Virus record (IMG/VR): IMGVR_UViG_3300049457_000020
Span: 1 to 47,301 of that record
Reading direction: 5' to 3' (one strand)
Origin: a virus
Length of the DNA stretch: 47,301 bases
The notes below the pieces were generated by a model. It was given only the letters and a program-made list of their open reading frames with translations. It did not search any database and was not told the DNA's origin. Each line of letters starts with the position of its first letter. Position 1 is the first letter of the stretch. Both the position numbers and the translations under genes were made by a program. Below are positions 1-47,301 of this stretch, one piece after another.

Positions 1-571
1 GTCGGCGCCCCCTGGAAGGCGAGGATCACCGTCGCCCACGCCTCGCTCGGCGTGATCCAGGTCGCCTGCGAGGCAACCGAGGCCGCCACGATCCGCGCAA
101 CGATCGAGAGCGGGTCGTACGTGGCGCCCAGCAGCTCCTCGCCCACCAGCGACCAGGGCGCACCAGGGTCGGTGAGCGTGATCGGGTCGTTGTTGTCGTA
201 GACCGCCGTGGCCGCCAGGATCAAGGCGTCCTGTGAGGAGTTCGTGAGCAGCGCCGTTGTCGGAGCGGTGCTGGTCCCCGACAGAGTCATGATCTCGGAT
301 GGCTCACGAGGAGAGACGGGGTCGGTCCCGGCGATCTCGATCACGAAGCCCGAGATGCCATACCCCGTCTGGTTGGTGTCGAAGGTCACGACGAAGGGCG
401 ATCCGGTCGCGACGTTGAACGCCCAATGCACGCTCAGGAGATAGTTGGCGTCCGGCGTTTGCAGCTCGGCGATTGTCTCCCAGGCGTTGCCCTGGTTATC
501 GCTGACGGACGAGTTACCGATGGTGGCCAGATAGGACGAGAAGATCGCCACCAGGATATTGCCGGCCGTGG
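1..571. repeat. Left copy of near-terminal repeat
   Basis: Aligns without any gap to 46731-47301, in the same orientation, over exactly the full distance from the first base of the window to its last base. By eye there are about 66 mismatches (about 88 percent identity). The first 60 bases are identical; differences cluster at 241-300 and 421-470. Confidence 0.9.
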
Positions 572-653
572 GCGTCGGGATCGTGCCGCTGATGAAGGAC
601 GCGTTCGTATGGCGAAACTCGGTCACCGGCCCATGCGCGATCGAGACCGTCAT
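1..653 (-). CDS. Virion/tail-fiber-type protein, 3' end cut by window edge
   Basis: The frame is open from an ATG at 651-653, which overlaps the stop of the gene before it (ATGA), to base 1, so the C-terminus is missing. The 217 visible residues look like a secreted-type beta-sandwich, rich in Ser, Thr, Val and Ala, with blocks such as NSSVSDNQGNAW, VTFDTNQTGYG and ITPSEAWATVILAFQG. Sequences like this are common among phage tail or fiber proteins without an assigned function. Residues from about 28 on are a near copy of the gene at the right edge (46694-47301). The role is inferred from its place in the virion gene block and from composition; a receptor-binding or capsid-surface protein is possible. 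Confidence 0.7.
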   Translation of the reverse strand, partial: MTVSIAHGPVTEFRHTNASFISGTIPTPTAGNILVAIFSSYLATIGNSSVSDNQGNAWETIAELQTPDANYLLSVHWAFNVATGSPFVVTFDTNQTGYGISGFVIEIAGTDPVSPREPSEIMTLSGTSTAPTTALLTNSSQDALILAATAVYDNNDPITLTDPGAPWSLVGEELLGATYDPLSIVARIVAASVASQATWITPSEAWATVILAFQGAP

Positions 654-1033
654 TGGATCGACACCCGGACGACGAGCGTCAGCGCGGCGCCGTTCGTCTT
701 CCCGTACACCCGAACCTGTTTCCCATCAACGACCGGGAAGGGTCCGCCACCGAAGGCCGGCGCCGCACCATGCCGGTCGACCCTGCCCCCGGGCAACGCG
801 ACGCGACTGTAGGTCGCGTCGTTACCGAACAGGAATCGCCAGGCCGCGCCGTCGAAGTACTGCACACCCAGCGTCAGGGTGTCCGATACTTGGAGTGTGG
901 ACCAGGCCGGCGTCGACGAGATGATCGCCACATCGACCCGCCGATAGCCGGCTGGCACGTTGAGGGCCGGGCTGGTCACGACCGTGCCCGTCAGGTTGAT
1001 GGTCACGTCGGGTAAGGTCTGTTTGGTCGGCAT
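650..1033 (-). CDS. Small virion-type protein, unknown function
   Basis: 127 residues starting at ATG 1031-1033 (MPTKQTLPD). An upstream TTG in the same frame overlaps the previous gene and is less likely. The protein is all-beta in character (TINLTGTVV, VDVAIISSTPAWSTLQV, VQYFDGAAWRFLFGND) with no cysteine, signal peptide or membrane segment. It lies in a row of four small beta-rich genes between a zinc-finger gene and the fiber proteins, with stop/start overlap to the next gene. It is most likely a minor structural or decoration protein. No family is recognised. Confidence 0.65.
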   Translation of the reverse strand: MPTKQTLPDVTINLTGTVVTSPALNVPAGYRRVDVAIISSTPAWSTLQVSDTLTLGVQYFDGAAWRFLFGNDATYSRVALPGGRVDRHGAAPAFGGGPFPVVDGKQVRVYGKTNGAALTLVVRVSIQ

Positions 1034-1037
1034 GGGC

Positions 1038-1760
1038 CTAGTACCAGCCAATCAGCGGCATGTTCACCTGCCCGATCTGAGTCGTGGGACCCAACCCCGG
1101 CGGGATACCCCCGGCCGAGGGTGGCGCCAACGCCTCCAAGGCGCCGGTCGTCTTGTCGCCACTCGGCACGGCGCCAACCGAGACCTTGGAGCCAGTCGTA
1201 CCAGCGGTCGGCCTAGCCTCCTGCGCGGTGTACAGGTTGCTCGACGTCACAGCGCTCGACATCCCGGACGGCAGCGCACCCTGGTAGGCGTAGTTGAACG
1301 AGCTGCCCCAGAAGATCAGCATCGTGTTGTCGAGGACGGTTGTGATCGCGTTCGCGGTCGCGTCGAGCGAATCCGTGACGGCGACCGTGGCCCCCGAGGA
1401 GTCGATCGGCGAGCCGGACGTGACGCAGCCCGAGTAACAGACCCCGATCGCCTGGTAGTAGCTGGAGACGCTGAAGGTGAACGTGTAAGTCGCCGCGATG
1501 TTGCCAGTCAGGCGCTTCCAGAAGCTCTTGATCGTGTGGTCAGGGGTGGCGTTGGTCTGGTTGGCCCATGCATTCGTGTCCTCGGTCCACGTCCCGTCCG
1601 GCGGCGTGATCGTCGGCGCCGCCTCTCCGCCCGAGTTGACGCCCGAGACGCGGAAGATCACGATGTCGTCGGCGACGCCACCAGCCGGTGACGTGAACAC
1701 GCCCGAGGTTCCGGGGCTCCCGCCAACCGTCCCGGCGGTCGAGCGGCGAGCGATGGCCAC
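1038..1760 (-). CDS. Beta-sandwich virion protein
   Basis: 240 residues from a GTG start at 1758-1760. The early part carries DDIVIFRVSG, WANQTN and SFWKRLTGN. The central part, YTFTFSVSSYYQAIGVCYSG followed by LDNTMLIFWGSS, has the layout of the terminal-repeat proteins at the two window ends (TAGN..VAI..SY, then SPFVVTFDTNQTGY), so all three probably share one beta-sandwich fold. Pro/Gly-rich tail. It belongs to the virion block and is probably a fiber or surface protein. The remote similarity is by eye only. Confidence 0.65.
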   Translation of the reverse strand: MAIARRSTAGTVGGSPGTSGVFTSPAGGVADDIVIFRVSGVNSGGEAAPTITPPDGTWTEDTNAWANQTNATPDHTIKSFWKRLTGNIAATYTFTFSVSSYYQAIGVCYSGCVTSGSPIDSSGATVAVTDSLDATANAITTVLDNTMLIFWGSSFNYAYQGALPSGMSSAVTSSNLYTAQEARPTAGTTGSKVSVGAVPSGDKTTGALEALAPPSAGGIPPGLGPTTQIGQVNMPLIGWY

Positions 1761-1763
1761 GAA

Positions 1764-2072
1764 CTACGCCGGATACTGAAAGTTGTACGAGACTCCGACG
1801 AGTGGCTGGGCTCCCGGCCACGGCCGGACGAGCGTGAGGCTATTCGCGCCCGACTGCGGGACGTTGACCGTCGTGAGGGGGGTCCCGGCCGCGATCGTGA
1901 AGTTACGGACCGCCGAGCCATCCCCCCGAGAGACCGTCAGCGCACAGGCCGAAGGCGCGTTCACGCTCTGGTACGTGATCGTCGCGACCTTGAGCGTCGC
2001 GTCGTCGTAGTCGAGATCGACGGTCACCAGGCCGTCCTCGATGTTGATGAAGTGGAGCGTCGCTAGCGCCAT
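1764..2072 (-). CDS. Small beta-rich virion-type protein
   Basis: 102 residues. ATG at 2070-2072 has a good ribosome site (GGGAGG) about 8 bases upstream. The protein is compact and beta-rich (LVTVDLDYDDATLKVATITYQS, split here as LVTVDLDYDD and TLKVATITYQ, then VRNFTIAAGTPLTTVNVPQSG) with one cysteine. Its neighbours are structural-type genes on the same strand. Possible roles are minor virion protein or fiber accessory. No family is recognised. Confidence 0.65.
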   Translation of the reverse strand: MALATLHFINIEDGLVTVDLDYDDATLKVATITYQSVNAPSACALTVSRGDGSAVRNFTIAAGTPLTTVNVPQSGANSLTLVRPWPGAQPLVGVSYNFQYPA

Positions 2073-2135
2073 GGCTACAACCTCCCGCGAGCGTTCGCCG
2101 TGATCCGTAATCTGAGCGCGGGTACGCGGCGCCTT

Positions 2136-2630
2136 CTACGAATCCTCGACGATCATGTGGGTCGACACGATGCCGGTGCCGGTGATGGCCGAGAGCGTCA
2201 GGTCCGCGTCGACCGGGAGCAGCGTGGCCGCGCCAATCGCGACGACTTCCTCGCCCGGGGCGGCCACCCATCGGATGATGCCGCCGAAGGTGTTGAGGCT
2301 CAGTTGGAGCGCGTGGTTACCGGCGGTCGGGTAGGTCGTGGCGTACACCTGACCGTAACCGAAGGCTGGCGTGGCCAGGCTCCGCGGGTTCAGCGGCGCG
2401 ACGGTGTTGCCGCCCGAGAGCGCCCCGGCCGAGACGGTGGTGATACCACGACGCAGCGCCATCGCGTTGACCGTTGAGGCGGTGGATTCACCCCCGATGA
2501 AGACCTCGAAGACGCGGAGCATGCTGGTCGTCGCCGGGCGTAGGCCCGTGGCTTGGCCGGTCGTGAACACCGCCGCGTCCGCGACGGCCGCCGTGGTCCA
2601 GGTCGTCCTGGAAACCGAGTACATCGACAT
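2136..2630 (-). CDS. Virion-type structural protein
   Basis: 164 residues from ATG 2628-2630 with ribosome site GGGAGG. The N-terminus MSMYSVSRTTWTTAAVAD is of a type often seen in phage structural proteins beside tail genes. The body alternates short beta strands with Gly/Ala turns (VFEVFIGGESTAST, WVAAPGEEVVAIGAATLL). It is the second gene of the virion block after the hairpin at 3.03 kb. The role as a structural protein is inferred from context and composition. Confidence 0.65.
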   Translation of the reverse strand: MSMYSVSRTTWTTAAVADAAVFTTGQATGLRPATTSMLRVFEVFIGGESTASTVNAMALRRGITTVSAGALSGGNTVAPLNPRSLATPAFGYGQVYATTYPTAGNHALQLSLNTFGGIIRWVAAPGEEVVAIGAATLLPVDADLTLSAITGTGIVSTHMIVEDS

Positions 2631-2642
2631 GCTGAATCCTCC

Positions 2643-3005
2643 CTAGTGGATGCGCCGGCGATCGCGGATCTTCGGGTCGAACAGGATCGAGCCGTCGGCG
2701 GCCCGCCCCACGAACGGCTGCTGTACGGACGGGTTGGCGAAGGCCAGCTCGATGCCCTCGTCGGTCGGGTTGCACTCGGCCCGGCAGCCGGGACGGTCGC
2801 AGATGTATGAGCTGCACCGACGGCAATGAGCACGCTCGCGCGTGCGGGCCGGATTCAGCAGCACCACCGTGTTGCAGTGGGCGCAGGTCAGTGTCGGGAT
2901 GACGTGCTCGCCGCCGCCGGTGACGGCGTTGGACGCGATCAGGGTGCCCTTGCCGCCCTTGATTTTGCCCGACTTCACGGGCCGGGGGTTGTAGACCCCG
3001 TACAT
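2643..3005 (-). CDS. Zinc-ribbon protein at the head of the virion block
   Basis: 120 residues, ATG 3003-3005 with ribosome site GGGAGG close upstream. It holds a cluster of CxxC knuckles: CAHC (about residue 41), then CRRC, CDRPGC and C in AECNP, enough for two zinc sites. The C-terminus (LAFANPSVQQPFVGRAADGS) resembles phage proteins encoded beside capsid-surface genes. It is the first gene after the 83-base gap that divides early from virion genes, so it is either a minor virion component or a nucleic-acid-binding late regulator. Confidence 0.65.
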   Translation of the reverse strand: MYGVYNPRPVKSGKIKGGKGTLIASNAVTGGGEHVIPTLTCAHCNTVVLLNPARTRERAHCRRCSSYICDRPGCRAECNPTDEGIELAFANPSVQQPFVGRAADGSILFDPKIRDRRRIH

Positions 3006-3024
3006 CTCGCCTCCCGCGCGCGTC

Positions 3025-3046
3025 GCCGGGTCCCGGAGGACCCGGC
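3025..3046 (-). terminator. GC hairpin between early and virion genes
   Basis: A perfect inverted repeat (GCCGGGTCC, 4-base loop, GGACCCGGC) lies in the only gap (3006-3087) between the end of the early operon and the first virion gene on the minus strand. There is no U-run, so it is at best a weak intrinsic terminator; it could be an mRNA-processing or antitermination element. A TACGCT box upstream (near 3077-3082) might be a -10 element for a late promoter, but no -35 is evident. Confidence 0.4.
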
Positions 3047-3087
3047 CCCGCCGAATGCGCGGTTAGAGGCAGGTGGAGCGTAGCACG

Positions 3088-3312
3088 TTAGGACGGCGGA
3101 GGCTCGTCCTCGCCATTGATCTTCCCCGATCGGCCGAGATGGAACTTCACGTCGCCGGGCGACCAGTCGAAGCGGAGGCTACCGAAGTCCCAGGCCTCGA
3201 TGTCGTCGGCGTGGAGTTCGAGGAAGCGCCTGATGCGCTCGATGCGAGATGGGCGGCTAGGGTGACTCGTCGTTCGTCTCCGGCACTGACTCTGTGGGCG
3301 GCAGCTGATCAA
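3088..3312 (-). CDS. Small conserved-type phage protein, uncertain start
   Basis: 74 residues if the TTG at 3310-3312 is used. No ATG or GTG lies in frame before the clearly protein-like part, which begins at RIERIRRFLELHADDIEAWD. The body (LRFDWSPGDVKFHLGRSGK) looks like a small phage protein of no known function. It overlaps the upstream gene by 56 bases, so the real start may be later or noncanonical. It is the last gene of the early operon. Confidence 0.5.
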   Translation of the reverse strand: MISCRPQSQCRRRTTSHPSRPSRIERIRRFLELHADDIEAWDFGSLRFDWSPGDVKFHLGRSGKINGEDEPPPS

Positions 3313-3502
3313 CTGGGCACATCGGCGGACTCAGCTCGGCCAGCTTCGGCAGGAGACACGCGAGACAGAAGAGGACCACCTGGTCGCCCCCGACCGCGAT
3401 CGCGTACACCGGCGTCTGCGTGCCCTTGAGGCCGCAGGTCGGACAGATCACGGCGCTCAGCGCCGCATGCTGCTGCAGGTTGATGATGGGTGCGCCACTC
3501 AT
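3257..3502 (-). CDS. Small zinc-ribbon protein
   Basis: 81 residues from ATG 3500-3502, with AAAGGA about 8 bases upstream. It contains CPTCG (about residue 20), then CLAC (about 46) and a further Cys in PPMCPVD, the pattern of a single zinc ribbon. Acidic tail ETNDESP. One of many small Cys-pair proteins in this genome. The role is unknown; such proteins often act as nucleic-acid-binding or host-takeover factors. Confidence 0.65.
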   Translation of the reverse strand: MSGAPIINLQQHAALSAVICPTCGLKGTQTPVYAIAVGGDQVVLFCLACLLPKLAELSPPMCPVDQLPPTESVPETNDESP

Positions 3503-3534
3503 CAGCGGTTCCTTTCGGCGATGTTGCCCTGCAT

Positions 3535-3762
3535 CTACATGGCGCGCAGGAGCCGACACGAGCAGTCGGGCCTCCCCGGCTCGTCCTCGCCCTGGCCGCA
3601 CAGGTCACAGATGCGGTCGCCCAGGATGTTGGTCACCCAGACCAGATCGCCCAGGGCTGCTCTGAGCCGCCGCACCTCCGCGACGAGCTCGGGGATGTCG
3701 TAGTCGAGCAGGTACGTGACCGCGCTGGCCGCGGGGATCGCGAGGGCGGTCGTCTTGGTCAT
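3535..3762 (-). CDS. Small helical protein with Cys pairs
   Basis: 75 residues, ATG 3760-3762 overlapping the stop of the winged-helix gene (ATGA). A helical central part (IPELVAEVRRLRAALGDLVWV) precedes a Cys-rich end (CDLCGQGEDE, then CSC), suggesting a small zinc-binding tail on a coiled-coil-like helix. Function unknown; translation is probably coupled to the regulator before it. Confidence 0.6.
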   Translation of the reverse strand: MTKTTALAIPAASAVTYLLDYDIPELVAEVRRLRAALGDLVWVTNILGDRICDLCGQGEDEPGRPDCSCRLLRAM

Positions 3763-4109
3763 CGTGCTTCTCCTTGTGCTGAGTCGGGCAGCGGCCAGGT
3801 CGACAGGCCTTCCACGCAATCGGTCGCGAGCCGGTAGCCCTGGAAGTGCACGGTTTCGATCAGCCCGGGCACCCGCTCCCGTGTTTGGCTGATCACCACG
3901 CGCAGGTGGGCCTGCGCCTTGGCGCCGCCCTCGCCGAACAGGCGCCGCGCCAGATCCTGCCCGTCGACAACCTGCCCCTGCGCTCGAGCGAGGTAGACGA
4001 CCAACCGCCAGCGCACGGGCGACAGTCGAAGCGAGCAGCCGCGCCAGGTCACGCCGCATGAGAGCGGGCGCAGCTGCAGGGTCGAAAGGGTCGGCGCGCT
4101 CGCAACCAC
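3759..4109 (-). CDS. PhoB/OmpR-type winged-helix DNA-binding protein
   Basis: 116 residues from GTG 4107-4109, chosen because GGAGG lies 7 bases upstream. Residues about 27-100 match the C-terminal DNA-binding domain of response regulators: LSPVRWRLVVYLARAQGQVV, DGQDLARRLFGEG, AQAHLRVVISQTRERV and the closing wing TVHFQGYRL. There is no receiver domain, so this is a stand-alone winged helix. It lies near the end of the early operon, just before the virion genes, which is where a late-gene activator would be expected. That role is an inference. Confidence 0.7.
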   Translation of the reverse strand: MVASAPTLSTLQLRPLSCGVTWRGCSLRLSPVRWRLVVYLARAQGQVVDGQDLARRLFGEGGAKAQAHLRVVISQTRERVPGLIETVHFQGYRLATDCVEGLSTWPLPDSAQGEAR

Positions 4110-4123
4110 GGGCGTTCCTCCGT

Positions 4124-4408
4124 TCAGTCGAGCTGGTGCTGGACCATCACGACGATCCAGCAGCCGGCGCAGTACGCGCGATTGGTGGTCGGATCGACGA
4201 GCGCGGCCGGAGACAGGCGGCAGGCGCAGCCCCGCGCGGTCGGCGCCGGGCTCGGTAGCCTCCCGGACACGCCAGCCGTCGTCGTGGCAACCGGAGCGGC
4301 CGGCAGCGGCATGACCTGATCGGGCGAATGGCTGTGCTGGCCGAGCGGGACCGCACCTCTGCTGATGCGCTGGCTGTGCGCGCGGCTCCGCTTGCTCCCG
4401 ATGACCAT
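4124..4408 (-). CDS. Small Cys-containing protein, unknown
   Basis: 94 residues from ATG 4406-4408, which overlaps the stop of the previous gene (TGATG). The first 50 residues are Ser/Pro/Ala-rich and probably unstructured. The end has CACR, then CAGC, with a spacer (VDPTTNRAYCAGCW) like a minimal zinc ribbon. Function unknown. Confidence 0.55.
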   Translation of the reverse strand: MVIGSKRSRAHSQRISRGAVPLGQHSHSPDQVMPLPAAPVATTTAGVSGRLPSPAPTARGCACRLSPAALVDPTTNRAYCAGCWIVVMVQHQLD

Positions 4409-4626
4409 CAGCAGGCATCCGTCATCGCCGCCCGCCGGACGATGTCGAAGGTGCCGAACCGCAACTCGAGCTCGAGCGGGCCCTCGGGCGTCACGACGGT
4501 CGCGTAGGTGGCGCGACGGTTGACGTGAGCAACGCGACCGAGCACGCCGGACAGGTGCCGCAGCCTGGATGGGAGCATCCCCTTGCCGCGCAGGCGGATC
4601 AGGTCGTCGACCTTGACGCTGGCCAT
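4408..4626 (-). CDS. Small beta-barrel-like protein, unknown
   Basis: 72 residues from ATG 4624-4626 with ribosome site GGGAGG about 8 bases upstream. The start lies inside the end of the preceding gene (28-base overlap). Short strands with a central VLGRVAHVNRRATYATVVT suggest a small SH3/KOW-like barrel, a fold used by many small phage nucleic-acid or protein binders. Function unknown. Confidence 0.55.
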   Translation of the reverse strand: MASVKVDDLIRLRGKGMLPSRLRHLSGVLGRVAHVNRRATYATVVTPEGPLELELRFGTFDIVRRAAMTDAC

Positions 4627-4955
4627 CGGCACGCCTCCCTGGTGCTGACGAGCACGGTGTCGCTGACCAGCGCCGTCACGGCCCGCGCCTCGGCCGCGCG
4701 CTCGCCCCACTGCATGGCGCGTTCCAGGTCCACCCCCAGCACGCAGGCCGCCTCGGTGAGCGCCAGGAACAGGGCGCCGAAGTGGCCGACCAGGTCGTCG
4801 TCGGTCACCTTGTCGCCGTCGCCGTCGAGCGCGACCAGTGTCCGCGTCGCGCTCGCCTCGCGGATCAGGGTCGTGAACGCCGCGAGCATCATCTCGTCCG
4901 TTGGGAATTCGCCGAGGCGGCTCATCACTCGCTGCTGGAACGACTGTGCATCCAC
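4599..4955 (-). CDS. Small helical protein, possibly MazG-like
   Basis: 118 residues from GTG 4953-4955 with GGAGAG upstream. Helical, with DGDKVTDDDLVGHFGALFLA and LTEAACVLGVDLERAMQ, which resembles the helix pair of MazG-type nucleotide pyrophosphohydrolases (acidic residues followed by an LA..LGVDL helix). The full EExxE...ExxD metal motif is not evident, so enzymatic activity is doubtful. The last 20 residues overlap the next gene in another frame. Confidence 0.5.
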   Translation of the reverse strand: MDAQSFQQRVMSRLGEFPTDEMMLAAFTTLIREASATRTLVALDGDGDKVTDDDLVGHFGALFLALTEAACVLGVDLERAMQWGERAAEARAVTALVSDTVLVSTREACRWPASRSTT

Positions 4956-5004
4956 GCTCGCTCTCCTTCGCGGTTATGCCGGCGGCGGCGCGATAACGAG
5001 TCCG

Positions 5005-5433
5005 TCAAGTCGATCGCGCCTCCTGAGCGAAGACGCGCCGCAGCTGCGCGATGGCGGCGCCAGAGCGAACGTGGTCCGACGTGTACCGAAAGACGCGCCA
5101 GCCAAGTTCCGCGGCCAGTGAGTACTTGACGCAGTCCTCGCGGAAGCCGGCCGCGGTCGTGTGGCGGCTCTTCCCGTGGTAGGTGCCGCCCTCGTACTCG
5201 ACGGCGACTCGGCGCCGGCCCCAGCACCAGTCGAAGCGGAACTGGCGGCCCTGGAGCTGGGCGAAGCGGAACTCGCGGCTCGGCTCGGGCAAGCCGGCCA
5301 GGCGCATCTGCTGTTCGAGCATCGCCTTGTAGTCGACGACGGTGCGCTGGGGCGTCTCGCGGCCGCGGCCGCCGAAGACCTGATCGCCGACGCGTGCGCG
5401 CAGCTCGGCTGGCGTGATCGTGTCGCGGCTCAT
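5005..5433 (-). CDS. DUF559/Vsr-like PD-(D/E)XK endonuclease
   Basis: 142 residues from ATG 5431-5433, overlapping the previous stop (ATGA). Residues about 50-140 carry the Vsr-like core: FRFDWCWGRRRVAVEYEGG (acidic D then E with a hydrophobic strand), GKSRHTTAAGFREDCVKYS and WRVFRYTSDHV. These fit a small DNA endonuclease of the DUF559 type. In phages such genes often do Holliday-junction or recombination-linked cleavage, but the exact substrate cannot be read from sequence. Confidence 0.7.
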   Translation of the reverse strand: MSRDTITPAELRARVGDQVFGGRGRETPQRTVVDYKAMLEQQMRLAGLPEPSREFRFAQLQGRQFRFDWCWGRRRVAVEYEGGTYHGKSRHTTAAGFREDCVKYSLAAELGWRVFRYTSDHVRSGAAIAQLRRVFAQEARST

Positions 5434-5639
5434 CCCGCGGCCTCGCTGTCCTCGTCGTCGACCACGGGTACGAAGTCGCCGGCACCGTCCGGCTCGGCGC
5501 GGAACGTGTGGTGCGGCCAGGTCGCCTCGCACGCGAAGTGGACGACCGACCAGGTCGCCCGATCATCCCCGTCCCATTCGGTGACCACGACCAGGTCGCG
5601 GCCGTGGATCGGACACAGAAAGTCATCGAGCACCCTCAC
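5430..5639 (-). CDS. Small acidic protein, unknown
   Basis: 69 residues from GTG 5637-5639, preferred because GAAGGG lies 6 bases upstream and the start overlaps the previous stop (GTGA); an ATG at 5645 is an alternative. One Cys/His pair (CPIHG near the start) and later HFACEATWPHHTF could bind metal. Acidic C-terminus VVDDEDSEAAG. Function unknown. Confidence 0.55.
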   Translation of the reverse strand: MRVLDDFLCPIHGRDLVVVTEWDGDDRATWSVVHFACEATWPHHTFRAEPDGAGDFVPVVDDEDSEAAG

Positions 5640-5791
5640 ACCCATCCCTTCCGACCCAAGAAGATCCACCACGACAGCTGCAATCCGACCGAGACGACGA
5701 AGGTGTCCCACCCGTTGTGGAAGACCCAGAAGGTCGTCATCGCCGCGAACGAGACCTGCACCGGCAGCCCCACCCAGAACGAGGTGCTCAC
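5636..5791 (-). CDS. Small two-helix membrane protein
   Basis: 51 residues from GTG 5789-5791, overlapping the stop of the previous gene (GTGA). Nearly the whole chain is hydrophobic, with two likely membrane helices (about residues 5-24 and 27-46, including FVVSVGLQLSWWIFLG) and a short basic end GRKGWV. It is an early-region inner-membrane protein. Superinfection exclusion or a host-membrane effect are possible but unsupported. Confidence 0.6.
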   Translation of the reverse strand: MSTSFWVGLPVQVSFAAMTTFWVFHNGWDTFVVSVGLQLSWWIFLGRKGWV

Positions 5792-6018
5792 GCGCTCACG
5801 TCCCGTTCGAGCCGGTGCTGCGCGAGGAACTTGGCACGCGGCATCCACTGGCGGGTGCATCGGCCCCTGACGCGCGACCGACCGCGCTGGCCCTTCGCGA
5901 GCGTCTCGAACTCCACCGACGAGAGCGACAGCCGCTTGACGCGGACCTTCCAGGGATGGTCGATGCTGAGGCCGCGCCAGACCTGGCCGGGAGCGATCAC
6001 GGTGTGCTGGAGGGTCAT
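5788..6018 (-). CDS. Small basic phage protein (GQVWR type)
   Basis: 76 residues from ATG 6016-6018, overlapping the previous stop (ATGA). It begins with VIAPGQVWRGLSI and ends RCTRQWMPRAKFL, a pattern often seen in short phage proteins with a small beta-barrel followed by a basic tail. Strongly basic, so nucleic-acid contact is plausible. Function unknown. Confidence 0.6.
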   Translation of the reverse strand: MTLQHTVIAPGQVWRGLSIDHPWKVRVKRLSLSSVEFETLAKGQRGRSRVRGRCTRQWMPRAKFLAQHRLERDVSA

Positions 6019-7007
6019 GAGCCGGCCCCGTACCGCGCCGGCCGCCGCACGCCGACGAGCGACAGGCCGCCGAGCGCGACCCGCTCGGCCGGGTAGCCGC
6101 GCTCGGCGATCCAGCGGTAGAGCGTGACGGTGGTCACGCCGAGGAGCGGCGCGGCCTCGCGCACCGTCAGCAGGTCACGCTCGTGCACCGCCTCGATGAC
6201 CCGCTGTCTGAGCGAGGTCGGCGTCCCGACGCGATGCGGCCGGCGCTCCGCCGCGTAGGCCGCGAGCGACGCCGCGCACGCCTCGGCGCGCGTCAGGAGC
6301 GCGCCACCCTCGAGCAGGGTCACGATCCGGCCGATCAGCGACCGTCGCGCGGCGCGCTCGAGCTCGGCCGGCGCCGCCGACCAGTCGATCTCGGGCACGT
6401 CGACCAGGTCGCCCGGGTCGACGTAGAAGCACTTCGTCCCGCGCCGGAAGGGGACCAGGCCGCGCATCAGGTAGGCGCGGAGCGTGTAGTCCGGGACACC
6501 AGTGGCCTCGTGAATCCGGTTCAGCGTCCAGCCGTGGAGCTGGTAGCTGTGCAGGCCGAGGTCGTAGAGGCGACGGTGCACCGCCTCGGGCGTGCGCTGC
6601 AGGTCGGCCGCGAGCTCCTTGCGCGTGAGGAAGCCGGCGCCCTCGCGCAGGTACCAATCCTCGAGCGGCGTCCACTCCTGCTCGAAGCGGCCGACGTCGA
6701 CGCCCGCGGCCGTCCACGCCTCGGGGAAGGTGCGGAAGTAGCGCAGCACGCCGTAGAAGGACGGGAAGGGCCGGTCCTGCGGCGCGCGGCCGCCGATCCC
6801 CTTGGTGAGCCGCTGCCACTCCTCGGTCGAAGTGGGCGCCGTGCCGTACTCGCGGTGCCAGCGCCGGAGCGCGGCGACCACCCGTTCGCGCGTCCACCAG
6901 GTGCGGTGCGGGTAGGGCGCGCGGACCCTCGGGCGGGCGGTCTCGGCGCGCATCGGCGCCGACGGCGTCTCGACGGGTGGGGTCAGGAGCGGGCGGAACG
7001 TCGCCAT
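6015..7007 (-). CDS. Multi-HTH DNA-binding protein, probable regulator
   Basis: 330 residues from ATG 7005-7007. At least three helix-turn-helix-like segments can be seen. Residues 38-100 hold WTRERVVAALRRWHREYGTA and the following homeodomain-like block ending FPEAWTAAGV. Residues about 126-180 hold TRKELAADLQRTPEAVHRR and an IHEATGVPDYTLRAYL helix pair. The C-terminal MerR-like unit is LTVREAAPLLGVTTVTLYRW. Proteins of this build occur in phages of high-GC hosts and are thought to act in transcription. Its start overlaps a possible 19-codon ORF (TGATG). Late-gene control is an inference. Confidence 0.65.
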   Translation of the reverse strand: MATFRPLLTPPVETPSAPMRAETARPRVRAPYPHRTWWTRERVVAALRRWHREYGTAPTSTEEWQRLTKGIGGRAPQDRPFPSFYGVLRYFRTFPEAWTAAGVDVGRFEQEWTPLEDWYLREGAGFLTRKELAADLQRTPEAVHRRLYDLGLHSYQLHGWTLNRIHEATGVPDYTLRAYLMRGLVPFRRGTKCFYVDPGDLVDVPEIDWSAAPAELERAARRSLIGRIVTLLEGGALLTRAEACAASLAAYAAERRPHRVGTPTSLRQRVIEAVHERDLLTVREAAPLLGVTTVTLYRWIAERGYPAERVALGGLSLVGVRRPARYGAGS

Positions 7008-7066
7008 CAGACGGTCGCCTCGGGCTCCTGGCCGGCCCAGAGCACGCTCAGGCGCGGCTCGGTCAC
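7007..7066 (-). CDS. Possible 19-residue coupled micro-ORF
   Basis: Between two clear genes lies a GTG (7064-7066) overlapping the upstream stop (GTGA) and a TGA overlapping the next ATG (TGATG). The frame reads VTEPRLSVLWAGQEPEATV. The two exact overlaps match the coupling used everywhere else in this operon, so it may be translated to carry ribosomes to the 330-residue protein even if the peptide has no function. Confidence 0.35.
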   Translation of the reverse strand: MTEPRLSVLWAGQEPEATV

Positions 7067-7320
7067 GCCACCGCCCCCCAGTAGAACGCGCACCAGTCGC
7101 CGCAGGCCACGACGTCGCGGCCGTACTCGCGCAGGTGGCCGTACCGGTCCTCGTACTCCCAGGTGTTCCAGTCGCCGAGGCTCTGCGCGTAGGCCGCCAC
7201 CACCGCCTCCCGCGGGCCGAAGCCACCCGGCACGCGGCAGTAGCAGACCGACACGCCGGTGGACAGGTTCAGGACGTCGATCAGCTGCCCAAGCAGCCGA
7301 GGGTGGCTGACCGTGCTCAT
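7063..7320 (-). CDS. Small phage protein, unknown
   Basis: 85 residues from ATG 7318-7320, overlapping the previous stop (ATGA). It is aromatic-rich at its end (WNTWEYEDRYGHLREYG, then WCAFYWG) with Cys at three places. No membrane segment. Early operon; function unknown. Confidence 0.55.
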   Translation of the reverse strand: MSTVSHPRLLGQLIDVLNLSTGVSVCYCRVPGGFGPREAVVAAYAQSLGDWNTWEYEDRYGHLREYGRDVVACGDWCAFYWGAVA

Positions 7321-7859
7321 CGCCAGGCCGCCTCGAGCGCGGCGCGCAGGCGCGCCGCGCGCTCGTCGTCCAGGACGCGGGTGCGCTCGGCCGCCGCCAG
7401 CATGGCGTTCAGGCGATCCGCCCAGGAGGCTGGCGTGTGCGCCGCCCAGCACTCGGCGTGCGCCCAGTAGACCGCGGCCAGGGCGCCATGGACCACGCCG
7501 CCCCACCGCCAGGCCCACTTGTTCGCGAACGGGTAGAGGCGCCAGCAGACCGTCGAGGCCGCGTCCCAGAACTGCCCGTGCATGGCTGCGAGCGGCTCGA
7601 CGTAGCTCTGGGTCTCGTCCGCCGCCGGCACAATCCGCACCTTGATGCCGTGAGCGTGGGAGTGGGGGATGATGCCGCGGTCCTCCTCGACGACTTCGAT
7701 CGCGCAGCCCGGGTGGACCTCCCGCCAGTAGCGTTCGGACTCCTCGCCGTAGTAGCGGGTCACGAACGGGGCCGGGTGGTAGGTGATCCGGCGCCACGCC
7801 TCCTCGTCGGCGCGCACGGCCAGGGTCGCGCTGACGGCCGTCGTCTTCGGCCCGCTCAC
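7317..7859 (-). CDS. Unknown protein with Trp/His-rich core
   Basis: 180 residues from GTG 7857-7859 (GTGA overlap). The middle has a His cluster (PHSHAHGIKVRIVPA) and a Trp-rich stretch (FANKWAWRWGGVVHG), followed by two charged helices ending AARLRAALEAAWR. No catalytic motif is recognised. It is in an uninterrupted row of coupled genes from 10.3 to 3.1 kb. Confidence 0.55.
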   Translation of the reverse strand: MSGPKTTAVSATLAVRADEEAWRRITYHPAPFVTRYYGEESERYWREVHPGCAIEVVEEDRGIIPHSHAHGIKVRIVPAADETQSYVEPLAAMHGQFWDAASTVCWRLYPFANKWAWRWGGVVHGALAAVYWAHAECWAAHTPASWADRLNAMLAAAERTRVLDDERAARLRAALEAAWR

Positions 7860-8212
7860 CCGGCCGCCTCCGCCGCCGCGCACCGCGACGCCACCCACGT
7901 GCGGCCGAAGATCGTGATCCCGCCCGGGCAGAAGGAGAGCAGCGCGATGCCTTTGGCGACCGCGTTGAAGACGTCGCGGCTCTTGCCGCGGGTCGGCGAC
8001 CGGAACAGGACGGCGTCGCCACCGCCCGCGATCACGTGGGCGAGCTCGTCGAGCTGGGCGAGTTCGAACAGACGCGCGAACGCCTCGTCGTCGACCAGGC
8101 GCAGCTCCGCGATCCAGAGCGGCACCGCGGCCTCGAGCGCGATCGGCAGCGGGTGGGTGTGGTACTCCGGGTAGTCTGTCGGCTGGTAGCGGCGTCCGCT
8201 GGTCGCGCTCAC
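7856..8212 (-). CDS. Unknown small protein
   Basis: 118 residues from GTG 8210-8212, overlapping the previous stop (GTGA). The N-terminus has YPEYHTHPLPIALE, followed by helical segments (DDEAFARLFELAQLDELAHV) and a strand-rich end (GDAVLFRSPTRGKS, IALLSFCPGGITIFG). No signal peptide or membrane segment; no family recognised. Confidence 0.5.
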   Translation of the reverse strand: MSATSGRRYQPTDYPEYHTHPLPIALEAAVPLWIAELRLVDDEAFARLFELAQLDELAHVIAGGGDAVLFRSPTRGKSRDVFNAVAKGIALLSFCPGGITIFGRTWVASRCAAAEAAG

Positions 8213-8781
8213 ACGAGCCCCCACGCGCCGTAGTCGTTGTGGTGATCCGGTTTCGGTGGCGGTTCCTCGACAACCTCGCCGCGCAGGTCCTCGTACTCGT
8301 AGACCACCTCCATGTCGAAGCCCAGCGCCATCCGCGCGACCGCCGCTCCGCCGGTGCCGGGACTCCCATCGTCGGGCAGCGTCGGCACGTGCCCCGCGGC
8401 CGCAGCCACGAACTCGTCACGCATCGCCTGGTACGACTCCTCGGTCATCCCGGTCGAGCGAGTGATCTCGGGCGTCAGTCCTCGATCGCAGAAGACGACC
8501 TTGAAGCTCCGCTGCCAGTCTTCGAGCTCGACCCGCTCCAGCTGGGGCCTGGTCGGCGTGCGCGCGAACGTCTTGCGCCCGCCGCCCCTCAGCCCGGTCG
8601 CGGCGTACCAGTCGTCCCTGTCGATCGTGAAGGAGGCCGGCCCGGTGTCGGGGTGCTGGTGACCGGTGTCGCCGGCCTCGTGGGCGTGCTCGAAGTTCAT
8701 CGTCCGCCAGGTCGCCAGCGGCCCGCGGATGTAGCTGTGGGCGTGGACTTCCAAGCGTGGCCGGGCGCGGGTGGCGGGCAT
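8209..8781 (-). CDS. Unknown protein, His-rich N-terminal half
   Basis: 190 residues from ATG 8779-8781 (TGATG overlap with the ParB-like gene). The first 55 residues include many His (MNFEHAHEAGDTGHQHPD), followed by a mixed domain with ELEDWQRSFKVVFCDRG and a Pro/acidic tail. It may bind metal. It follows the ParB-like gene directly and may act with it. Function unknown. Confidence 0.5.
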   Translation of the reverse strand: MPATRARPRLEVHAHSYIRGPLATWRTMNFEHAHEAGDTGHQHPDTGPASFTIDRDDWYAATGLRGGGRKTFARTPTRPQLERVELEDWQRSFKVVFCDRGLTPEITRSTGMTEESYQAMRDEFVAAAAGHVPTLPDDGSPGTGGAAVARMALGFDMEVVYEYEDLRGEVVEEPPPKPDHHNDYGAWGLV

Positions 8782-9620
8782 CAGCGGGCCTTCCCGAGCA
8801 GCTTGCCGACGAACTGGCTCAGCGGACAGGCGTCGCAGACCGCCGGCATGGTCTCCATCCCGCAGGCGCAGCAGGTGTCGGCCAGCAGCCGGCCGATCTG
8901 GGCGAAGCTCACGGCCCGCTCGGCGTCCTTCTCGAGCCGCGCGATCACGTCGGCTCGGGTATCGCGGAGCGTCCGCGCGGGGTCGGGCTCCGGATCGGGC
9001 TTCGGAGCGCGCGCGGCCTGGGTGAACTCCTCGAGGTGGCGCGCGACCAGCGCCTCGAGCTGCGGCACCTTGAGGCTTCGGCGCGCCGACATGATGGCGA
9101 GGCGCCGCTGCATGCCCCAGTCGCCGACCTTCCCGAGCGGCACCGCCGCGGTGATCGGGAGCTCGGCGCGGTCGAAGAGGTTCTGCACCTCGGGCGCGAG
9201 CTTGAGGATGGCCAGGCGTAGGAAGACGCGGGCGTGCTGCAGACCGAGCCGGCGGGCGACGTCGGCCTGGGTGTAGCCGCCGTCGATCATCCGCTTGTAG
9301 GCCCGCGCCTCCTGCAGCGGCGTCAAGGCCTCGCGCTGGATGTTCTCCGCGAGAGCGGCCTCGATCTGCTCGCGCTCGGTGAGGTCACGCACGACCACCG
9401 GCACGGTCCGAAGCCCGATGCTCTTGGCGGCGGCATGACGCCGGTGGCCGCAGACGATCACGCCGGCCGGCGTCGCGACCAGGGGCTCGAGGATGCCCAG
9501 CGCGCGGATCGAGTTGGCCAGCTCGACCACGGCCGGGTCGGTCGGTTCGATCGGCCCGCGCGGATTCCAGGGATGTGGCTGGAGGTTCTCTACTGCAGTC
9601 TCTATAATCTCAGTGACCAT
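8781..9620 (-). CDS. ParB/Spo0J-like DNA-binding protein
   Basis: 279 residues from ATG 9618-9620, with AGGTGG about 7 bases upstream; a GTG three codons earlier is an alternative. The N-terminal ParB/sulfiredoxin-like fold has LQPHPWNPRG, ELANSIRALGILEPLV and the nucleotide-binding GHRRHAAA box. ENIQREALTPLQEARAY and a helix-turn-helix (TQADVARRLGLQHARVF) follow. The end has two Cys pairs (CCACG, CDAC) that may bind zinc or an Fe-S cluster. No ParA is present, so plasmid-style partition is unlikely; phage ParB-like proteins often act in gene control or DNA processing. The start codon shares bases with the opposite-strand HNH start. Confidence 0.8.
   Translation of the reverse strand: MVTEIIETAVENLQPHPWNPRGPIEPTDPAVVELANSIRALGILEPLVATPAGVIVCGHRRHAAAKSIGLRTVPVVVRDLTEREQIEAALAENIQREALTPLQEARAYKRMIDGGYTQADVARRLGLQHARVFLRLAILKLAPEVQNLFDRAELPITAAVPLGKVGDWGMQRRLAIMSARRSLKVPQLEALVARHLEEFTQAARAPKPDPEPDPARTLRDTRADVIARLEKDAERAVSFAQIGRLLADTCCACGMETMPAVCDACPLSQFVGKLLGKAR
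9603..9608 (+). promoter_or_regulatory. -10 box (TATAAT) for the plus-strand HNH gene
   Basis: A perfect TATAAT lies 10 bases before the ATG at 9619, so transcription would begin only a few bases before the start codon. No convincing -35 is seen (TGGAGG at about 17 bases spacing). This spacing matches the other short-leader promoters of this phage (19.8 and 20.7 kb). Confidence 0.5.
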
Positions 9621-10161
9621 GACGACCACCTGCGAATGCGGATGCGGCGCGGCGGTCGCCGGCGGTCGCCGCTTCGTGCAGCACCACCACCTGCGCGCGC
9701 TCCCGCCCCGGACCTACGAGCGCGTGCCGCTCGCCGAGCGCTTCTGGAAGTGGGTCGAGAAGAGCGAGGGCTGCTGGTTGTGGACCGGCGCCGGCGCCCC
9801 GGGTTACGGCCGCATCGGTGAAGGTGGGCGCGGCGGACGCCTCCTGGAGGCCCACCGCGTCTCGTGGGAGCTGCACCACGGCCCGATCCCGGAGGGCCTG
9901 TACGTCTGCCACAACTGCCCCGACGGAGACAATCCGGCCTGCGTCATCGAGCGAGCCGTACCAGGGGCGGCAGAGCGTCGCCTGTGGCCGGCCGACGATC
10001 AGGCAGCCGACGCGACCGAGGTCGACCGAGGTCACTGCCCAGCCCTCGGGGCAGGCGCGCCCCGGCACCGGCGAGCGGCGGTAGTGGTGACGGGTGACGA
10101 GCCGCTGGGCCCAGTCGAGGCTGGGCGCGTCGAGGCGTTCGACGTCGATCAGCGCGGTCAC
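9610..10161 (-). pseudogene. Acetyltransferase-like phage protein, 3' part replaced by antisense of HNH gene
   Basis: It begins at GTG 10159-10161 (GTGA overlap). Residues 1 to about 70 look like the start of a phage protein family of GNAT-like, possibly Mom-like type: DWAQRLVTRHHYRRSPVPG, then LGRVGCLIVGRPQATLCRPW and YGSLDD. After about base 9945 the frame reads the complement of the HNH gene and no longer resembles a protein of that family, although no stop occurs until 9610. It is most likely a 3'-truncated gene. The family assignment is from memory of similar sequences. Confidence 0.5.
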
Positions 10162-10188
10162 AGATCGAGCCCAAGCTGGCGCGGCTGA
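9619..10188 (+). pseudogene. HNH endonuclease, 3' part lost (reads into antisense)
   Basis: The frame starts at ATG 9619-9621. The first ~110 residues are a phage HNH_3-type nuclease: CECGCGAAV knuckle, FWKWVEKSEGCWLWTG, GYGRIGEGG, AHRVSWELHHGPIPEG and VCHNCPDGDNPACV. In intact relatives the next residues are NPAHL with the last catalytic His. Here, from about base 9945, the frame instead reads the antisense of the acetyltransferase-like gene until a stop at 10186-10188. The final His is therefore missing and the nuclease is probably inactive. It is the only plus-strand gene in the early operon. Confidence 0.6.
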
Positions 10189-10286
10189 GCAGCGAGCCAG
10201 GCGACGCGCCGACACGGCCAGCACGTCCAGCCGCGCAGCTCGCGGCGGCAGATCACGCAGCAGCTGACGAAGAGCGGGCCGCTCAT
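10158..10286 (-). CDS. 42-residue zinc-knuckle protein
   Basis: ATG 10284-10286 overlaps the stop of the transglycosylase gene, and its own stop overlaps the next GTG. The protein carries CVIC and CWPC separated by about 10 residues, enough for one zinc site, then a basic helix. Its size and Cys pairs match the other mini zinc ribbons of this phage. Function unknown. Confidence 0.5.
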   Translation of the reverse strand: MSGPLFVSCCVICRRELRGWTCWPCRRVAWLAAQPRQLGLDL

Positions 10287-10810
10287 CCCCAGCATCCCGC
10301 ACTCGCCGCCCAGCCCATGCCGGTCCCGAAGCGCCCGCCCGACTCGCGCCAGATGACGTAGGCGACGGCGGTGTTGATCGCCGGATCCTCGACGCTCCAC
10401 ACCCCGAACATCCGGTACGCCAGCCACTCCCAGCCCAGGAGCTGGAAGAGCCCATGCGCCCCGCTCCCCTCGCGGTTCCACACGCCGGGGTTCCCTTCGC
10501 TCTCACACGCGATCACGCGCAGGGCGAGCTCCACGTCCCACGGGTACTCGCTCACCAGCGGGCGCCACCGCTGCACCGCCTCGGTCGCGGCGACTCGGCT
10601 GCCGCGGCTCGTGGGCGAGAAGCGCGGCGTCTCCTCGTCGTCGGCGCGCGCGATCGCGACGGTGAGCCCGCCCAGGAGCAGCAGCAGGACGAACAGCAGC
10701 GCCCAGCCCAGACGGGTCGGAGCTGGCGCGCGGCGGCGTGGTCGAAAGGCGCGGACCCCGCAGCGAGGCGGGCGGTTGAGCTCGCGCGGGGCGCTGGTCG
10801 GGTGGCTCAC
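10283..10810 (-). CDS. Membrane-anchored lytic transglycosylase (SLT-like)
   Basis: 175 residues from GTG 10808-10810 (GTGA overlap). A basic N-terminus (AFRPRRRAPAPTR) precedes one membrane helix at about 34-53, so the enzyme domain faces the outside. The domain has the transglycosylase signature: LALRVIACESEGNP with the catalytic Glu at about 103, then GAHGLFQLLG and AYVIWRESGGR. It would cleave peptidoglycan between MurNAc and GlcNAc. It lies in the early operon, far from the endolysin, so it may serve DNA entry, wall access or host-surface change rather than lysis. Basis: motif recognition. Confidence 0.7.
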   Translation of the reverse strand: MSHPTSAPRELNRPPRCGVRAFRPRRRAPAPTRLGWALLFVLLLLLGGLTVAIARADDEETPRFSPTSRGSRVAATEAVQRWRPLVSEYPWDVELALRVIACESEGNPGVWNREGSGAHGLFQLLGWEWLAYRMFGVWSVEDPAINTAVAYVIWRESGGRFGTGMGWAASAGCWG

Positions 10811-11319
10811 AGCGCGACCGCCGAGACGCCGAAGGCCTCCCCCGCGAGCGGGCGCAGCTTCTCCGGCAAGGAGGCGAGGATCAGCGCGCGCTGCGCGTCC
10901 GGGACGTGCTTGAGGATGTTCGGCCCGTGGTAGGCGATCAGCTCGAAGCGGATCACCCACATCGTTCGGTCCGACCGCTGCCAGGCGCGGAAGGCTGGCC
11001 AGCCGAGGTTCTCGTGGTCGAAGGGTGCACCGTCCATCGTCTTGGGCACCGAGCCCGGGTACTCCGCCATCCACGCGAAGCCCTCGCCGAAGTAGTCCGC
11101 GTCGGGCATCGCCGAGAGCGGCTCGAAGGTGGGCGCCGCGGTCAGGCGGATCGTCGCGAGCTGGACACCGCGCGCGCGGGGCGAGCGGTTGAAGGCGAGG
11201 ACGTCCTCGCCGGCCGCGAATCGGCGCGCGTAGTCGTGGTCCCAGTCGCGCCGCGTGCAGGTCTTCTGGCCGGCCAGCAAACTCGGCGTTGTCCAGGCGA
11301 AGGAAATGATCCTGCCCAT
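10807..11319 (-). CDS. ASCH/PUA-like domain protein
   Basis: 170 residues from ATG 11317-11319 (TGATG overlap). It opens MGRIISFAWTTPSLLAGQKT followed by CTRRDW, then AGEDVLAFNRSPR, the layout of ASCH-type small RNA- or nucleotide-binding phage proteins (a lysine/threonine-containing loop after a short strand). The second half is Trp/Pro-rich and ends with a helical tail. A role in RNA or modified-base binding is family-level inference. Confidence 0.55.
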   Translation of the reverse strand: MGRIISFAWTTPSLLAGQKTCTRRDWDHDYARRFAAGEDVLAFNRSPRARGVQLATIRLTAAPTFEPLSAMPDADYFGEGFAWMAEYPGSVPKTMDGAPFDHENLGWPAFRAWQRSDRTMWVIRFELIAYHGPNILKHVPDAQRALILASLPEKLRPLAGEAFGVSAVAL

Positions 11320-11663
11320 CAGGCCGCCCCGAGCCCGAGCACCATTCGGTACTCGACGCGGAGCAGCTCGTCCAGGCGCGCCTCGACCTCGGCGCGCGTC
11401 AAGTCCTCGCCGAGGTACTTCTGCGCGTAGAAGGCCGCGACGTAGGGCCGGAACCAGAGCGTGTGCTTGGTCATCAAGTTCCACCAGCGGCAGTCGCTCT
11501 TGTCGCCGTTGAGGTGGTGAATGGTCAGGATCCGCCAGCCGTCGCGCGAGTGCGGCGCCTCGCAGCGCACGCATCGCCAGGCAGCGGCGTCCTTCACGGC
11601 CAGCGCGATCGCCGGCCAGTCCGGTGGGTACTCGCCGCGCGGAACGATCGCCCAGCCCGCCAT
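11319..11663 (-). CDS. HNH endonuclease, small
   Basis: 114 residues from ATG 11661-11663. It has CVRCEAPHSRDGW, a first Cys pair for zinc, followed by the catalytic block ILTIHHLNGDKSDCRWWNL (His-His then Asn). This is the compact HNH_3/phage type. Free-standing HNH genes in phages act in packaging or as mobile nucleases; the catalytic residues are intact here, unlike in the HNH gene at 9.6 kb. Confidence 0.75.
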   Translation of the reverse strand: MAGWAIVPRGEYPPDWPAIALAVKDAAAWRCVRCEAPHSRDGWRILTIHHLNGDKSDCRWWNLMTKHTLWFRPYVAAFYAQKYLGEDLTRAEVEARLDELLRVEYRMVLGLGAA

Positions 11664-11852
11664 CTACGAGTCCAGCCGATCGGCGTAGGTGCGGCCGCGG
11701 CGCTGGCGGACCGTCGGCACCGGCGCGTCGTCGACCTCCGGCGCGGGCGCTGGATTGCAGACGCAGCGCACCGTGGTTCCCATCGGGCCCGGGCCGCGCA
11801 GGAAGCCGGCGTCTCGACAGATTTCGCAGACCGGAGGCTTCAGTTCAGGCAT
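11664..11852 (-). CDS. Small zinc-ribbon protein (DnaJ-like knuckle)
   Basis: 62 residues from ATG 11850-11852, overlapping the gene before it by 8 bases. Residues 9-32 have CEICRDAGFLRG and CVCNP, like a half DnaJ/transcription-factor-type zinc knuckle. A basic tail with RQRRGRTYADRLDS follows. Function unknown. Confidence 0.6.
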   Translation of the reverse strand: MPELKPPVCEICRDAGFLRGPGPMGTTVRCVCNPAPAPEVDDAPVPTVRQRRGRTYADRLDS

Positions 11853-12369
11853 AGCGCTCTCCTTGTGCGTCGAGGTCGGGTCGCGGGATCGGGGCGCGGC
11901 GGGCCGGCGCCGTCGCCTCACGCGCCAGCTCGAGCGCGGCCCGCTGCGCAGCGCCGGGGAACCGCCGATCGATGTCGCGCACGGCGATCGTCAGATCCAG
12001 CACGCGCCGCCGGGCGCGCTCGTCGGTCGGGTGCTCGTCGAGGTAGCCCTCGAGCAGACCGCTTTCGCGCCGGTAGCTGAGCACCCGCAGCGCCGCCATC
12101 GTCGCGCGGATCTCGCGCTCGAGCACGCCCCGTTCGAGCGGCACCGGCTCGCGGTCACCCGTCTGGACGATCCATCGCGCGTAGTCGCCCAGCTCGAGGC
12201 TCGCGGCGTCGATGCCCGCGAGGGTCTGCGCGAGCGACCGGGCTGGCCGATCCGGTGGCGCGGCCAGCGAGGCGGCGCGCAGCTGTGCCGGACTCGGGTG
12301 CTCCACAGCGGCGGGCTTGGGGAACAACGAGAGAATCCTTGCTCGGACGTCGTCGGGCACCGGGCTCAT
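11845..12369 (-). CDS. Helical phage protein, unknown
   Basis: 174 residues from ATG 12367-12369, overlapping the stop of the homing endonuclease gene (ATGA). Nearly all helical and charged, with Pro-rich ends (LSFFPKPAA-like LFPKPAAVEHPSPAQLRA at the start, RRAPIPRPDLDAQ at the end). No catalytic motif. It sits downstream of the replication genes and may be a replisome accessory. Confidence 0.55.
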   Translation of the reverse strand: MSPVPDDVRARILSLFPKPAAVEHPSPAQLRAASLAAPPDRPARSLAQTLAGIDAASLELGDYARWIVQTGDREPVPLERGVLEREIRATMAALRVLSYRRESGLLEGYLDEHPTDERARRRVLDLTIAVRDIDRRFPGAAQRAALELAREATAPARRAPIPRPDLDAQGERYA

Positions 12370-13016
12370 GGGACGTGCGCCCAGGCAAGGCGATGGACGA
12401 TCCGCTGCACCGTTCTTCGGTTGAGCTGGTACAGCTCGGCCAGGCGATGCTGAGGCACGCCGCGCGCGGCCGCCTCGCGCATCGCGATCACCTGCTCGGC
12501 GGTCAGCTTCGCCCTATGGTGCTGCTCGCCGCGCCGCACGGTCTCCGGGTGCGTGTACGCGCCCTGGCGCTCACCACGGGCCAGACGCTCGGGGTGCTGC
12601 CGCGCTCCGTTTCGGTCGCCGACCGCGAACGTGCCGTGCAGGAGGCTGTGCCGCTTGTTCTCCGCAGACGTGACCCATGCCAGATTCGAGGGCCGGTTGT
12701 CGCCGGGGTTTCCGTTGAGGTGGGCGCCCTCGTGCTCGGGTGGGCGAGGGCCGACGAACGCCTCGAGGACGAGAACGTGCACCGTCCACGACCGCGACGC
12801 GAGATCGACCGCGTGGTATCCATCCGGCGTGGTGCTCAGTCGCATGACCAGCGGCTCGCGCCTCGGCTTGTCGTACGAGCCGTGCGGTTGCCTTCCGACA
12901 CGCCGCAGCGAGCGGACGCGGCCGAAGTCACTGACCTCGTAGCGCCCCTCGTGGCCGGGAACTGGGCGCCACTCTTCGGCGCCATGGGCATAGCTCGCGC
13001 TAGACTCGGGGTCCAT
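12366..13016 (-). CDS. Homing-type HNH endonuclease (NUMOD4 + HNH_3 + HTH)
   Basis: 216 residues from ATG 13014-13016. The frame stays open to a GTG at 13113-13115 that overlaps the upstream stop, so a longer form is possible. Domains in order: NUMOD4-like EEWRPVPGHEGRYEVSDFG with RVRSL, HNH_3-like VHVLVLEAFVGPRPPEHEG, GAHLNGNPGDNRPSNLAWV, then a C-terminal DNA-binding segment ending LYQLNRRTVQRIVHRL. It is a mobile nuclease inserted between helicase-loader and replication-accessory genes. It seems to have its own promoter and a 5' hairpin, as is common for phage homing nucleases. Confidence 0.8.
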   Translation of the reverse strand: MDPESSASYAHGAEEWRPVPGHEGRYEVSDFGRVRSLRRVGRQPHGSYDKPRREPLVMRLSTTPDGYHAVDLASRSWTVHVLVLEAFVGPRPPEHEGAHLNGNPGDNRPSNLAWVTSAENKRHSLLHGTFAVGDRNGARQHPERLARGERQGAYTHPETVRRGEQHHRAKLTAEQVIAMREAAARGVPQHRLAELYQLNRRTVQRIVHRLAWAHVP

Positions 13017-13042
13017 TCCGACCTCATCCGTTGGAGTGGCAC

Positions 13043-13091
13043 GCCCCCGGCTATCGCAAGTAGCGCGGGGGCAACTGCTGCCCAGATTATA
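13043..13091 (-). promoter_or_regulatory. Extended -10 promoter and 5' leader hairpin of homing nuclease
   Basis: On the minus strand TGGTATAAT (TATAAT at 13086-13091 with the TGN extension) is followed about 14 bases later by an inverted repeat: GCCCCCG pairs with CGGGGGC (13043-13049 with 13066-13072), extended by GCTA/TAGC, with one bulged base and a 7-base loop. The ATG of the nuclease lies at 13016. A transcript from this promoter would start right at the hairpin, giving a structured 5' leader. It overlaps the region just after the helicase-loader stop. Confidence 0.5.
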
Positions 13092-13111
13092 CCAGGTAGG
13101 CAGGCGGGCGA

Positions 13112-13786
13112 TCACAGCGTTGCCTCGCGCCAGCGCTCATCAAAGCGTCGTAATTCCGCCTCGATCACCGACGGCGAGACGGTCGGCGCCGGCCCACGAG
13201 GCACGCGGCTGGCGCGCACCGGGCGGGGCTCCGCGCCGACCGCTTTCGACGCGCCGAGCCCCCTGGCCAGGCTACCGAGACGCTGTAGGTTGGCCATTCG
13301 TTGTTCTTCGGTGATCGGCTCGCCGGGGGCCAGCGCAGGCCGCGTCGGTGCGGCCTCGAGCGCCGGGTCGAGGTGCCGGTCGGGTGGCAGCGGCAGGCCA
13401 GCGTTGGCGTACCACTCGCCGACGCCGCGGGGCAGCGGATCGTCCGGCGCGACGTACTCCCAGCCGCCGTCGCTGACCCGACCCCGCACCGACGGGTAGA
13501 CCTCGCCGCCGTCCCGGAGCGCGCGGTCGACCAGGTCCCGCGCCCCGAACGGCACGCCGCAGCCGGTCAGGACCGCGCTCGGCTCGCTGACGAACTTCGG
13601 GACGGGCTGGCCGTGCTCGTCGACAGGGACGCTGAGCACCCAGCGACGAGCCGCCCGGATGCAGTAGTCGTGGGGCAGCGGGAGCAGGTAGTCCTCCCAC
13701 TGCTCGATCGTCGACGGCGCGAACTCCTGCGGGACGCCGCCGCTTCGGACGACCGCGACGACCGCGATCGCCTCCTCCTTCGTCAC
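13112..13786 (-). CDS. Replicative helicase loader candidate
   Basis: 224 residues from GTG 13784-13786, overlapping the initiator stop (GTGA). The N-terminus (MTKEEAIAVVAVVRS, then STIEQWEDYLLPLPHDYCIR and AARRWVLSV) resembles the helical domain of phage DnaB-type helicase loader/inhibitor proteins such as SPP1 G39P. The rest is Pro/Arg-rich and probably flexible, with a last helix (SVIEAELRRFDERWRE) that could contact helicase. It follows the replication initiator exactly as lambda P follows O. The phage has no visible helicase of its own, so host DnaB would be the partner. Confidence 0.55.
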   Translation of the reverse strand: MTKEEAIAVVAVVRSGGVPQEFAPSTIEQWEDYLLPLPHDYCIRAARRWVLSVPVDEHGQPVPKFVSEPSAVLTGCGVPFGARDLVDRALRDGGEVYPSVRGRVSDGGWEYVAPDDPLPRGVGEWYANAGLPLPPDRHLDPALEAAPTRPALAPGEPITEEQRMANLQRLGSLARGLGASKAVGAEPRPVRASRVPRGPAPTVSPSVIEAELRRFDERWREATL

Positions 13787-14721
13787 GCCAGCGCCCTCCT
13801 GGTCTGATCCGTGACCTGCTCGGCCTGGCGCGCGAGAAGTCGGGTCCGCGCTTCGTCGATCGGGTTAGGGATCGGGCGCCGGCCGTTCGCCCGGATCCGG
13901 CGCCCGGCGTCGGGCGCCCCGCGCTCCCACTCCTCGTCGCGGTGCTGGTTCAGGAACGTCGTGGCGTGCGGGATCTTGTCTGTCGGCGTCGCGTACTCGT
14001 CGACGTAGGCCGCGAGATGCCGCGCCGCCGCCAGGAGCGCCTCGGCCGACCGCCCCGCGGCGCGCCGTGCCTCGTAGGATTTGCGTGCCGCCAGCTTGAC
14101 CTCGTGCCGGGGGTAGGTCACCCACCACGCATCGAAGTCGGCGCCGACCGCCCCCTGGTCAGAGGTCGACGACGGTTTGGTCAGCGCGTGCACACCCGCC
14201 GCGGCCGCCTCCGGGGCTGCCGCTACAGCCGGCAGGCTGGTCTGGTTCTCTAGGTCTCTGTCTCTCTCTTTCTCTATGTCTATGTTGGTTCGTTTTGCTT
14301 CGGTTTTGCTTCGCGTTTGCTTCAGCGAATCAGGCTGTTTTGGCGAAGCACTTGCTTCAGCGTGTGCTCGCTGACGGCGGGCGGCACCAGAGCGCAGCCC
14401 GCCGACCCGGCCCGCCTCGACGCGGGCCTCGGTGACGGCGTCCAGCTCCTCCTCGGTGGGGTTGACGTCGAGGAAGTCGTGGATGCGGTAGCCGTCGTCG
14501 ACGAGCTCCCAGCCACCCTTCGTGACCAGCTCCTCAGCGTCGCGGCTGGTCAGCTGGTAGAGGCGCAGGAGGACGGCGGCCTGGGCCGTCGACAGGTGCC
14601 CGTCCGTTCGGTGCTTCCGCGCGTAGCTGAGCGAGTTCGCCCACAGCCGGAACGCGCGGTGTGAGAACGAGCAGAGCTTGCCGTTGTCGTACGCGCTCTC
14701 CAGCAGCAGGACGTAGCGCAT
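13783..14721 (-). CDS. Replication initiator (O/replisome-organizer type)
   Basis: 312 residues from ATG 14719-14721 (TGATG overlap). Residues 1-105 form a winged-helix-like domain (SFSHRAFRLWANSLSYARKH, LSTAQAAVLLRLYQLTSRDA, GWELVDDGYRIHDFLDVNP) typical of phage replisome organizers. Residues 110-180 are a charged, Ser/Lys/Gln-rich linker. Residues 190-280 carry FDAWWVTYPRHEVKLAARKS and IPHATTFLNQHRDEEW, the usual C-terminal domain of these proteins. The linker DNA holds an iteron array, so the gene probably contains its own origin, as lambda O does. Confidence 0.75.
   Translation of the reverse strand: MRYVLLLESAYDNGKLCSFSHRAFRLWANSLSYARKHRTDGHLSTAQAAVLLRLYQLTSRDAEELVTKGGWELVDDGYRIHDFLDVNPTEEELDAVTEARVEAGRVGGLRSGAARRQRAHAEASASPKQPDSLKQTRSKTEAKRTNIDIEKERDRDLENQTSLPAVAAAPEAAAAGVHALTKPSSTSDQGAVGADFDAWWVTYPRHEVKLAARKSYEARRAAGRSAEALLAAARHLAAYVDEYATPTDKIPHATTFLNQHRDEEWERGAPDAGRRIRANGRRPIPNPIDEARTRLLARQAEQVTDQTRRALA
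14240..14362. other. Candidate replication origin (iterons inside the initiator gene)
   Basis: Two adjacent exact copies of gttttgcttcg (14292-14302, 14303-14313) are followed by gtttgcttcagcg (14315-14327), an inverted cgaagca (14344-14350) and acttgcttcagcg (14350-14362). Next to them is a polypyrimidine, visibly AT-richer stretch (14248-14290). This is the most AT-rich spot of the early region. Iterons plus a melting-prone tract in the linker of an initiator gene is the lambda ori arrangement. No functional proof is possible from sequence. Confidence 0.6.
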
Positions 14722-15305
14722 CAGCCGACCGGCTCTGCTCGCACCCGCCCGCGACGGATCGGAGTCTGGACGGGCTCCTGGTCGACGGGCCGCTCGGGCA
14801 TCGGGCCGTCGCCGATTGGACCTTCCGATTCCGCGACCACGGATGAGGCCGTCTCGGATGCCGCGCTGTCCTCGGCCTCCGCCGCGGCCGCGAGCTCGGC
14901 GTCGTCGATCTTGAGCGCGCAGTCGCCGCAGAGCGGCCGGTGGGGTTGGCCGGCCAGCGGCGTGTAGAACCGAGCCGCCGGGTCGTCGCCGATCACCCGC
15001 TCGCACGCGGAGCAGTGCTCGGTCGGGCCCGGGCGCGTGTGCTCGCGCGTGCGGTGGCCATTCTGCTCGATGTCCTCGAGCGCCAGGTCCATCGGCTTGG
15101 GCTCCTGCGCGTCGGGCGGGAGCGGGCTGGCGCGCAGCGTGATCTCGACCTCGTGCCCGACGTAGCGGTGCAGCTCGCCGAGCTGTGCGACGTCGCCGAA
15201 CCGGGCCGTCGGGACCGCGACCTCGATGATGGTGAGCGCGACCGCGTTGGTCGTCGCGGCGCGGGGACGGGCGTTCTTGAGCTGGCCGTTCTGCCGGATG
15301 TGCAT
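14721..15305 (-). CDS. Cys-pair protein of the recombination/replication cluster
   Basis: 194 residues from ATG 15303-15305 with GGAG 9 bases upstream. The first 70 residues are strand-rich (VALTIIEVAVPTARFGDVAQ, VGHEVEITLRASP). A zinc motif follows at about 97-127 (CSAC, then CGDC) with FYTPLAGQPHRPL between. The last 60 residues are acidic and probably disordered. It sits between the Ala/Trp-repeat gene and the initiator, so it may be a replication or ssDNA-related factor. Function unknown. Confidence 0.55.
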   Translation of the reverse strand: MHIRQNGQLKNARPRAATTNAVALTIIEVAVPTARFGDVAQLGELHRYVGHEVEITLRASPLPPDAQEPKPMDLALEDIEQNGHRTREHTRPGPTEHCSACERVIGDDPAARFYTPLAGQPHRPLCGDCALKIDDAELAAAAEAEDSAASETASSVVAESEGPIGDGPMPERPVDQEPVQTPIRRGRVRAEPVG

Positions 15306-15310
15306 CCGCG

Positions 15311-16039
15311 TTACTCCTTCGTCGCTCCGATCGCGATCATTCGGTCCAGCAAGTCGAAAGCCGACTCCTGCAGCGCCGACACGGTCGGCGCGAGCGCTTT
15401 TTCGGCGGCGGCCCTGGCGGCGGCCCTGGCGGCGGCCCTGGCGGCGGCCCAGGCGGCGGCCCAGGCGGCGGCCCAGGCGGCGGCCCAGGCGGCGTCCCAG
15501 GCGGCCCAGGCGGCGGCCCAGGCGGCGGCCCTGGCGGCGGCCCTGGCGGCGTCCCAGGCGGCGTCCCAGGCGGCGGCCCAGGCGGCGGCCCTGGCGGCGG
15601 CCCAGGCGGCGGCCGCATGATCCCGCGCCTCGTTGATCGTGCCGATCGCGGCGTTGGCGAGGTCGGTCGAGGCGAGCTCCGGCAGCGCGCGGAGCTTGGC
15701 CGCGTCCTCGGTCAGGCCGGCCAGGTCGAGCCAGGCCGGCGCGAAGGTGCGCGCCAGCCAGTCGGTCGCGAGCCAGGCGCGCCGCTCCTCGTCGTCGGCG
15801 CCGGTCGCCGTGCCGATCATCCGCGGCACGTAGGGCTTGAGCCGCTGGCGCGTCGCGTCGTCGAGTGCGTCGTTCCAGGCCCGGCCGAAGGCGGCGATCG
15901 CCGGCGACACGCAGACCGGGTGATCGGTCCACTCCTCGCCGGCGACGAACGCGACCGCCTCGAGCAGGCACATCTTCCCGTCGGGCTCGTGGCTTCCCTC
16001 CTCGAGGTGGAGGGAGTCGAGGTCGAGCGCGCGGATCAC
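15311..16039 (-). CDS. Ala/Trp tetrad-repeat protein
   Basis: 242 residues from GTG 16037-16039, overlapping the Bet stop (GTGA). Residues 1-140 form a mixed domain ([34 protein letters not shown]-like [33 protein letters not shown]). Residues about 142-212 are a run of four-residue units AAAW or AAAR with occasional Asp, predicted as one long helix with Trp and Arg on a stripe. A normal charged helix closes the protein. It lies in the replication/recombination cluster beside Bet. Function unknown; such Ala/Trp repeats are known in actinobacterial phage proteins but not explained. Confidence 0.65.
15405..15615. repeat. 12-bp tandem repeat coding Ala/Trp units
   Basis: About 210 bases of near-perfect 12-base units of the form gcggcggccc(t/a)g, with some shortened or variant units (cgtcccag). 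On the minus strand each unit codes Ala-Trp-Ala-Ala or Ala-Arg-Ala-Ala. The extreme bias leaves several reading frames open on both strands. It is a likely site of length change by replication slippage. Confidence 0.8.
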
Positions 16040-16989
16040 TGGGCGACCACGGCCGCGGCCGGGTTGTGCGGCGAGCTCGCCCACATGGCCCGCTTCTCGG
16101 TCAGCCAGATCGTCCAGGCCGACTCTCCGGCGTCCTCCGCTGGCAGCGTCAGCCGCAGCTTCGGGTTCGTCGCCTTGACCTCGTCGACGAACGCGGCGCA
16201 GGCCAGCTTGGTCGCCTCGGTGACCGCCTGGTCGGGCGCGTGGAACGGGATGTCGTCAGGCTCGATCGGTGCGTCGCTCTCGGCGACGGCCGCCTCCATC
16301 TCCGCGATGACCGCCTGAGCCTTCGGGGAGCGTTCACCGGGCGCGAGCGCTGGCTGGTGCGTCGCCTCGTACTCCGCCGCGGCGCGGTCGTAGGCGTCGT
16401 CGCCCTCCTCATGGATCTCGCCGGTCTCGCGGTCGATGATCCGATCGCCATCGTCCAGTTCGGGCGGCCGCGGGCGCAGGCCACTCAACTCCATCGGAAA
16501 GGCCTTCCGGAAGGCGAGAGCCTCAGCGGCTTTCGCCAGCATGAGGTCAGGCATCTTGGTCCAGAAGGGCGAGGCCTGAACGTAGCTCTTGTAGCGGGCC
16601 ACGGCCCAGACGGGCTGCGCGAAGTCTGTTCGGATCACGCCGACGCGCGCGGCGGCAGGTGGCCCATCCTCGAGCCAGATGGCGCGCCACTGACCGGCCG
16701 AGTCACACCACTCAGGCCCTAGCTGGCCGCCGTACCTGCCGGTCCTTTCGGCCATGACGCGATGGCCATCGATGGAAATCTGCAGGGAGACCTGATCGCG
16801 GTACTTGATGAAGTAGATCTGGCGCGCTATTGGATCGAGGCCCGTCCGCTTGCAGACTGCGATGAAGAGAGAAAGCTCGTCGGTTGTAGCTCCGCGCGCG
16901 ATCGTCCGCTTGATGAGCTCGATCCGTTCGTCGGACCACTGATCGAGAGCGGAACCGTTGACCTCGATCCGGGCTAGGTCGGTCGTCAC
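16036..16989 (-). CDS. bet: Bet/RecT-family single-strand annealing protein
   Basis: 317 residues from GTG 16987-16989, overlapping the HNH stop (GTGA). The Red-beta/RecT core spans about 18-190: [57 protein letters not shown] with GQLGPEW, and the basic/aromatic block ending [14 protein letters not shown]. The last ~120 residues are acidic and loosely conserved. The protein anneals complementary single strands for phage recombination. The usual exonuclease partner is not evident next to it. Confidence 0.88.
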
Positions 16990-17600
16990 GATGCGATCTC
17001 CTTGCGCGGGTCGGCCTCGCGCCGTCGCCGCTGGTGCAGCGCCATGTGGTGCGAGGCGCACAGAAAGGCGATGTTGCTCGGGTCGTTGTTCAGCGGGTTC
17101 TCGTCGCGGTGGTGACGGTGGATGTTGCCCTTGCCCGGAATCGGGGCGACCCCGCACTGTTCGCAGGGCTGCCCGGCGAAGAGCTTTCGCGCCCGCTGGC
17201 GCCCGAGATCGTCGCTCGGCTCCGGGTTCCAGCGCGCGTTGTTCGGGCCGCGGTGACGTTCCGCGACGTGGGGCAGGTTGGCCGCCTCGCGCGTCGAGCG
17301 CGCGTCGATCCCCCACTTGCGCATCCAGTGCCAGATCGCGCCTTGCGTCACGCCGAAGCGTTCGGCGATCTCGCTCTGGGTTAGCCCCTGATCGTGCAAC
17401 TGCTGGAGCACGACCGGTGTGAGGCCGCGCGCCTTACGGACGCCGGGCCGCTGGCCGGCGTGCTTACCCGCGCCTAGATGGGCGCGGTAGCACGCCATCG
17501 AGCAGTAGCCGGTCTTGATGACCCCGCGCTCGAGCTGGTAGCGCTGCTGGGGGATCGGCGTGTACACCGCCCCGCACCAGCCGCAAGGGAACGTCGTCAA
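16986..17600 (-). CDS. HNH endonuclease with N-terminal Cys knuckle and HTH
   Basis: 204 residues starting at TTG 17598-17600, which overlaps the previous stop (TTGA); no other start precedes the conserved [14 protein letters not shown]. Order of parts: Cys knuckle (CGWC, later CSMAC), a helix-turn-helix ([20 protein letters not shown]), a Cys pair (CEQC), then the HNH block [20 protein letters not shown] with FLCASHH. Catalytic His-His and Asn are present. It sits directly upstream of bet and is probably a DNA-processing or mobile nuclease. Confidence 0.75.
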
Positions 17601-17878
17601 AGCGCGAACTCCTGTGCGATCTCGTCCAGGCGCGCTGCTGCTCGAGCGCGCTGCTCGGGGGTTGACTGCGCCATCAGCTCGCGCACCTCGACCTCGATCG
17701 CCCACGCGACCGCCTCGACGTGGCGACAGCTGTTCTTGCGCGCGAAGGCCGGGCACCCGCACCAGCAGGTGCCCTCGGTGATCCACTCGACCGACCAGTG
17801 CTCGCCCGGCATCGACGTCGACGGCACGCTGAAAGCGCCAGCGCGGGTCGGCTCGCCGCTCAGGCGGGTAGCTGTCAT
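17597..17878 (-). CDS. SWIM zinc-finger protein
   Basis: 93 residues from ATG 17876-17878 (ATGA overlap). Residues about 37-57 contain CWCGCPAFARKNSCRH, the CxC...CxH pattern of SWIM fingers, which bind DNA or protein and are often linked to recombination factors. A charged helix follows. Its place in the recombination cluster, just before the HNH and bet genes, fits a DNA-repair accessory. Confidence 0.7.
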   Translation of the reverse strand: MTATRLSGEPTRAGAFSVPSTSMPGEHWSVEWITEGTCWCGCPAFARKNSCRHVEAVAWAIEVEVRELMAQSTPEQRARAAARLDEIAQEFAL

Positions 17879-18189
17879 CGGCCGGTCGCCTTGGCGATGG
17901 CGGCGCGGGCGCGCTCGGCGCCGGGGTAGTGCGTCGAGACGCTCACGTCCTCGCACAGCTCCTCGTTGAAGCGCAGCAGCGCCTCGCAGGAGTCCAGCAA
18001 GTCGGGCGCGGCGGAGATGAGCCGGGCGTTGGCGACTCGCTCGTCATCGCCATCGAAGCGGTTGAAGTCGCACGCGATCGCGACGATCGTCCCGCGCTCG
18101 GGGTCTCCGGCGCGGACGATGTTGCCCTCGTAGGTGCGCTCGATCTGGTCGGTGGCGTGCCATGGTCCCGGCGTGTGCTGCCCGCTCAC
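17875..18189 (-). CDS. Small phage protein (ARLISAAPDLL type)
   Basis: 104 residues from GTG 18187-18189. The MSGQHTPGPWHATD opening and the signature VANARLISAAPDLLDSCEAL are typical of a widespread phage/prophage protein family whose function is unknown. Stop overlaps the next start (ATGA). Confidence 0.75.
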   Translation of the reverse strand: MSGQHTPGPWHATDQIERTYEGNIVRAGDPERGTIVAIACDFNRFDGDDERVANARLISAAPDLLDSCEALLRFNEELCEDVSVSTHYPGAERARAAIAKATGR

Positions 18190-18566
18190 GTCCGCGACTC
18201 TTTGCCCGGCACCAGGCCGATCGCCGCGATCTCCTCGACCGCGGCTGAGTACGCCTCGGCCACCAGGCGCGCCGACGCGGCCGCTGCGTCGTGCCAGGAC
18301 TCCCCGGGCTCGCGTGACCTCGTGCAGTCGACCTCGAGCGAGACGCCCTGCGTCGACTTCGTGACCTTGACGTCGACGGCGCCGAGGCCGGGCGTATAGA
18401 CGTGGACGATCTCCGAGATTGAGCGGACCTGCTCGTCGAGGGCACGGTTGATCGCGCCGGCGATGAGGGCGCGAATCTGCTCGGTCACCGGAACGCGGGT
18501 GTCCGACCGTCCGATCTGCATGACGATCTCGTCCGCGCAGGCGCGCGCCAGCTCCTGGCTCGTCAT
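18186..18566 (-). CDS. Unknown helical protein
   Basis: 126 residues from ATG 18564-18566 (TGATG overlap). Helices at both ends flank a strand-rich centre (VDVKVTKSTQGVSLEVDCTR). No motif is recognised. Early operon, coupled to neighbours on both sides. Confidence 0.5.
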   Translation of the reverse strand: MTSQELARACADEIVMQIGRSDTRVPVTEQIRALIAGAINRALDEQVRSISEIVHVYTPGLGAVDVKVTKSTQGVSLEVDCTRSREPGESWHDAAAASARLVAEAYSAAVEEIAAIGLVPGKESRT

Positions 18567-18958
18567 CAGCGCCACTCGTCTAGGGCGCCGTCGCGCTGGA
18601 TGGCGGATAGCGCTTTGATGAGGCGCGCGATGACGCGCTCGGCCAGCCGGTCCTCCGGGAGCACTCGCTCCCCAATCGGCGTCGGCTCGCCCCACGGGTC
18701 GGGCCGCCCCTCGCGCGCGTAGCGCACGATCTCGGACCTGTGGATCAGGTAGCTGTCGCCCGACCGCTCGTGGGGGATCAGCGGACGCGAGCGCTTCGGG
18801 TCCTCGGGGTCGGGACCGACGCGGACCTTCAGGAGGTCGTACATGCGTCTTTCGCTCACTCCGAGGATCGCGCCCGCCGCCGACACCGAGATGTACGGCG
18901 GCTCGACAGGCGGCTCGGTCGTCTCGATGACGCGCAGTGAATTCGGCTGCGCGACCAT
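18566..18958 (-). CDS. MerR/HTH_17-like DNA-binding protein
   Basis: 130 residues from ATG 18956-18958 (TGATG overlap). Residues 23-60 form an excisionase/MerR-type helix-turn-helix with wing: ISVSAAGAILGVSERRMYDL, then RSRPLIPHERSGDSYLIHRS. A basic helix near the end may extend contacts. It is an early DNA-binding protein; control of early genes is an inference. Confidence 0.6.
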   Translation of the reverse strand: MVAQPNSLRVIETTEPPVEPPYISVSAAGAILGVSERRMYDLLKVRVGPDPEDPKRSRPLIPHERSGDSYLIHRSEIVRYAREGRPDPWGEPTPIGERVLPEDRLAERVIARLIKALSAIQRDGALDEWR

Positions 18959-19158
18959 CAGGCCAGCAGCCCCGGCTGGACGGTTGGGCTGCCACAGCGA
19001 GCGCAGACCAGCGCCGGCGGAGCCCCCGCGTCGCGCCACCCGAGATCCCGACAGGACCGGTTGGTGCATGGATCGACGGACAAGCCCCGGAGACGCGTCG
19101 CGGGGCGGGCCGGCTCGCGGCCCGTCAAGCGGGTCGGGCTGACTCGTGTGTCGCTCAT
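18958..19158 (-). CDS. Small zinc-ribbon protein
   Basis: 66 residues from ATG 19156-19158 with AGGA and GAGAG just upstream. Cys are arranged C-x4-C (CTNRSC) and C-x2-C (CARC), typical of a small ribbon. The initiation region (TGAGAGATGAGC) is duplicated 60 bases upstream in front of a hairpin. Confidence 0.55.
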   Translation of the reverse strand: MSDTRVSPTRLTGREPARPATRLRGLSVDPCTNRSCRDLGWRDAGAPPALVCARCGSPTVQPGLLA

Positions 19159-19182
19159 CTCTCAATTCCTGGTTGCTTGGGT

Positions 19183-19224
19183 GCTTGTCCCCCGCTAGAC
19201 TTCGGGGGACAAGCTCATCTCTCA
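19183..19224 (-). promoter_or_regulatory. Leader hairpin with 7-codon upstream ORF and duplicated start region
   Basis: A 12-base perfect inverted repeat (GCTTGTCCCCCG / CGGGGGACAAGC, 19183-19194 and 19203-19214, 8-base loop) lies between two genes. On the minus strand the sequence TGAGAGATGAGC occurs at 19224-19213 and again at 19164-19153, where it holds the start of the 66-residue gene. The upstream copy opens a 7-codon ORF (MSLSPEV, 19195-19218) whose stop lies in the hairpin loop. This resembles a translation-sensing attenuator. Confidence 0.45.
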
Positions 19225-19229
19225 GCGCG

Positions 19230-19421
19230 TCAGGCCGCTCGACGGGTTCCAGCCGTCGAGCGGCTTTCCTTTTCCTCGTGCTGTTGGTCCCAGCGGGCCC
19301 AGCAGGCGATCAGCTCGGCACACCGCCGGCGCGGCTCGTGGCCATGGCCGCCGACGTAGGCCATCACGGACACGACGCCGTCGGTGGCGCCGCAGACCTC
19401 GCAGGGTCCCTGGTGCTGCAT
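19230..19421 (-). CDS. Small Cys/His protein
   Basis: 63 residues from ATG 19419-19421 with AAGGGAG 8 bases upstream. CEVCGATDG at the start and later His and Cys (GGHGHEPRRRCAELIAC) suggest a zinc fold; the tail is basic. It is the second gene of the early operon. Function unknown. Confidence 0.6.
   Translation of the reverse strand: MQHQGPCEVCGATDGVVSVMAYVGGHGHEPRRRCAELIACWARWDQQHEEKESRSTAGTRRAA
19234..19264 (+). terminator. Strong hairpin followed by T-rich run on plus strand
   Basis: Arms gccgctcgacgg (19234-19245) and ccgtcgagcggc (19253-19264) pair over 12 bases with a 7-base loop, followed on the plus strand by tttccttttcc. On the plus strand this is an intrinsic-terminator shape, though no plus-strand gene ends here; it may stop antisense transcripts before the control region. 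On the minus strand it lies in the 3' end of the 63-residue gene. Confidence 0.45.
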
Positions 19422-19467
19422 TGAGTTCTCCCTTCCGCCCCAGTCGGGGCTGATGTGATCGCGTGAG

Positions 19468-19797
19468 CTACGCGCTTTCGCTTATGGCGAGCACCTCCCG
19501 GGCGGAGTACGCTCGCGGGACCGCGATTCCAGCGCGGCCGTCAGAGCCAACGTCGGGGTCCCCGTCCGGCTGGCTCGCGCTGGAGGCATCGTGGAAGAGC
19601 ACATCGGGCGGGAGCTGGAGGACGCGTGCGCACCGCGCGCGGAAGTCGGCCGTGGCCGGCCAGTGATCGCCGAGCACGCCGCGGACGTAGCTGTCCCGTC
19701 GGTCGATCTGCCGTGCGAGCCAAGCGGCGCTGCGCCCCTGAGCACGCAGGACCCCCTGGATCGGATGCGGGCGTCTGTTCGTTCTGTTCGTCCTCAC
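19468..19797 (-). CDS. Cro-like HTH regulator, first gene of the early operon
   Basis: 109 residues from GTG 19795-19797. Residues about 12-66 form an XRE/Cro helix-turn-helix (IQGVLRAQGRSAAWLARQID, SYVRGVLGDHWPATADFRAR, CARVLQLPPDVLFHD). It is transcribed leftward from a TTGACA/TATAAG promoter whose start point falls on its first codon, so the mRNA is probably leaderless. Its first codons (RTNRTN) are written in operator-like repeats. Its place opposite the repressor gene is that of lambda cro. Confidence 0.7.
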   Translation of the reverse strand: MRTNRTNRRPHPIQGVLRAQGRSAAWLARQIDRRDSYVRGVLGDHWPATADFRARCARVLQLPPDVLFHDASSASQPDGDPDVGSDGRAGIAVPRAYSAREVLAISESA

Positions 19798-19876
19798 GCA
19801 CGAACTTATACAGCAGGCCCTAGCCGTGTGTCAAGTGCTTCCGTATGATCGTTCGTGCGATGTCGAACGAACGAAC
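19777..19876. promoter_or_regulatory. Divergent lytic/lysogenic control region
   Basis: Minus strand: TTGACA (19829-19834), 18-base spacer, TATAAG (19805-19810), then GTG at 19797. Plus strand: TATGAT (19844-19849) 10 bases before ATG 19860. Operator-like inverted repeats: GTTCGT-8-ACGAAC (19786-19805) over the early start, and TCGTTCG-8-CGAACGA (19849-19870) over the repressor start. Extra half sites occur as GTTCG at 19777 and tandem CGAAC to 19876. The mirrored array suggests that repressor and Cro-like proteins compete for the same half site. Confidence 0.65.
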
Positions 19877-20393
19877 GGCCCTGCATCTGGTCGCGTCCAA
19901 CCCATTCGCTGAGTGGCTGGTTCGACGGATGGCCGAGCGGGGCGTCCGCAACAACCACCTCGCGTCGGCGATGACCGCGAAGGGCCTTAAGATGTCGAAG
20001 TCGATGGTGTCGAGCTACCGGAGCGGCGCGACCCTGCCCGACCCTGACTCCAGCGACAAGCTCGCCGACTTCTTCGACGACGACCGCTCGGTCGTCTGGG
20101 GCTACGTGCGGGCCGCGCGCGTGCTGCGCGAGGAACCCACGCCACCGGCACCGGCCGATGCCTCCGCCCGCGAACTGATCCGTGAAGTCGTCCACGAGAC
20201 GCTCGCGCAGATGGGCCACCCGCGCATGGCCTCCGCGCTGACCGAGGTCGTGGTCGCCTTCGGCGACGCGATCGAGGCGCTCCCGCCGGCCGAGCGCGAG
20301 GCGCTCCTGCCGCCGAACTTCCGCGACGGCCTGCAGCAGATCCGGCGCCGCATCCTGGCCGGGGAGCGCGACGCGCCGCCCCGAAACTCCTAG
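19860..20393 (+). CDS. Phage repressor (XRE family)
   Basis: 177 residues from ATG 19860-19862. An ATG at 19845 lies inside the -10 box and is rejected. Residues about 15-65 form a lambda-type DNA-binding domain (FAEWLVRRMAERGVRNNHLA, SKSMVSSYRSGATLPDPDSS, KLADFFDDD). The C-terminal half is helical and lacks the Ser-Lys dyad of LexA-like self-cleaving repressors, so induction probably works by another route. First gene of the rightward lysogeny operon. Confidence 0.75.
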   Translation: MSNERTALHLVASNPFAEWLVRRMAERGVRNNHLASAMTAKGLKMSKSMVSSYRSGATLPDPDSSDKLADFFDDDRSVVWGYVRAARVLREEPTPPAPADASARELIREVVHETLAQMGHPRMASALTEVVVAFGDAIEALPPAEREALLPPNFRDGLQQIRRRILAGERDAPPRNS

Positions 20394-20463
20394 GGAGTGG
20401 GCCGGATGGACTACGCGCGGTCGTCGCCGGCTGTACGACCGCTGCAGTATCCTTCGCCATTCG

Positions 20464-20706
20464 ATGATGAGGCGTGTGGCGGTGGCGGTGGAGCGGTTCT
20501 GGGCCGTGGTCGCCCGCTACGACGCGCGGCTCGCCCGGCCCGGCGCGGCAGTACGGGTCGATTATGAAGCACTGCCCGCGCCCGGCGATGTCGTGCTCGT
20601 GTACGACGGCGCGCGCGTGCGGGCGCTCGTTTTCGACGAGGTCAGCCGACCGATGCAGCCCGTCTGGATCATCGGCGTGGTTCGCATGGCGGTCGACCGC
20701 TCCTAA
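20464..20706 (+). CDS. Small beta-rich protein of the lysogeny operon
   Basis: 80 residues from ATG 20464-20466 (a second ATG follows at once). A TATCCT box (20448-20453) lies 10 bases upstream, again giving a very short leader. The N-terminal helix (VAVAVERFWAVVARYDARLA) precedes a barrel-like part (GDVVLVYDGARVRALVFDEV). No family recognised. Between repressor and excisionase-like gene. Confidence 0.5.
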   Translation: MMRRVAVAVERFWAVVARYDARLARPGAAVRVDYEALPAPGDVVLVYDGARVRALVFDEVSRPMQPVWIIGVVRMAVDRS

Positions 20707-20713
20707 CCGTTTC

Positions 20714-20765
20714 CAAGTCGTGCAAGTCGTGCAGATCGTGCGACCTGGCGCACCGCGTGTAGACT
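20714..20765 (+). promoter_or_regulatory. Three 9-bp tandem repeats and -10 box before excisionase-like gene
   Basis: CAAGTCGTG (20714-20722), CAAGTCGTG (20723-20731) and CAGATCGTG (20732-20740) lie head to tail. A TAGACT box (20760-20765) ends 6 bases before the GTG at 20772, so this message too would be leaderless. The 9-base repeats are a likely binding site for the excisionase-like protein or another regulator. Confidence 0.5.
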
Positions 20766-20771
20766 GGCGCC

Positions 20772-21020
20772 GTGGGTCGGGTAATCATCCTGCCGGTGGA
20801 CGACGACCCGGGGGACCTGATCCCGATCGCCGAGGCGGCGAAGATCCTCCGCGTCTCCAAGTCGAGCGTGTACGCGGCGATACGCGCCGGTCGGCTGACG
20901 GCCTACGAGCGAGAGTGGGACGGTCTCCAGCAAGTCCGCCGATCGACGATCGACCGGATGGCGCGCTTCAAGCGGCGACGGTCGCGAACCGGCGAGCAGC
21001 AGGAGAGCGACGCCGGATAA
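20772..21020 (+). CDS. Excisionase/MerR-type HTH protein
   Basis: 82 residues from GTG 20772-20774. Residues about 16-66 form an HTH_17 domain (LIPIAEAAKILRVSKSSVYA, AIRAGRLTAYERE, LQQVRRSTIDRMA), the fold of excisionases and small phage activators, with a basic tail (RFKRRRSRTG). Its position four genes before the integrase suggests recombination directionality or control of the operon. It may bind the 9-base repeats just upstream of its own start. Confidence 0.65.
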   Translation: MGRVIILPVDDDPGDLIPIAEAAKILRVSKSSVYAAIRAGRLTAYEREWDGLQQVRRSTIDRMARFKRRRSRTGEQQESDAG

Positions 21021-21034
21021 GCCAGCCCGTCGCG

Positions 21035-21466
21035 ATGCTGCTGGCCGCGCTCATGCTCATCGGCTGCTCGGCGTCGCCGCCCACGCCGGCCGGGGTCCTG
21101 CTCGGTCAGCCGACGCCGGCGGCCGCTGCGTCGACCGCAGTGCCAGCGAGCGCGACGCCGGCGTCGAGCCCTGAGTACCTGCTGGCGATCATCGACCGGG
21201 GCGCCGGCGTCCGGCCCAATGATCCCGTTGTCGCCGACTTCGGCCGCGCACTTGACCGACTCGCGGCCAAGTGCCCGAACGATCCGCGACCGCGGCTGGC
21301 CGACTTCGCGGCTGGGCTGCAGAAGGCGATGGCCGACAAGGGCGTCGCCGAGGGGCTCCCCTCGATCCTGCAGAACGTCACTGACGCGATCCCGGGATCG
21401 GTGTCACCACGGCCGTGCGCCGAGATCTTCACTCTCTACGGCCAGATCCGCACCGCGAAGCCATGA
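21035..21466 (+). CDS. Lipoprotein, candidate lysogenic-conversion factor
   Basis: 143 residues from ATG 21035-21037. A short hydrophobic leader ends in a lipobox (LMLIGC, Cys at 11), followed by a Pro/Ala/Ser/Thr linker (about 13-48) and a helical domain (YLLAIIDRGAGVRPNDPVVA, FAAGLQKAMADKGVAEGLP) with two Cys that could pair. The n-region lacks basic residues, so the start is not certain. A lipoprotein made with the repressor and integrase would be expressed in lysogens; superinfection exclusion is a plausible role but unproven. Confidence 0.6.
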   Translation: MLLAALMLIGCSASPPTPAGVLLGQPTPAAAASTAVPASATPASSPEYLLAIIDRGAGVRPNDPVVADFGRALDRLAAKCPNDPRPRLADFAAGLQKAMADKGVAEGLPSILQNVTDAIPGSVSPRPCAEIFTLYGQIRTAKP

Positions 21467-21615
21467 GCGCACCCGACGCCCTGGGGCTCGAGCAGCTCGC
21501 AGCCGACCTCGTCTTCGACATGCTCGAGCTGCGGCGCGAGTTTCACCGTTCCGCGCCTGACAACCGTACAACTGCACGGCTAGACGCAGCGCGGGAGCCG
21601 GCGCATGCCACGTAA
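21463..21615 (+). CDS. 50-residue helical protein
   Basis: ATG 21463-21465 overlaps the lipoprotein stop (ATGA), and its end overlaps the integrase start by 11 bases. One amphipathic helix (LEQLAADLVFDMLELRREFH) and a basic tail. Translation is probably coupled on both sides. Function unknown. Confidence 0.5.
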   Translation: MSAPDALGLEQLAADLVFDMLELRREFHRSAPDNRTTARLDAAREPAHAT

Positions 21616-22855
21616 GCCTCAGAGCGCCGGCCGGGGAGAAGGGTCCATCTTTCGGCGCGGCACCCGCTGGTACGCCGAGCTGGGGCTCGGCGTCGACCCG
21701 GCGACCGGCAAGCGCCGCGTCTGGCGCGCGACGGGCGCGCTCCGGCGCGAGGTCGCCGACGCGCTGGCCAAGGCCCGCCAGGAGAACGGCCGCGGTGCCC
21801 TGCGCCCGACCTCGACCGAGACGTTCAAGGAGTACTGGGAGGCCTGGATCGCCACGAAGGAGCTCGGCGTCCGCCCCGCGACCTACGCGAACTACGTCCT
21901 CAACGGCAAGCGCCTGGTCCCGCTGATCGGCCAGGCTCGCCTCAGCGCGCTCGACGAGGCCGCGATCGAGGCCGCCTACGCGCGGCTCCTCGCGCGCGGC
22001 TTGAAGGGCAAGGCACTGTCGCGGCGCTCGGTCGAGCAGGCGCACACCGTCTTGACCAACGCGCTGAAGGACGCGGTCGGCCGGCTGAAGATCCCGCGCA
22101 ACCCGTGCGACTTCGTGACCGTGCCGCGCCCGGCGGCCGGCGAGATGACGACGCTCGAGGAAGCCGAGGCCGAGCGCCTGTTCGGCGCGACCGCCGGCAC
22201 CCGCTGGCACGCGCTCTGGATCCTGTTCGTGACGACCGGCATGCGCGTCAGCGAGGCGACCGGGCTGCACTGGCGCGACGTCGACCTGGTGCGCCGCCGC
22301 GCCGTCATCAACCGCGGCCTGCAGCGCCAGGCGGGCAAGGGCATGGTCCTCGACGAGACCAAGCGGACCCGCTCGCGCCGCTCCGTGCCGCTGTCGCACC
22401 GCTGCGTCGCGGCCCTCGAGGCGCACCGCCGGGTCCAGGACGCCGAGCGCGCGGCGACGACCGACTGGGCGGACGAAGGGCTGATCTTCCCCAGCGCCCG
22501 CGGCACGAAGATCGATCCGGCCCGGGTCCGCGAGCAGCTCGCGCGCGACCTGACGGCGGCGCGTTGCCCCGACGTCCGCGTGCACGACCTCCGCCATACC
22601 TGCGCGACGCTCCTCCTGAAGCGCAACGTCCATCCGAAGATCGTCCAAGAGCTGCTCGGCCACGCCACGATCGCGATCACACTCGACCTGTATTCGCATG
22701 TAATGCCCGCTCTGTCGGGCGTCGTGGCGGATCATATGGACGAGCTGTTCCCGACTCCTGCAGGAGACGTTTCCGAGCGATCTCCTGCAGAAGCACACAC
22801 ACCGGTCGAGACGGCGATCGACGGCGGGGCTCCGGACCCACTACCTATCAGATAG
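21605..22855 (+). CDS. int: Tyrosine-family integrase
   Basis: 416 residues from ATG 21605-21607. An N-terminal arm-binding domain (GEGSIFRRGTRWYAELGLG) is followed by a SAM-like core-binding domain (about 70-175) and the catalytic domain. All expected residues are visible: Arg214 in TGMRVSEATG, Lys253 near ETKRTRSRRS, His327 and Arg330 in HDLRHTCATLLL, His353 in LLGHATI and nucleophile Tyr363 in LDLYSHV. It lies next to the attachment site, whose arm-like repeats reach into its own 3' end. Confidence 0.92.
   Translation: MPRKPQSAGRGEGSIFRRGTRWYAELGLGVDPATGKRRVWRATGALRREVADALAKARQENGRGALRPTSTETFKEYWEAWIATKELGVRPATYANYVLNGKRLVPLIGQARLSALDEAAIEAAYARLLARGLKGKALSRRSVEQAHTVLTNALKDAVGRLKIPRNPCDFVTVPRPAAGEMTTLEEAEAERLFGATAGTRWHALWILFVTTGMRVSEATGLHWRDVDLVRRRAVINRGLQRQAGKGMVLDETKRTRSRRSVPLSHRCVAALEAHRRVQDAERAATTDWADEGLIFPSARGTKIDPARVREQLARDLTAARCPDVRVHDLRHTCATLLLKRNVHPKIVQELLGHATIAITLDLYSHVMPALSGVVADHMDELFPTPAGDVSERSPAEAHTPVETAIDGGAPDPLPIR
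22756..22794. repeat. Candidate integrase arm sites, left
   Basis: TCCTGCAG occurs at 22756-22763 and 22783-22790, 27 bases apart, inside the 3' end of int. The second copy extends to TCCTGCAGAAGC (22783-22794), which recurs exactly at 23052-23063 on the far side of the tRNA-like core. The flanking layout fits arm-type sites of a tyrosine-integrase attP. Confidence 0.45.
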
Positions 22856-22870
22856 CGTCCGTTCAAACTG

Positions 22871-22940
22871 TGGCGGGAGCGTATGGGAGTCGAACCCACC
22901 CACCGACGGATCACGCCGGCGCAACGGTTTTGAAGACCGG
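22871..22940 (-). other. attP: attP core: 3' half of a selenocysteine tRNA gene
   Basis: On the minus strand this reads as the anticodon arm (CCGGT, loop CTTCAAA with anticodon TCA, ACCGT), long variable arm, T arm (GTGGG, TTCGACT, CCCAT, with the G-U closing pair seen in tRNA-Sec), acceptor strand ACGCTCCC, discriminator G and CCA. The 5' half (D arm and 5' acceptor strand at the right distance) is absent, and the last anticodon-stem pair is already mismatched, so this is not a working tRNA. A 3' tRNA half next to int is the usual identity segment. The host target is thus probably selC. Confidence 0.75.
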
Positions 22941-23051
22941 ATTTCGGGCGCGGCTGGCCGTCAGCAGGGCGCGGCGGACGGCTCCCTTAGTTCGGACGGA
23001 GCGGTCGCCGGCGTCCGGTCGCAGCCTGCCGACGAGACCCGCGACGGCAAG

Positions 23052-23063
23052 TCCTGCAGAAGC
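23052..23063. repeat. Candidate integrase arm site, right
   Basis: TCCTGCAGAAGC, identical over 12 bases to the copy at 22783-22794. Together they bracket the tRNA-like core at distances of roughly 80 and 110 bases. Confidence 0.4.
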
Positions 23064-23072
23064 CCGTCGGTC

Positions 23073-23097
23073 ATTGCGCTGGGAATCCCAGCGCAAT
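23073..23097. terminator. 25-bp palindrome at the end of the late operon
   Basis: ATTGCGCTGGG and CCCAGCGCAAT pair over 11 bases around AAT. It lies 30 bases past the last late gene, so it is well placed to end minus-strand transcription, but no U-run follows on either strand. It could instead bind a protein at attP. A smaller inverted repeat (CTGGA..TCCAG) adjoins it. The stretch 22941-23051 between core and arm repeat holds nothing else I recognise. Confidence 0.4.
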
Positions 23098-23126
23098 AAA
23101 TGCCTGGATTATTCCAGTCTGGTCGC

Positions 23127-23300
23127 TCACCCCTTGATCGGGCTGCCGAACACCGCCCAGCCCAGCACGAAGAGCAGCACCCACATGCCCACCCCGCCGC
23201 CGAAGCTGGCGCGGTAGGCCGGGTCGCGGGGCCACCCGATCCAGGTCCAGCCGACCACCCACAGCAGCATCAGGATCCAGAACAGCAAGGCAATCGTCAC
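23127..23300 (-). CDS. Small two-helix membrane protein, holin candidate
   Basis: 57 residues from GTG 23298-23300 with GGAGG about 6 bases upstream. Two hydrophobic helices (about 2-23, IALLFWILMLLWVVGW; about 36-53, GMWVLLFVLGWAVFG) are joined by a short charged loop, and the end is basic (PIKG). Size and topology fit a class II holin. Last gene of the late operon, three genes after the endolysin. Confidence 0.55.
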   Translation of the reverse strand: MTIALLFWILMLLWVVGWTWIGWPRDPAYRASFGGGVGMWVLLFVLGWAVFGSPIKG

Positions 23301-23392
23301 ATCAACCTCCAAACAACCGAGTAGCCGACGCCGTTCCAGACGCGGCAGGCGACCCAGCGCAGCACGCGCGGCGGGGTGGTCGATTCGATCAC
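23297..23392 (-). CDS. Possible 31-residue ORF in the lysis cluster
   Basis: GTG 23390-23392 follows AGGCCGAGAA. The stop overlaps the GTG of the holin candidate (GTGA). The frame begins VIESTTPPRVLRWVACRVW, has a hydrophobic, basic character, and could be a peripheral membrane peptide. Support is the coupling and the otherwise unexplained 100-base gap. Confidence 0.35.
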   Translation of the reverse strand: MIESTTPPRVLRWVACRVWNGVGYSVVWRLM

Positions 23393-23403
23393 TTCTCGGC
23401 CTT

Positions 23404-23598
23404 CTAGCTCGTCTGCTTCGGGGGTAGCTTCCGAGTCGCGAACTCGAGCTTGCTCCCACTGGTGAAGGCCGCCTCGTGCAGGGTATGGCCCGCGTCGAGC
23501 AGGCGGTCGACCGCCTCGCCGGCGACGACCTCGGCGTCGGTGGGCTTGCCGTTATGGTGGGGGCCGGTGCCCCGGATCGTGATCGCCCAATCGCCCAT
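23404..23598 (-). CDS. Small protein after the endolysin
   Basis: 64 residues from ATG 23596-23598, overlapping the endolysin stop (TAATG). The opening MGDWAITIRGTGPHHNGKPT is of a type seen in short phage proteins (ITIRGTGPHHN), followed by one helix (DAEVVAGEAVDRLLDAGH) and a basic end. Function unknown. Confidence 0.6.
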   Translation of the reverse strand: MGDWAITIRGTGPHHNGKPTDAEVVAGEAVDRLLDAGHTLHEAAFTSGSKLEFATRKLPPKQTS

Positions 23599-25214
23599 TA
23601 CGCGACCTCCAAAGCTTTCTTGACCACGTTGATGGCCTCCTGCGCCGACCGCCGGCGCTCCTCGCTCTGCGGCGTCGTCTGTAAGGTCAGGTTCCACAAG
23701 TTGTTGAGTGCGTCGACCCTCGGATCCACGGGCGCCCCGGGCGCGGCCGCGGGCGGGTCGTCCGGGCGCGGCGGACGACCCAGCGCGCGCAGCTCGTCGA
23801 GCGTGCCTTCGAACACGTTCGTGTCGCAGGGCCCCGCGATCCCGGGCACGCCGCCGCGCCACACGCCGTTCTGCCAGATCGCGATCCTCGGCCAGGCCGG
23901 CGGCGTCGGCGGGCGGCGCGGCTGGTAGCTGGCCAGCCAGAGGAAGCGGAAGCGCCGGCGCATCTCTTCGACGTGCAGGTTGTGCTCGTCCATGTAGTAG
24001 TCGCCGGTGTAGAGGCCGGCCTGGAAGCCGAAGATGCGCTCGAACAGGTCTCCCCACTCGGCGCACCAGACGGAGAGGTCGACACCGACCGGCACGTCGG
24101 GGTCCTCCATGTCCAGCGCCGCCAGGTCGTACGGCAGGAATCCGCCGGCCGCCTCGAGCGCCAGCCCGAAGGTCTCGATCGACGCGCCGGGCGCGACCAG
24201 GCTCGGCTTGGCGTAGTGGTAGCCGCCGCGCGCGCGGCCGATCCGCCGGGTCTCCCGCCAGTTGAACGGGAAGTCCTCGTCGATGTAGCGGTGGCGCGAC
24301 GTCTCGTCCCCGCTCGCCTTGCTGATCACCGCCGCGATCGGGCCGGCCTCCTGGTCGTCCTCGAGCACACCAGCGGCGAGCTGATCGAAGTCGATGTAGC
24401 CCTGGTTGTTGCTGACGTCGACGAGCCGCAGCACGGGTCTCACCTCCGGAGTGGGGTCGCGCCAGGCGCGCAGGGCCGCGTCGATCCGGGTCCCGCGCGC
24501 GATCGGGGGCGTGGCCTGCCCCACGGATCCGTCGTCTTGCGTCCAGCCGTCGTAGACGAAGTAGAGGAACGCCTCGGCGCCGAGGCGCTGGCACTCGGTC
24601 AGGACGGGCATCAGCACGCTGGCCGCCCAAATGTCCCGGTCGCAGACGCGGCCTGTCCCGACGCCGTGGTTGACCTCGCCGATGATCCAGGCGACCGCGT
24701 CGCCGGCGGCCTCGACGAAGGCGCGCGGAACCGCCATCAGTTCGTCGACTGTCAGACCGTAGGCGTGCAGGACCGCGCCGTCGGCGTCCTCGACGCCCGC
24801 GTACCAGTCGAGCCAGCCGGGGAAGGACGGACTCATCCCGGCCCACCAGCACTCAATCGAGTCATCCAGACTCGTGACCTTGGCCGACCAGCGCCGGAAC
24901 CACGCGCGGTAGTCGGCCGCGGTCCCGCCCCAGCCCTCGAATGCGTTGTTCGGTTCGTTCCCGCCAATCAGCGCGACCCGCTGACCCGGCCGACGATGAG
25001 CGGTCGCGAACACAACCCCCGCCTCGGCGTACCGCTCCGGGTCGGGCCGACCCTTGTTCTCGTAGACGCGCAGCCAGACAGCGTCGGCACCGAAGGCGAC
25101 CTCGGCGGACGGCTCGTCGAGTGAGCCGGCGGCGGCGGTCTTGTCGCGCGGGACGGCGACCTTGCGGCCGTTCTCGACGACCGACACGTCGAAGTAGCCC
25201 GTCAAGAGCGTCAC
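23598..25214 (-). CDS. Two-domain endolysin: clan GH-A-like + GH25 muramidase
   Basis: 538 residues from GTG 25212-25214 (GTGA overlap). Residues 1 to about 255 resemble a TIM-barrel glycosidase of clan GH-A: an Asn-Glu-Pro motif (LIGGNEPNN, Glu about 87) and a second Glu at a strand end (WIIGEVNHG, about 180). Residues about 262-475 are a GH25 lysozyme: LVDVSNNQGYIDF, GGYHYAKPS, AALDMEDPD with acidic residues, LYTGDYY, FLWLASY and IWQNGV. Linker and helical tail follow. GH25 cuts MurNAc-GlcNAc bonds. The N-terminal substrate is unknown. A virion-associated role is possible, but the holin-like neighbours favour lysis. Confidence 0.75.
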   Translation of the reverse strand: MTLLTGYFDVSVVENGRKVAVPRDKTAAAGSLDEPSAEVAFGADAVWLRVYENKGRPDPERYAEAGVVFATAHRRPGQRVALIGGNEPNNAFEGWGGTAADYRAWFRRWSAKVTSLDDSIECWWAGMSPSFPGWLDWYAGVEDADGAVLHAYGLTVDELMAVPRAFVEAAGDAVAWIIGEVNHGVGTGRVCDRDIWAASVLMPVLTECQRLGAEAFLYFVYDGWTQDDGSVGQATPPIARGTRIDAALRAWRDPTPEVRPVLRLVDVSNNQGYIDFDQLAAGVLEDDQEAGPIAAVISKASGDETSRHRYIDEDFPFNWRETRRIGRARGGYHYAKPSLVAPGASIETFGLALEAAGGFLPYDLAALDMEDPDVPVGVDLSVWCAEWGDLFERIFGFQAGLYTGDYYMDEHNLHVEEMRRRFRFLWLASYQPRRPPTPPAWPRIAIWQNGVWRGGVPGIAGPCDTNVFEGTLDELRALGRPPRPDDPPAAAPGAPVDPRVDALNNLWNLTLQTTPQSEERRRSAQEAINVVKKALEVA

Positions 25215-25405
25215 CGAGGCGCTCCCTCGGTCAACCCGTCCGCTGACGCCAGCAGCCGCTGCCGCAGCCTCGACTGGCGCAGCCTGACGATGTCCTCGCT
25301 GGGAGGACGCAGCACGCTCGGATAGGCCCGGTTCGCCCCGCGCGCGAGCAAGTAGATCTGGACGCGCGAGAGGCTGTCGGTGCTTTGCTCGTGCCGCTCG
25401 GTCAT
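25211..25405 (-). CDS. Small basic protein in the lysis cluster
   Basis: 64 residues from ATG 25403-25405 (a GTG three bases earlier is an alternative), overlapping the membrane-protein stop. Helical and basic (IVRLRQSRLRQRLLAS), no membrane segment. Coupled to the endolysin by GTGA. Function unknown. Confidence 0.5.
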   Translation of the reverse strand: MTERHEQSTDSLSRVQIYLLARGANRAYPSVLRPPSEDIVRLRQSRLRQRLLASADGLTEGAPR

Positions 25406-25926
25406 CACGGCGACCTCGGGGGATCCGTCGTGCTCGGCGGTGGCGTGGTCGGTAGACCATTCGGCTTGTCGTCGGCCCGGCGACCCCCCGACGACTTGAC
25501 GGGCGGAATGGTCACCACCGGGGTCGGGACGACGACGACGGCCGGGACCGTGGACGCGGCGGCGGCAGTCTCTTTGAGGATCTCGACCTGCCCCTCGGCG
25601 TGGCCCGCGCGCTCAAGAGCGTTCGTGAGGTCACCCATCCGGCCGTTGATCTCGCCCGCCAGGATCTCGTGCTTCTCGGTGAGCTTGACCGTCTCGGCGG
25701 TGTTGGCGGCGACCCCAGCGGTTAGCGCGTTGGTCTTCACATTGACTGCATCGACCTTTAGACCCATCTCGCGGACCTTGAGGTAGATCCCCGCCAGCGT
25801 CCCGATCAGACCGATCAGGGCGAACACCAGCGGGTAGGTCTTGTCCGCGAGCGCCAGCCAAAAAGCCTGGTCGCTCGAGTAGACCGGATCAGCATCGAGC
25901 AAGAGCATGAGGACGAACACGATCAC
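25405..25926 (-). CDS. Membrane protein with coiled coil, holin or spanin-like candidate
   Basis: 173 residues from GTG 25924-25926. A hydrophobic N-terminus (MIVFVLMLLL), a membrane helix at about 31-50 (TYPLVFALIGLIGTLAGIYL), then a long coiled coil (about 51-125), then a Pro/Thr-rich disordered tail. One or two membrane spans plus a coiled coil before the endolysin fits a holin of the phage-holin/LydA-like kind or a factor linking membrane and wall. Which of these cannot be decided. Confidence 0.55.
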   Translation of the reverse strand: MIVFVLMLLLDADPVYSSDQAFWLALADKTYPLVFALIGLIGTLAGIYLKVREMGLKVDAVNVKTNALTAGVAANTAETVKLTEKHEILAGEINGRMGDLTNALERAGHAEGQVEILKETAAAASTVPAVVVVPTPVVTIPPVKSSGGRRADDKPNGLPTTPPPSTTDPPRSP

Positions 25927-26024
25927 GATGGGGCCTCCCTCCGGGATGATCTGGACGCCGGCGCGTCGGGGACGACGGCGGGCGGGCGGATAGGTGGGGC
26001 GCGGGTGGTCCCGGGTGTCGCCAC
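25923..26024 (-). CDS. Possible 33-residue Pro-rich ORF
   Basis: GTG 26022-26024 has GGAG 8 bases upstream, and its TGA overlaps the GTG of the membrane protein (GTGA). The peptide starts VATPGTTRAPPIRPPAVV and is Pro/Arg-rich. Ribosome site and overlap support translation; no function can be suggested. Confidence 0.4.
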   Translation of the reverse strand: MATPGTTRAPPIRPPAVVPDAPASRSSRREAPS

Positions 26025-26073
26025 TGGCTACTCCTCTCGCTCGACCGGCGCGACCCGGCGTGACAGCATCGAC

Positions 26074-26664
26074 CTACCCAATGAACACGGCGGCCAGCCG
26101 CATCTCGAGGCGGTTCGTCGTCAAGCTGCCCCCGTTGTTGACGTGGAAGACGGACGCCTCGACGTAATCACTGGCAGCCACCTTGATGAGCCCCGAGAGG
26201 GACTGAATCACGTAGGCCCCGGCACCGACGGCGCCACGCTCGGCGTAGAAGTGCGTGGTCGTGCGGTTGACGACCAATCCGATCCGCAGCGTCGCCGAGT
26301 TGCCGACCCCCTGCCATGCCACCGTCAGCGTGAACGCCCACCAGCCCGCGACGGGACTGGTGACGCGGCTGTTGTTGGTCGCGGTGTCGTGGGTGGCACC
26401 GTCGTCCTGCGTCTCCGTGTTCCAGGCGAGGTAGGTCAGGGTGTTGTCGAGGATCGTCTGGTCGGATGAGTGGGTCAGGGAGCAGGCGTAGCGCGTCAAC
26501 GCCTCAATGGCTCCGGCACCGGTCGCGCGGAAGAGTTGGCCGGCGGCGGTGGCCTTGGCGGGGGCCGTCTCCATCAGCGACCCGGTCGCCCCCAAGTACT
26601 TATTCCAGTCGGGTGCCGAGATTAAGGCGCCGGTTGTCCTGTCGACCCCCGCGTACCACGTCAT
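26074..26664 (-). CDS. C1q-like receptor-binding or fiber protein
   Basis: 196 residues from ATG 26662-26664 (ATGA overlap). N-terminal part (MTWYAGVDRTTGALISAPDW) is a typical attachment segment of phage fiber proteins. From about residue 68 it has the C1q/TNF jelly-roll look: LDNTLTYLAWNTETQDDGAT, GWWAFTLTVAWQG, LRIGLVVNRTT, ASDYVEASVFHVNNGG and closing RLEMRLAAVFIG. It follows the tail-tip-type proteins directly. Probably trimeric and host-recognising. Confidence 0.65.
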   Translation of the reverse strand: MTWYAGVDRTTGALISAPDWNKYLGATGSLMETAPAKATAAGQLFRATGAGAIEALTRYACSLTHSSDQTILDNTLTYLAWNTETQDDGATHDTATNNSRVTSPVAGWWAFTLTVAWQGVGNSATLRIGLVVNRTTTHFYAERGAVGAGAYVIQSLSGLIKVAASDYVEASVFHVNNGGSLTTNRLEMRLAAVFIG

Positions 26665-27095
26665 GGCGTGGCTCCGTGGGCCTTGTTCTCGCGGTGCAGG
26701 CCCCTGGCCGTCTCGCCGTCATGGGCGAGGCCGAGGTGTTTCGCCGCGTTAGCCGGGAAGAAGTGTCGGTGGTCGATCGGTCGGGCGAGCAGCGCGGCCT
26801 CGGCCTCGGCTCGGTCCTTGGGGAACACGGGGGCGAACTCGTACCCGCACTCGAGGCAGATGGCGAGACCCCACTCCGGTGACGCCGAGGGCGCGTTGCC
26901 GCAATCGCAGCGAACGACCCACCAGCCGCCCGAGACGTAGGCAGGCCGCTCCCCGCCCGGCCGCAGCCACTCGGCCGGCGGCACCCCGAGTCCCTTGAGG
27001 AAGATCCGCGCGTGCGCCCGGTACTCCTCGGGGCTGTTGACGTTGTGCGCCTCGGCCGGTCCACCGATTTTGTTCCTGATCCGGTGGGTGGTCAT
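26661..27095 (-). CDS. Zinc-ribbon protein in the tail-tip cluster
   Basis: 144 residues from ATG 27093-27095, overlapping the previous stop (TAATG). A central ribbon (CDCGN, then CLECG) is flanked by aromatic residues (GGWWVVRCDC, YEFAPVFPKD). The end is His-rich. Proteins like this occur near fiber genes in several phages without known function. Confidence 0.6.
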   Translation of the reverse strand: MTTHRIRNKIGGPAEAHNVNSPEEYRAHARIFLKGLGVPPAEWLRPGGERPAYVSGGWWVVRCDCGNAPSASPEWGLAICLECGYEFAPVFPKDRAEAEAALLARPIDHRHFFPANAAKHLGLAHDGETARGLHRENKAHGATP

Positions 27096-28702
27096 TAGAA
27101 GCCCACCTTCGTCGTCTGGCCCAGCTCGGAGAAGCCGGGTTGTCCGAGGACCCAATACGCCTGGCTCGACGCCTGCTCGCAGCCGAAGCTGGTCTGCTGG
27201 TTGCCGCCCTCGGTCAGCGCGTGCGCGATCTGCTCGATCGTGAAGTCGGCGTTGACGAACGCGCGCACGTTCTCGATGAGGCTCACGCGGTCGCTGATCC
27301 GGCGCGTGATGGCCTGCAGAAGCCTGGCCGAGTCCCCGTTATCGAGCGAGAAGGTGAGCTGGGGAACGGGGTCCTTGTAGCGGCTGACGACGTAGTCCGC
27401 GTACGCCTGCGCGGTCTGCGTGTCCGGCACCCATGATGGGATGAAATCGGAGGGGAACGCGCGAACCCCGTAATCGACGCCGCTCGTCGAGGCCCCGCTG
27501 ATCTGGTTGGTCACGAACTGCTGACTGACCGTCACGATCTGGGCACGAACCTGCAGCCCCGTGAACGTCGCCCCGGCTGCACCGGCCGTCATCGTCAGGA
27601 TCGCCGTCTTGCCACTCAGGCGGCTCAGGCTCGGCGTGACCGCGCCGGCCGTGACGGTGTAGTCCGTGGCGGCGACCGGCACCAGGCCGCTGGTGAACCA
27701 TGCGGCACTCGTCGTGACGGTGTACGACGTCGCCTGGTTGGGTCCCAGCGTGACGGGCGTCGGCCCCGTCCAGATCACGCCCAGACTCCCGACGACGTAG
27801 CTATTGACGGGCACGGTGCAGCTGTTGACGACGCCGCGGATCCCCGGGTCGTAGGCGAAGTCCAGGCCGTATCTCGGCTCGGTCGTGTCGCCGCGGAACG
27901 TGGCCTGGCTCGACGTGCAGCGCGGCGTGAGGAGGCGGTAATGCCGGTTCTCGAAGACGACGCGGCCTCGATCGACGTGGAAGAGCGCGCCTGGTCCCTC
28001 GGTCAGCACCAGGTCGCGAATGGCGGTGAACGCGTCGACGCCGTCGACGCACCAGCGCGCGAGGATCGTGTCGGCGGCGGCCAGGTCGCGCTTGGTGGCC
28101 GGCCAGCCAGCTTCGTCCAGGCAGACGCCGATCGCCTGGTTGATCGGGATGTTGATGTACTCGGCGGTCGAGATGCGGGCCGCCTTGAGCTTGGCGAGGC
28201 CGTCGAGCGAGGTCATCGCGACCAGTTGCTGGAGGATGCCGGGGCGCTCGGCCGGCGCGTCCACGTACCCTTCGTGCAATTGATAGGCGCTCCCGCCGAG
28301 GATGACCCAGATCTGATCGAGCAGACCGGGGTTGAGCTTGCCGTAGAGGGGGCTGGCCGGGTTGGCCGAGGAGTAGCGGCCGTCGGTGTTGTCGAGGCTG
28401 TACTCGCCGCGGCCGGCCGCGGGCGGGCCGTACTCGCGCGCCTGATCACGCCCGAGCGTGATCTTGGTCCACGGCTGGTTGCGCACGTCGGCGCTCACGT
28501 CCTCGTCCGCCTCGGCGAAAAGGCCGTTGTTCGACCAGTCGATCAGGTATCGATAGGCGCCCCGCACCGGGCCGGGCGCGAGTGGGGCGGCGAGGAGCGT
28601 TGCCAGGCTGGACGGCTGCGGGTCGGTCGACGGGACGCGGCGGCGCGTGAGCCGCTCCGGATAACTCGCCGCCCCCGGGGTCGGGCTCCCGCCGGCCGGC
28701 AC
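27095..28702 (-). CDS. Minor tail protein / tail hub
   Basis: 535 residues from GTG 28700-28702, directly after the tape-measure stop. It contains EYSLDNTDGRYSSANPASPL, a signature of actinophage-type minor tail proteins, followed by QIWVILGGSAYQLHEGYVD, and Thr/Ser/Val-rich beta domains, one of them Ig-like (about 325-385). Position right after the tape measure is that of distal-tail or baseplate-hub proteins. No catalytic motif is seen. It replaces the usual two or three tail-tip genes. Confidence 0.7.
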   Translation of the reverse strand: MPAGGSPTPGAASYPERLTRRRVPSTDPQPSSLATLLAAPLAPGPVRGAYRYLIDWSNNGLFAEADEDVSADVRNQPWTKITLGRDQAREYGPPAAGRGEYSLDNTDGRYSSANPASPLYGKLNPGLLDQIWVILGGSAYQLHEGYVDAPAERPGILQQLVAMTSLDGLAKLKAARISTAEYINIPINQAIGVCLDEAGWPATKRDLAAADTILARWCVDGVDAFTAIRDLVLTEGPGALFHVDRGRVVFENRHYRLLTPRCTSSQATFRGDTTEPRYGLDFAYDPGIRGVVNSCTVPVNSYVVGSLGVIWTGPTPVTLGPNQATSYTVTTSAAWFTSGLVPVAATDYTVTAGAVTPSLSRLSGKTAILTMTAGAAGATFTGLQVRAQIVTVSQQFVTNQISGASTSGVDYGVRAFPSDFIPSWVPDTQTAQAYADYVVSRYKDPVPQLTFSLDNGDSARLLQAITRRISDRVSLIENVRAFVNADFTIEQIAHALTEGGNQQTSFGCEQASSQAYWVLGQPGFSELGQTTKVGF

Positions 28703-30571
28703 CTAGCGCCCCCGCCGCCGCGCGACGTCGAGCGCACGGACGACCATGTCCTCGAAGTCGGATGGGCTCGAGCCGTAAAAGTTCGCCCCGGCGAAACTGA
28801 GCATGTACGTGTCGCCGCCGTTGGGCACGATCGTCCCCGAGCGCCCCGGCACGAACATCTCCGGCCCCTGCTCGCCGACCAGGTAGCTGTTCCCCGCCGA
28901 GACGGGGCCCCCGCCGGCCATGCCCTGGTTCCGGTCCGAGCCGACGCCACCGCCGACGTTGACGACCCGCGGCAGCGTCGGGATCAGGTTCGGCAGCGAG
29001 GGCAGGCTCGGGAGCGTGATGTGGATACCGGTCAGCCGACCGATCGCGTCGATGACGCCTTGGATCGCGCCGATGAAGCCGCTGAAGATCGGCTGCACCC
29101 GATTCCACATCGAGACCGCCGCATCTTTCACCACGGCGAAGGCGCCATCGACGATGGTGCGGAACGTCTCGGAGTGCGTGTAGGCGAGGTAGAACGCGGC
29201 GGCCAGGAATGCGAGGGGCAAAAGGACCGCCCCGATGCCGCCCGCAACCGTGATCGCTAGTAGCGCCCCGACGGCCTCGAGGATCGGCAGGATGAGCGCG
29301 CCCACGCCGAGCACCAGCCCGATCGCGGGTCCGAGCGCGAGCCAAGCGAGCTCCAGGGCGGCGATGATCGGCAGCAGGATCGCGACCGCGCCCACGATCT
29401 CTTTGACCGGCTCGGGCAGGCTCTGGAACCAGCGCAAGCCATCGGCGAGGCCATGGGCGAGAGCGTTCAAGCTGTCCGCCATCGGCGCGAACGCCGACGT
29501 GCTGGCGTTCTGCGCCTCCCGCCCCACGTCGGCGATCCCACCCGAGAGGCCAGCGGTCTTCGCGGCCGCGATCTCATGGGCCGCCCCAACCTGGATGACC
29601 GACTCGTGCATCTCGTCGTACGCCTTCGTCCCGCCCTCGAAGATCAACCGCGCGGCGCCGACCGTGTCCTTACCGAAGATCGTGGCCAGCGCCGCGTTCT
29701 TGTGCGCCTCGCTCATCTTGTCGAGCGCCGGCTTCATGTCCGCGATGACGTCGCGGAAGGGCCGCATCTTGTTGTTCGCGTCGTAGATCTGGACGCCCAT
29801 GCCCTTGAGCAGCGCGTTCGCCTCATCGGTCGGCGCGAGCAGGCCCAGCATCATGTTGCGCAGCACGGTGCCGGCCTCGCCGCCCTTGATGCCGAGCCGG
29901 CCCAGTTCACCAACCAGGGTCAGGAAGGTGTCCATCGGCACACCCGCGGTCGCGAAGGCCGGGCCGGCCTGCTTGACCGTGTCGCGCAGCTGGTCGAATT
30001 CGATCCCGGAGTGTTTCATCGTGGCGGCGAGCATGTCCGCCACCGCGCCGGCCTGACTCGCCGGAAGCTTCCAGGATTGGAGCGCCCCGGCCAGGAGCGC
30101 GGCTCCTTCGGTCGCCTTCACCTCGCCGGCCCCGGCGAGGAGTAGCGCGGGTCGGAGGGCCTCGACCGCTCCCTGCGCGCCGAGGCCTGCCTTGCCTAGC
30201 TCGAGGAGTGCTGCCGCCGCGTCGGCCTTCGTGAACTGCGGAAGCTCCAGGTCGTGCGCGAGCTTCTCGACTTCGGCCGCCGCGAGGCTCATCTGCTCGC
30301 CCGACGCCTTGGTCACCAGCTTGAAGACATCCATCGACTTCTGGTACTCGGCGACCGACGCGATCGCCGTCTTACCGAAGAGCGCCAGGGGCGCCGTCAG
30401 CAGGGCCCCGATCGCGACACCACTGATCTTGGCCTGGTCGCGCATCGTCTTGAGGTTGTTCGTCGCCTGGCTGAGCCGGCCGCGGAACTCGCGCAGCTGA
30501 TCCTGGGCGCCGCGCATCTGCAGGGTGACCTTCGCGTAGAGAGCGGCGATCTGCTGCTGCTGGGCGGCCAC
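28703..30571 (-). CDS. Tape measure protein (TP901-like)
   Basis: 622 residues. Coiled coil at 1-45, then the TP901-type domain at about 70-350 (ALLELGKAGLGAQGAVEALR, MKHSGIEFDQLRDTVKQAGP, GKDTVGAARLIFEGG). A hydrophobic block follows at about 390-475 (VGAVAILLPIIAALELAWLA and further). The tail is Pro/Gly-rich, with YLVGEQGPEMFVPG and a C-terminal PSDFEDMVVRAL helix. The length suggests a tail of roughly 90 nm by the usual residue-to-length relation. It lies directly after the frameshifted chaperone genes. Confidence 0.88.
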   Translation of the reverse strand: MAAQQQQIAALYAKVTLQMRGAQDQLREFRGRLSQATNNLKTMRDQAKISGVAIGALLTAPLALFGKTAIASVAEYQKSMDVFKLVTKASGEQMSLAAAEVEKLAHDLELPQFTKADAAAALLELGKAGLGAQGAVEALRPALLLAGAGEVKATEGAALLAGALQSWKLPASQAGAVADMLAATMKHSGIEFDQLRDTVKQAGPAFATAGVPMDTFLTLVGELGRLGIKGGEAGTVLRNMMLGLLAPTDEANALLKGMGVQIYDANNKMRPFRDVIADMKPALDKMSEAHKNAALATIFGKDTVGAARLIFEGGTKAYDEMHESVIQVGAAHEIAAAKTAGLSGGIADVGREAQNASTSAFAPMADSLNALAHGLADGLRWFQSLPEPVKEIVGAVAILLPIIAALELAWLALGPAIGLVLGVGALILPILEAVGALLAITVAGGIGAVLLPLAFLAAAFYLAYTHSETFRTIVDGAFAVVKDAAVSMWNRVQPIFSGFIGAIQGVIDAIGRLTGIHITLPSLPSLPNLIPTLPRVVNVGGGVGSDRNQGMAGGGPVSAGNSYLVGEQGPEMFVPGRSGTIVPNGGDTYMLSFAGANFYGSSPSDFEDMVVRALDVARRRGR

Positions 30572-30574
30572 GCG

Positions 30575-31110
30575 TTAGTCCTCGGCCGACCCGACGGCGG
30601 TGTTGGTGCGGCGCTGCGCCTTGAACGCGACGGCCCGATCGACGGCGTCGTAGATCTCGAGCAGCTCGTAGATCTCGCGCGCGTCGAGCTCTTCCTCGAC
30701 GTAGTGGAGCGTCCACCCCGTCTCCCGGACCAGGAGCGCCTTGTTCACCGTGAGCAGATCCTCCGCCGCCAGCCGTCCCCCGAAGGCGACGGCCAGGAAG
30801 ATGTCGCGCCCTAGCCTTTTGGGACCCCAGCCCGCTCCTGCCGCGCGTTCAGGTTCTTGCCGATCTCCAGCGCGAACGCCGGGATCTCGCTCAGCGAGTC
30901 GAAGGACTCCCAACTGCTCATCAACGCTGGATTCCCGTCGAAGTCCCACTCCTCAACGAGCAGCATCCCGAGTCGCGCGACGTTGTGGTAATCGTCCTCG
31001 ACCCCGTTGAGCAGCTTCGGCAAGTGCCCTGAGATCTTCAACGGCAGCCGGTCCTTCAGCTTGACGCGCGTGCCCTCGATGTAGAAGGTGTTCTGCTCGC
31101 TCGGATCCAT
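30575..31110 (-). CDS. Tail assembly chaperone GT fusion (-1 frameshift)
   Basis: About 178 residues made by a -1 shift on CCCAAAA (30817-30823). Decoding leaves the first frame at ...ERAGVPK and continues RLGRDIFLAVAFGGRLAAED in the frame that ends at 30575. The T part has no start codon of its own near its beginning and overlaps the G stop, as in lambda G-GT. The fusion helps load tail tube protein on the tape measure. The T part is helical and acidic (DAREIYELLEIYDAVDRAVA). Confidence 0.75.
30811..31110 (-). CDS. Tail assembly chaperone G
   Basis: 99 residues from ATG 31108-31110 with GGAGAGG about 8 bases upstream (an earlier in-frame ATG overlaps the tube gene). Helical and acidic parts (LPKLLNGVEDDYHNVARLGM, LSEIPAFALEIGKNLNARQE). 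It lies between the tube and tape-measure genes, and its last codons hold the slippery heptamer followed within three codons by TAG. Confidence 0.75.
   Translation of the reverse strand: MDPSEQNTFYIEGTRVKLKDRLPLKISGHLPKLLNGVEDDYHNVARLGMLLVEEWDFDGNPALMSSWESFDSLSEIPAFALEIGKNLNARQERAGVPKG
30817..30823 (-). promoter_or_regulatory. -1 ribosomal slippery heptamer C CCA AAA
   Basis: In the G frame the codons are GTC CCA AAA GGC TAG. CCCAAAA fits X XXY YYZ exactly, so both tRNAs can re-pair in the -1 frame (CCC AAA), giving AGG CTA next. The zero-frame stop is two codons downstream. Position and arrangement match the tail chaperone shift of long-tailed phages. Confidence 0.8.
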
Positions 31111-31132
31111 CGCGGCCGCCTCTCCTGCCCGA

Positions 31133-31528
31133 TCAGTACGTGCCATCGACGACGGTCCCGCCCGAGAACTGGAAATCAACCGTGTAGACGACGACGTCGT
31201 CGTAGGGGGTCTGGCGCTTGCGCTTCTGCACGAGCGCGTTGACGGTGTGCTTGGGCTTGCCGGACGCCGTGCCCTCGTCGCCCCACTCGAGCGTGCCCGA
31301 CGTGGCCGGGGCGATCGCCGCCCAGATCGCGGTCCCGCCGGGGGCGAGCAGCTCGAGCGTCGCCTTGCCGTCCTTGAGCGTGGCCAGGTAGGTACGCGCC
31401 GCGTCGTTGCCGGCCGACGCCTCGGCCAGGCCGACCTCCTCCTCGGGATCGAAGGTGCGCATGTCGGTCGACAGGACCGTCGAGCCGAACTTGATGTAGC
31501 CGGTCTGGCCGAAGACGTACCGTGGCAT
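31133..31528 (-). CDS. Major tail tube protein
   Basis: 131 residues from ATG 31526-31528. A compact beta protein (YIKFGSTVLSTDMRTFDPEE, GTLEWGDEGTASG, YDDVVVYTVDFQFSGGTVVD) between the tail-terminator-type genes and the tail chaperones, the standard place for the tube protein. Short for the family but of the right secondary-structure type. Confidence 0.7.
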   Translation of the reverse strand: MPRYVFGQTGYIKFGSTVLSTDMRTFDPEEEVGLAEASAGNDAARTYLATLKDGKATLELLAPGGTAIWAAIAPATSGTLEWGDEGTASGKPKHTVNALVQKRKRQTPYDDVVVYTVDFQFSGGTVVDGTY

Positions 31529-31540
31529 TGATGCTCCTCC

Positions 31541-31963
31541 TTAGGCCGAAAGCCGCGCGCGGTAGAGCCCGCCGGCGTGGTAGTAGCGCGTGCCGCCCGC
31601 GGCCGGCTCGACGTACGCGAGGTCGCTCTCGCGTCGCAGGCGGAAGGTCGTCCACCCGGTGACCGTCAAGAGCACCCCGTTGAGCGCGGCGTCGATCTGG
31701 TCGTCGATCGCGCCGGCCGACTTCAGACTCACGCCCCCGGTCGGCTGGTCGGCCACGACGCCCTTGACCTGGTAGACGAGCTGGCGCGTGCGGACCGGGG
31801 TCTCGTTGTCCTCGGTCCCGGCCTGCTTGCTGAAGAGGACCATGGGGTAGGTGGCCGACTGGGGAGCGAGGTAGCCGTACACGCTCGCGCTCGTGGCCAG
31901 GAGTGCCGTGAGCGCCCCGGTCGTCGTGAGCTTCTGGTAGAGCGCGGCCTCGAACGCGTTCAC
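31541..31963 (-). CDS. Tail terminator / completion protein (DUF3168-like)
   Basis: 140 residues from GTG 31961-31963 (GTGA overlap). NAFEAALYQKLTTTGALTAL with VYGYLAPQSATYPMVLFSKQ and the mid-part YQVKGVVAD fit the DUF3168/gp17-like tail completion family, including the strand before LRRESDLAYVEP. It caps the tail tube at the head end. Confidence 0.75.
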   Translation of the reverse strand: MNAFEAALYQKLTTTGALTALLATSASVYGYLAPQSATYPMVLFSKQAGTEDNETPVRTRQLVYQVKGVVADQPTGGVSLKSAGAIDDQIDAALNGVLLTVTGWTTFRLRRESDLAYVEPAAGGTRYYHAGGLYRARLSA

Positions 31964-32307
31964 CGGAAGAGCTCCTCGGCCCGGCGGTGCATGTCGGCCC
32001 GGACCTCCTCGACGGCCGGGATCAGGTGCGGCCGCGGCGCCATCCGGCTCGTGCCGAACTCGACGAACGCCGCGTAGCCGACGTTCGTGCCGACCAGGAC
32101 CGTCAGTCCCGCCGGGTCGGACGGGTCCGGTTCGGTGTGGTAGCTCCGGCGGAGGTTGCCGGTGTCGACGGGCGCCTTCGCCTTCGCGCGCGCCTCCACG
32201 TCCAGCGCGAGGGCGCGCACGACGCGCTGGGCCCGGCCCCCGAGCGCCAGGATGAGGCTGTCGAGCTTGCGCGTATCGAGGCGCACCTCGATCGTCTGTC
32301 CGGCCAT
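31960..32307 (-). CDS. HK97 gp10-like neck/tail completion protein
   Basis: 115 residues from ATG 32305-32307. It has the family features AKAKAPVDTGNLRRSYHTE, VGTNVGYAAFVEFGT and RPHLIPAVEEVRADM, so it is a clear gp10-like head-tail connection protein. It follows the methyltransferase gene without a gap. Confidence 0.85.
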   Translation of the reverse strand: MAGQTIEVRLDTRKLDSLILALGGRAQRVVRALALDVEARAKAKAPVDTGNLRRSYHTEPDPSDPAGLTVLVGTNVGYAAFVEFGTSRMAPRPHLIPAVEEVRADMHRRAEELFR

Positions 32308-32847
32308 CTAGCCGCCCCCCCGCGTGCGCAACACGAACCCGAGATCGGCGCAGGGGCCGGTTCGCTCGACGACCTCGACCGCCCACCAGCGCGAGCCGCC
32401 CGGGTAGTAGTCGGCGAAGTAGAGACGCCCGTGACGGAAGAAGGGCCGCTCCGGGTCGAAGAAGTCGAACGTCTCCTCATGGAAGGCGCGCCGGTGCGTC
32501 GGGTCGCGCCAGAGGTTCGGGCCGTTCCAGGCCGGCGCGCGCAGGACCAGTCGGCCGCCGGGCGCGAGCAGGCGCCAGCACTCGCCGAGCCAGTCCGCCA
32601 CGTCGAGGCGCAGGTGCTCGACCACGTCCAGCGCGACCACCTTCGCGAACGCGCCGTCTGGCCATGGCCAGGGGAGCACGTCCAGGTCGTGGGCGACATC
32701 GACGTGAGCGGCGTGCGCGGTTCGGTCGTGGTTGAGCGCACCGGCCAGGGGGCGGAACCCGCAGCCGAGGCACAGGGTTGCCGGCAGCGTCGAACGCGGC
32801 GGCCCGGTGAGTTGCGCCAGCGCCGCGCGCGCGATGGCCGTGCTCAC
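32308..32847 (-). CDS. SAM-dependent methyltransferase (type 11-like)
   Basis: 179 residues from GTG 32845-32847, overlapping the glycosyltransferase stop (GTGA). Motif I is LCLGCGFRPLAGALNHD; then HVDVAHDLDVLPWPWPDGAF and KVVALDVVEHL, with LAPGGRLVLRAP as the post-I strand. This matches class I methyltransferases that act on sugars, proteins or small molecules. Its tight coupling to a glycosyltransferase inside the head-tail block suggests it modifies a glycan on the virion. Confidence 0.8.
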   Translation of the reverse strand: MSTAIARAALAQLTGPPRSTLPATLCLGCGFRPLAGALNHDRTAHAAHVDVAHDLDVLPWPWPDGAFAKVVALDVVEHLRLDVADWLGECWRLLAPGGRLVLRAPAWNGPNLWRDPTHRRAFHEETFDFFDPERPFFRHGRLYFADYYPGGSRWWAVEVVERTGPCADLGFVLRTRGGG

Positions 32848-34016
32848 GCCGACACCGCCTCGGCGACCGACCGGGGCCCGTCGGCGACACGGTCGGCGAG
32901 CTGGGCCAGGAGCGGTGCCCACTGCTCGCGGGCGACCCAATCGACCCCGTAGGCCATCATCGCCGCCGTCCCCATGGCGAGGGCGGCGGCGCCCAGGCCA
33001 GCGTAGGCGTGCTCCAGCGCCTCGACGATCGCGCCGACCCGCGGCACGCGGACGATCCCGCGCAGCTCGTCGGCCCGCGGCTCGGTCTCGCTGGCCGGCA
33101 CCCTCCAGCCGGCCGCGACCAGCTCCCCCATCGCGGTCCAGTCGCCGGCGATCACGGGGACCCCGCATGCCTGCGCCTCGATCAGCGGCACCCCGAAGCC
33201 CTCCCATGAGGAGACCCCGAGCAGCACGTTCAGGCTCGCGTACAGGTCGGCCATCTGCTCGTCCGGGTAGCCGACGAGCTTGAGGTACTGGTCGGCGACG
33301 AGCACGTCCCGACCGATCTCGAGCCCGAGCGCGTCCATGAGCGCCACGAGGTCCAGACCGCGGCCGTCCTGTCCCAGGTTGGTGTGCAGATAGAGGAGCG
33401 CGTCGGGGTGGCGGGCGCGGAAGGCGGCGAAGGCGGCCAGCTGCGGGCCGAACGCCTTGCGGTCCCGCGGGTCCTTGTTGTCGGCGACCATGCCGACCAC
33501 GAACCGATCCGCCGGGATGCCGGTCCGTTCGCGCGCGCCGGGTCGGTCGCGCCAGCGGTAGATCTCGGCGTCGACGGCGAGCGGGATGTAGCGGGCCTCG
33601 ATCCCGGCGTCGGCGGCCACGCGCTGGCCGAAGCGGGAGAAGACGACCGGCTGGTAGGCGCACGCCAACCGCTCGCGGAGCGGCTCGGGCAGGGGGTCGG
33701 CGTCGACCGGGATCCAGGGCACCCACCGCACGCCACGCAGGAGCGCCGGTTCGCAGATCCACGCGTCGCAGAGCGTCAGGACCAGGTCGGCGCCGAAGTG
33801 GCGCGCGTGGGCGGCGAGGACGTCCTGGCTGTAGGGGTGGTGGCCGCGCGGGTAAAGCTGGCAGCCGCACCAGCGCAGGAGCGCGCCCTCGAGGCCGAAC
33901 TTGGTGGCGACCGCGAGCTCATGCCCGTGCACCCCCATGCGCGGCACGAACAGGCGCGTCTGCACGCCGTAGCCGGTCGCGGTCCACGGCGAGTCACTGA
34001 ACCAAAGAATCTTCAC
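32844..34016 (-). CDS. GT4-family glycosyltransferase
   Basis: 390 residues from GTG 34014-34016. GT-B fold: N-terminal KILWFSDSPWTATGYGVQTR, acceptor-side ADLVLTLCDAWICEP, and a C-terminal donor-binding half with VVGMVADNKDPRDRKAF and the E-x7-E-type SSWEGFGVPLIEAQACG. Transfers a sugar from a nucleotide donor, with retention in this family. Phage GT4 enzymes of this kind are known beside structural genes. Probable target: a capsid, tail or newly made glycan. Overlaps the methyltransferase. Confidence 0.85.
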   Translation of the reverse strand: MKILWFSDSPWTATGYGVQTRLFVPRMGVHGHELAVATKFGLEGALLRWCGCQLYPRGHHPYSQDVLAAHARHFGADLVLTLCDAWICEPALLRGVRWVPWIPVDADPLPEPLRERLACAYQPVVFSRFGQRVAADAGIEARYIPLAVDAEIYRWRDRPGARERTGIPADRFVVGMVADNKDPRDRKAFGPQLAAFAAFRARHPDALLYLHTNLGQDGRGLDLVALMDALGLEIGRDVLVADQYLKLVGYPDEQMADLYASLNVLLGVSSWEGFGVPLIEAQACGVPVIAGDWTAMGELVAAGWRVPASETEPRADELRGIVRVPRVGAIVEALEHAYAGLGAAALAMGTAAMMAYGVDWVAREQWAPLLAQLADRVADGPRSVAEAVSA

Positions 34017-34023
34017 GATCGCC

Positions 34024-34389
34024 TCAGTCCTGGCGCACGCAGTCGGCGCGGACGTGGACCAGCAGGCTCGTCGGCGCCTGCACCCCGAGCACCTCGTACG
34101 TCCGGGTGCCGACGACGAGGCGGTCCTGCGCGCGCACGTCCGCGTCGTGGGGGAGGTAGACGTAGAAGCCGACCCGCCCCTGCAGCTGGTCGGCGACGAC
34201 GCCCTCGGCCGCTTGCGTCCGCATCGCGGTGACGTAGCACGACACCGCCGCGACCGTTGCCCAGGCGTCGGTGACCCCACCCTGCCCATCCGCGGTCGGC
34301 GTCGCGCGGCTGATGCGCGCGGTCTCGGAGCGGACCGAGTCGGCGACCGTTCGGAGGCCGGACAGCAGCGCGTCGGGGATGAGAGTCAT
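34024..34389 (-). CDS. Head closure / stopper-like protein
   Basis: 121 residues from ATG 34387-34389 (ATGA overlap). AWATVAAVSCYVTAMRTQAA, DQLQGRVGFYVYLPHDADV and DRLVVGTRTYEVLGVQAP are the pattern of short barrel-like head completion proteins of the SPP1 gp16 type. It follows the connector gene. Confidence 0.7.
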   Translation of the reverse strand: MTLIPDALLSGLRTVADSVRSETARISRATPTADGQGGVTDAWATVAAVSCYVTAMRTQAAEGVVADQLQGRVGFYVYLPHDADVRAQDRLVVGTRTYEVLGVQAPTSLLVHVRADCVRQD

Positions 34390-34946
34390 ACGAAGATCGG
34401 CCGCCGCGCCTGCATGACCAGGTCCCGCACCCGATCGGGGATGCCGCCGGCGTCGGCTCCTTTGCCGGCTTGGTACTTCACCGTCACGTCGGCGACCGTG
34501 ACGGTGTCGATCCCGGTGGGGGTCGCCAGCTGGAGTAGGCGCGGCAGCATCCAGGCGGCGACCAGCAGCGTCGTCGCGCGCCGAATGTCCGTCGGCACGG
34601 GGGCCGCGAAGGTGTAGGACACCTCGACCCACTGCCCGACGCGGCCGGGGATCAGCAGCGTGCCGCGCGCGGCGTCGATCAGTTCGTAGTCGTCGCCGGC
34701 GACGAGCGTCGCCGGCGTCACCCCCACGGACAGGGCCCGCGCCCGGACCGCCGTGACCGCGGTGACGGGGCGGTTCAGGAGCTCGACGTAGGGGCCGGTC
34801 GGCGTGTGCGGCTCGAACGTGACCGGTGAGGTCTCGAGCCACCGGTCGGCCGCGAGGTGGTCGATCGCGGCCTCGGCCTCCTCGATCAGGCCGTCGACCT
34901 GGACCTCCTGCATGCCGGTCAGCACCATGCCCAGCTCGTCGGCCAC
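34386..34946 (-). CDS. Head-tail connector (gp6-like)
   Basis: 186 residues if GTG 34944-34946 is the start (an ATG at 34928 and non-standard starts further up are possible; homologues often begin a few residues earlier). Helical N-terminus VQVDGLIEEAEAAIDHLAAD with RWLE, middle strands (DYELIDAARGTLLIPG), then ATTLLVAAWMLPRLLQ and a basic end. Matches the gp6-like DNA-packaging connector layout. Confidence 0.65.
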   Translation of the reverse strand: MADELGMVLTGMQEVQVDGLIEEAEAAIDHLAADRWLETSPVTFEPHTPTGPYVELLNRPVTAVTAVRARALSVGVTPATLVAGDDYELIDAARGTLLIPGRVGQWVEVSYTFAAPVPTDIRRATTLLVAAWMLPRLLQLATPTGIDTVTVADVTVKYQAGKGADAGGIPDRVRDLVMQARRPIFV

Positions 34947-34981
34947 GTGGGAGCGCAGGCAGTAGCCTTTGGCGGCCGTGG

Positions 34982-35332
34982 CTAGCCGCCTTCCCAGCCG
35001 TCGGGCGGCGGGTGCCCCTCGCGCAAAAACCACGCGCTGCCGCGGTGCACCCAGCAGCCGCCGCACGCGTCGCAGTGCCAGGCGCCATCCTTGAGACCAC
35101 CGTCGGGGTGCTTGACCATCTCGGCGCCGCAGTGCGGGCACGGGTGCTCGACCGCATCGTCCTCGACGGGCACGGCGGAGACCTCGATGACCACGGCCTC
35201 GGTGGCCGACAAGATCACGGGCTCGTCGCTCTCACCCACGAGGATGGGCGTCGACTCGGCGGGCGCCGTGGGCTCGGGATCGGGCGCGAGCGAGGGCTGA
35301 TACCGCGACGTGGGCTTGTAGTCCCTAGGCAT
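34982..35332 (-). CDS. Zinc-ribbon protein in head module
   Basis: 116 residues from ATG 35330-35332, overlapping the methyl/glycosyltransferase stop by 8 bases. The first 60 residues are Pro/Glu-rich and disordered. A ribbon follows (CPHCGAEM, then CDACGGCW) with GAWHCDACG. Between glycan enzyme and connector genes; function unknown. Confidence 0.65.
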   Translation of the reverse strand: MPRDYKPTSRYQPSLAPDPEPTAPAESTPILVGESDEPVILSATEAVVIEVSAVPVEDDAVEHPCPHCGAEMVKHPDGGLKDGAWHCDACGGCWVHRGSAWFLREGHPPPDGWEGG

Positions 35333-36635
35333 CGGTCCGACCCCCTAACGCCGCGTTGACGGCGTGCATGTTCAGGACGTTGATTCCCACCCGCGAGAGG
35401 TGATCGAGCCGCACACTCGGATCAAGCCACACCGTGAAGCCGAGGGCGCGGGCGCGCTCGCAGAAGGCCCAGTCCTCGCTGAGGTAGTTCCACCCGCCCG
35501 CGAAGACGTCCTCCATCGGGTACGGCTGGAACATCGGCCAGAACGCCCATGGTTGGTTTGCGTGGCACAGCGGAAGCGTCTGCACCAGCTCAGCGACGAC
35601 CCGGCGATGCACGGCCAGGAAGCCGGTCGCGGCGTGGCGCACCTCGACGGGCGGGACGTCGGGCCCGAACGTGATGTCGCCGTGCAGGCCGCGCAGGGCC
35701 AGGTGCCCGCCGTCGCGGACCGGGTAGGCGGCCGACACGACGTCGAACCCCTCCCGGCAGCGCGCCACGATGCGCTCGGCGGCCTCGGGCTCGAACGCGA
35801 TGTCGTCGTCGACCATCAGGAAAACGTCGTCGTTGGTGGTCCGGTACCACGTCGAGACCGCGATGGCGCGGCTCCGGTCGATGAGCGCGTCACCGGCCTT
35901 GGTCGTGATGCGCCAGCCACGGGTCTGGAGCGCCATCAGGGACGACATCGTCGGGAGCGAGCAGTCGCGGTAGGCGCAGAGGAGTAGGCTGGCCCGCTGC
36001 GCCCCGACCAGCGCGAGCCGCTGCCAGACCCGCACGCCGTCGCGGCTGTCGAGCAGCTCGAAACCCAGCCCCTCCAGCGTCGGCCCCGGGAGCCAGCCGT
36101 GGTTTTCTTTCAGGATGAGCGGCGTCCAGACGTCGTGACTCGGGCACGTCTCGATGAGCACGACGCCGAGGCGCATCCTGCTCGCCCAGGAGGTCAGCCA
36201 CGCGCGAGCATCCGGCACGAGCGGCAGCACGTCGATGCAGAGGACCAGATCGGCCGCTTCAACCGGTGCCGGGGCGATGCCTGTCCAATACGTCGACCCG
36301 GGCAGCGCATGCACGTGAACATCGACGCCATCGGTCTGCTCGATGCCCGCAGCCCGGAGGGCGCGCAGGTCATGCCCCATCCCGCACCCAACATCGAGCA
36401 CCCGCTTGGCGTCGATGTTCCGCGCGACTCCGACCAGGAGGTCGGTCAGGGCGCGGCGCTCATCGGTGCGGTGCCGGGCCTCGATCTCGACGCCGAGCTC
36501 ATGGCTATCCCGGTAGAAGGCGGCGATGTCCTCGGGTGTCGTGGGCGCGCGGGCGTCCCACTCGGCCGCGAGCGCCTCGCGCGCTTGCTCGAGCGTCGGG
36601 ACGAGCTGATCGAGGCCAATCATCGCCGTGGGCAT
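35325..36635 (-). CDS. Methyltransferase-glycosyltransferase fusion
   Basis: 436 residues from ATG 36633-36635. Residues 70-210 form a class I methyltransferase: RVLDVGCGMGHDLRALRAAG, then TDGVDVHVH and ADLVLCIDVLPLVPDA. Residues about 215-430 are a GT-A glycosyltransferase: SLLLCAYRDCSLPTMSSLMA, the metal-binding DDD (VFLMVDDDIAFEPEAA), VVSAAYPVRDGGHLALRG and the acidic SEDWAFCERARAL. Joining SAM and nucleotide-sugar activities in one chain suggests it builds a methylated sugar. It lies between capsid-associated and connector genes. Confidence 0.8.
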   Translation of the reverse strand: MPTAMIGLDQLVPTLEQAREALAAEWDARAPTTPEDIAAFYRDSHELGVEIEARHRTDERRALTDLLVGVARNIDAKRVLDVGCGMGHDLRALRAAGIEQTDGVDVHVHALPGSTYWTGIAPAPVEAADLVLCIDVLPLVPDARAWLTSWASRMRLGVVLIETCPSHDVWTPLILKENHGWLPGPTLEGLGFELLDSRDGVRVWQRLALVGAQRASLLLCAYRDCSLPTMSSLMALQTRGWRITTKAGDALIDRSRAIAVSTWYRTTNDDVFLMVDDDIAFEPEAAERIVARCREGFDVVSAAYPVRDGGHLALRGLHGDITFGPDVPPVEVRHAATGFLAVHRRVVAELVQTLPLCHANQPWAFWPMFQPYPMEDVFAGGWNYLSEDWAFCERARALGFTVWLDPSVRLDHLSRVGINVLNMHAVNAALGGRTDA

Positions 36636-36644
36636 CGGAGCGGC

Positions 36645-37079
36645 TTACCCCTCCGCGATCTTGACGACCTGGAGCGCCGTCTGAGTCGGCGGAAGCAGAC
36701 CCGAGCGGCGGTAGAGGCTCGCGGTCGCGGCGACCGCGACCGACGCGGCGGCGGACGTGAGCACGAGCTTGAGGTAGCGCTGCGCGGGTCGGTAGACGTC
36801 GATGACCGCCACGCTGTTCGAGTTCGCGGCGCTCGACGTGACCTGCACCAGGGCGGCGCCCGTGATGTTCGTGCTCGTGGTGAACGCCGACGCGCTGTCC
36901 CGCTTGACGTAGGCGTCGAGCGTCGCGGCCGAGAGCAGCGCCCCGATCGAGATCTCGAACCGGACCCCATCGTAGCCGAGCGTGTCGACGAGGGTCCCGG
37001 CCGTCGCCGCCGCGGGGAGCGCCCCGACCGGGAAGGCCGGGACCAGTAGGGTTCGGTCGCTCAGGCTGTCGTGCTGCAT
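36645..37079 (-). CDS. Capsid-associated virion protein
   Basis: 144 residues from ATG 37077-37079. All-beta, Ala/Thr/Val-rich (VDTLGYDGVRFEISIGALLS, TTSTNITGAALVQVTSSAAN, LKLVLTSAAASVAVAATASL). It lies directly after the capsid gene where decoration or head-fiber proteins are usual. It may be the acceptor for the sugar enzymes that follow, which is speculation. Confidence 0.65.
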   Translation of the reverse strand: MQHDSLSDRTLLVPAFPVGALPAAATAGTLVDTLGYDGVRFEISIGALLSAATLDAYVKRDSASAFTTSTNITGAALVQVTSSAANSNSVAVIDVYRPAQRYLKLVLTSAAASVAVAATASLYRRSGLLPPTQTALQVVKIAEG

Positions 37080-37106
37080 CGCAGTTCCTCCTTAGTGGCC
37101 CCGGAC

Positions 37107-38642
37107 TCAGACCGCGCCGACGCGCAGCGCGTCGCCGTTCCAGACGTCACCGCCGACGCGCTCCCAGAGGATGATCCCGGTCTGGTCGGTGTCGGCGTAG
37201 CGCTCGCGGAGCACGGTCGAGGTGATCTGGGCGCGCTGGCCAATGATGTAGCCCGAGGCCAGGTTGCCGAAGAGCAGCACCCGGTTGGTGTCGGTGCCGT
37301 CGTTGGGGATGAAGTCACTGTTCTCGATCGGGTAGTCGAGCAGCGACCGCGGCGCGGCGGCGAACTGGCTGCCCGAGCCCGCCGGCCACAGGAACCGGCC
37401 CTGGAAGTCCACCAGCTTGCGGATCTTGCCCTCGATCGCGCGTCTGGAGTAGACCTTCGCTCCGGAGAGGTACTGCGCCGGCAGCGCGTAGATCAGGTCG
37501 ATCAGCTTGGGGGCCGATCCCGCGGCCGAGGTCGTGTTCGAGATCGTGTTCGCGGTCGAGCCCTCGACGTCGATGGCGGTCGGGACGGCACCGGAGATCA
37601 GCGCGCCGGTCGGCTGGAGGTTGCCGCTGCCGACGAAGAACGCCATGTCCTCGACCAGCCCCATGTTCTCGCCGCCGTTGGTCGCCAGGAAGGCGAGCAC
37701 GTTGGCCGCCGAGTCGGCGATGAAGTCGTTCGAGAGCCGGGTCTGGACGCGGAGCTTACGGATCGGCACGTCGAACTCGCTGAAGACCGGGTCCTTGTCG
37801 GCCTGGCTCGGGACCTCGCCGACCCAGGAGCCCACGAAGCCGGACGAGAAGACCGAGCCACCGCCGGCCGCGAGGCCACCCTCCGTCGCGGCCGCCGCCG
37901 ACACGGTCGGCCACTTGAGCACGTCGCGGCTGGTGGCCTGGATGCGGGCGTTCCGCCGGAAGACGGCGACCTGCGCCGTGCGGGCGAGCACCTCGGCCTG
38001 CACGTCGGGCGGGACCAGGAAGCCACCGGCCTGATCGAGCCCCTCGCTCAAGGCCTTCTGTTCGCTGGCGGTCATGAACGAGAGGACGCCCATCCCGACC
38101 GGGACGCGGGCGCTCATGAGGATCATTCGCTCGTAGGACTTGCGGTACTCGGGCTTGAAGCTGTGCCGCGTCGTCTCGTAGAAGCGACGGAGCTCCGGGT
38201 TGTCGTCCGGGAGCGGCCCCCAGAGCACGTCCTCACCGAACATCGGAACTGGGCCGAGTTGCTTGGTCGTGCCGTCGGCGAAGACGTACGTTTCACCGAG
38301 GCGCGAATGCGGGGCGTAGACGATGCCGCCCTTGAACTCCCAGCCCTGCCGGGCGAGCGCCTTCTTGTCCTCCGGCTCGTCGTCGCCGACGCCGCCCGAG
38401 CGCGGGATGCCCTTGTAGTCGGGCCGCTCGAGGTAATCGTGCGCCCGGTCCAGCGCGGTCTTGCGGTCGACCGCCTTGCGCTCGTCGTCGATCTGGCCCT
38501 TCAGCTCGGCGCAGCGGGCGAGGAGCGCGTCGACCTCGACGGCCTTCTCGGCGGTGATGCCGGCCTTGTGCTGCTCCGAGATCGTCCTCGCCTTGGTCAG
38601 CGTCTCCTCGTATTCGTCGCGGAGCGCCTTCAGGTCGGCCAC
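37107..38642 (-). CDS. Major capsid protein (HK97 fold)
   Basis: 511 residues from GTG 38640-38642, with GGAGGTGA 5 bases upstream. Residues 1-75 are a coiled coil (DLKALRDEYEETLTKARTIS, ALLARCAELKGQIDDERKAV), the scaffold-like delta domain removed by the protease. The HK97 core follows: GGFLVPPDVQAEVLARTAQV, FRRNARIQATSRDVLKWPTV, FSEFDVPIRKLRVQTRLSND, MAFFVGSGNLQPTGAL and a C-terminal ITSTVLRERYADTDQTGIIL. The start overlaps the protease stop by 13 bases. Confidence 0.92.
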   Translation of the reverse strand: MADLKALRDEYEETLTKARTISEQHKAGITAEKAVEVDALLARCAELKGQIDDERKAVDRKTALDRAHDYLERPDYKGIPRSGGVGDDEPEDKKALARQGWEFKGGIVYAPHSRLGETYVFADGTTKQLGPVPMFGEDVLWGPLPDDNPELRRFYETTRHSFKPEYRKSYERMILMSARVPVGMGVLSFMTASEQKALSEGLDQAGGFLVPPDVQAEVLARTAQVAVFRRNARIQATSRDVLKWPTVSAAAATEGGLAAGGGSVFSSGFVGSWVGEVPSQADKDPVFSEFDVPIRKLRVQTRLSNDFIADSAANVLAFLATNGGENMGLVEDMAFFVGSGNLQPTGALISGAVPTAIDVEGSTANTISNTTSAAGSAPKLIDLIYALPAQYLSGAKVYSRRAIEGKIRKLVDFQGRFLWPAGSGSQFAAAPRSLLDYPIENSDFIPNDGTDTNRVLLFGNLASGYIIGQRAQITSTVLRERYADTDQTGIILWERVGGDVWNGDALRVGAV

Positions 38643-39787
38643 AAACTCACCTCCATCAACTTGACCTGGCGCCGCGCGTACTCCGCGGCGGCCTTGCCTT
38701 CCTCGTCCCGATCGGCGTACTCGCCCCACTTCTCCAGCGCCGCCAGGGAGTCGATGACCGTGCGGAGCTGCTGGCGCATCTGGGCCTGCATCCGCGCGCC
38801 CGTCTTCGTGTCGATGCGCAGCTGCAGCATCGCCTTCTGCTCGTCGGCGACCTCCTCGGCCAGGGCCGCGAGCCGGTGCGCCTGGATCAGGAGCCCCGGC
38901 GCGGCGCCGGCGGCCCAGATCGGATGGTCGGCGTCGTCGTGGCCGGCGGCGTGCCGCAGTAGGTGCGGCAGCGCCTTGACCCCGACCTCCGACCGGTCCT
39001 CCACCGCCGCGTCGACGGCCACGCGGAGCATGTCCGGGTCGAGGGCGCCGTCGGGGCCGTGATGCGGGAAATGGCGCTTCGCCCGCGGGATCGTCTTGCG
39101 CTCGGTGTCGAGTTCACCCGGCTCGACGAAGGCGAAGGCGCTGTTGGGGAGCGCGTCGATGTCCATCGGTCCTCCGTTCGCCGTGCGCGGCGCGCGTCCG
39201 TCCTCGAGGTCGAGATCGTCGAGCGCGTCCGCGAGTCCCGGATCGACGGTCGCGAGCGCCTTGATCGCGCGGACGCCGAGGGTGCGCGGCTCGGCCGGCG
39301 TCGGCGTCAAGGAGAACTCGGCGACCGGCCAGGACGTGATCCGGCTCCGGCCACCGGCCGCTTTCACCCGGCCGACGAGGTAGCTGACCGCGCCGCTCGA
39401 CCAGCCGAGGACGCCCTGATCCACCAGGTGGCGGATCGCGTCGGCGTACCGCTTCGCGGCGGTGATCTGTGCCTCGATCCAGAGACCGACCTCGTCGACA
39501 CGCTTCGCGTCGACCCGACCGACGACGACGGACTTGAGCGCGCCCTCCTGGCCGTGCTGGTAGAGCACCATCGGGCTCTGGGTCAGCCGGTCGAACCAGA
39601 AGTCGGTCTCGGCGGTGAAGAAGTCGCCAGACAGATCCTGGCCGTCCCAGACCACGCCGTAACCGCCGACGCGGAAGCCGTCCTTGGTCGCGCCAAGGAT
39701 CTTGACCTGGTGCTGGCTCGCGGCTGTCGGCAACGAAAAAGCCCCCGAGAACCGCGGTTCCGGGGGCCACGATGCGGCGAGGGCCAC
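38630..39787 (-). CDS. Prohead protease with C-terminal scaffold-like part
   Basis: 385 residues if the most upstream start (GTG/ATG at 39785-39787) is used. A terminator-like hairpin lies inside the first 20 codons, so a TTG at 39733 may be the true start. HK97-type serine protease core: GGYGVVWDGQDLSGDFFTAE, MVLYQHGQEG (His), DEVGLWIEAQI, ADAIRHLVDQGVLGWSSGAV (Ser) and SWPVAEFSLTPTPAEPRT. Residues about 230-385 are helical and charged, like a fused scaffold. It trims the capsid delta domain during head maturation. Confidence 0.85.
   Translation of the reverse strand: MALAASWPPEPRFSGAFSLPTAASQHQVKILGATKDGFRVGGYGVVWDGQDLSGDFFTAETDFWFDRLTQSPMVLYQHGQEGALKSVVVGRVDAKRVDEVGLWIEAQITAAKRYADAIRHLVDQGVLGWSSGAVSYLVGRVKAAGGRSRITSWPVAEFSLTPTPAEPRTLGVRAIKALATVDPGLADALDDLDLEDGRAPRTANGGPMDIDALPNSAFAFVEPGELDTERKTIPRAKRHFPHHGPDGALDPDMLRVAVDAAVEDRSEVGVKALPHLLRHAAGHDDADHPIWAAGAAPGLLIQAHRLAALAEEVADEQKAMLQLRIDTKTGARMQAQMRQQLRTVIDSLAALEKWGEYADRDEEGKAAAEYARRQVKLMEVSLWPT
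39736..39767 (-). terminator. Intrinsic terminator-like hairpin at the protease start
   Basis: On the minus strand GCCCCCG pairs with CGGGGGC (39761-39767 with 39741-39747) around the palindrome GAACCGCGGTTC, followed at once by TTTTT (39736-39740). This is a textbook Rho-independent terminator shape, yet it lies within the open frame before the protease domain. It could reduce read-through from packaging genes into head genes. Confidence 0.55.
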
Positions 39788-39845
39788 GCGACCCGTGAAG
39801 GGGTCGCAGGGAGATTAGAGCGTCGGCGTCACCCTGTCAACACGG

Positions 39846-40055
39846 CTAGCTCAACGGGTTGCAGTTCTCGGCCTTGCACCTCGAGCACCGGATCTCCCAT
39901 GGCCGCGTCGCCCGCCAGGCCAGGATGCGCTTACACCGCCAGCATGTCGGGTTGGCGTCTGTCACCGTCGCCACAATCGCCGCGGCCGGCGTCACCGTGG
40001 CCACCGCGATGCGCGGCCGCGCCGTCGCCGGGAGGTCGACGAGATGTTCGCTCAT
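39846..40055 (-). CDS. Com-like zinc-binding protein
   Basis: 69 residues from ATG 40053-40055 (ATGA overlap). The C-terminal 35 residues match phage Mu Com: CWRCKRILAW, then EIRCSRCKAEN, four Cys for one zinc with the IRC-x-x-C-K-x-x-N ending. In Mu, Com opens the mom mRNA for translation. Here no mom gene follows; the next gene is the prohead protease. The N-terminal half (IAVATVTPAAAIVATVTD) is unlike Com. Confidence 0.7.
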   Translation of the reverse strand: MSEHLVDLPATARPRIAVATVTPAAAIVATVTDANPTCWRCKRILAWRATRPWEIRCSRCKAENCNPLS

Positions 40056-40759
40056 AGTCCCCGCTCCACAATCGGCGCGCTGGCCCGCACGCAGTTCGGG
40101 TGGCTGATCGGGTAACGCGCTGCCTCAGCGAGGGTCCGGACGCTGCCGTTGGCCTTGTCCGCGTCGCCGTGGCTCGTCCAGCCGCAGCCGGCACCGTCGA
40201 GGATCCGAACACGCGTGACGCCGGCGCGTCCGTAGCGATCGTGGGCGGTCGCCTGCCAGACGAGCGCCGTCTCCGTGCGCGCGATGGTGTAGGCACGCCC
40301 TCGGTACGTTTCAGCGACGACAGCTCGCAGGCCCCGGAACCCGTCGACCGGCGCGCCCCGGGCGATCACGCTCGGGTGGTAGCCTCGGGCGATCCCCTCG
40401 GCGACGACGCGCCGGACCGCGTTCCTGGTCTCCTCGGTCATCATCCGGGCCCGGGCGCCCACATCGGCCAGGATCGCGCGCAGGCGGTGCACGTCCCCGG
40501 GGTCGGGGTGAGCACCCAGGAGCGCCGCCGTCGCCGCGTCGGCCGCCGCGACGATCGCGCGCACGTGCGGATCGAACAGCAGCATCAGGCGCACCGTCCA
40601 CTCGTCCGGGATCGGCACCGCGCCGAGGAGGTAGAGGGCGACCGCATGGGCGGCCTGGTGGTCGAAGTAGCGGCCCAGCGCGCCGGCCAGACGCGCGGCG
40701 AGGCGGTCCTGCGCGAATCGACCGCGCAGCACGGCGGCGGCGAACGGGTCAGCGCGCAC
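40052..40759 (-). CDS. MuF/SPP1 gp7-like minor head protein
   Basis: 235 residues from GTG 40757-40759, overlapping the portal end. Helical N-terminus, then the MuF signature: YTIARTETALVWQATAHDRY, VTRVRILDGAGCGWTSHGDA, SVRTLAEAARYPISHPNC. Proteins of this family sit in the head by the portal and may be ejected with DNA. Confidence 0.85.
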   Translation of the reverse strand: MRADPFAAAVLRGRFAQDRLAARLAGALGRYFDHQAAHAVALYLLGAVPIPDEWTVRLMLLFDPHVRAIVAAADAATAALLGAHPDPGDVHRLRAILADVGARARMMTEETRNAVRRVVAEGIARGYHPSVIARGAPVDGFRGLRAVVAETYRGRAYTIARTETALVWQATAHDRYGRAGVTRVRILDGAGCGWTSHGDADKANGSVRTLAEAARYPISHPNCVRASAPIVERGL

Positions 40760-42098
40760 GGCCGTTCGCTGGCGTGCCGTTGCTGCTCCCGCTGCTCTGG
40801 TAGACCGCGCTCTGGTCCGCCGCGGCCTGATCCACCGGCGTCGGCGCGGGGAGCGCCGTGGGCGGCGTCTCCTCGCTCGAGAGCGTCGGGATCAGGCTCG
40901 AGGGGACGTAGTAGGTGCCTTCCTGGTCCGGCTCCTCCGGGTAGCCGAGCTTGACGCGCGCCTCCTCCCGCGTGATCGCGCCCCTGCTCAGCTGGTCGAG
41001 CACGCGGACGCTGAGCTTGTCGACGTCCTCCGACAGGGCGCGGACGTCCGACATGTCGAACGCGAGCCGGTCGAAGTCGCCGTACTCGTCCTTGAAGCCG
41101 AGCGTGAGCTGGGCGGCGATCTCCTTGTAGAGCGGCGCGAGCGTCAGCTCCCAGAACAGCTCCTTGTCCGATACCCGGTTGGCGTAGCTACTCGACTGCT
41201 GGCCGAGGCGGGTGCCGACCAGGCTGGGCGGCACGCCGAACGGCATCAGGATGCGCGCCTCGTTGATCTCGTCGAGGTCGCCGAGGCCGGCGCCGGAGTC
41301 GCCGAGCGGCAGCGCCATCGGCTGGTACGTGGCCTGGCCGCCGTCGATCACGAGCAGGCGGTGCCAGCCGTCCTTGCCGCCGTACTGCTGGCGGTAGCGC
41401 GAGCGGATCATCTCGCGCTCCTGCTCGTTGACGCTCTTGACGATGTTCAGGAGCCCGGCCGGCACACCGGCGTTGGTGAAGAACGCGGTCACGAACGCGC
41501 GCGCCCAGTTGTCGAGGTCGACGCGACCGGCCAGGACGGCCAGCGGTGGCAAGCCGTAGAACTCGGACGACTGATTGGCGAGTGGGTTGCGCGCCTTGAC
41601 GTGGACGACGTCCTCCGCCGGCCAGTGGAACGTCTCGGCGCCGACGCGGTACTCGTAGCCGCGCACGAAGCGCTGCCGGTCCGGGACCACGAACACGCGA
41701 TCGGGCCTGGGGAGCCACAGCTCGACGATCTTGCCGGCGGCCGAACGGACCTTCTCGATGTAGGCGTTGCCCGCGATCGACCGGTACATCACGATGCTGG
41801 CGACCATCGAGTAGTTGTCGAGGTAGGGGTTGGGCCCGTTCCAGAGATCGATGAGCGGGTGACCCTCGATCTTCTCGTCGCCGCGGTAGGCGCACAGGCG
41901 CGGCTCGGCGGCCGAGGTCGCCAGCATCTCGACGGCGGCGTAGACCAGCTCGTTCTGGCCGTAGCCCTCCCGGGCGAAGCGCTCGTACGAGTAGGCCGGG
42001 ATCTGAGCGACGCCCTCGGTGCCGACCGGGACCGTCGCGGAGACGGCCTGCTGCCGGCCGGGACGAAGCGCCTTGATGCTCTCGCGCAGGATGCCCAC
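40749..42098 (-). CDS. Portal protein (HK97/lambda-like)
   Basis: 449 residues from GTG 42096-42098, chosen over longer in-frame options because it overlaps the stop of the small membrane gene. It has portal features: NELVYAAVEMLATSAAEPRL, HPLIDLWNGPNPYLDNYSMV, GNAYIEKVRSAAGKIVELWL, RPDRVFVVPD, IHVKARNP-like VVHVKARNPLANQSSEFYGL and MPFGVPPSLVGTRLGQQSSS. The Pro/Ser-rich tail is likely flexible. It forms the dodecamer ring through which DNA enters the head. Confidence 0.9.
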   Translation of the reverse strand: MGILRESIKALRPGRQQAVSATVPVGTEGVAQIPAYSYERFAREGYGQNELVYAAVEMLATSAAEPRLCAYRGDEKIEGHPLIDLWNGPNPYLDNYSMVASIVMYRSIAGNAYIEKVRSAAGKIVELWLPRPDRVFVVPDRQRFVRGYEYRVGAETFHWPAEDVVHVKARNPLANQSSEFYGLPPLAVLAGRVDLDNWARAFVTAFFTNAGVPAGLLNIVKSVNEQEREMIRSRYRQQYGGKDGWHRLLVIDGGQATYQPMALPLGDSGAGLGDLDEINEARILMPFGVPPSLVGTRLGQQSSSYANRVSDKELFWELTLAPLYKEIAAQLTLGFKDEYGDFDRLAFDMSDVRALSEDVDKLSVRVLDQLSRGAITREEARVKLGYPEEPDQEGTYYVPSSLIPTLSSEETPPTALPAPTPVDQAAADQSAVYQSSGSSNGTPANGRAR

Positions 42099-42256
42099 TA
42101 GAGCCCTCCGATCAGGCGGAATAGCCACACCGCCGCGCCGAGCACGACCGCTGCCCAGAGCACGGCGACGCTCACGGCCAGCATGCCTAGGACAATCCGC
42201 AGGTCGTCGTGGTCCATCGTCACCATCCAATCGTGGGGCGCTCGTGATCGAGCCAT
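42098..42256 (-). CDS. 52-residue single-span membrane protein
   Basis: ATG 42254-42256 (later ATG codons are possible), directly before the terminase stop end, and its TAG overlaps the portal GTG (TAGTG). One hydrophobic segment (about 18-46: IVLGMLAVSVAVLWAAVVLG, then AAVWLF) follows an Asp/His-rich start. The exact joins to terminase and portal genes support it. Function unknown; membrane proteins here are unusual. Confidence 0.55.
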   Translation of the reverse strand: MARSRAPHDWMVTMDHDDLRIVLGMLAVSVAVLWAAVVLGAAVWLFRLIGGL

Positions 42257-43462
42257 CTACATCGCCCAGACCGAGGCGCGGTGGCCGGCCTGCTGGACGA
42301 CCAGGGCGAGCGCGCAGACGCAGTCGTCGTGCATCCCCTCCGGGGCCGAGTAGCGCACGCCGGTTCGGGTGTACTGGTACTCGAACGCCTCGAGCTCGTG
42401 CCGGATCACACCGTCCGGGAAGACAACATGCCCCTGCTGGATCGCCAGGGCGAGACCCTCCATCAACTGCTGCTTACTCGGTCCCGTGAACTTGAACCCC
42501 TCGGCCTTGGACCCGGCGCGCTTCTGGAGCGCCTCGAGGATCGGATCCCCGACGCCGGTCGAGTCGACCAGCGTGGGGACGCCGGTGGTGCGCGCCGCCA
42601 CGGCCGTGACGGTGTCCTCCCAGGGGCGCTGGAAGCGGTCGAAGGCGCAGACGCGGTGCATCACGTCCAGGCCAACGACGACCGTCCAGTCCACGGACTT
42701 GGCCAGGTCGACACCGAAGGCGATCGGCGCGCCCTCGCCGAACGGGCCGACGCAGGCCGCGATGGCGTCGAGGCCGAAAGGGTTGCCGCCGTCGTCGGAG
42801 GGTTCGGCGTAGTACAGCTCGCGGAAGATCGCCTCGGGCAGGACGCGCTTCGCGTCCTCGATCTCGTCCGGGACCAGGACGCCGCCCTCGATGGCGTCGT
42901 CGGCGGTGAGCTTCGCGTAGTGCATGCCCGGTTCGCCGGCCTCGGCCCGACGCGCCAGCCGGTAGCACCAATTCTTACGCCCCCGCACGTTGCCGATGAT
43001 CCGCACCGGCGCCCGCGTTGCGGTGAGGGTGGAGCGCACGGCGTGCCACGACTCCTCGCGCACGCGGGACGCCTCATCGATCACCGCGCCGTAGACGTCC
43101 TCGCCGTAGAGATTGTCCGGTCGCTCGGCCGATTTGAAGCAGATCCGCGCCCCGTTGAGGAGCGTCACCGTCATGTCCGTCTCGTTGAACGTGAACTGGC
43201 CGGCGACCAGGCCGCGCTTGGTTCTCCGGTAGCCAATCGCCGCCTGCGGGTAGACGGGGGCGATCCACCAGAAGCTGCGGCCCGGCTTCCCGTGCAACCA
43301 TGCCTGCTCGACCAGCCAGGCGATGCAGCCGACCGTCTTGCCCGCCTTCGTGCTGGCCTCGACGACGCCGTACCGCTCGCCATGGAAGAGGGCGGCCTGC
43401 TGGGCGGCGTAGAGCCACGGCCGGTGGTACTCGACGCGGCGTGCTTCCTCTTGGGCGATCAT
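42257..43462 (-). CDS. terL: Terminase large subunit
   Basis: 401 residues from ATG 43460-43462, overlapping the small subunit stop (ATGA). ATPase domain: Walker A ASTKAGKT (36-43), Walker B AVIDE (126-130, Asp129 Glu130) and coupling IIGNVRG. Nuclease domain of RNase-H fold: FGVDLAKSVDWTVVVGLD (Asp252), LVDSTGVGDP (Asp300) and MHDDCVCALAL (Asp379/380). It cuts concatemers and drives DNA into the prohead. Somewhat short but with all parts present. Confidence 0.93.
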   Translation of the reverse strand: MIAQEEARRVEYHRPWLYAAQQAALFHGERYGVVEASTKAGKTVGCIAWLVEQAWLHGKPGRSFWWIAPVYPQAAIGYRRTKRGLVAGQFTFNETDMTVTLLNGARICFKSAERPDNLYGEDVYGAVIDEASRVREESWHAVRSTLTATRAPVRIIGNVRGRKNWCYRLARRAEAGEPGMHYAKLTADDAIEGGVLVPDEIEDAKRVLPEAIFRELYYAEPSDDGGNPFGLDAIAACVGPFGEGAPIAFGVDLAKSVDWTVVVGLDVMHRVCAFDRFQRPWEDTVTAVAARTTGVPTLVDSTGVGDPILEALQKRAGSKAEGFKFTGPSKQQLMEGLALAIQQGHVVFPDGVIRHELEAFEYQYTRTGVRYSAPEGMHDDCVCALALVVQQAGHRASVWAM

Positions 43463-43776
43463 TGCGACTCCCGGTCCCCGAGCTTCAAGGTGACGATCAG
43501 CGGACCACCGCCCTCGCCGGCGACCTGCTGGGGGACCTTCCCGAAGCCACGGTCGGCGAGCCAGGCCGCGGCCTCGAGTCGGTCGCGGATGGTGGCGCCG
43601 CGCTTCCGGCCCCGCATCACATCGATGAAGAACGCGGCGATCAGGCGGCCGTCCTCCGTGTGTTCGCGGACGTACCCAGCCAACCCGAGGCCACCCTTGG
43701 GCCGGCCCAGCGGGTTGCCCGACTGGCCGGGCTGAAAACGGGTATCTGGCCTGATAGCAGGCAGCTGGGTGACCAT
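43459..43776 (-). CDS. Terminase small subunit candidate (DUF5681-like)
   Basis: 105 residues from ATG 43774-43776 (ATGA overlaps on both sides). It opens FQPGQSGNPLGRPKGGLGL, the signature of DUF5681-type proteins found just before large terminases, followed by helices (DGRLIAAFFIDVMRGRKRG, DRLEAAAWLADRGFGK). The position and a DNA-binding-like helix pair suggest the DNA-recognition subunit. Confidence 0.75.
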   Translation of the reverse strand: MVTQLPAIRPDTRFQPGQSGNPLGRPKGGLGLAGYVREHTEDGRLIAAFFIDVMRGRKRGATIRDRLEAAAWLADRGFGKVPQQVAGEGGGPLIVTLKLGDRESQ

Positions 43777-44096
43777 CAGAACGGCACCTCGACGAGCGTC
43801 TCGGTCGCGGGCGTCTTCCCGGCCGCGGCGGTGAAGCGCACGACCAGACGGTAGCGCGCCCCCCGGACCAGCGCCTGCAGGGTCACGCGCACGGTCGTCG
43901 ACGATTGGGCGACCGCGGAGAGCACGCCGCCGGCGTAGGCCGCCCCGGTGCGGAGATCCTCGAGCGCGGCGGCGGGGGCTGAGACCGACTCGCCAACCCC
44001 CAGATGCGCGGTCATGTCGATGTCCCACGGCAGGGTCGACCCCGAGCCCTGCTGGATCGTGTACGGCTCGGTCCGGAGCGTCTGCGTGCTGCTCAT
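43776..44096 (-). CDS. Fiber-tail adaptor-like Ig-fold protein
   Basis: 106 residues from ATG 44094-44096 (ATGA overlap). PYTIQQGSGSTLPWDIDMTA, a middle strand pair and RYRLVVRFTAAAGKTPATET form a compact beta-sandwich of the kind annotated as phage fiber-tail adaptor or decoration proteins. It sits between the large repeat fiber and the terminase. Confidence 0.6.
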   Translation of the reverse strand: MSSTQTLRTEPYTIQQGSGSTLPWDIDMTAHLGVGESVSAPAAALEDLRTGAAYAGGVLSAVAQSSTTVRVTLQALVRGARYRLVVRFTAAAGKTPATETLVEVPF

Positions 44097-46690
44097 TCGC
44101 CCGTCTCCAACGTGGGGTGGCCTGGCCCGATCAACGTCTGCGACCGCGCTGGCCCAAGGATAGCCGCGCCGTCCTGCGCCACCAGGACGGCGCGGCCAGC
44201 GGCGAGGAGCGTCGCGCGGCCCCCGGCGACGAGCGTGCCAGCGGCCGAGATGCCGCCCAGGTGCATCCTCCCGCCCCACGTCTCGCCGGACGACTGGACG
44301 GCGCGCGTCCGGCTCGCCGCACGGATCTGCGTCGCCAGGGCCGTATCCGGCAGCGCTCCCCCGATGGTCGTCTCGGAGCCCGGGAAGGGCTTGAATCGGA
44401 CCCGGTACTTGGCCTGGACCTGCCCGCCGCCCAGGAACACCCCGTAGAACGCCACCTCGTCGATCCGGCCGGCGAGGTTATTGCCGCCGTCGACCTGCCC
44501 AATCACCAGCGGCCCGCTCGCGCCCGGAAGAAGCACGGCGCTGGACTGCGCCCCCAGGCCGACACCGTTGACGTACGCCGTCCGCGTCGTCCCGATCTGG
44601 TCGATGACGACGTGGTACCAGCGGCCAACCTCGGGCGTCCACGCCACCGCGTAGGCGTCGGTCAGGGGGCCGGCCACGGTGTTCTTTTGGAGCCGCAAGA
44701 ACCCGTTGTCGTAGCACCAGATCCACTTATTGGCGTTCCCGGCGCCGTCCGAGTGGGACATGATGACCTGGGTCCCCGTGGTCGTCGCGAACAGGAGCGA
44801 TGCCTCGATCGCGAAGTCGTCCGTGACCGAATCCCAGGCACCCGTGTCCGGCACCGTGACGTACGCCCCGAGCGGGCTGAAGTTCACGGCGGTGTCGGAA
44901 TCGGGCGCGTGCCCCACCCCGACGCCGTAGCCGATCTGCCCCACGTAGACGCCGGGGTTGTTGCCCATGTCGTCGTAGGCGTAATGCGCGCCGTCCGGCT
45001 CACCGAGTCGCCAGCGCGAGATGGGCGTCTCCCCCACATCGGTCGCGCCATGCGCCCCGCTCGAGGCGAGGAATGCCTCGTCGCGGACCGTCTGCCGCGG
45101 CTGCTGCCGGGTCTGCACCAGTAAGCGGTCCGGCCAGGTGAACCGACCAACCGGTAGCGCAGCCTGCAGGACGAGGAGATTCGGGAGCTGGCCGGGCTGC
45201 TGCGGCCGGAACGACCACGACCGGTCTGGCCACGTGAACCGACCCGCGCCGTAGAACGGGGCCGGCGCCCCGCCGAGCGGAGACGAATGCACGTCCGTGG
45301 TCGAGAGCGCGGCCCGGTACTGCTGCGCACGGAACGCTCGGACCTGGAGGAACGCGGCCGCGTCCGGATCGGGCTGGCGCCCGGCCGCAGAGGCCATCGA
45401 GCCCTGGCCAGCCAGCGTTAACAGCAACGAGGCCGGTTGCGCATCCTCGGACGAGCCGCTCGCGAGGCGTGCCTGTCGCGGACCGTAGCCCGGCACGCGA
45501 TCGGGGAAGAGCTGCGCTCCCGGCCCCGGCGTCGGCGGCGTGACGAACAGGAGCGTGCCCTGGAGCGACGGAGGGATCTCCGGCTGCTGAACGCGGCGCA
45601 GCCTCGGATTCGGCCAGTCGTATCCGGCCGCCTGACCAGGGGCGCCGTAGAGCGCGTCCTGCCCCACCAGGGCGGTGGTGACGAGACTGGTTGTCTGGTC
45701 GCGGTTGCTCAGCGGGAATGGTCGCCCCCGTGGAACGAGCCAGTCGTAGACCGGCGCCTGCCCCGGCGCCCCATAGACTTGATCCTGTCCCTGCAGGGTG
45801 CCGCCCACGAGCGAGAGCGCGTGGTCGGGGGGCAGGCGCCGCGCGCGCGTCGGGTTCGCCCAGTCGTAGACCGGCGCTTGTCCCGGCGCCGCGTAGACAG
45901 CGTCCTGGCCAGCTAGCCCCAGGAGGAGCGAGGCACGTTGCACGTCCTCGGTCGTGTCGGGGTTGCGCTTATAGCCGAGCCGCGCGTCGGGCCAGACGAA
46001 GGTGCCGGCTCCGTAGAACGGGGTTGGTGGTGCCGCCCCGAGCAGAGTGGTGAGCTGCGAGGACTGCACATCCTCGCTGGACAGGGCGCCGCGGTACTGC
46101 TGCGCACGGGTGCCGGGTAGACGATCCGGGACGAGCTGCGCTCCCGGCCCAATCGCCGCTGGGACGCTCAGCAGCGTCGCTAGCAGGGATGACTGACCGT
46201 CCTCGGTCGAGTAGGCGGCGCGGTACTGCTGAGCGCGTGCGGCCCGATGACGCAGAAGCGCACCCGTGTCCGGATCGGCCACCCGCCCGGAGGCCGAGGC
46301 CATCGCGTCCTGGCCCTTGAGCGTCAGGAGGGGACTGGCGCTCTGGGAATCCTCGTAGGAGAGCGCGGCGCGGTACTGCCCGAACCGGGCGTAGCGGATC
46401 TTGAGGAGCGCACCCGTATCCGGGTCCGGCTGCTTGCCCGGGTTGAGCGCGTCCTGGCCACGCAGGGTCAGGAGCGGACTAGCCGGTTGCGATTCCTCGT
46501 AGGAGAGGACCGCGACCCGAGACTGTCGTGGGCCGTAGCCCGAGAGACGCTCGGGGAAGGACTGATCGCCGGCCGTCATCGCGTCCTGGCCCCTGAGGGT
46601 CAGGAGGGGGCTGGCGGACTGGATCGCGAGCGTGGAGAGCAGCGCGACGCGCGTCGCGCGGTCGAGCCAGGTCCCGAACCTGGCGGCCAT
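44093..46690 (-). CDS. Repeat-domain fiber/adhesin with LamG domain
   Basis: 865 residues from ATG 46688-46690. Residues 1 to about 535 are a chain of roughly 45-50-residue units with variants of SPLLTLRGQDA, followed by GxQxxPD or PGQAPVYDW, then RxxQYRAALSxEDxQ. LamG/concanavalin-like domain at about 556-765 (ISRWRLGEPDGAHYAYDD, FAIEASLLFATTTGTQVIMS, WYHVVIDQIGTTRTAYVNGV, GRIDEVAFYGVFL), likely sugar-binding. The C-terminal ~100 residues have short Gly/Ala repeats (VAGGRATLLAAGRAVLVAQ). No signal peptide. A long host-binding fiber is the likely role. The repeats resemble YDWPNP-type repeats I recall from phage contigs; their function is unknown. Confidence 0.75.
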   Translation of the reverse strand: MAARFGTWLDRATRVALLSTLAIQSASPLLTLRGQDAMTAGDQSFPERLSGYGPRQSRVAVLSYEESQPASPLLTLRGQDALNPGKQPDPDTGALLKIRYARFGQYRAALSYEDSQSASPLLTLKGQDAMASASGRVADPDTGALLRHRAARAQQYRAAYSTEDGQSSLLATLLSVPAAIGPGAQLVPDRLPGTRAQQYRGALSSEDVQSSQLTTLLGAAPPTPFYGAGTFVWPDARLGYKRNPDTTEDVQRASLLLGLAGQDAVYAAPGQAPVYDWANPTRARRLPPDHALSLVGGTLQGQDQVYGAPGQAPVYDWLVPRGRPFPLSNRDQTTSLVTTALVGQDALYGAPGQAAGYDWPNPRLRRVQQPEIPPSLQGTLLFVTPPTPGPGAQLFPDRVPGYGPRQARLASGSSEDAQPASLLLTLAGQGSMASAAGRQPDPDAAAFLQVRAFRAQQYRAALSTTDVHSSPLGGAPAPFYGAGRFTWPDRSWSFRPQQPGQLPNLLVLQAALPVGRFTWPDRLLVQTRQQPRQTVRDEAFLASSGAHGATDVGETPISRWRLGEPDGAHYAYDDMGNNPGVYVGQIGYGVGVGHAPDSDTAVNFSPLGAYVTVPDTGAWDSVTDDFAIEASLLFATTTGTQVIMSHSDGAGNANKWIWCYDNGFLRLQKNTVAGPLTDAYAVAWTPEVGRWYHVVIDQIGTTRTAYVNGVGLGAQSSAVLLPGASGPLVIGQVDGGNNLAGRIDEVAFYGVFLGGGQVQAKYRVRFKPFPGSETTIGGALPDTALATQIRAASRTRAVQSSGETWGGRMHLGGISAAGTLVAGGRATLLAAGRAVLVAQDGAAILGPARSQTLIGPGHPTLETGE
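45120..46680. repeat. Degenerate coding repeats of the large fiber gene
   Basis: At DNA level units of about 135-160 bases recur, with recognisable blocks such as gcggcgcggtactgc (several copies, for example 46211-46225 and 46367-46381) and gtcgtagaccggcgcc (45744 and 45864 regions). The copies have drifted, so this is not a perfect array. Recombination between units could change fiber length. Confidence 0.6.
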
Positions 46691-46693
46691 GGA

Positions 46694-47301
46694 CTAGGCC
46701 GGCCCTCGACCCGGCGGCGGCCCGAAGGTCGTCGGCGCCCCCTGGAAGGCGAGGATCACCGTCGCCCACGCCTCGCTCGGCGTGATCCAGACAGCCTGCG
46801 AGGCAACCGACGCCGCCACGATCCGCGCAACGATCGAGAGCGGCTCGTACGTGGCGCCCAGCACCTCCTCGCCCACCAGCGACCAGGGCGCGCCGGGATC
46901 GGTGAGCGTGATCGGGTCGTTGTTGTCGTAGACCGCCGCGGCCGCCAGGATCAGGGCGTCGGGCGAGGAGTTCGTGAGGACGCCTGTGGCCGGTGCTGCG
47001 CTGGTCCCGCTGATGGTCAGGAGCTCGGACGGCTCACGCGGGGAGACGGGGTCGGTCCCGGCGATCTCGATCACGAAGCACGAGAGACCGTACCCGGTCT
47101 GGTTGGTGTCGAAGGTCACGACGAAGGGCGATCCGGTCGCGACGTCGAAGGCCCAGTGCACGGAGAGGAGGTCGTTGTGGTCGGGGGTCTGCAGCTCGGC
47201 GAGCTTCTCCCACGCGTTGCCCTGGTTGTCGCTGACGGACGAGCTACCGACGGTGGCGAGGTAGGACGAGCAGATCGCGACCAGGACGTTGCCGGCCGTG
47301 G
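46694..47301 (-). CDS. Virion/tail-fiber-type protein, 5' end cut by window edge
   Basis: The frame is open to the window end, so the start is missing; 201 residues plus stop are visible. It begins TAGNVLVAICSSYLATVGSS and contains SVHWAFDVATGSPFVVTFDT, DPGAPWSLVGEE and WATVILAFQGAPTTFGPPPG. Over 190 residues it differs from the gene at 1-653 at about 23 places. It directly precedes the 865-residue fiber gene (3 bases apart). A beta-sandwich virion protein by composition; true function unknown. If the genome is circular this may be an allele of the left-end gene rather than a second gene. Confidence 0.7.
   Translation of the reverse strand, partial: TAGNVLVAICSSYLATVGSSSVSDNQGNAWEKLAELQTPDHNDLLSVHWAFDVATGSPFVVTFDTNQTGYGLSCFVIEIAGTDPVSPREPSELLTISGTSAAPATGVLTNSSPDALILAAAAVYDNNDPITLTDPGAPWSLVGEEVLGATYEPLSIVARIVAASVASQAVWITPSEAWATVILAFQGAPTTFGPPPGRGPA
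46731..47301. repeat. Right copy of near-terminal repeat
   Basis: Partner of 1-571, see that entry. The shared start and end points suggest that the two contig ends lie in the same locus, represented by two alleles or two paralogues. Confidence 0.9.

Follow-up and report, generated by a model that had tools for sequence, protein, structure and literature searches.

A selenocysteine tRNA 3′ half beside a tyrosine integrase gene points to selC as the integration site of a temperate tailed phage with a probable Chloroflexota host

Positions 22871 to 22939 (minus strand) of IMG/VR virus record IMGVR_UViG_3300049457_000020 are almost certainly the attP core of a temperate tailed phage, whose integrase would recombine this site with attB, the 3′ half of the tRNA-Sec gene selC, in a Chloroflexota host near genomes G001 and G002. 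The exchange would most likely fall in the anticodon loop, leaving an intact tRNA-Sec gene at attL and passing the host half to attR. The features by which a tRNA-gene attP is recognized were found together: a tyrosine integrase gene next to the core, a core that nearly matches one end of a chromosomal tRNA gene and extends to its 3′ terminus, and relatives of the integrase beside that same tRNA gene. The window (the whole stretch of DNA that was analyzed) is a 47,301-bp virus record without end repeats, in which the core is flanked on either side by phage genes.

Read on the minus strand from 22939 to 22871, the core is CGGTCTTCAAAACCGTTGCGCCGGCGTGATCCGTCGGTGGGTGGGTTCGACTCCCATACGCTCCCGCCA. 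Its 69 bases comprise, in order, an anticodon arm with TCA (in the loop CTTCAAA), a long variable arm (8-bp stem), a T arm whose stem contains a G-U pair, and a 3′ acceptor strand, ending in ACGCTCCC, G, and CCA; the 5′ half is absent. Position 22939 marks the 5′ CGGT of the anticodon stem, and 22871 is the A of the encoded GCCA. An initial annotation, made from the letters alone, had described the same anticodon, long variable arm, T-arm G-U pair, acceptor strand, G plus CCA, and missing 5′ half at 22871 to 22940, which is correct to one base. The Rfam tRNA-Sec family (RF01852) matches 22951 to 22875 (−) with 31 bits (E value, 2.9e-4; gathering score, 47); the alignment lacks the D arm and leaves the 5′ acceptor strand unpaired, which accounts for the shortfall and is expected for a 3′ half. 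ARAGORN called no tRNA gene anywhere in the window. When the 5′ strand of the hosts was added, RNAfold paired seven of eight acceptor positions, a refinement of the annotated eight-base acceptor strand, which is present in sequence. Rfam matches to radC, ncS01, and others near the core scored below gathering and were dismissed. Between the lysis genes and the core, a near-perfect inverted repeat (23074 to 23098; ATTGCGCTGGGA/TCCCAGCGCAAT) is a possible terminator or protein site.

A 63-nt segment of the core found no exact match in genome contigs (84,980 species genomes) or in viral contigs. A looser anticodon/T-arm pattern search returned 28 selC loci, in Chloroflexota, Planctomycetota, one member each of Gemmatimonadetes and Nitrospirae, and one unnamed bacterium. 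By far the closest was locus L023, in the metagenome-assembled genome “Chloroflexi bacterium isolate K_Offshore_80m_m1_189” (G001), with 94% identity over 68 nt and four differing core bases. Relatives were then searched with G001 as the center (151 genomes), and the 3′ half of selC in G002 was identical to the core at 68 of 69 bases (BLAST E value in that genome, 1.2e-28), a match far beyond chance. This selC is intact and is called as tRNA-Sec by ARAGORN. The sole difference is in the acceptor strand, T in the phage versus C in G002; G001 also has T. Identity between phage and G002 starts at the first base of the anticodon-stem CGGT, ends at the encoded CCA, and gives way to divergent bases upstream, as would be expected of an att identity block beginning at the anticodon arm. 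G002 contains a single match, with no displaced second copy of the 3′ half.

The integrase gene (21605 to 22855, plus strand; 416 amino acids [aa]) is convergent with the half-tRNA, with 15 bp between its stop codon and the CCA end of the core. Its assignment as a tyrosine integrase, proposed in the initial annotation, was borne out by Pfam (PF00589, 3.4e-25; PF14659, 1.9e-5) and PHROG 1 (3.4e-66). In G002, a convergent integrase remnant begins 143 bp past the selC CCA and is 64% identical to the phage protein over 110 aa. The top-scoring integrase among the 151 relatives of G001 is that of G093 (314 bits, 48 to 50% identical), which adjoins an intact selC in the convergent layout of the phage. 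A tree built from 17 integrases groups the phage with G002 (100/99), and both join G093 at 89/89, a grouping with moderate support. For the other integrases near these three, the adjoining gene is tRNA-Lys or tRNA-Arg, or no tRNA was called in the vicinity. In relatives, the integrase family also adjoins tRNA-Lys, -Arg, and -Ser, so that target switching is common, a point that weighs against selC as the target. With the near-identity to selC and the adjoining gene, these neighbors of selC uphold the reading of the segment as an attP core. Just downstream of selC in G001, the seeming end of an integrase-like frame can be made out by eye (LGHSSIVLTLSTYAHS).

Relatives of the integrase were absent from viral contigs and from 20 virus records with related terminases, many of them fragments; INPHARED phages and PLSDB plasmids yielded distant integrases only, all below 60% identity and about 29 to 34% among the matches listed. 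No prophage that is close in DNA and carries this integrase turned up at selC, which weighs against the reading, as does the lack of a displaced copy in G002; the search for prophages with this gene next to selC, which the annotation had proposed, gave as its nearest result the remnant in G002.

By the general scheme of tDNA islands and their exchange (PMC4383910; PMC8371274), the tyrosine integrase would join attP to attB, the 3′ half of host selC. Since the shared identity sets in within the anticodon stem, we infer strand exchange in the anticodon loop; the probable crossover site (22925 to 22939, minus strand) is the 7-nt loop CTTCAAA between the two arms of the 4-bp inverted repeat CGGT/ACCG, the anticodon-stem repeats that would act as core-type integrase sites. 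The attL/attR repeat of an island at selC in another genome (G111, below) begins one base ahead of CTTCAAA. The host 5′ half and the phage 3′ half would thereby form a complete tRNA-Sec at attL, and the host’s own 3′ half would end up as attR, at the opposite end of the prophage. In folding predictions, this attL hybrid takes on the native tRNA-Sec secondary structure (−45.6 kcal/mol, versus −48.6 for G002 and −48.0 for G001) and, so modeled, encodes a complete tRNA.

Simple k-mer counts near the core gave no unusual repeats, and only one three-copy 12-mer pattern remained. Its CTCCTGCAGRAG-like copies comprise two on the integrase (P′) side, at 22755 to 22766 (CTCCTGCAGGAG, palindromic, within the 3′ end of the integrase gene) and, 27 bp from that site, at 22782 to 22793 (CTCCTGCAGAAG), and one on the opposite (P) side in the same orientation, at 23051 to 23062 (GTCCTGCAGAAG). 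The pattern matched at 15 of 2,336 control positions (0.6%), and as arm-type sites these three are only suggestive. In G002, G093, G111, G114, and G001, a tandem pair of 10- to 12-mers (mostly TGACAGCAA-like) lies at a distance of 81 to 180 nt from the anticodon loop. Such a position would fit arm sites there; in sequence, the pair is unlike the phage motif.

On the P side, the half-tRNA is followed by a short open reading frame (23127 to 23459, minus strand; 110 aa) without a Pfam match, whose hydrophobic C-terminal segments suggest a possible holin, then by a gene of endolysin type that carries a glycosyl hydrolase family 25 domain (23598 to 25460, minus strand; PF01183, 3.2e-16) and by the gene for a tail protein that has a minor-tail domain. 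The major head, portal, and terminase genes come after the tail. Within the structural region, two genes have matches to phage families of glycosyltransferase type (32844 to 34289 [−], phrog_2170, 1.5e-19; 35325 to 36635 [−], phrog_34859, only 6e-4), and a RecT-like single-strand annealing protein is encoded at 16036 to 17316 (−) (phrog_2780, 5.2e-57).

With the integrase gene on one side and lysis and tail genes on the other, the half-tRNA is best read as attP in nonintegrated DNA. The initial annotation had reached the same excised form from the missing 5′ half. Integrated elements carry the same 3′ half at attR, so that a lone half by itself is no proof of excision; the conclusion stands on the flanking phage genes. 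Were the half instead the attR of an integrated prophage, the host’s displaced half, one flank would be bacterial. The attR sites of G111 and G141, viewed alone, do likewise show a 3′ half without a 5′ half, but in integrated elements (G093, G111, and G002) the integrase gene sits beside the complete tRNA gene, whereas in the phage it sits beside the lone half, and lysis and tail genes continue past that half with no host genes recognized between, which makes an attR very improbable. A junction of two head-to-tail prophages would have the same local sequence as attP and need not be free phage DNA. Such an array needs two copies. The contig is single, its 47.3 kb amount to one phage length, the terminase gene lies near one end, and genes of early type lie toward the other; we regard the array as unlikely.

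A role other than integration, as a relic (a 5′-truncated tRNA-Sec pseudogene) or a regulatory RNA, could be entertained insofar as the element is not an intact tRNA gene and could be transcribed. The anticodon stem and the CCA are the exact limits of the identity, the element lies beside an integrase whose relatives adjoin selC, and no extra function is needed, so that this reading is hardly credible. The target is apparently a single tRNA-Sec gene, a situation that would also suit tRNA-dependent lysogeny, in which the host tRNA is lost through integration and one carried by the phage takes its place (PMC10865867). That system has a core of 8 to 10 bp and a complete phage tRNA; the core of 69 bp and the lack of a tRNA gene in the window contradict it, and we rejected it, its probability being practically negligible.

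The host phylum is probably Chloroflexota, near G001 and G002, judged from sequence relatedness, and the phylum label is that in the title of the L023 record. As the core has one mismatch to G002 and four to G001, neither is taken as the exact host species. The annotation had further predicted a host that makes selenoproteins; full-length SelA is encoded in both G001 and G002, which supports a selenocysteine-using host. Independently of the selC match, the phylum is supported by a prophage-like contig in a relative of G001 (G013:C654), whose terminase is 64% identical to that of the phage (DNA, 72% over about 1.1 kb) and whose integrase gene lies beside tRNA-Lys in the layout seen in the phage. 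A capsid protein search found no close prophage in the 151 relatives of G001. Short DNA matches in G002 and G023 lay outside CRISPR arrays (repeats checked) and were taken as chance. To our knowledge, Chloroflexota is a little-studied phylum with few known phages. The half-tRNA acts as a host barcode that places an otherwise hostless metagenomic phage with Chloroflexota hosts near G001 and G002, and it predicts lysogeny at one exact base range.

The prediction of selC as the target also agrees with the related integrases beside it in G002 (a remnant) and G093 and with intact attL/attR pairs at selC in other Chloroflexota that have other integrases. Beside a complete selC, G111 has an integrase 37% identical to that of the phage, and the 3′ half recurs as an exact 67-nt copy at a distance of 78.5 kb; in G141, which likewise has a complete selC, an exact 69-nt copy of the 3′ half lies 55.7 kb away, and the recombinase is more distant (26%). 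Such repeats match the attL/attR pairs that elements inserted in selC are predicted to have. The 78.5-kb element occupies G111:C1 3339975 to 3418617 (L056 and L057), with a further 36-nt partial copy about 1 kb beyond, and the 55.7-kb element at selC occupies G141:C4 3053 to 58902 (L058 and L059). The G111 integrase falls elsewhere in the 17-integrase tree, away from the phage, G002, and G093, and selC has therefore probably been reached more than once. G020 and G114 have further partial copies of the selC 3′ half within 2 to 6 kb, which look like repeated insertion and decay at selC. Several damaged copies lie within a few kilobases at L061 (G020:C34, 7347 to 13418) and L063 (G114:C199, 2892 to 5227). 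ARAGORN calls a second tRNA-Sec in G020, the 5′ half of which is probably a chance fit.

It seems reasonably likely that selC is a recurrent insertion hotspot across Chloroflexota, to which several integrase lineages (phage/G002/G093, G111, and G141) came independently, and that at least some of these recombine in the anticodon loop. The Sec-decoding gene would thus have been repeatedly rebuilt from mobile-element DNA, with an exchangeable 3′ half; a cue to exchangeability is the T in the phage acceptor strand where G002 has C.

The mechanism is classical, and nothing about it is mechanistically new: carrying the back half of the tRNA-Sec gene beside an integrase would allow insertion without breaking the host gene, a known trick. 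What is new is that the host is probably a member of Chloroflexota, that the sublocation at selC would be the anticodon loop, and that there are signs of repeated selC insertion in the phylum. Insertion at selC is known for islands and, in rare cases, for phages. As in the tDNA islands collected by Islander (PMC4383910), attP carries a tDNA 3′ fragment beside int, the gene would be restored, and the crossover would be of the anticodon-loop class; the mechanism is the same (PMC4383910 and Williams 2002 as cited there), and what stands out as unusual in this phage is the use of Sec as isoacceptor, along with its probable host phylum. The temperate Burkholderia phage PhiE067 likewise has an integrase adjoining selC and uses a 3′ part of the gene as att (PMC7266877, which also cites an earlier selC phage, Sun et al. 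1991). Its att is 19 bp and confined to the 3′ end of selC, whereas here 69 bp run from the anticodon stem to the CCA, which implies another sublocation; the probable host phylum also differs. tRNA-Sec, with its long variable arm, would thereby join the anticodon-loop targets of tyrosine integrases. Mycobacteriophages Boilgate and Omega also have a common core with a tRNA 3′ half, a tRNA rebuilt at attL, and reported arm-type sites flanking the core (PMC10865867); they target tRNA-Lys and tRNA-Leu in Mycobacterium, and their core of 43 to 44 bp is shorter than the 69 bp here, where the tRNA has a long variable arm. Closer at hand, the Chloroflexota prophage-like contigs G013:C654 and G007:C324 have 34 to 36% related integrases and the same int/tRNA layout, with tRNA-Lys as the target in place of tRNA-Sec. 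The corresponding loci are L158 and L160, respectively, and G007:C324 starts within the anticodon arm of a tRNA-Lys 3′ half, as if the assembly had broken at the att repeat.
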